A stretch of 22,110 nt of DNA from positions 1 through 22,110 of the IMG/VR virus record IMGVR_UViG_3300034073_002715. The stretch is one strand, 5' to 3'. Source of the stretch: a virus. The notes beneath the pieces are model-generated. The model saw only the letters and a list, made by a program, of their open reading frames with translations. It was not told the origin of the DNA and made no database searches. The stretch's first letter is position 1. Every line of letters starts with the position of its first letter. This document shows positions 1 through 22,110 of the stretch, in pieces. The translations under genes and the position numbers were made by a program.

Positions 1-2
1 TG

Positions 3-89
3 GCAGCGTCAACCCATATTGGGGCAGAATGGGTGGTTGTTGCGCTGGTGGCGCACTTCTTTTGGTGGCGAACCCCTCAGCGGGGCTAG
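3..89 (+). CDS. possible C-terminal end of an upstream gene (partial)
   Basis: The frame beginning at base 3 is open from the window edge to a TAG at 87-89 and encodes about 28 residues with a hydrophobic, Trp-rich stretch (EWVVVALVAHFFWW). The stop overlaps the AGGAG Shine-Dalgarno of the next gene, the tight packing seen throughout the window. In phages of this layout the gene before the gp6-like connector is usually the capsid protein or a small head protein, but this fragment is too short to assign. The other two forward frames are also open for most of this stretch, so it could simply be non-coding. Confidence 0.3.
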   Translation, partial: AASTHIGAEWVVVALVAHFFWWRTPQRG

Positions 90-98
90 GAGACGACT

Positions 99-701
99 GT
101 GGCAATTTGCACCCGTCAGGACGTGAAAACCGCGTTGGGGATTCAGGACGCGGTCGACGACCTCCGCATTGATGTGGCGTTGTCGGCTGCGACCAGTCAG
201 GTGCAGGAATATTGCAACCGGGTGTTCGTCCAAGCGGCCACCGCCACCGCCCGCGTCTATGTGGCCGACAACCCATACCTGGTGCAAACCGACGACATCT
301 CGACCACGTCGGGTTTGATTGTGGAAACCGATCCGGGTGCCACCGGCACGTTCTCCCAGACGTGGACCGCCGCCGACTACCAGCTCGAGCCGCTCAACGG
401 CCTCATCAACGGTTCCTATCGCCCCTACACCACGATCCGTGCGATCCGGTCGCTGTATTTCCCCCGCGACTACGGGCAGGCGTTGGTGCGGATCACCGCC
501 CGCTGGGGTTGGTCCACCATCCCCGACCCAGTGAAGCAGGCCACGATCCTCCAGACGATTCATGTGTTCAAGTCGGTTGACGCCCCGTTTGGTGCGACGC
601 CGTTCGCCGAAACCGGCATCATCCGGCTTCGCACCTCCCTTCACCCCACCGCTGTCGGGCTGTTGGAGGATTACCGCCTGAACTCCGTGATGGTCGCCTA
701 A
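99..701 (+). CDS. head-tail connector protein, gp6-like
   Basis: 200 residues from a GTG preceded by AGGAG at 88-92. The N-terminus (AICTRQDVKTALGI, then the segment around DDLRIDVALSAATSQVQEYC) has the all-helical opening typical of gp6/gp15-type head-tail connectors, which form a ring between the portal and the tail. The family assignment comes from this N-terminal pattern and from position: it lies directly upstream of a tail-terminator-like gene and the tail tube gene. The middle (residues 45-120) is Thr/Asp-rich and less diagnostic. Its stop overlaps the next start (TAATG at 698-703), suggesting coupled translation. The structural class is fairly secure; the exact family is less so. Confidence 0.72.
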   Translation: MAICTRQDVKTALGIQDAVDDLRIDVALSAATSQVQEYCNRVFVQAATATARVYVADNPYLVQTDDISTTSGLIVETDPGATGTFSQTWTAADYQLEPLNGLINGSYRPYTTIRAIRSLYFPRDYGQALVRITARWGWSTIPDPVKQATILQTIHVFKSVDAPFGATPFAETGIIRLRTSLHPTAVGLLEDYRLNSVMVA

Positions 702-1108
702 TGGCCGCGACCGTCTCCGAAGCTGCCGCCGGCCTCAAAGCGCAACTGGCGCAGATCCCCGGACTCCGTGTCGTCGACTATCTGCCGGACCAGATCAACC
801 CGCCGACCGCGGTCATCTCAATCGACTCGGTGACGTACCATCAGGCGTTCGCCGGTGGCGACCCGCTGTACCAGTTCACCATCACCGTCATCGTGGCCCG
901 CGCCTCCGAACGGGTCGCACAACAGAAACTTGACGCCTTCCTGGCGTATTCTGGCACCCAGTCAGTCCGTGCCGCTGTGGAGGCGGACAAGTCGTTGGGC
1001 GGTGCGGTCCAGCAGGCGATCATCGATCGTGGCGGAAACGTCCAAGCATTGACGGTGAACGAAGTTGCGTATGTGACGGTGGATTTCACCGCCATCGTTC
1101 ATGCGTGA
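701..1108 (+). CDS. tail terminator / tail completion protein
   Basis: 135 residues, starting at an ATG that overlaps the previous stop. The protein has a short helical N-terminus (AAAGLKAQLAQIPGLRVV), then alternating beta segments (TAVISIDSV, YQFTITVIVARA), a helix (RVAQQKLDAFLAYSG) and a final strand (AYVTVDFTAIVHA). This alpha/beta pattern and size fit the tail terminator family (lambda gpU-like, HK97 gp10 neighbours), which caps the tail tube and joins it to the connector. Position between the connector and the tail tube gene supports this. No catalytic motif is expected. It could be annotated as a head-tail joining protein with equal right. Confidence 0.65.
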   Translation: MAATVSEAAAGLKAQLAQIPGLRVVDYLPDQINPPTAVISIDSVTYHQAFAGGDPLYQFTITVIVARASERVAQQKLDAFLAYSGTQSVRAAVEADKSLGGAVQQAIIDRGGNVQALTVNEVAYVTVDFTAIVHA

Positions 1109-1162
1109 AGTTGTAACATGAAGCGTCCCCGGTAGGGGCCAACCCAAGGAGCAAACCCCCCA

Positions 1163-1570
1163 ATGGCAAAGATTGTCCTCACAAACCCGAAGATCCTCAT
1201 CAACTCGGTGGATCTGACGGACCGTGTCGCACAGGTGTCCCTCGATATGTCGTTTGACGAGGTTGAGACGACCGCGTTCGGCGATTCGGCCCGTACCCGT
1301 GTTGCCGGCCTCGGCGACCACAGCTTCTCCGCGTCGTTCCATCAGGACTTCGCCGACGGTGAGGTTGAGGCGACGATTTACCCTCTGCTCGGCACCACCA
1401 CCGAGATCAAGGTGAAGGCTGTCAACTCGACCACGATCACCACCAACCCGGAGTACCAGTTCACTGTGCTGGTGACCGAATGGGCACCGATTTCCGGTTC
1501 CGTTGGTGACCTGTTGACCGCTGATGTGACCTGGCCCGTGTCGGGTGCGGTGACGAAGAACCTGTCCTGA
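1163..1570 (+). CDS. major tail (tube) protein
   Basis: 135 residues with an AAGGAG Shine-Dalgarno at 1146-1151. The sequence is beta-rich and contains features typical of siphovirus tube proteins: an N-terminal strand defining the subunit (ILINSVDLTDRVAQVSLD), a segment around DEVETTAFGDSARTRVAGL, and a late strand pattern (EYQFTVLVTEWAP, then GDLLTADVTWPVSGAV). Tube proteins polymerise as hexameric rings around the tape measure. The 54-base gap before it is one of the few in the structural region and contains a small CCCC-GGTA-GGGG hairpin (1127-1138). This fits extra control of an abundant structural protein, though that is inference. The tail chaperone follows directly. Confidence 0.82.
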   Translation: MAKIVLTNPKILINSVDLTDRVAQVSLDMSFDEVETTAFGDSARTRVAGLGDHSFSASFHQDFADGEVEATIYPLLGTTTEIKVKAVNSTTITTNPEYQFTVLVTEWAPISGSVGDLLTADVTWPVSGAVTKNLS

Positions 1571-1572
1571 TC

Positions 1573-1851
1573 ATGGCTGCGCACCGCCTGACGATCACGA
1601 AAACTGACGGCACTGTCCGCACTGTCCCGATCACCCCGAAGGTCATCGTGGCGTTCGAGCGGGAGTTCAAATGCGGGATGGGATCAGCGTTCAACCCGGA
1701 ACGCGACCCAAAGATGGAACATCTTTACTGGTTGGGTTGGAAGGCTGAACACACCGCCGGTCACGTCGTGAAACCCTTCGACGGGTACTTGGATGACATT
1801 GACACGATCGACATCGAGGATGATGCCGCCCCTTTCGACGTGACTGGCTGA
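1573..1851 (+). CDS. tail assembly chaperone, short product (G-like)
   Basis: 92 residues from ATG 1573, two bases after the tail tube stop. It is a small acidic protein whose C-terminus (GYLDDIDTIDIEDDAAPF) leads into a frameshift site. Tail assembly chaperones bind the tape measure and recruit tube subunits; lambda gpG is the model. Its position between tube and tape measure, with an overlapping downstream frame that has no start of its own, is the standard arrangement. This entry is the product of normal termination at TGA 1849-1851; the frameshifted product is listed separately. Nothing unusual is seen in the N-terminal sequence. Confidence 0.82.
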   Translation: MAAHRLTITKTDGTVRTVPITPKVIVAFEREFKCGMGSAFNPERDPKMEHLYWLGWKAEHTAGHVVKPFDGYLDDIDTIDIEDDAAPFDVTG

Positions 1852-1991
1852 CATACGCCATCGCCGCGTTGTCAGTCGAAACCGGCATCGCGCCGCAACA
1901 TTTGCTGGATGCTCCTCCGGGGATGTTGGAGGCCATGTTTGATGTGATCAAGGTTCGGAACGACGAAGCGAAGAAAGCGAAACGGAAATAG
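1573..1991 (+). CDS. tail assembly chaperone, -1 frameshift product (GT-like)
   Basis: A -1 shift at CCCTTTC (1830-1836) joins the first 88 residues of the short chaperone to 51 residues read in the other frame, from RRDWLTYAIAALSVE to KKAKRK and TAG 1989-1991. In the -1 frame the nearest upstream stop is TGA 1821-1823, so the shift must occur downstream of that, which includes the heptamer. The extension contains ETGIAPQHLLDAPPGMLEAM, much like the T domain of known GT-type chaperones (TGI.P..LL), and ends in a very basic tail that may contact the tape measure. It lacks a plausible independent start with ribosome site. The frameshift is predicted from sequence, not shown. Confidence 0.8.
1830..1836 (+). 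promoter_or_regulatory. programmed -1 ribosomal frameshift slippery site CCCTTTC
   Basis: In the chaperone frame the heptamer reads C CCT TTC, an exact X XXY YYZ pattern. After slipping back one base the P-site tRNA sits on CCC and the A-site tRNA on TTT. The only in-frame continuation that yields a recognisable chaperone T domain requires this shift. Confidence 0.78.
1848..1875 (+). promoter_or_regulatory. candidate frameshift-stimulating hairpin
   Basis: CTGACA (1848-1853) pairs with TGTCAG (1870-1875), and inside it ACG (1855-1857) pairs with CGT (1867-1869). This gives a nine-base-pair stem with one bulged T and a nine-base loop. It starts 11 bases after the slippery heptamer, somewhat farther than the usual 5-9. 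The pairing is seen in the sequence; the stimulating role is inferred. Confidence 0.45.
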
Positions 1992-1996
1992 CGACG

Positions 1997-2509
1997 ATGG
2001 CAATGAAATCTTCCGCCACGGTTGCTGTGAAGGGGTTGGCTGAGTTGCGCCGCGAGTTGCGCCGGCTTGACACCGAGGCTGGTCCTGATGGTTCAGCGTT
2101 GTTGAAGGAAGCGAATTGGCAGGTGGCACGGTTCGTGACTGAGCGGGCGCAGGCTCGAGCGGGGACAGTCGGTCGTCAGCAGGCTCGAGCCGCGGAGTCG
2201 TTGCGGGCGTCAAAGACGGTGAATCGGGCGCAGGTGTCTGGTGGGTCCGCGAAGATGCCGTTCTTTTTCGGTGCGGAGTTCGGTGCGAAGCAGAACATTC
2301 TCCGGTCGGAACGTCGCGCGGCGGGATGGGCCGGTCCGGGACGGTATTTGGGGTTTCGCCAGTTCAAGCAATGGCGGAAGCCTGGTGGGGGGAACACCGG
2401 CTATTTTCTGTTTCCGACATTGCGTGCGGAGACGCAGAACATTATTGATTTGTACGCCGATGAGCTGGACAAGGTCGCAGCGAAGGCGTTTCCTGAAGGC
2501 AGGCTGTAG
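1997..2509 (+). CDS. minor tail protein, HK97 gp10-like (tentative)
   Basis: 170 residues from ATG 1997 (ATG 2003 is also possible). It is strongly basic at the N-terminus, with a helical KGLAELRRELRRLD segment typical of HK97-gp10-like tail proteins, then many Arg/Lys residues. A central region around PFFFGAEFGAKQ and a GYFLFPTLRAETQNII segment near the C-terminus resemble the surface-exposed part of that family. It sits between chaperone and tape measure, where some actinophages place a small basic tail protein; the classical gp10 site is before the tube gene, so the family name is tentative. Its stop overlaps the GTG of the tape measure gene (TAGTG). Confidence 0.55.
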   Translation: MAMKSSATVAVKGLAELRRELRRLDTEAGPDGSALLKEANWQVARFVTERAQARAGTVGRQQARAAESLRASKTVNRAQVSGGSAKMPFFFGAEFGAKQNILRSERRAAGWAGPGRYLGFRQFKQWRKPGGGNTGYFLFPTLRAETQNIIDLYADELDKVAAKAFPEGRL

Positions 2510-3948
2510 TGGCAAGAACACGGAAACTTACCGTTGAGGTTCTGGGTGATGCCTCTAGTTTGTCGAAGGCGTTTCGGACTGTCGGTAAGGACAGTGAAAC
2601 GTTGGGGCAGAAGTTTCAGGGGTTGGTCAAGAAGGCTGTGGTGCCGGCGACGGCTGCGTTGGCTGGGTTGGCGTTTCAGGCGAACAAGTCGGTGCAGGCT
2701 GCCGCGTCGATGGACGAGGCAATCTCAAAGACGAACGTGTTGTTCGGCGATGTGACCGACACGATCCTTCAGTTTTCTGAGACGACGGCCCGGTCGTTCG
2801 GTATCTCTCAGAAAGCCACCTTGGATGCCGCCGGCACGTTCGCAATCTTCGGCAAGTCTGCGGGGTTGGCTGGGGATGATCTGGCGACGTTCTCGATTGA
2901 CTTTGTGAAACTTGCCGGTGACTTTGCGTCGTTTTTCAACACTTCTCCGGACGAGGCAATTGTGGCGATCGGGGCGGCGTTGCGTGGGGAGTCGGAGCCG
3001 ATCCGCCGGTTTGGTGTGTTGTTGAATGAGGCGACGTTGCGGGAGGAGGCGTTCCGGCTTGGGTTGATCAAGACGACGAAGGATGCGTTGACTCCGCAGC
3101 AGCGGGTGTTGGCTGCTCGAGCAGCGATTTTCCGGCAGTCCACGGACGCTCAGGGGGATGCGGCGAGGACGGCTGATTCGTTTGCGAACCGTCAGAAGCA
3201 GTTGACCGCCCAGATGGCGGACTTCAATGTGCAGGTCGGACAGATCCTGTTGCCGATCTTTGAGCGGTTGTTGCCGTTGCTGCAACGCTTCGCCGATTGG
3301 GCTTCCAGGAACCCGGAGTTGGTCACCAAGGTTGCTGCGGCAGTCGGTGTCCTGTCCGCCGCCATCGTCGGTCTGAATTTCGCCCTGTCTGCAAACCCGA
3401 TCACGCTCTACACGTTGGGAACCATTGCGCTTGGTGCCGCGCTTTACACGTTGTGGCAACGCTCTGAAGCGGCCAGGAATGTGATGAAGGCGTTGTTGGT
3501 GTTGTTTGTGCCGGCACAGGGTTTGACTTTTGTGCTGGTCGCAGCTGTGAGGAATCTGGGTGACGCATTCCGCGCATTGTGGAATCAGATGCAACGACCG
3601 TTGAATGCATTGAAGAGTTTCGCTGGTGGGGCGTTGCGCGGTTTGTTGGGTGGCGGTTTGCTCGGCCCTGCCACTGGGATCATTGGTGGTGCGATCGGTG
3701 GGTTGCGGAACATTGTGCCGTTCCTCGGCTCCGGTGGTGTGGTGTCTGGACCGACGTTGTCTGTGATTGGTGAATCGGGGCCGGAGGCGGTGGTGCCGTT
3801 GGATCGTGCCGGCGAGTTCGGCATGGGCGGCGGTGGCGACACCTATGTAACGATCAACGTCCAGGGGGCTGATCCGAACGCTGTTGTTCAAGCTCTGCGA
3901 AAGTATTTGGCGAACACTGGTCCGATCCCGATTCGCATCACAGGGTAA
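2509..3948 (+). CDS. tail tape measure protein
   Basis: 479 residues from GTG 2509, overlapping the previous stop. The N-terminal ~260 residues are helical with recurring Ala/Gln/Ser. Hydrophobic segments lie around 285-335 (AAAVGVLSAAIVGLNFAL, ITLYTLGTIALGAALYTL), as in tape measures thought to insert in the host membrane. Gly-rich segments follow. The diagnostic motif SGPTLSVIGESGPEAVVPLD lies near residues 413-432, where it is found in many phage tape measures. Tape measure length scales with tail length (about 1.5 angstrom per residue), so 479 residues predict a short siphovirus tail of roughly 70 nm. No peptidase or transglycosylase domain is visible. Confidence 0.93.
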   Translation: MARTRKLTVEVLGDASSLSKAFRTVGKDSETLGQKFQGLVKKAVVPATAALAGLAFQANKSVQAAASMDEAISKTNVLFGDVTDTILQFSETTARSFGISQKATLDAAGTFAIFGKSAGLAGDDLATFSIDFVKLAGDFASFFNTSPDEAIVAIGAALRGESEPIRRFGVLLNEATLREEAFRLGLIKTTKDALTPQQRVLAARAAIFRQSTDAQGDAARTADSFANRQKQLTAQMADFNVQVGQILLPIFERLLPLLQRFADWASRNPELVTKVAAAVGVLSAAIVGLNFALSANPITLYTLGTIALGAALYTLWQRSEAARNVMKALLVLFVPAQGLTFVLVAAVRNLGDAFRALWNQMQRPLNALKSFAGGALRGLLGGGLLGPATGIIGGAIGGLRNIVPFLGSGGVVSGPTLSVIGESGPEAVVPLDRAGEFGMGGGGDTYVTINVQGADPNAVVQALRKYLANTGPIPIRITG

Positions 3949-3953
3949 AGGTC

Positions 3954-5063
3954 ATGCCTGCGTACACCTACACGGTCAAGAGAATCTCTCCCACGTTGGG
4001 CACTGACACCATCGACAACGTGCAGTCGTTCCGCACGTTCCGTGGTCGTTATCGCAACCTTGACACGTTTGCTGCTGGGACGTTTACGGTGACGTGCCAG
4101 AACCCGTCGACCTCGATCAACTTGGGTAACGCTCTGAAGATTGAGGTGGACAGCGGCACCGATCCTGAGGATTCCGTGTGGTACGGGTTCATCAACGATG
4201 CCCAGTGGACGTATTTCAACCTTGAGGTGGGGGATGTGCTGTCTGTGTCCGGTGTGGATGTGTTTGGTCAGTACGGGTCGCAGTTGGTGTCGTACACCCA
4301 GGGTGAGCAGAACGCCGGTGACGCGCTGAAAGAGTTGTATGAGGATTTGCAGATTCAGCCTGAGGATTTGGTTTCAATCAATACGACCTCGAGCGGTCCT
4401 GCCGGTGGTATCGCGCTGAGTACCGTTTCGGCGCAAACCTATGTGAAGAAGCCGGCGATCGAGATTGTGAATGAGATCGCCGCGACGGAGCAGGGGCGTT
4501 TGTGGTCCGATACTCAGGGCCAGTTGCAGTTCCGTGGCCGGAACCAGTTTCGGTTGTCGTCTTACAACTTTTCCGACGAAACGAACGATGCATCGCATCA
4601 GGTGTATTCGCAGTTGAACTTTACAACGAGCACGCAAGATTACTTCACGCAGATTGTTGTAGAGCCGCAGGGGTTGACGGCGCAGGAAGCTGTGGCGATC
4701 GGGGCATCGGAGCCGTATCGGTCGTTTTCGGTGACAACGCAGAGTGTGTCGGAATCTCAGGCGTTGGGGTTGGCGGAGTATTTGGCGAATCTTCTCAGCT
4801 CGCCGGGTATCAATATTTCGTCGATTACTTGTATTGCTGAGGCGCAGAACGCGCCCAGGTTGACCTATCTGGACATTGGTGATGAGGTGACTGTGCGTTT
4901 CCGCAGCACCGACTATGTCGGGATTATTGAGGGGATCGAGGTGAATGCGACGCCAGAGCAGTCGTCGTACACGTTCTATTTTTCGTCGGCGGACCGGAAC
5001 GCGTATCTGATTTTGGATAATCCGACCTTCGGCAAGTTGGACGAGAATAAGTTAGGATTCTGA
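3954..5063 (+). CDS. minor tail protein, distal tail / hub-like
   Basis: 369 residues, beginning five bases after the tape measure stop, behind a weak AAAGG site. The protein is beta-rich: an N-terminal section (around FRTFRGRYRNLDTF) and a middle domain with WYGFINDAQW and LEVGDVLSVSGVDVFGQYG. A mixed region follows (PAIEIVNEIAATEQGRLWSD, QLQFRGRN), then a C-terminal half with LTYLDIGDEVTVRFR. The order of domains and its place directly after the tape measure fit the hub/distal-tail proteins that close the tail tip. The segment about rotating through GRLWSDTQGQLQFRGR is the recurring pattern of hub proteins. No enzymatic motif is seen. Confidence 0.72.
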   Translation: MPAYTYTVKRISPTLGTDTIDNVQSFRTFRGRYRNLDTFAAGTFTVTCQNPSTSINLGNALKIEVDSGTDPEDSVWYGFINDAQWTYFNLEVGDVLSVSGVDVFGQYGSQLVSYTQGEQNAGDALKELYEDLQIQPEDLVSINTTSSGPAGGIALSTVSAQTYVKKPAIEIVNEIAATEQGRLWSDTQGQLQFRGRNQFRLSSYNFSDETNDASHQVYSQLNFTTSTQDYFTQIVVEPQGLTAQEAVAIGASEPYRSFSVTTQSVSESQALGLAEYLANLLSSPGINISSITCIAEAQNAPRLTYLDIGDEVTVRFRSTDYVGIIEGIEVNATPEQSSYTFYFSSADRNAYLILDNPTFGKLDENKLGF

Positions 5064-5067
5064 GATT

Positions 5068-5607
5068 ATGGCTACTCCCCCCGATTTTGCTGTAGGTCAG
5101 GTTTTGACCGCCGCCCACATGGACGCGGTCGGTTTGTGGTTGGTCAAGACGCAAACGATCGGTACAGCGGTAACGGATGTGACCGTTACCGATGCGTTTA
5201 GCGCGGATTATGACGCCTATAAGATCATCGTGACCGGCGGGGTTGCGTCCGCTGGCGGGGCACTCGAACTACAGCTTGGCACCACGACCACCGGTTATTA
5301 TTCAGGCAGTTTGGGGATTACTTATGCCACAGCTGCTGCGACAAACGGAGCCGATAACAACGCATCTCGCTGGACCGTCGTTGGCAGTATGAACACGTCA
5401 TCGTTGAATATGAACATTGACCTCATGGGGCCGTTTCTCACTGAAAACACGTTCATGTTCGGTCAAGGATTGACCGGTACCACTGCTGGCAGATTGGTCA
5501 CTGGCATTCTCAATGACACGACTTCATACACCGGGTTCAAGATATATGCCACCAGCCCACAAACTTTGACGGGTGGCACGATCCGGGTGTACGGGTACAG
5601 GAACTAA
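5068..5607 (+). CDS. minor tail protein, beta-sandwich type
   Basis: 179 residues. The start (FAVGQVLTAAHMDAVGLWLV) matches a recurring opening of minor tail proteins in which a short strand is followed by VLTAA.MNA. The rest is Thr/Gly-rich beta structure ending in a repeated strand pattern (GFKIYATSPQTLTGGTIRVY), as in receptor-proximal tail proteins. It lies between the hub-like protein and the lysis cassette. Base composition is less G-rich than in the preceding tail genes, and its codons include more ACC/ATT mixtures. It probably forms part of the tail tip or fibre base; a direct role in host recognition is possible but not shown. Confidence 0.6.
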   Translation: MATPPDFAVGQVLTAAHMDAVGLWLVKTQTIGTAVTDVTVTDAFSADYDAYKIIVTGGVASAGGALELQLGTTTTGYYSGSLGITYATAAATNGADNNASRWTVVGSMNTSSLNMNIDLMGPFLTENTFMFGQGLTGTTAGRLVTGILNDTTSYTGFKIYATSPQTLTGGTIRVYGYRN

Positions 5608-5611
5608 TGCC

Positions 5612-5812
5612 ATGTCTGACGCTGTGCTTGTTGCGGTCATCGGTGGCGGGTTTTCCGTGGTGGTGGCGTTGGTCGAGTTGATGCGCCGGCAGAACAGTCG
5701 GGATCACGGCATCGTGACCACGAAGCTTGACACGTTGCATGAGGGCCATCAGCGGCTCGAGGCGAAGATTGACACCCATATCAATGATCACGCGAAAGGC
5801 GAGTTCCAATGA
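5612..5812 (+). CDS. small membrane protein, holin candidate 1
   Basis: 66 residues from ATG 5612; a longer in-frame version from 5573 would overlap the preceding tail gene and is less likely. The N-terminus has one hydrophobic segment (AVLVAVIGGGFSVVVALVEL, residues 4-23), followed by a basic, coiled-coil-like tail (KLDTLHEGHQRLEAKIDTHI). One membrane helix plus a hydrophilic helix, next to an endolysin, fits small holin-like or DUF2746-like proteins of actinophages. Its stop overlaps the next ATG (ATGA at 5809-5812). A holin function is inferred from context only. Confidence 0.6.
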   Translation: MSDAVLVAVIGGGFSVVVALVELMRRQNSRDHGIVTTKLDTLHEGHQRLEAKIDTHINDHAKGEFQ

Positions 5813-5976
5813 TCACTTCCCAGTACGCAAGCAAGATTCGGATGGCGGTTCGTGCCGTGTTGGTTGCCGTGACCGCGTTCGGCCTGGACCTGTCCGCCGA
5901 GCAGGTGGGTGCGATCCAGTTGGCTGCGGAGGCGTTGTTGCAGTTGGTGGTGAAGGACAATGGCGAAAGTGCCTGA
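5809..5976 (+). CDS. small holin-like or lysis-associated protein
   Basis: 55 residues, from ATG 5809 (overlapping the previous stop) to TGA 5974-5976. It begins MITSQYASKIRMAVRAVLV and has a hydrophobic helix (VRAVLVAVTAFGLDL), then an amphipathic helix rich in Ala/Leu (QLAAEALLQLVV) and an acidic end. Small proteins with the LSAEQVGAIQLAAEA pattern recur next to endolysins in actinophages. The 3' end overlaps the endolysin start at 5960 by 17 bases, implying coupling. It is probably a membrane-associated partner in lysis; neither the membrane topology nor the activity is proven. Confidence 0.6.
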   Translation: MITSQYASKIRMAVRAVLVAVTAFGLDLSAEQVGAIQLAAEALLQLVVKDNGESA

Positions 5977-6466
5977 ACCGGTCAAGCGGGTCAACATTCC
6001 GCCCCGCCTGAAGCAGTACGGCAACGGGAAGTTGCCGGCTGAGGTGCTGTCCCCGATTTGGTCGGGTGGGCAGTTGTGGTCGGAGGCTGCGTGGTGGTGG
6101 AACATGATGTGTCTCGCAGCTGACAAGGATGGGGTGAAGATCCGGTCGGTGTCGGCGGGGTACCGGTCGTTGGAGTCGCAGGAACGCCTGTTCTTTGACC
6201 GGTATGTTCCGCGTAAGACGTTGCGTCGCCCGGTGGTGAAGCGGTTCTACAAGGGAAAGTGGTGGTGGTTGAAGCGGGGGAAGTCTCCGGCTGCGACACC
6301 TGGGCGGTCGAACCACGGGTGGGGTTTGGCGCAGGACATTGCGGTGCCGCGAAAAACGTTTCGGTGGATGTGTGAGAATGCGCCGAAGTTCGGGTTCTAC
6401 ATGCAGGCCGCCAAAGGTAGCCCGGAGTACGAGGCGTGGCATTGGCAGTTCTGCCACGCGAAGTGA
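5960..6466 (+). CDS. endolysin, VanY-type D-Ala-D-Ala carboxypeptidase (M15)
   Basis: 168 residues. Zinc peptidases of the M15 family cleave peptide cross-bridges in peptidoglycan. The family's metal-binding motifs are visible: SNHGWGLAQD at 117-126 (SxHxxGxAxD, ligands His119 and Asp126) and EAWHW at 158-162 (third ligand His161, general base Glu158). The substrate-loop pattern SAGYRSLESQ sits at 65-74. Between the two halves lies a Lys/Arg/Trp-rich insert (residues 85-110) that may bind the wall. There is no signal peptide, so release would need a holin, consistent with the two small membrane genes just upstream. No separate cell-wall-binding domain is seen. Confidence 0.9.
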   Translation: MAKVPEPVKRVNIPPRLKQYGNGKLPAEVLSPIWSGGQLWSEAAWWWNMMCLAADKDGVKIRSVSAGYRSLESQERLFFDRYVPRKTLRRPVVKRFYKGKWWWLKRGKSPAATPGRSNHGWGLAQDIAVPRKTFRWMCENAPKFGFYMQAAKGSPEYEAWHWQFCHAK

Positions 6467-6475
6467 GGTTTGACG

Positions 6476-6832
6476 ATGAGTGCAGGTATTTACAACATTC
6501 TCGCTGAGGAAGGCGCAACGTTTGCACGGACGATCACGTGGCGTGACTCGAGCGACGCCCTTGTTGATCTCAGCGGGTATTCGGCGCGGATGCAGGTCCG
6601 TCCCACGATCGACAACACGGATGAGACGGCGACACTGTCGTTGACGACCGACAATGGGCGGATTCTGTTGGGTGGTACCGCCGGGACGGTCACCCTGTCG
6701 GTGTCGGCGGGTGACATGACGGTCCCCGAAGGCCAGTACGTGTACGACCTCGAAATGCTGTCGTCCGGTGGTGTCACCGTCACCCGGCTCCTCCAGGGCA
6801 CATTCGTGGTGAGCGGAGAAGTGACGAAGTGA
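6476..6832 (+). CDS. tail/baseplate-associated protein, BppU-N-like
   Basis: 118 residues from ATG 6476 with a GTGAGG site upstream; TTG 6470 in the same frame is a weaker start. The sequence (GATFARTITWRDSSDALVDL, SGYSARMQVRPTIDN, GGTAGTVTLSVSAGDM, EGQYVYDLEM) matches a common phage beta-sandwich: a polymer-forming protein seen upstream of tail fibres and related to the N-terminal domain of upper baseplate proteins. It probably connects the fibre to the tail tip. The stop overlaps the GTG of the fibre gene, so the two products are likely made in a fixed ratio. The assignment rests on pattern and position. Confidence 0.68.
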   Translation: MSAGIYNILAEEGATFARTITWRDSSDALVDLSGYSARMQVRPTIDNTDETATLSLTTDNGRILLGGTAGTVTLSVSAGDMTVPEGQYVYDLEMLSSGGVTVTRLLQGTFVVSGEVTK

Positions 6833-8622
6833 GTTTTCAGGTCAATGAGACCAACTCGAAGGTGACCGTTGACGAAACCGTCAGCACCCTTGTGGTGGAG
6901 GACAAGGCCGCCCGTGTGACGATCACCGGTGACGGAACGACGGTGGAGATCACCGCACCTGGTCCGCAGGGTCCGGTCGGGCCGGGGTTCCCCGAAGGTG
7001 GCGTTGCCGGTCAGCTGATCGTCAAGGATTCCTCGGCTGACTATGACGTGTCGTGGACTGATGAGATCACCCTGGACAAGTTGACGTTCGATGTCGCGGC
7101 TGAGGAGGATTTGACCGCTCCGGGTGAGATTGCGTGGGACGCCGAGTTCGGCACCTTCGATGCGGTCCTGTCCAACGGTGACGATCTCGTCACGATGCAC
7201 ATCGGGCAGGACATCTACTACCGGGTGAAGAACGCCTCCGGGGTGACGTTGACGAAGGGGACGTTGGTGATGGCGACGACCCCGTCGGGCAGCTCCGGCA
7301 AGATCAGTGTCACGAAGGCTGTCGCGGACGGGTCGGTGCCGTCGCAATACATCATGGGTGTGGTTGCTGAGGAGATTGAGGCGGACGCTGAGGGGTTCGT
7401 GGTGCATTTCGGTCGGGTGCGCCGCTTGGACACCCAGACCCCGGATTGGAACCCTGGGGATATTTTGTGGGCTGATCCGGCGGTTCCGGGTGGGTTGACG
7501 AAGGTGGAGCCGGCCGCTCCGAACTCGCGGACGATCGTGGCGATTGTGTTGTCGCGGAACACGGCGAACGGGGCGATCTTTGTCCGGCCCACCTATGGGT
7601 CGGATTTGGGTGATGATGAGCGGGTTCGGTTGACGAACCTGACGAACGGTCAGGCGTTGATTTACAACGGCACCGTCGGTGTGTTTGAGAACGTGTCGCT
7701 GTCCGTATCGAATGTGTCTGGTGTGGTGCCAACTACACGTCAGGTGGCGTCGGGGACTGGGTTGGCTGGTGGCGGGGATCTGTCTACGGATCGCACGTTG
7801 TCGGTGTTGTATGGGACGACGGCGGGCACGGCGGCGCAGGGTGATGATGTGCGGTTGTCGGATGCGCGGACCCCGTTGGCGCACGCGACCACGCACCACA
7901 CGGGTGGCAGTGATCCGTTGACGGCGACGAACATCGGCGCGGCGGAGGCAACAACGCAGATGATCGCGGGGACGGGGTTGTCGGGTGGTGGGACGCTCGA
8001 GGCCAACCGCACGTTCACGGTGCTGTACGGGACGACGGCTGGGACGGCAGCTCAAGGTGACGACGCCCGCCTCAGTGATGCGAGGACGCCGACGGCGCAC
8101 GCCTCAACCCATTTCACCGGCGGGTCCGATCCGATCAACGCCACGAACATCGGTGCGGTGCCCGAGGGACGCCAGGTCATTGCCGGCACCGGCCTGGCCG
8201 GTGGTGGTGACCTGACAGCTGATCGGACCTTGTCGGTGTTGTACGGCACCACGTCGGGGACGGCTGCGGCGGGTGACGACGCTCGGTTGTCGGATGCGAG
8301 GACGCCGACGGCGCATGCCTCCACACATTTCACCGGCGGATCAGATGCGCTGACCGCGACGAACATTGGGGCGGCGGAAGCGTCAATTGAGATCATTGCC
8401 GGCACCGGCCTGACCGGCGGCGGCACCCTCGAAGCTGACCGCACCCTCACCGTCCTCTACGGCACCACCACGGGCACCGCCGCCTCCGGAGATCGAGGGC
8501 TGATCACCGGCGGCACCACCGGCCAGGTGCTTCGCAAGACCTCGGGGACTGACTATGCGGTTGAGTGGGGGTCGGTGTGGGAGGACGATCAAGTAATCTT
8601 GGCCGGTCAGGTTTTCGGGTAG
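6829..8622 (+). CDS. tail fibre protein with four 72-residue repeats
   Basis: 597 residues from GTG 6829. The N-terminus is followed by a short collagen-like PGPQGPVGPG segment, then a mixed beta region (WTDEITLDKLTFD, a LamG-unlike segment with VGPTYGSD-type strands). The C-terminal half is four copies of a 72-residue unit with AGTGL.GGG.L.ADRTL, VLYGTT.GTAA.GDDARLSD and THFTGGSD...ATNIGAA. These motifs are common in trimeric phage fibres. The last copy is truncated and leads to GQVLRKTSGTDYAVEWGSV, a frequent fibre C-terminal segment. It likely forms a long trimeric shaft at the tail tip. The GTG start is supported by the four-base stop/start overlap. Confidence 0.85.
   Translation: MSFQVNETNSKVTVDETVSTLVVEDKAARVTITGDGTTVEITAPGPQGPVGPGFPEGGVAGQLIVKDSSADYDVSWTDEITLDKLTFDVAAEEDLTAPGEIAWDAEFGTFDAVLSNGDDLVTMHIGQDIYYRVKNASGVTLTKGTLVMATTPSGSSGKISVTKAVADGSVPSQYIMGVVAEEIEADAEGFVVHFGRVRRLDTQTPDWNPGDILWADPAVPGGLTKVEPAAPNSRTIVAIVLSRNTANGAIFVRPTYGSDLGDDERVRLTNLTNGQALIYNGTVGVFENVSLSVSNVSGVVPTTRQVASGTGLAGGGDLSTDRTLSVLYGTTAGTAAQGDDVRLSDARTPLAHATTHHTGGSDPLTATNIGAAEATTQMIAGTGLSGGGTLEANRTFTVLYGTTAGTAAQGDDARLSDARTPTAHASTHFTGGSDPINATNIGAVPEGRQVIAGTGLAGGGDLTADRTLSVLYGTTSGTAAAGDDARLSDARTPTAHASTHFTGGSDALTATNIGAAEASIEIIAGTGLTGGGTLEADRTLTVLYGTTTGTAASGDRGLITGGTTGQVLRKTSGTDYAVEWGSVWEDDQVILAGQVFG
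7741..8493 (+). repeat. four tandem 216-bp repeats inside the tail fibre gene
   Basis: Units start at 7741, 7957, 8173 and 8389, exactly 216 bp (72 codons) apart; the last stops near 8493. Protein motifs are conserved but codons are not: early copies use TTG, GGG and GCG, the last uses CTG/CTC, GGC and ACC. Confidence 0.88.
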
Positions 8623-8628
8623 GTTCTT

Positions 8629-8988
8629 ATGGCTGCATTCTCCAAATTGGTTCTTTCCGGGTCCACCGACGGTCGCGCCATCAAGGTTGCCGCCACCGGC
8701 ACACCGGGCACGACGATCCACACCGGGTCCGCAACCGCCACGACGATCGACGAAATCTGGCTGTACGCCACGAACACCGACACCACCGCGCGGAAGTTGA
8801 CGATCGAGTGGGGCGGCACCTCCTCTCCGGATGACTTGATCGAGCTGACGATCCCCGCCGAATCCGGCCTCACCCTTGTCGCCCCCGGTTTGCTCATCAA
8901 AGGCAACGCGACCCCGCTGGTGGTGACCGCGTTCTGCGCCTCAGCGAACGTGGTGACGGTCCACGGGTACGTCAACCGGATCGCCTAA
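8629..8988 (+). CDS. small structural protein of the fibre region
   Basis: 119 residues, no helix-rich segment and no cysteine cluster. Beta-type stretches include KLVLSGSTDGRAIKVAATG, DEIWLYATNTDTTARKLTIE and a C-terminal VVTVHGYVNRIA. Similar small Thr/Ala-rich proteins occur after tail fibres and are usually labelled structural or virion-associated; the homology is known to me only as a pattern. The stop overlaps the start of the lectin-like gene (TAATG), so both probably belong to the adsorption module. A role as fibre accessory or decoration protein is inferred. Composition is C-rich, unlike the tail genes upstream of the fibre. Confidence 0.55.
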   Translation: MAAFSKLVLSGSTDGRAIKVAATGTPGTTIHTGSATATTIDEIWLYATNTDTTARKLTIEWGGTSSPDDLIELTIPAESGLTLVAPGLLIKGNATPLVVTAFCASANVVTVHGYVNRIA

Positions 8989-9776
8989 TGCGGTACGGCA
9001 ACCGGACCCGCACGGCGAATCAGGTGAACACTTGGGTGCCTGACCCTAAGGACACCGAACCGGGCGGTGCCCTGAATGTCATGTTGCGCGATTTCCAACC
9101 TAGTGATTTGCTCGATTTGGAACTTTGGTTGGATGCTTCTGACACCTCGACTATTACGTCGTCAGGTTCTCCTGCTGCCGTGAGCCAGTGGGATGACAAG
9201 TCAGGCAACGCTCGGCACGTCACACAGGGTGTTGCGGCCAACCAGCCGACGACGGGCAGCACAACTCAGAATGGGTTGAATGTCATCTCGTTTGATGGGT
9301 CAAACGACAATCTGCGTACCAGCAACGGTGCGCTACAGCTAGGCACTTTGACCGTTTTTGCGGTTGCACGTTCAGGTAGCGCAGGTCGAACCATTTGTGG
9401 TGTTAGCCATGCATTGACGCATACCACCCCATTTTGGCGTTGGGTTGTGTTTCATGGCAGCACAAATATCTTTTCGACCCGTATTGACGGCACCGATATT
9501 GCAGGGTTCGGCCCAATACCAACAACCCGCGCACGATGCTTCGTCCTCGACACCGGCCTTGGCAACTCCTGGAACAACACCAGTTTCAACAGCGACGCTG
9601 CTGGTGCAACAGTTACATATCCCAACAGCACACCGTTTTTGGTCGGTTCCCACGTCACAAACGGTGAAGTCTTGAATGGGTTCATCGCAGAAATCGTCAT
9701 TTACGGTCGGTCGCTGTCTGATAACGAGCGGAACCTTGTCACCGGTTATTTGCAACAGAAATGGGCGACCCTCTGA
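8988..9776 (+). CDS. LamG/concanavalin-A-like lectin, putative receptor-binding protein
   Basis: 262 residues. From residue 41 on the sequence shows the LamG-like pattern: DLELWLDASDTSTITSSG, VSQWDDKSGNARHVTQ, NVISFDGSNDNLRTSNGAL, then LTVFAVARSG and a final GFIAEIVIYGRSLSDNERN followed by YLQQKWA. This last motif (I.E..IY.R.LS..E...V..YL..KW) is typical of lectin-like jelly-roll domains on phage tail tips and secreted proteins. The first 35 residues are a separate, probably anchoring segment. Such domains bind surface glycans, so a receptor-binding role is likely. The gene is less GC-rich than its neighbours, which may mark an exchanged module. Confidence 0.78.
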   Translation: MRYGNRTRTANQVNTWVPDPKDTEPGGALNVMLRDFQPSDLLDLELWLDASDTSTITSSGSPAAVSQWDDKSGNARHVTQGVAANQPTTGSTTQNGLNVISFDGSNDNLRTSNGALQLGTLTVFAVARSGSAGRTICGVSHALTHTTPFWRWVVFHGSTNIFSTRIDGTDIAGFGPIPTTRARCFVLDTGLGNSWNNTSFNSDAAGATVTYPNSTPFLVGSHVTNGEVLNGFIAEIVIYGRSLSDNERNLVTGYLQQKWATL

Positions 9777-10048
9777 TGTGGTACTCATGGGCAACTTTGT
9801 CGGCGTTTACCGCGTGGCATCACATGGTTTGTGTCGGGTTGGGCATCCCCCATCCGGGCCGTAACGCTGCCACGGGCGAAATCGACGAGGCCGCCCAGTG
9901 GACCACGGCGTACACCAGCGTTGTCGAGGTGGCCGATGACGACTGGCGCGCGTGGGTCGCCGACGACATCGCCGCCACCTATCCTGACGGCCTCGGGGCA
10001 CCTTCTGATCCGCCGCCGTCACCGGAGCCGGAGCCGTTCGAGGGCTGA
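9776..10048 (+). CDS. hypothetical protein of the adsorption module
   Basis: 90 residues from ATG 9776, which overlaps the lectin stop (TGATG); an in-frame ATG at 9761 is less favoured. The sequence starts MWYSWATLSAFTAWHHMVC, has a mixed segment (AATGEIDEAAQWTTAYTSVV), a Trp/Asp-rich helix (DDDWRAWVADDIAATYPDG) and an acidic Pro-rich tail ending EPEPFEG. I do not recognise the family with confidence. Its position directly after the lectin-like protein suggests a chaperone or accessory of the receptor-binding protein, but that is inference only. It is the last gene of the structural half; a 50-base gap with small hairpins follows. Confidence 0.5.
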   Translation: MWYSWATLSAFTAWHHMVCVGLGIPHPGRNAATGEIDEAAQWTTAYTSVVEVADDDWRAWVADDIAATYPDGLGAPSDPPPSPEPEPFEG

Positions 10049-10079
10049 CCTGTTACTCACAGGGTTAGCCTGTGGACAA
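10049..10079 (+). promoter_or_regulatory. overlapping 5-bp inverted repeats and a DnaA-box-like 9-mer
   Basis: CCTGT (10049-10053), ACAGG (10059-10063) and CCTGT (10069-10073) allow two mutually exclusive hairpins, each with a five-base loop, right after the stop of the preceding gene. TGTGGACAA at 10071-10079 is the exact reverse complement of TTGTCCACA, the favoured actinobacterial DnaA box. It is a single copy. Confidence 0.4.
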
Positions 10080-10098
10080 CCGGATCGGGGGAGGAACC

Positions 10099-10335
10099 GT
10101 GGGACTACTAGACGACATTGAGAACAGCCATGTCCGGAAAGGGCCGCACTGCACCGTCGGACTCACATTGGACAAACTGGATGCGAAGGATCGTGCGGAG
10201 CTGATCGTGGCGTTGGACCGCCCTGATATTCAAGGGACGGTGATCGCAAAAGTGTTGACCGCTAGGGGTTTCGTTGTGAGACCGGAAGCGGTGTCACGGC
10301 ACCGGCGTAGGCTGTGCAACTGTGAGCCTCGCTGA
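10099..10335 (+). CDS. small HTH-like protein with C-terminal RHRRRLCNC
   Basis: 78 residues from GTG 10099, chosen because GGGGGAGGAA lies just upstream; an in-frame GTG at 10072 is possible. The protein opens GLLDDIENSHVRKGPHC, then has a helix (LDKLDAKDRAELIVALDR), a second helical unit resembling a helix-turn-helix (DIQGTVIAKVLTARGFVV, PEAVSRHRRR) and ends LCNCEPR. Short proteins of this type (LLDDI, RG..C, RHRR..C.C) are common in actinophages, often next to a phosphoesterase or a terminase. They are variously called DNA-binding or terminase small subunit-like; no terminase large subunit lies in this window. DNA binding is likely; the role is open. Confidence 0.6.
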   Translation: MGLLDDIENSHVRKGPHCTVGLTLDKLDAKDRAELIVALDRPDIQGTVIAKVLTARGFVVRPEAVSRHRRRLCNCEPR

Positions 10336-11482
10336 CGACATCGCCGCCACCTCCGCCCAAACCACCCAGGGGCGCAGGGAGGCGTTGGGGCGGATCGCCG
10401 AGATGCTCGAGCGGAACGGCATCGACCTGGACGAAATCGGCAGGGTCCAACGGGTATCGCTGTACCAGTCCCTCACAAAGAACGATGAGGGTGAGGCTGA
10501 AGTCCACGACCTGACCGCGATCCAGTTCTCCCCATCGTGGGAATCCGGTCCGGAGTGGCCTGTGGTCCAGCCGGGGCCGATCCACCGCACAACCCCTCCC
10601 AGTGCCGTTGTAAGCCGTTCTGAGTGGCCGAACGCTGTCGTCCTGCCGGATATGCAGATTGGGTACTTTCGGGGCGTTACAGGCGATCTGGAGGCCACTC
10701 ACGACGAAGCAGCGATCGCCGTGGCCCTCAAGATCGTCAAGGCCGCCAACCCGACGAAGGTGGTCCTCGTCGGCGACAACCTGGACCTCCCCGAGTTCGG
10801 CAAATACCGTCTGTCCCCCGCCTACGCCCTGACGACGCAGGCGACGATCGACCGGGCCACCCTCCTCGCGGCGCAGCTCCGCCAAGCCGCCCCCAACGCC
10901 GACATCCACTGGCTCGCCGGCAACCACGAAGAACGCTTGCCGAACTACATCCTTGACAACGCCAAAGCCGCCTTCGGTCTCCGCCGAGGCAACACCCCCG
11001 ACTCCTGGCCCGTTCTCTCCGTCCCCTACCTGTGCCGATTCGACGATCACCGGATCACCTACGTTCCCGGTTACCCCGCCGGCTCCGTCTGGATCACCGA
11101 ACGGTTGCGTGTCATCCACGGCGACAAAGTTGCCTCCGGTGGCTCCACCGCCCACAAATACCTCAACACCGAAAAGACCTCAGTGATTTACGGTCATATT
11201 CATCGCCGCGAATGGGCTGAACGCACCCGCGAAGATCACGACGGGCCGCGCACCATCCTCGCCGCCACCCCCGGATGCCTCGCCCGCATCGACGGAGCCG
11301 TCCCCTCCACCAAAGGCGGCATCGACCTCGACGGACGACCCCTCGTACGCCACGAGGATTGGCAGCAAGGTTTGGCGGTCATCCCCCACAACCCGGACAC
11401 CGGCGACTTCGTCTACGAACAGATCGCCATCCACAACGGGTGGGCGATGTGGCACGGCAAACACTACCGGGCGGACCAGTGA
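10322..11482 (+). CDS. metallophosphoesterase (calcineurin-like)
   Basis: 386 residues from GTG 10322, overlapping the previous gene by 14 bases. Motifs of dinuclear metal phosphoesterases are in order: D110-M-Q112 (family usually DxH), GDNLD at 151-155, GNHE at 200-203, HGD at 266-268 and GHIH at 291-294. The first ~100 residues form a separate, partly helical N-terminal domain (RREALGRIAEMLERNGIDLD) that could bind DNA or a partner. Substrates may be nucleic acid ends or nucleotides; none can be deduced. Gln in place of the first His occurs in other phage members, so the enzyme may still be active. A structural-protein role is not supported. Confidence 0.85.
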   Translation: MSLADDIAATSAQTTQGRREALGRIAEMLERNGIDLDEIGRVQRVSLYQSLTKNDEGEAEVHDLTAIQFSPSWESGPEWPVVQPGPIHRTTPPSAVVSRSEWPNAVVLPDMQIGYFRGVTGDLEATHDEAAIAVALKIVKAANPTKVVLVGDNLDLPEFGKYRLSPAYALTTQATIDRATLLAAQLRQAAPNADIHWLAGNHEERLPNYILDNAKAAFGLRRGNTPDSWPVLSVPYLCRFDDHRITYVPGYPAGSVWITERLRVIHGDKVASGGSTAHKYLNTEKTSVIYGHIHRREWAERTREDHDGPRTILAATPGCLARIDGAVPSTKGGIDLDGRPLVRHEDWQQGLAVIPHNPDTGDFVYEQIAIHNGWAMWHGKHYRADQ

Positions 11483-11733
11483 GGGAATATCAGCCGATCT
11501 CCCCGAACGACCTGATGCCGAAGGCCGGGTTGGAGCTGTGGCCGAACATCGTGCCGACCGCCGGAATCGTTATCATTTCCGGGTTGACCCCAGACGGCAA
11601 ACACGCCCTCCACGTCCTCCACGACGGGGACTCCGCCCCGTGGGTGCTGATCGGCATGGTCAACGCAGTCCAAGCCGACCTGGTTGATTCATGGGTTGAC
11701 ACGAAATACGTCATCGACGGAGACGAACAATGA
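11479..11733 (+). CDS. hypothetical protein
   Basis: 84 residues from GTG 11479, overlapping the phosphoesterase stop (GTGA). An upstream extension in the same frame (from 11275) lies inside the phosphoesterase gene and is rejected. The protein shows alternating strands (AGIVIISGLTPDGKHALHVL, APWVLIGMVNAVQADLVDSW) and ends VIDGDEQ. There are no cysteines, no signal peptide and no membrane helix. I do not recognise a family; size and tight coupling suggest a small accessory protein of the phage early region. Next gene overlaps by four bases (ATGA). Confidence 0.6.
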   Translation: MREYQPISPNDLMPKAGLELWPNIVPTAGIVIISGLTPDGKHALHVLHDGDSAPWVLIGMVNAVQADLVDSWVDTKYVIDGDEQ

Positions 11734-12014
11734 ACTACGAGTACCCTTTGGTGTGTGTGCAGTGGGCGGACGCGCATTGCGGCAACACCGGGTGGCACAC
11801 GCTCGAGGACTACGACGACGACGGCGAAATGATGATCTACACCACCGGGTTCTTGGTCCCCGCCGACCAACCCGGCGGCAAAGCCGGTCATGTCACCGTG
11901 TGGCAGACGATCAGCGACGGCGACGGCATTCACCCGTTTCATATTCCGGCGGCGATGGTGCGCCGCGTTCAGGTGATCGCGCAACGATTTGAGCCTGCCA
12001 CCGACAACGGGTAG
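11730..12014 (+). CDS. hypothetical protein (HIPAAMVRRV family)
   Basis: 94 residues. The sequence pattern CVQWADAHCGNTGWHTLEDY, a short acidic loop, then a strand pair (YTTGFLVPADQP, KAGHVTVWQTISDGDG) and HPFHIPAAMVRRV recurs in many phages as a small uncharacterised protein: an early W.DAH, GFL, GHV and IP..MV.R. I know it only as a recurring unknown. No catalytic triad or metal site can be named with confidence, though His and Asp residues are conserved in the pattern. It is coupled to the previous gene and followed by a 33-base gap. Function unknown. Confidence 0.6.
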   Translation: MNYEYPLVCVQWADAHCGNTGWHTLEDYDDDGEMMIYTTGFLVPADQPGGKAGHVTVWQTISDGDGIHPFHIPAAMVRRVQVIAQRFEPATDNG

Positions 12015-12047
12015 GGTCCACATCAATCACAAGTGAAAGGGGATGGG

Positions 12048-12239
12048 ATGCCGTTTGTTCGGTGTGTCAACTGTCAAGTAGTATTTCTGAACGTCGGGTT
12101 GTATCTGCACCCGACACATTTCTGCTCCACCCAGGTGAACCCAGCGACGGGGGTGTCGGGTGTTGAGCGGGCCGTGGCCCCGGTGGCCTCCCCTTCTTCT
12201 GGGGCCACGGTCATACCCTTCAACCCGAGGTCCAAGTGA
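12048..12239 (+). CDS. small putative zinc-binding protein
   Basis: 63 residues from ATG 12048, six bases after AAAGGGG; GTG 12033 in the same frame would place that ribosome site inside the gene. The N-terminal half has C6-x2-C9 and, further on, H21-x2-H24-x-C26 (HPTHFC), which could bind one zinc ion. The C-terminal half is low-complexity Ala/Val/Pro/Ser and probably unstructured. It may be a small adaptor protein. Its stop overlaps the GTG start of the DUF6378-like gene. No family is recognised. Confidence 0.6.
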   Translation: MPFVRCVNCQVVFLNVGLYLHPTHFCSTQVNPATGVSGVERAVAPVASPSSGATVIPFNPRSK

Positions 12240-12538
12240 AGCCGGTCACCGGAGCTGAAATGCTTCTCGAAGCGCACCGGCTGATCACCAACGACCGCAA
12301 CGACACCTACGGTCACCCGCTGGACGACTACACCCGCACCGTGGACATCTTCCGTGCCATCACCGGTGTGGAGTTGACCGCCGAGCAGGGCGTACTGTTC
12401 ATGGTGTCAGTCAAGTTGTCCCGACTGGGACACAACCTGAACCTGGAGACACTCCACCAAGATTCGTTGGTTGACGCAGCCGGATACCTCGGCTGTCTCG
12501 CCATGATCGACACTGAACGCCACCGGCGCAGTGTCTGA
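12236..12538 (+). CDS. DUF6378-like (MazG-like helical) protein
   Basis: 100 residues from GTG 12236 overlapping the previous stop. The all-helical pattern is typical: a helix followed by NDRNDTYGHPLDD (19-31), a helix with DIFRAITGVELTAEQ, then VSVKLSRLGHN (58-67) and DSLVDAAGYLGCLAMID (76-92). Phage proteins with this signature are grouped as DUF6378 and look like small MazG-type helical bundles, a fold that can bind or hydrolyse nucleotides; no catalytic EExxE is clear here. I would not assert enzyme activity. Located among small early genes. Confidence 0.65.
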   Translation: MKPVTGAEMLLEAHRLITNDRNDTYGHPLDDYTRTVDIFRAITGVELTAEQGVLFMVSVKLSRLGHNLNLETLHQDSLVDAAGYLGCLAMIDTERHRRSV

Positions 12539-12556
12539 CCCTGTTCGCCGACACTG
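12529..12556 (+). promoter_or_regulatory. hairpin abutting the ribosome site of the Rpf-like gene
   Basis: CAGTGTC (12529-12535) and GACACTG (12550-12556) form a perfect seven-base-pair inverted repeat with a 14-base loop that contains the stop of the preceding gene. The 3' arm ends on the first G of GGAGG (12556-12560), the Shine-Dalgarno of the TTG start at 12566. It might tune translation; not shown. Confidence 0.45.
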
Positions 12557-12565
12557 GAGGCACCC

Positions 12566-13219
12566 TTGCTGAAACGCACCCTCACACTTGCTATTGCCCT
12601 GTCCACCCTCTACCCCGTCGCAACCGTCGCAGAACAACCACCACCCGTCGAGGACTTCACGATCTCCGGTGTGGTGATCGCCCGCACCGACCCCGCATGG
12701 CCGGAGTTTCGGTGGCAACGCGCCCACGGTGCCCCACCCGTCAAATTCTGGGAACAGGTCGCCCATTGTGAAACCCGCCAAGATTGGGAGAACCCCGGCA
12801 AATACGCCGGCGGATTGGGGGTCATGACGCAACGCAAATTCCCCGAGCAGGGCATGGGCACCTGGGAACGCTGGGGCGGGGAACAATTCGCCCCACGCCC
12901 CGACAAGGCCACCCCGCTTCAGCAGATCGTGGTCGCGAACCGGATCGCCATGTTCGGGTGGGAAGCGAAGTTCCGGCGGTGGGATGGTCGGGCGATGCGT
13001 GTCCGCGAAAAGCATTATGTGAAGAACGCGACAGGCTGGATGGGCTGGGGCTGCATAAAGATGCGTCGCAACGGCTCGAAGTACGGAACCCTGAACCCCA
13101 CCCGGTATGAGCGAGCCACCCCGCGTCCCCGGATCACCTACCAGGTGTTCAAGCTGAAGGTGCGTCTGAACGTGCCCCGGTACGCCTATGCCCGGTTCCC
13201 CGCCTCACGGCTCCGCTGA
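12566..13219 (+). CDS. secreted Rpf-like transglycosylase / muralytic protein
   Basis: 217 residues from TTG 12566 behind GGAGG at 12556-12560. Residues 1-23 look like a signal peptide (KR, hydrophobic core, then VATVAEQ with cleavage near 22). The domain at about 60-130 matches the transglycosylase-like/Rpf fold: FWEQVAHCET with catalytic Glu69 after Cys68, W74, YAGGLGV, WERWGGEQFAPRP and a QQIVVANRIA helix near 119-128. The remaining 85 residues are Arg-rich, with repeated YxRATPRP and RLNVPRYAY-type segments, and may bind the wall or DNA. Phage Rpf-like domains are usually virion-associated or lytic; here the protein has its own export signal and lies far from the endolysin. Enzyme activity is inferred. 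Confidence 0.75.
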   Translation: MLKRTLTLAIALSTLYPVATVAEQPPPVEDFTISGVVIARTDPAWPEFRWQRAHGAPPVKFWEQVAHCETRQDWENPGKYAGGLGVMTQRKFPEQGMGTWERWGGEQFAPRPDKATPLQQIVVANRIAMFGWEAKFRRWDGRAMRVREKHYVKNATGWMGWGCIKMRRNGSKYGTLNPTRYERATPRPRITYQVFKLKVRLNVPRYAYARFPASRLR

Positions 13220-13221
13220 AA

Positions 13222-13238
13222 CCGTTGTCCCGCAACGG
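13222..13238 (+). terminator. hairpin after the Rpf-like gene, terminator candidate without U-tract
   Basis: CCGTTG (13222-13227) pairs with CAACGG (13233-13238), loop TCCCG, two bases after the stop codon. It is followed by C and seven A, not T, so it is not a canonical intrinsic terminator on the + strand. It lies just upstream of a promoter-like sequence, where a termination point would be sensible. On the minus strand only TTT would follow. Confidence 0.35.
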
Positions 13239-13249
13239 CAAAAAAATGC

Positions 13250-13277
13250 TTGACATCGGCGGTGGATCGGGTACCTT
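13250..13277 (+). promoter_or_regulatory. sigma-70-type promoter candidate
   Basis: TTGACA (13250-13255), an exact -35 consensus, is followed after 16 bases by TACCTT (13272-13277), which fits the actinobacterial TAnnnT -10 pattern. It lies in an 84-base gap before a block of small genes, with a transcription start expected near 13284. Confidence 0.6.
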
Positions 13278-13281
13278 CATG

Positions 13282-13301
13282 GGTGACCAAGGGAGGTCAC
13301 C
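13282..13301 (+). promoter_or_regulatory. operator-like dyad enclosing the Shine-Dalgarno
   Basis: GGTGACC (13282-13288) and GGTCACC (13295-13301) form a perfect seven-base inverted repeat around AAGGGA. The dyad covers the expected transcription start of the promoter at 13250-13277, as a repressor site would. In RNA it would fold into a hairpin holding part of the GGGAGG ribosome site of the gene at 13304. Both readings are inference. Confidence 0.55.
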
Positions 13302-13303
13302 AA

Positions 13304-13468
13304 ATGAACAAGTACCAACTCACCGACCACGACCGGGCATTCTTCGCCAAGTGGGGCAAGTACCCCCTCCGGGCGCAGATCCTCATGCACCGCGACGAGA
13401 CCGGCGACACCGAAGGCCAGTCCATCGTCACCGTCCTTGACCGCGAAATCTACGGCGAGGTCAAGTGA
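13304..13468 (+). CDS. small hypothetical protein, first gene after the promoter
   Basis: 54 residues from ATG 13304, three bases after the dyad and behind GGGAGG at 13291-13296. The longer in-frame ORF beginning at 13250 would start inside the -35 element and is rejected. The protein (MNKYQLTDHDRAFFAKWGKY, then HRDETGDTEGQSIVTVLDRE) is hydrophilic, without cysteine or membrane helix. It is unfamiliar to me. Being first in a promoter-led operon, it may be expressed early. The stop overlaps the next ATG (TGATG). Confidence 0.65.
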   Translation: MNKYQLTDHDRAFFAKWGKYPLRAQILMHRDETGDTEGQSIVTVLDREIYGEVK

Positions 13469-13680
13469 TGAACACCTCCGCCCTGCGGTTCGACAAGCAC
13501 CGCAACCCAAACGCCGTCACCGAACCCATGTCGGACCCGTCCGAGGTTCTCCGCAATATTCGTGAACTGCAGCGTCAGGCGCATCGCATAGGCAACACCG
13601 AGAACCGTCGCTATTACGCCCGCATGATGACCGTCCTCATTGCCAACTGGCACCGCCAGAACAAGGCGGTGACGGCATGA
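13468..13680 (+). CDS. small helical hypothetical protein
   Basis: 70 residues from ATG 13468, overlapping the previous stop; a GTG three bases upstream in frame is less likely. A central amphipathic stretch (PSEVLRNIRELQRQAHRIGN, then RRYYARMMTVLIANWHRQN) suggests two helices. It is basic overall. No known domain is recognised. It sits between two unknown small genes in the operon that ends with WhiB, with four-base overlaps on both sides, so it is likely co-translated. Confidence 0.6.
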   Translation: MNTSALRFDKHRNPNAVTEPMSDPSEVLRNIRELQRQAHRIGNTENRRYYARMMTVLIANWHRQNKAVTA

Positions 13681-13928
13681 CGCACCTCGAACCGTACGAG
13701 GCCATCCTGGTCAACTACGACCTCAACCGACCCGTCGCACGGGCACGATGCGGAAGTCAAACGCACGCCGCTCTGTGGGTCATCGCAGCAATGGACGAAC
13801 ACGCAGGAAACTGCGCCGGAGTCGTCCACGAATGGCGATTCAATGATGATCTTGATGACTACGTCATCGTTCGCACCGGTCATGTCGTGCGTTACCAGAA
13901 CGTGATCAAGTGGGAGAAAAAGCGATGA
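13677..13928 (+). CDS. small hypothetical protein
   Basis: 83 residues from ATG 13677 (ATGA overlap). It opens THLEPYEAILVNYDLNRPVA, contains two cysteines (CGSQTHAALWV and NCAGVV) and an acidic segment (HEWRFNDDLDDYVIVRTGH), ending in KWEKKR. The alternating pattern suggests a small alpha/beta fold. No family is recognised. It is followed by a membrane protein gene with the same overlap style. Confidence 0.6.
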   Translation: MTHLEPYEAILVNYDLNRPVARARCGSQTHAALWVIAAMDEHAGNCAGVVHEWRFNDDLDDYVIVRTGHVVRYQNVIKWEKKR

Positions 13929-14173
13929 GGTCCACGGAAAAAGCCCTGATCTACACCGCGATACTCGGTGTCATGGTCCTCATGGCGATCAGTGAGGAAA
14001 CCCGCAACGGTGGCACCCCCGCACAATGGGCGATCTTCTGGATCATCGTGTCCCTCCTCGGTTTCGGGATCCTGCGGAACGTTGGCGCACCCGAGGTGCA
14101 ACCTCGACGCACCAAGAAACACCACCGGCGGGTCACCCGCCGCGACATCAAGGAGTATCGCCGTGGCCGGTGA
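13925..14173 (+). CDS. small membrane protein with basic tail
   Basis: 82 residues from ATG 13925 (overlap with previous stop). Two hydrophobic segments (ALIYTAILGVMVLMAI, residues 7-22, and WAIFWIIVSLLGFGIL, about 36-51) are followed by a strongly basic tail (RRTKKHHRRVTRRDIKEYRR). Predicted as a two-helix inner-membrane protein with a cytoplasmic basic end that could contact nucleic acid or lipid. It might be a holin-like or host-takeover protein, but it lies away from the endolysin and no function can be assigned. Confidence 0.62.
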   Translation: MRSTEKALIYTAILGVMVLMAISEETRNGGTPAQWAIFWIIVSLLGFGILRNVGAPEVQPRRTKKHHRRVTRRDIKEYRRGR

Positions 14174-14360
14174 CCTGTGGGAAGAACAACTCGACCGGCT
14201 CCTCGACGCCTACCGTGAACTGGCCTCCATCGCGGTGCAACTTCGGATGCCGCACCGCAGCCACACCGGGGTCTGCGAACATGGCTGTATGCGTTGCGAC
14301 GGTCAACGCGCTTACGACGAACTGATGATGCGCGCCGTCAGGTCTCAGGATGCCTCGTGA
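14163..14360 (+). CDS. small Cys/His protein
   Basis: 65 residues from GTG 14163, overlapping the membrane gene by 11 bases; the upstream extension of the same frame lies within that gene and is rejected. A helix (DLWEEQLDRLLDAYRELASI) precedes a compact C38-x-H40-x-C42-x2-C45 cluster (VCEHGCMRC) and a second helix. The cluster could bind one metal ion. Its stop overlaps the GTG of the WhiB gene. The same CEHGC.RC pattern is seen in other actinophage small proteins. Function unknown; the neighbour suggests a regulatory operon. Confidence 0.6.
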   Translation: MAGDLWEEQLDRLLDAYRELASIAVQLRMPHRSHTGVCEHGCMRCDGQRAYDELMMRAVRSQDAS

Positions 14361-14662
14361 ATCGTCACCGTCAGGCTTCCCACTGGTCCGAACCAGTCAA
14401 CGTCATCGAGCTGCGCCGACCCGTGTGGCAAAACGACGCCCTCTGCCGAGGCAACATGGCGTTGTTCTTCCCCGAAAAGATCACCGTGGAGCAAACCTTG
14501 AAAGCCAAGGCAATCTGCGCGAAATGTCCGGTCGCCCGCCAGTGTTTGGAAATGGCGTTTGCGAACGACGAACGGGACGGCATCTGGGGAGGCATGACAC
14601 CCACCGAACGGGACGTGCAGGTGTACGGGTACAATCGGCACCGATCCAGGAGGCCGAAGTGA
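14357..14662 (+). CDS. whiB: WhiB-family transcription regulator
   Basis: 101 residues from GTG 14357; the longer frame from 14294 extends into the preceding gene and is rejected. Cys30, Cys54, Cys57 and Cys63 (C-x23-C-x2-C-x5-C) would hold a 4Fe-4S cluster, and GIWGG at 75-79 is the family's glycine turn. The basic tail (NRHRSRRPK) is the usual DNA-contacting end. WhiB-like proteins act with the principal sigma factor and regulate development or stress genes; phage versions (such as WhiBTM4) alter host gene expression and can block superinfection. No AT-hook-like extension is visible. The ribosome site is weak. Confidence 0.93.
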   Translation: MNRHRQASHWSEPVNVIELRRPVWQNDALCRGNMALFFPEKITVEQTLKAKAICAKCPVARQCLEMAFANDERDGIWGGMTPTERDVQVYGYNRHRSRRPK

Positions 14663-14997
14663 CCAGCCCATCCAAACGCAAAGGGACCGCCGCCGAGAAC
14701 GCCGTTGTCAAATGGCTCCGCTCCGTCGGGTTCATTCACGCGGAGCGGGTCCGTGCCGGTTGGACTGATGATCGCGGCGACATTGACGGTCTGCCAGGGG
14801 TCACGATCGAGGTCAAGAACGAAAAGCGGATCGACCTCGCCGGCTACCTCGCCGAACTTGCTGTCGAGATGCACAACGGCAAAGCCGACACCGGGGTCGT
14901 CATCGTGAAGCGACGTGGACACACCGAGGTGGGACAGTGGTACGCCGTCCTGCCCGCCCACCTGTGGGCTGAACTGATCAAACAAACGGGGAGATAA
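14659..14997 (+). CDS. Holliday-junction-resolvase-like nuclease
   Basis: 112 residues from GTG 14659, with AGGAGG at 14648-14653. The archaeal Hjc / PD-(D/E)xK pattern is present: a basic KRKGTAAENAVVKWLRSVGF start with Glu14, then GDIDG at 40-44 (Asp41, Asp43) and IEVKN at 50-54 (Glu51-x-Lys53). The following strand and helix (YLAELAVEMHNGKADTGVVI) resemble the family. It would resolve branched DNA during replication or recombination. Neighbours (RecB/Cas4-like nuclease, SSB-like protein, primase) agree with that. Sequence-specific resolvase activity is inferred, not shown. Confidence 0.82.
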   Translation: MTSPSKRKGTAAENAVVKWLRSVGFIHAERVRAGWTDDRGDIDGLPGVTIEVKNEKRIDLAGYLAELAVEMHNGKADTGVVIVKRRGHTEVGQWYAVLPAHLWAELIKQTGR

Positions 14998-15003
14998 CCA
15001 GAA

Positions 15004-16548
15004 ATGACCGCCCAATTCCTACAGCAAGACTTCACCCGCGACCGGTGGGGCCGACCCCTCATCACCCCCGCTGGTGGTGGGAAACCCGTCGCCTACACCC
15101 GGATCTCCGGATACGGGTCGGTGCTGGAGAACCAGTTCGGCCTCACCAAGTGGAAGCTCCGCACCCTCCTGAAAGGGTCGTTGGATCGTCCCGATCTGCG
15201 CGCCGCCGCCGAATCCAAACTTGGTGACGACCGGCACCTCGACGACATCGTCGACCGCATGATGGAACACGCCGGCGCATCATCGGCAGCGAACATCGGC
15301 ACCGCCATCCACGAAGTGTTGGCTCAACTCGACTCCGGGCAGATCACCCTCCACGAAATGCCGGACAACTTCCGCCCCTTCGGCCAAGGGTGGCAAACCG
15401 CCCTGACCACCCTTGGCTACGAAGTCGACCCCGACCTGATCGAACTGCACCTCGTCAACGACGAATTCCAAGCAGCCGGATCAGGTGACAACTTCGTCCG
15501 CCGCATCTCCGACGGCAAACTGGTCGCCCTGGACAAGAAAACCGGCAAACAAATCCACACCCGCCCACTCGCCTACATGGTGCAGCTGTACCTGTACGCC
15601 ACAGCCGTCCGCTACAACGTCGCAACCGGGGAACGCTCCCAGATCGGCGACGTCGACACTTCGGAGGCGTTGATTGCCCACATCCCCGCCACCGGCGACG
15701 GTAGGTGCGACATCTACCGGGTCGACCTCACCGCTGTGCGCCCCATCGTCGAGCTCGCCCGTGCCGTGAAGGCGGTGGAGAAGGGTGCGCCTGCGGTGGT
15801 GAAACTGGACGCCCAGATGGACCCGATCGACGAGATCGCATCCGACGCCCGCATCGAATGGGTCAAAGACCGCCTCAAGGTGTGCCTCACCTTCAGCGAC
15901 GCCACCGCCACCATGACGAAGCACCTGTGGCCCGAAGGTGTCCCCGGCTTCAAAGGCAACCACCAGCACACCCACCGGGAGCTGAACCTGATCCTCGTCG
16001 CGCTCGAGTCAGTAGAACGGGAACACAATCTCCCGTTCGGTCTCCCCGACCCCGACTACGCCGCCACCCACCAGCACGCAATCAAACTGGTCAAAGGTGC
16101 GTTCCCATCCGCCCAACCCGTCGACACAACCAAACTGGTTCCCGACGAGGTCGTGTCGGATGTGATGGAGATCCACCGCAACCTGACCCCCGCCGCCACC
16201 AACATCGTCACCATGGTCCTCGCGGAGGCGAACGGTGCCGGCTACGGCCTGTCGCTCAAGAAGCGTGCCAGTGAACAGCGGGTCGCCGCGATCCTCGCTC
16301 TGTTCGCCTGCGCCCAATTCGAGGACGCCACCATCATCCGCCCCATCATCACCCACGCCCTCCCCGACCACGACGCCGCCGCGTCGCTCGGCAAGCTCTT
16401 CGGCACATTCACCATCACGGAGTCTCGTGCCGTAGAAAACACCGCCAACGCCTTCGAGGCCGGCCTTCTCCACCTGGAGGAAACCAAAACCGGCACGATC
16501 ACGCTGGTGGCAAACAACCCAACCAACAACAACCAGGAGAACCAATGA
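15004..16548 (+). CDS. RecB/Cas4-like PD-(D/E)xK nuclease
   Basis: 514 residues. The N-terminal half carries the order of motifs in RecB/Cas4 nucleases: His103 in GTAIHEVL, Asp162 in AAGSGDNF, DKKTGK at 177-182 (D-x-K) and QLYLYA at 194-199. The helical end (residues 300-514) contains a long region (VVSDVMEIHRNLTPAATNIV, ASEQRVAAILALFACAQFED) without clear motif. Actinophages commonly carry such a two-part protein near the SSB-like gene, as expected for end processing in recombination. Four-base overlap (ATGA) couples it to the SSB-like gene. Four cysteines of iron-sulphur Cas4 type are not visible. A helicase domain is also absent. Confidence 0.82.
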   Translation: MTAQFLQQDFTRDRWGRPLITPAGGGKPVAYTRISGYGSVLENQFGLTKWKLRTLLKGSLDRPDLRAAAESKLGDDRHLDDIVDRMMEHAGASSAANIGTAIHEVLAQLDSGQITLHEMPDNFRPFGQGWQTALTTLGYEVDPDLIELHLVNDEFQAAGSGDNFVRRISDGKLVALDKKTGKQIHTRPLAYMVQLYLYATAVRYNVATGERSQIGDVDTSEALIAHIPATGDGRCDIYRVDLTAVRPIVELARAVKAVEKGAPAVVKLDAQMDPIDEIASDARIEWVKDRLKVCLTFSDATATMTKHLWPEGVPGFKGNHQHTHRELNLILVALESVEREHNLPFGLPDPDYAATHQHAIKLVKGAFPSAQPVDTTKLVPDEVVSDVMEIHRNLTPAATNIVTMVLAEANGAGYGLSLKKRASEQRVAAILALFACAQFEDATIIRPIITHALPDHDAAASLGKLFGTFTITESRAVENTANAFEAGLLHLEETKTGTITLVANNPTNNNQENQ

Positions 16549-16946
16549 GCGACGAATTCCTCGCCGGAGGCGGAGCCTCCAACCCGGCGATCAAATTCAC
16601 CAACCCCGGCGACACCGCCAAAGGGGTCATCACCCAAGTGAAGCGGCTCGAGGACCGCGACCCGAACGGCACCGTCAAGACGTGGCCCGACGGGAAGCCG
16701 AAGCACGTGTTCGTGTTCACCCTCGAAACCGACAACGGCACCGAAGCCCTCTGGGTGCGCGGCAACATGGTGAAGGCGATCCGTGAGGCCGCCACCGCCG
16801 CCGGGGTCACCACCATGGAAGGCGCAACCGTCGCGGTTCAGTTCACCGGCCTCGGCGAACCGACCTCGAAGGGGTACGCACCGCCGAAGCTGTTCAAGGC
16901 CCAGGTGAAGCCGGCGTCCACGATCACCACCGACGACCTCCTGTAG
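16545..16946 (+). CDS. single-stranded-DNA-binding-like protein
   Basis: 133 residues, ATG overlapping the nuclease stop. Beta strands of an OB-like fold are suggested (DTAKGVITQVKRLEDRD, HVFVFTLETDNGTEALWV, GATVAVQFTGLGEP) and the end is TITTDDLL, an acidic tip like the C-terminal peptide by which SSB proteins recruit partners. The pattern is common for actinophage proteins placed beside a RecB-like nuclease. It lacks the classical SSB consensus, so the assignment rests on fold hints and neighbours. A 144-base non-coding gap follows, the largest in the window. Confidence 0.7.
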   Translation: MSDEFLAGGGASNPAIKFTNPGDTAKGVITQVKRLEDRDPNGTVKTWPDGKPKHVFVFTLETDNGTEALWVRGNMVKAIREAATAAGVTTMEGATVAVQFTGLGEPTSKGYAPPKLFKAQVKPASTITTDDLL

Positions 16947-17090
16947 GTCACCCCAAGTCGCACACCCTTTCCCGCCTTTCTCCTTTCGGGGTGGGGAGGG
17001 GCAGCGACCCCTCCAGGCAACAAGATGTCCGCGCCAACCACGCTGTCCAGGTAGGGCGCGACCCGGTGCAAGTCCGGGTGGAGGGGCCAC
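16947..17090 (+). ncRNA. candidate structured cis-regulatory RNA, tRNA-like three-way junction
   Basis: This 144-base gap begins with a pyrimidine-rich stretch (to ~16986). GGAGGGG at 16995-17001 can pair with CCCCTCC at 17008-17014 (loop CAGCGA). The same CCCCTCC can instead pair with a second GGAGGGG at 17080-17086 (A17015-T17079 can extend the stem), which is the Shine-Dalgarno of the ORF at 17091. In the second fold two further hairpins fit with no gap between them: CGCGCC/GGCGCG at 17030-17060, extended by ACC/GGT, and ACCCGG/CCGGGT at 17061-17079 with a T-loop-like seven-base loop TGCAAGT. CCA follows at 17087-17089. There is no D-arm, so this is not a normal tRNA. Switching is inferred from complementarity. 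Confidence 0.55.
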
Positions 17091-17231
17091 ATGAAAACAC
17101 AAGACATAGCCAACGCCGTACACTTCTTGCGTCGCACCGTGGCCTACGGTGCCGACCAAGACATCCTCATCGCCACCATCGAAGCCTTAGAAAAGGAACT
17201 TGATCGGCGGCGGGAAAGGTCCAAGAAATGA
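17091..17231 (+). CDS. small protein downstream of the structured RNA
   Basis: 46 residues from ATG 17091 to TGA 17229-17231, with GGAGGGG four bases upstream of the start. It opens MKTQDIANAVHFLRRTVAYG, followed by a helix (QDILIATIEALEKELDRRRE) and a basic end. Its start codon sits three bases after the predicted outer stem of the RNA element. Its stop overlaps the next ATG (ATGA). No family is recognised. Because the whole downstream run of coupled genes begins here, occlusion of this ribosome site could affect several products. Confidence 0.62.
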   Translation: MKTQDIANAVHFLRRTVAYGADQDILIATIEALEKELDRRRERSKK

Positions 17232-17416
17232 ACACCAACGAAGAACTGATGATGTTGAGGGAACGCCTCGAAGAACAAGCCATGACCCTCGACGTCCTCC
17301 GGGAACGACTCACCGAGGAAAAAGACCGCGCCGACCGCGCAGAACAACTCCTCGTCGAGAAACGAGCCGAAATCCTCCGCCTCGAAGCATTGCAGCAAAT
17401 CCACTACAGCGACTGA
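17228..17416 (+). CDS. small coiled-coil protein
   Basis: 62 residues, ATG overlapping the previous stop. From residue 4 to about 55 the sequence is a continuous heptad-like helix (LMMLRERLEEQAMTLDVLRE, then LTEEKDRADRAEQLLVEKR). It is rich in Glu, Arg and Leu, as a coiled coil would be. There are no cysteines or membrane segment. It might form dimers and act as an adaptor or phage-encoded inhibitor, but nothing specific can be stated. Confidence 0.62.
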   Translation: MNTNEELMMLRERLEEQAMTLDVLRERLTEEKDRADRAEQLLVEKRAEILRLEALQQIHYSD

Positions 17417-17418
17417 CC

Positions 17419-17634
17419 GTGGACGACAACACACACAAAGCCGTTATCGCCGTCGCCGGAAAATCCTTGCTGATTTCCTACTTCATGATGTTTGCGTCGG
17501 CGGTCAGCGACGGAACAATGGCGAACATTACGCTTGCGGTCGGTGTCGTAACGGGACTGTTCGCCGTCTGTGTCGCAATCGCAGCTGCGACCGTCCTAGC
17601 ACTCGACGACATCAACAACAACGACAACCGCTAG
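17419..17634 (+). CDS. small two-helix membrane protein
   Basis: 71 residues from GTG 17419, two bases after the preceding stop; the longer frame from 17200 lies across the coiled-coil gene. Two hydrophobic segments (KSLLISYFMMFASAV and ITLAVGVVTGLFAVCVAIAA) are separated by a short loop; the end is DDINNNDNR. It overlaps the next gene's GTG (TAGTG). Together with the three-helix protein that follows, it may form a membrane complex. No function is recognised; holin-like activity cannot be excluded. Confidence 0.6.
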   Translation: MDDNTHKAVIAVAGKSLLISYFMMFASAVSDGTMANITLAVGVVTGLFAVCVAIAAATVLALDDINNNDNR

Positions 17635-17957
17635 TGGACTTCTCATGGGTGTTGGCTACCTTCGGAATCACCGGCATGGTGATCGCCGGCAGGAAAATCT
17701 GGTGGGGATGGCTCGTCAACCTCGCCAACGAAATCCTGTGGATCATCTTCGCCGTCACAACCCGCCAGTACGGGTTCATCCTCATGGCAATCGGCTACGG
17801 AGCCGTCTATGCCAACAACATGAGAACGTGGAGAAGTGATGTCGATCCAGCAGATCAACGAGGTGATGGCCATCACCGAAGAAATGTCCCCATGCTGCGG
17901 GTCGCTTGCGTTGCAGATGTACCACCACCAACTCGAACTGATCGACCAGTACCGTGA
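17634..17957 (+). CDS. PnuC/PQ-loop-like half-size membrane protein, long overlap with next gene
   Basis: 107 residues from GTG 17634. Residues 1-65 form about three membrane helices (FSWVLATFGITGMVIAG, GWLVNLANEILWIIFAVTT, YGFILMAIGYGAVYANN), resembling half of a PnuC-type or semiSWEET-like carrier for nicotinamide riboside or small metabolites. Residues after 67 (SDVDPADQRGDGHHRRN onward) are read in a different frame from the next gene and look like out-of-frame sequence. The natural end was probably near RTW; one base of shift would give a TGA at the gene junction. Either a real 119-base overlap or a mutated stop must be assumed. Substrate unknown. Confidence 0.5.
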   Translation: MDFSWVLATFGITGMVIAGRKIWWGWLVNLANEILWIIFAVTTRQYGFILMAIGYGAVYANNMRTWRSDVDPADQRGDGHHRRNVPMLRVACVADVPPPTRTDRPVP

Positions 17958-18069
17958 ACTGTCCCGCCACGCCGAAGAACTCTTCACCGCATTGTGCATC
18001 GACGATCCCGCTAGGGTGCGTCGCGTCAAAGATGCGTACATGAACTGGTTAGCTGACAACTACCGGTAA
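17839..18069 (+). CDS. small helical hypothetical protein
   Basis: 76 residues from ATG 17839 (in-frame GTG at 17836). It begins MSIQQINEVMAITEEMSPCC and contains a helix-rich stretch (LALQMYHHQLELIDQYRELS, then HAEELFTALCIDDPARVRRV). Two adjacent cysteines (PCCGS) lie near residue 20. It overlaps the preceding membrane-protein frame by 119 bases, an unusual amount for this window. This frame has the more regular codon pattern. No known family is recognised. Confidence 0.6.
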   Translation: MSIQQINEVMAITEEMSPCCGSLALQMYHHQLELIDQYRELSRHAEELFTALCIDDPARVRRVKDAYMNWLADNYR

Positions 18070-18096
18070 CCGTCCACCACAACAAAGGGGAAAAAC

Positions 18097-18306
18097 ATGA
18101 AACCGTTGCCCGCCTACTTCGAGGCACACCAACACTCGTACGGCGAAACCGCCATCTACATCCGTGAGCTACAAGCGGATCGGCACCGCCTGTACGACCT
18201 GCTCGAGCGGATCGTCCAAGCCCACAAGGACGGTGAACCTGACACCGCCGCCCTCCTCGCCGCCATGGCCCTCGCCGATCGACCGGAGGAGGCCGACCGT
18301 GTCTGA
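18097..18306 (+). CDS. small helical hypothetical protein
   Basis: 69 residues from ATG 18097 behind AAAGGGG, which is a clear ribosome site after a 27-base gap. It starts MKPLPAYFEAHQHSYGETAI, followed by IRELQADRHRLYDLLERIV and an Ala-rich helix (TAALLAAMALADRPEEADRV). Predicted to be fully helical and soluble. The stop overlaps the next gene's GTG by eight bases. No homologous family is recognised. The clear ribosome site suggests translation restarts independently here. Confidence 0.62.
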   Translation: MKPLPAYFEAHQHSYGETAIYIRELQADRHRLYDLLERIVQAHKDGEPDTAALLAAMALADRPEEADRV

Positions 18307-18676
18307 CGACATTGTGACCCGACTGCGAGCAGGGATGCCGGCAGAGTGTTACACCTGTGCAGAATGGGGATGTTCCGATGAAGACGGCAATCCAATTCCG
18401 TTCATGGAGGGGCGCGTAATAGAGTGCGCCTGCGACTGCCATTCTTGGCTTGACAAGGTATCCGAAGCCGCTGATGAGATAGAACGACTACGGACACAGA
18501 TAGCAGAACAGACCATTATCCACGAGGTTCAAAAAACAAACACGCTGAACGAGATGGAACGCCTGCGAGCCGCTTTGGCTCTCGCCGTCAACGAACTGTC
18601 TAGGCACGGTCAGTATTCGGTGTACTCGTCCGAGCAGTTGATGCAACAGTTTTTAGAGGAGGCCCGCGATGCGTGA
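18299..18676 (+). CDS. Cys-rich N-terminus plus coiled-coil protein
   Basis: 125 residues from GTG 18299, with GGAGGA upstream; the upstream part of this frame lies in the previous gene. Cys17, Cys20, Cys25 and Cys43, Cys45, Cys47, His48 (CYTCAEWGCS and ECACDCH) could form one or two metal sites. A long coiled-coil helix (SEAADEIERLRTQIAEQTII, NEMERLRAALALAVNELSRH) fills residues 52-103, and an acidic helix ends the protein. The gene is clearly less GC-rich than its neighbours, with AAA, ATA and AAC codons frequent, suggesting recent arrival. Function unknown; an adaptor is plausible. Confidence 0.6.
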   Translation: MSDDIVTRLRAGMPAECYTCAEWGCSDEDGNPIPFMEGRVIECACDCHSWLDKVSEAADEIERLRTQIAEQTIIHEVQKTNTLNEMERLRAALALAVNELSRHGQYSVYSSEQLMQQFLEEARDA

Positions 18677-18830
18677 CCCGGATCTGGAACTGTGGGCTGA
18701 CGTGAACCGGGCCGAGGACGCATTCGTCGCCGAAGCCGAGCGTCGCGCCGAGCTGGAGATCGACGACGAGGACGAAGACCGCTGCCCCGCCTGCGAACGG
18801 TACAACTGCTCCGGAAGGTGCTGCCTGTGA
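18669..18830 (+). CDS. short acidic protein with C-terminal Cys cluster
   Basis: 53 residues from ATG 18669 to TGA 18828-18830, overlapping the preceding gene by eight bases with AGAGGAGG just upstream. An acidic helix (DPDLELWADVNRAEDAFVAE, then RRAELEIDDEDEDR) precedes C39-x2-C42, C47 and C51-C52 (CPACERYNCSGRCC). The end could bind a zinc ion or form disulphides. The stop overlaps the next GTG. Such small Asp/Glu-rich proteins with C-terminal Cys pairs recur in this window; the role is unknown. Confidence 0.6.
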   Translation: MRDPDLELWADVNRAEDAFVAEAERRAELEIDDEDEDRCPACERYNCSGRCCL

Positions 18831-19288
18831 ACAACCACACCCCCTCGCGTAGCAACTACACCCGCGGATGCCGGTGCGCCGGCTGCACCGAAGCCAACCG
18901 CCAATACTCACAGGCGACCAAACATCGTCGCAGCAACACCGACAACCACACCCCGTCCCATGGCAGGTACGCAGAAGGTTGCCGCTGTAAAGGTTGCACC
19001 CAGGCGAACCGTGACTACATGCGCTGGTACCGCAAAAACCGGCACCTGATCAAACGCACCGCCCCCGAATCCCAGTTGGCCCCCGGCAAACTGTCCATCC
19101 GACCCCTGTTGGCCGCGATCGACCACATCGACGACGCCACCAGCGCCGAGCGGATGGGTGTGACACGGGTAACCATGGTTAGGTGGAGACGGGAAGGGTT
19201 GAACCTTCGAGCTGCCGACCAGGCCGCCTGCAAACTCGGATACCACCCCTACCTCATCTGGGGCAACGACTACTGGCACGCCAAATGA
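18827..19288 (+). CDS. duplicated GCRC..C motif protein with helix-turn-helix end
   Basis: 153 residues from GTG 18827. Residues 4-27 and 41-64 are two copies of the same unit (HTPS...Y..GCRC.GCT.ANR.Y), each with C-x-C-x2-C (15/17/20 and 52/54/57), an arrangement that could bind zinc. The family HGT.Y..GCRCD.C is common in actinobacterial genomes and phages but uncharacterised. The C-terminal part (LLAAIDHIDDATSAERMGVT, VTMVRWRREGLNLRAADQAA) looks like a helix-turn-helix with a following helix, suggesting DNA binding, perhaps as a regulator. It is followed with four-base overlap by a small membrane peptide gene. Confidence 0.7.
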   Translation: MNNHTPSRSNYTRGCRCAGCTEANRQYSQATKHRRSNTDNHTPSHGRYAEGCRCKGCTQANRDYMRWYRKNRHLIKRTAPESQLAPGKLSIRPLLAAIDHIDDATSAERMGVTRVTMVRWRREGLNLRAADQAACKLGYHPYLIWGNDYWHAK

Positions 19289-19425
19289 CCATCGTCCTCC
19301 TCGCCTGCGTCACCCTCCTCAACCTGTCCGTCTGGAGGCTCCACCAACGCCTCAACGCACTCGAAGAACACATCAACAACGACTACCTGTTCCGCAACCT
19401 CAACCAACACTGGAGAAACAACTAA
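19285..19425 (+). CDS. small single-pass membrane peptide
   Basis: 46 residues from ATG 19285 (overlap ATGA); the longer frame from 19183 would lie in the HTH gene. A hydrophobic segment (TIVLLACVTLLNLSVW, residues 2-17) precedes a hydrophilic helix (RLHQRLNALEEHINNDYLFR) and ends HWRNN. Likely one membrane helix with a cytoplasmic amphipathic tail. It might be an accessory of the methyltransferase next to it or a membrane-targeting peptide. No family is recognised, and the role is open. Confidence 0.58.
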   Translation: MTIVLLACVTLLNLSVWRLHQRLNALEEHINNDYLFRNLNQHWRNN

Positions 19426-19928
19426 TGAACATCGAACACCTCAACGGCGGCTCCATCCGCCGCACCGACGACCCCGGCGAACCCACCACCGGCAAACCCC
19501 GCATCTCCATCGCCGACGACGAAATCGACATCCTCACCGAAGCCGCCCGCGGACAAATCGTCCTGGAGATCGGCACCGGCCTTGGTGTCTCCACCCGCGC
19601 CATGGCAGTCAGCGCACAAACAGTGATCACCGTCGACCCCGACCCGTGGGTCGCCGAAACGATCGCCCCAACCTTCCCCGACGACGTCCTCCACATCGCC
19701 ACCCTCGACGACATCCCAACCACCGTTGTGTTCACCATGGCCTTCATCGACGGCGACCATTCCACGGAATCCACGAACCGCGACATCCTCGCCGCATGGG
19801 AACGTGTCATGGTCGGAGGTCGTATCTACGTCCACGACGCCAAATACCCCAACGTCGCCGCAGCCCTCACCGGATACGGGTGGAAACACATCCCCACCAC
19901 CCACGGCCTCGCCTACCTCACCGTGTGA
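19425..19928 (+). CDS. class I SAM-dependent methyltransferase-like protein
   Basis: 167 residues, ATG overlapping the previous stop (TAATG). Motif I for S-adenosylmethionine binding is LEIGTGLGVSTRAM (47-60), the acidic end of strand 2 is Asp71 (VITVDPDP), and AFIDGDHS (106-113) with GGRIYVHDAK (121-130) corresponds to the Methyltransf_24 type. The GDH and HD elements are typical of small-molecule or sugar O-methyltransferases. Target is unknown; phage enzymes of this kind sometimes modify cell-surface sugars or nucleotides. No target-recognition domain for DNA methylation (such as DPPY) is seen. The start is supported by stop/start overlap. Confidence 0.78.
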   Translation: MNIEHLNGGSIRRTDDPGEPTTGKPRISIADDEIDILTEAARGQIVLEIGTGLGVSTRAMAVSAQTVITVDPDPWVAETIAPTFPDDVLHIATLDDIPTTVVFTMAFIDGDHSTESTNRDILAAWERVMVGGRIYVHDAKYPNVAAALTGYGWKHIPTTHGLAYLTV

Positions 19929-19933
19929 CCATC

Positions 19934-20143
19934 ATGAACCGCAAGCAAGCGCAGCGTCTACTGGACGAAATTGAGCAAGCACTTTCTGGACAGAAGAAAG
20001 TGACTCGACTGGTCGAACTACTCAACATGGACGTGGAGATTTACGAAACGATGGATGATTTCACCGACGCAGTCACCGTCAGAATGGCAAACCTGCAAGC
20101 CATCGCGCACGGAACAAAGCCGATCAACGACAACACCATCTGA
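19934..20143 (+). CDS. small helical hypothetical protein
   Basis: 69 residues from ATG 19934; GTG 19925, overlapping the methyltransferase stop, is an equal alternative giving 72 residues. A run of helix-forming sequence (KQAQRLLDEIEQALSGQKKV, RLVELLNMDVEIYETMDDFT) fills most of the protein. It ends IAHGTKPINDNTI. Codon use is less GC-biased than in the methyltransferase. No family is recognised. It may be an adaptor or regulator, judged only by size and shape. Confidence 0.55.
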   Translation: MNRKQAQRLLDEIEQALSGQKKVTRLVELLNMDVEIYETMDDFTDAVTVRMANLQAIAHGTKPINDNTI

Positions 20144-20145
20144 CC

Positions 20146-20589
20146 ATGACCATGCCAAAGATCGCGGTGGCGATACCTTGCTGTGGATCGGAAGAGTTGA
20201 TCGCGACGGTTGTTAGGTTCATCAACCGGAACGGCTCCGAAGCTCTCGTCCCGCGCTGCGTCAAATGCGGCAAGACACACCGTGGAAACCCAATCGCCCG
20301 CGAATCAATCCGCAAACTGTTCAGCGACGAACAATTCGCAAACATCCCGCTTATCGGCAACGACTCATGCAGAAACTGTGCCGGATCAGGTTGCGAACGA
20401 TGCAGCGACCCATGCCGAGTGTGCGGCAACCACCAGCGCGTCGAGCTGCACCATTGGTGGCCTCGAGCCATGCAAACCAGAAACACCCACGACGCCTGGG
20501 TTGATCTGACCGACCCATTGTGCCGTCAATGCCACGAGGAATGGCACAACACCATCACCCCGAACCTCATGAGAAAGAACCGCCCGTGA
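20146..20589 (+). CDS. HNH endonuclease-like protein with extra Cys clusters
   Basis: 147 residues from ATG 20146 (ATG 20152 is also possible). An HNH-type beta-beta-alpha-metal core lies at 90-134: C90-x2-C93, HH at 102-103 (VELHHWWPRA), then C126-x2-C129-H130 and H134 (CRQCHEEWH). Upstream are two more cysteine pairs, C38/C41 (RCVKCGK) and C75/C78/C83/C86 (CRNCAGSGCERC), likely zinc-binding. HNH proteins nick or cut DNA, and phage copies sit near terminase or replication genes. This one precedes the primase. The gene is less GC-rich than its flanks. A homing-endonuclease role is not indicated because no intron is visible. Confidence 0.75.
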   Translation: MTMPKIAVAIPCCGSEELIATVVRFINRNGSEALVPRCVKCGKTHRGNPIARESIRKLFSDEQFANIPLIGNDSCRNCAGSGCERCSDPCRVCGNHQRVELHHWWPRAMQTRNTHDAWVDLTDPLCRQCHEEWHNTITPNLMRKNRP

Positions 20590-22110
20590 CCATGCCTGAA
20601 CCCGTCGCACCCACCAACCACCTCGACGCAGCCCTCCAACTCGCCAACTGCAACCTCCGCGTCCTCCCGATCAAACCCGGCGCGAAACACCCCGGCATCC
20701 CCGACTGGCCCAACAAAGCCACCACCAACCCCGACATCATCCACCGCTGGTACACCCAGCTGTACCGCAACCACGGAATCGGCATCGCCACCGGCAACGG
20801 GATCATCGTCCTCGACATCGACACCCACGGCGCAGACGGCTACACCACCCTCAACCAACTCACCACCAAACACGGCCCGCTGCCTGACACCGTCACCTGC
20901 AACACCGGCTCCGGCGGACAACACATCTACCTCCGCACCAACCTCCAAATCCGCAACAACGCCGGCACCAAACTCGGCCCCGGCATCGACCTCCGCGGCG
21001 ACGGCGGACAAGTCCTCGCCCCACCCACCCTCCACCCCACCACACACCGCCCCTACACCTGGGCCACCGGACGCGCACCCTGGCAACACCACATCGCCCC
21101 CGCACCCCACTGGCTCGAAACCCTCCTCAACCCCCCACCACCCGTCGCCACCTACCCCGCACCACCCCCCACCCGCGACCCCTTCCTCGCACCCACCGAC
21201 TCACCCGCCGACCGATACAACACCGAAACCACCTGGGCGCAGCTCCTCACCGCCGACGGCTGGACCGCCACCCACACCGACCGCGACGGCGTCACCCACT
21301 GGACCCGACCCGGCAAACACCCCAACGAAGGCACCAGCGCAACCACCGGCCACAACGGCAAAGACTTCCTCCACGTTTTCACCACCTCGATCCCGTGGCT
21401 CCCCGAAGGGAACTACACCCGGTTCGCCTACACCGCCCACCGCAACCACGGAGGCGACTACCGGGCACTCACAGCCTCTCTCCGCCTCCCAAACCTCACC
21501 CCCGCACCCACACCCCACATCCCCACCCAACCCCCCTCAGAAGCCCTCCAGACAGCGCAGGAACCCACCCCAGACGACCCCGACACCACCTCCACCTGGA
21601 CCCCCATCGACCTCACCCCCTACTTCACCGGCACCCACGAACCCCTCCAACCCACCATCCTCCAACGCACCGACGGAACCCACCTCCTCTACCCCGGACG
21701 ACTCAACATGATCTTCGGCGAATCCGCCTCCGGAAAAACATGGATCGCCCTCACCGCAGCCACCCAACAACTCAACACCGGCCACCACATCGCCTACATC
21801 GACCTCGAAGATCACCCCCAAACCATCACCGAACGCCTCACCGCACTCGGCACCAAACCCCACCAAGCCCACCAAATCCACTACATCCGCCCCGAAACCC
21901 GAAACCCCGACGAAGCCCACCACCACATCACCCAACTCATCCACACCCACAACCCAACCCTCCTCATCCTCGACAGCTACGGAGAAGCCCTCGCCCTCTT
22001 CGGCATCGACCAAAACGACGACAACGGCGTCGCCCACTTCACCCAAAACATCCTCCGCCCCTGGACCCGCCAAGGCCCCGCCATCCTCATCCTCGACCAC
22101 ATCCCCAAAA
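20586..22110 (+). CDS. Prim-Pol primase-polymerase with RecA-like ATPase domain (3' end beyond window)
   Basis: At least 508 residues from GTG 20586 (or ATG 20592), still open at the window end. The N-terminal archaeo-eukaryotic primase domain shows DID at 77-79 (metal ligands Asp77, Asp79), GSGGQH at 108-113 (His113) and GIDLRGDGGQVLAPPT from 133. A long Pro/Thr/His-rich linker (about 180-350) follows. The second domain has Walker A GESASGKT at 378-385 and Walker B LLILDS near 459-464, as in RepA-type replicative helicases. It would make primers and unwind DNA at the phage origin. Codons end almost always in C, so the + strand is extremely C-rich and G-poor here. Confidence 0.9.
   Translation, partial: MTMPEPVAPTNHLDAALQLANCNLRVLPIKPGAKHPGIPDWPNKATTNPDIIHRWYTQLYRNHGIGIATGNGIIVLDIDTHGADGYTTLNQLTTKHGPLPDTVTCNTGSGGQHIYLRTNLQIRNNAGTKLGPGIDLRGDGGQVLAPPTLHPTTHRPYTWATGRAPWQHHIAPAPHWLETLLNPPPPVATYPAPPPTRDPFLAPTDSPADRYNTETTWAQLLTADGWTATHTDRDGVTHWTRPGKHPNEGTSATTGHNGKDFLHVFTTSIPWLPEGNYTRFAYTAHRNHGGDYRALTASLRLPNLTPAPTPHIPTQPPSEALQTAQEPTPDDPDTTSTWTPIDLTPYFTGTHEPLQPTILQRTDGTHLLYPGRLNMIFGESASGKTWIALTAATQQLNTGHHIAYIDLEDHPQTITERLTALGTKPHQAHQIHYIRPETRNPDEAHHHITQLIHTHNPTLLILDSYGEALALFGIDQNDDNGVAHFTQNILRPWTRQGPAILILDHIPK

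Follow-up and report, generated by a model that had tools for sequence, protein, structure and literature searches.

The locus considered here raises the question of what occupies 144 nt between two genes of a viral array whose genes otherwise overlap. The window (the whole stretch of DNA analysed, 22,110 nucleotides) harbors a WhiB-like gene, which points to an actinobacterial host; the virus, which is uncultured, is probably one of actinobacteria. On the plus strand, where the gap and the genes on either side of it lie, an exonuclease gene (15004–16548; phrog_466, E 1.6e-51) is followed by a gene of phrog_1911 (16545–16946), considered SSB-like in the initial annotation and having relatives in Mycobacterium phages. 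Downstream of the gap, the ORF table gives an ORF of 46 aa (17091–17231), lacking any database match, whose stop is overlapped (ATGA) by an ORF of 62 aa (17228–17416) that is likely translationally coupled to it. According to the same table, the gap is the longest seen in the array, as the initial annotation had stated. Neither a Rho-independent terminator nor a sigma-70 promoter was found within it. Elsewhere in the window, a 216-nt repeat occurs three times in tandem inside a tail protein gene (7720–8451), and the right end (20590–22110) has long open frames on the minus strand only, with a translation rich in glycine and valine.

The initial annotation described in this gap two copies of GGAGGGG (16995–17001 and 17080–17086), a complementary CCCCTCC (17008–17014), two abutting hairpins (17030–17060, CGCGCC/GGCGCG, and 17061–17079, ACCCGG-TGCAAGT-CCGGGT), the second of which has a T-loop-like loop, and a CCA (17087–17089) close to the ATG at 17091. 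All these elements are present at exactly these positions. The outer stem had been drawn between 17008–17014 and 17080–17086; moved one base inward, it gives an exact tRNA geometry. The acceptor-like 5' strand CCCTCCA (17009–17015) then forms seven out of seven Watson–Crick pairs with 17079–17085, and its 3' strand TGGAGGG is followed by a discriminator (G17086) and the CCA (17079–17089 as a whole), as in a tRNA. The acceptor encloses a D-arm-like GGC-AACAAGAT-GTC (17016–17029; alternatively 4 bp, GGCA/TGTC), which was absent from the initial list, a middle arm at the place of the anticodon arm (17030–17060; 6 bp, 19-nt loop) and a T-arm, CCCGG-TGCAAGT-CCGGG (17062–17078), with the 5-bp stem, seven-residue loop, G53-C61 pair, C56 and A58 expected of a tRNA. 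Residue 55 of the T-loop is a G instead of a U, a feature shared by roughly a third of the sampled phage tRNAs. The D-arm-like loop has an A-G that fits G55-C56, but this motif is short and finds no support in a model whose T-arm is masked. The Shine-Dalgarno sequence GGAGG (17080–17084) lies within the acceptor-like stem, 6 nt before the ATG, and a single base (17090) separates the CCA from the start codon. The minimum-energy fold of 17008–17090 is a closed four-arm cloverleaf (−41.7 kcal/mol, z −3.0), equalled by none of 200 shuffles; in the full leader (16947–17093) its outer stem starts at 17009, matching the tRNA register.

How often such an arrangement arises by chance was assessed with a descriptor made up of a 5-bp T-stem, the T-loop consensus, an abutting 7-bp acceptor within 28–100 nt, N and CCA. 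It matched once in the window and never in 20 Mb of order-1 random sequence (seven times when the CCA was not required); since it was designed after the element had been seen, these figures are a guide rather than a strict p-value. A slightly looser version retrieved 241 matches from about 2 Mb of viral loci, 204 of which are tRNAs detected by ARAGORN; the remaining 37 are, by eye, tRNAs missed by this program, the window element excepted. In viral loci, the descriptor marks essentially only tRNAs.

Furthermore, 50 phage tRNAs sharing the T-loop type of the window element, which was itself left out, were used to build a covariance model (R1). This model aligned over its full length to 17009–17089 with 28.6 bits, a score inflated by the choice of the tRNAs according to their T-loop type; the runner-up in the window reached 8.2 bits. 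Because of this selection, viral loci sharing the identical CCGGTGCAAGTCCGG hairpin and having no tRNA represent a stricter yardstick. They mostly scored 12–15 bits, corresponding to the T-arm alone, and the top scores outside ordinary tRNAs were those of a permuted tmRNA in viral contig L086 (24.3) and of an odd element in L050 (22.6). The window element lies above those identical-T-arm loci, at the bottom edge of the true tRNAs. A second covariance model, with the T-arm masked (R2), did not rank it, so that the support beyond the T-arm comes from the abutting 7-bp stem and the CCA, and not from the D and middle arms. The element is an acceptor/T-half tRNA mimic ending in CCA, and its register, discriminator, CCA and T-arm, together with a profile score exceeding those of nearly all non-tRNA contexts with this T-arm, strengthen the tRNA-like reading put forward initially.

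It is not, on the other hand, a standard tRNA. Neither RF00005 nor ARAGORN recognizes it, the middle-arm region allows no 5-bp/7-nt anticodon hairpin and forms the 19-nt loop instead, and the U8-A9 linker is absent from its R1 alignment; for these reasons, it was filed as a tRNA-like structure. An attP copy of the 3' end of a host tRNA is unlikely as well, given that the 22-nt core had no match in the genomes of 84,980 species of bacteria and archaea, among which the true host is perhaps not included.

The next issue is whether the Shine-Dalgarno is accessible. In the folding ensemble of the native context it is about 90% closed, the anti-Shine-Dalgarno 17008–17014 pairing with 17080–17086 at about 90%, and opening the start at 17091 would cost 15.8 kcal/mol, the highest value among 40 starts of the window (an approximate gene list taken from the ORF table), several others of which also exceed 10 kcal/mol. 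The sequestration claimed in the initial annotation agrees with these predictions. The same annotation had proposed two mutually exclusive partners for CCCCTCC, and this part is not supported. In transcripts starting upstream, the GGAGGGG at 16995–17001 is embedded in a 14-bp hairpin (16965–17001; pair probability 0.98), with 16965–16978 paired to 16988–17001 in 98% of the ensemble, and at each of eleven transcript lengths it stays sequestered by 16965–16978. Its pairing with 17008–17014 is below 1% at every length and, when forced, is about 8 kcal/mol worse. For this alternative to dominate, the RNA would have to start at about 16990–16995, and for it to do so partly, at about 16980; a search for promoters of the sigma-70 type found none near 16980–16995. 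A switch between the two GGAGGGG partners was, therefore, rejected on the folding energies of the native transcript. With the alternative below 1% and the Shine-Dalgarno about 90% closed, the native state is predicted to be a locked Shine-Dalgarno rather than a balanced switch: the sequestration typical of translational riboswitches is found, whereas a populated fold freeing the Shine-Dalgarno is not. In other words, the tRNA-like half and the sequestration of the initial interpretation are supported, while its riboswitch-like choice of partner lacks energetic support in the native transcript.

No Rfam family reached its threshold for the element. The sub-threshold matches (sul1, FMN and twister-sister models) cover the T-loop hairpin only, and that to the sul1 RNA (RF03058) scored 15.2 bits versus a gathering score of 36.2. 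The resemblance to cobalamin riboswitches noticed initially is real in part: GGTGCAAGTCC is common to them, and the same hairpin is found in the one of locus L040, but the covariance search suggested at the same time, with RF00174 and the whole of Rfam, gave no match for the element, L040 serving as the positive control for RF00174.

As for the phylogenetic distribution of the gap, blastn did not retrieve homologues from the phage collection. The sole homologue is carried by a contig showing two differences in 11.5 kb and none in the gap (100% identical). Two relatives, whose SSB-like proteins are about 50% identical, have other genes directly downstream and no such gap. Searches with the exonuclease, the ORF at 17836 and the SSB-like gene returned only the identical contig or gap-less relatives; the relatives of ORF 17634 that were examined lack the element, and the 46-aa protein had no match among phages. 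No further tRNA was detected either in the window or in a 31.8-kb sister contig.

The same layout was also looked for behind real phage tRNAs. A scan for the same T-loop followed by GGAG and an ATG at the right spacing yielded 20 loci. In one of these, L234 (6162–6241), the CCA of a tRNA-type element touches the start codon (ATG) of a gene for 142 aa, whose Shine-Dalgarno (AGGAGAA) lies within the acceptor strand; phrog_12204 aligns to the protein from residue 1, indicating that this start is real. Among tRNAs with canonical T-loops, 11 more (Gln, Asp, Asn, Glu, Arg and others) have a Shine-Dalgarno in the acceptor strand, counting ORFs of at least 40 codons that start no more than 4 nt past the CCA. 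In total, 12 phage genes start 0–4 nt past a tRNA CCA with an acceptor-strand Shine-Dalgarno (loci with this layout: L234, L276, L266, L247, L260, L355, L337, L287, L315 and L245); as the search was pattern-driven and one start out of 12 is confirmed by homology, this count should not be read as a frequency, and not all of the short ORFs need be genes. These loci show that the acceptor strand of a tRNA serves phages as a ribosome site. A transcript of such genes that is folded and processed as a tRNA could presumably not act as a message via that Shine-Dalgarno. The element of the window is a non-decoding version of this layout.

In principle, these data can be accounted for in several ways. 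The explanation that we favor, with moderate confidence, is that the structure at 17009–17089 acts in cis by hiding the Shine-Dalgarno, keeping the small gene and the one coupled to it off or low by default. The element, in which a full acceptor/T-arm half with discriminator and CCA is combined with a D-like arm and, where a tRNA has its anticodon arm, with a long hairpin that does not decode, would be derived from, or be a mimic of, phage tRNAs whose T-loop is of the G55 type. The 3' strand of its acceptor stem would be the Shine-Dalgarno of the gene at 17091, with the CCA ending one base before the start codon, and, because this site would be hidden in the RNA folded as a tRNA mimic, neither gene would be translated efficiently in that state. 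Translation would require the opening of the fold or the action of a tRNA-processing or tRNA-binding factor, for example an RNase P cut before 17009 or a processing of the 3' end at the CCA, the message left being a leaderless C-AUG one in the latter case. That the structure forms in the cell, lowers translation and is acted upon by a factor is what we infer, its function being predicted from folding energies. RNase P contacts the RCCA end of its substrates (PMC12710915), which the G-C-C-A end of the element fits; phage C4 RNA (P1/P7), M3 RNA and mRNAs, including the T4 gene 32 mRNA, are documented substrates (PMC11143913). The element might, in the same way, undergo RNase P or CCA processing. 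That the leader is a purpose-built tRNA mimic, in which host tRNA-processing enzymes rather than a metabolite decide downstream translation (the folded form hiding the Shine-Dalgarno and the CCA-processed form being leaderless), appears unlikely to us.

The main rival is a pseudo-tRNA, that is, a decayed or captured tRNA gene whose acceptor strand would happen to act as a Shine-Dalgarno because of genome compactness and whose fold would have no regulatory role other than that of any tRNA beside a start. The missing 8–9 linker and the swollen anticodon loop do resemble decay, and genes directly behind true tRNAs with an acceptor Shine-Dalgarno are frequent in phages, where they can be mere compaction; however, the pairing is intact (acceptor 7/7, T-stem 5/5, middle stem 6/6), unlike that of a decaying gene, and the absence of any other tRNA from the window and the sister contig also speaks against it, making this scenario a serious but somewhat unlikely one. 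An ordinary GC-rich leader with a Shine-Dalgarno hairpin, its tRNA features being due to chance, would suit a GC-rich phage in which such hairpins are common and the opening of several other starts also costs more than 10 kcal/mol, but seems quite improbable in the light of the descriptor frequency, the fold z-score and an R1 score well above that of identical-T-arm contexts. Lastly, a translational switch sensing a ligand or protein, with the T-loop hairpin as a docking module and a coincidental CCA, is in line with the sequestered Shine-Dalgarno, the identical 15-nt hairpin of the L040 cobalamin riboswitch and the weak Rfam matches, but is quite improbable as well, considering the lack of any family at threshold, the scarce and costly alternative pairing in the native transcript and the relatives devoid of the gap.

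The T-loops surveyed in the course of this work led to some further observations. The 317 ARAGORN tRNAs of the fetched loci (e.g., L060, L089, L100, L111 and L188) fall into two covarying elbow types, U55 with a D-loop GG (163) and G55 with AG (86), the mixed kinds numbering 17 and 2 (Fisher p 4e-51, related tRNAs uncorrected); the choice of loci for GGTGCAAGTCC-like T-loops biases the proportions and, to a lesser degree, the pairing. The two types often occur on one contig, and G55-type tRNAs lack the bases for Psi55 and Gm18. We found no description of two elbow types in phage tRNAs in the literature searched; tRNA finders miss some phage tRNAs with G55 and A18. Two permuted tmRNAs (RF04321) in viral contigs, L072:3226–3410 (105 bits) and L086:5373–5562 (minus strand, 104 bits), have a T-loop of the G55 type, too. 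Moreover, the CCGGTGCAAGTCCGG hairpin recurs between phage genes without a match to tRNA, often just 5' of a start (L041/L107/L244, L014 and four sister contigs, L104 with two copies, L097/L117, L015/L045 and L088/L119), and those of these loci that were scanned had no Rfam match. An outer stem abuts the 3' side in 27 of 72 non-tRNA hairpin contexts versus 10 in a mirrored control; a k-mer search upstream of other non-tRNA T-arm contexts did not reveal a convincing common motif. The middle arm is also lengthened in two other tRNA-like elements, located in L050 (13371–13465, minus strand, 22.6 bits with R1) and L083 (8792–8873, minus strand, 20.4 bits).

If the fold of the window element works as proposed, a phage would have turned tRNA mimicry into a cis-acting translation switch. 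The layout with the Shine-Dalgarno embedded in the acceptor would then force each transcript to be either a tRNA or a message, and this either/or would represent a testable coupling of tRNA supply to gene expression. If the reading as a purpose-built mimic is true, the element would represent the non-decoding case of a broader layout of phages, with a single RNA stretch serving either as tRNA acceptor or as ribosome site.

A comparison with known systems helps to place the element. Like translational riboswitches (cobalamin, RF00174), it has an anti-Shine-Dalgarno stem beside a T-loop hairpin, but it lacks an aptamer core, a family match and a supported alternative fold. With tmRNA and the 3' tRNA-like structures of plant viruses it shares the top half of a tRNA ending in CCA and, with tmRNA, a long helix replacing the anticodon arm; it differs from these domains in lying in the 5' leader of a phage mRNA, in its size (about 81 nt), in having no tag ORF and in the start codon one base past the CCA. 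The RNAs processed by RNase P (P1/P7 C4, M3 and the T4 gene 32 mRNA; PMC11143913) are likewise tRNA-like folds in phage transcripts that are potentially cleavable at the 5' side, although cleavage of the window element is hypothetical and its Shine-Dalgarno is within the acceptor stem. Compared to tRNAs (RF00005), in particular those of phages in which the T-loop is TGCAA, it has the same 7-bp acceptor, R73-CCA and 5-bp/7-nt T-arm, and the A-G of its D-like loop may likewise stand opposite G55; it differs in the absence of a 7-nt anticodon loop and of the U8/A9 linker, in the negative RF00005 and ARAGORN results, and in its position in an mRNA leader with the Shine-Dalgarno in the acceptor. 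The phage genes located behind tRNAs (L234, L276, L266, L355 and others) have, as in the window, the Shine-Dalgarno in the acceptor 3' strand and the CCA 0–4 nt before the start; their tRNAs are decoding ones (perhaps with the exception of L234, whose anticodon arm is atypical), whereas in the window the anticodon arm is replaced.
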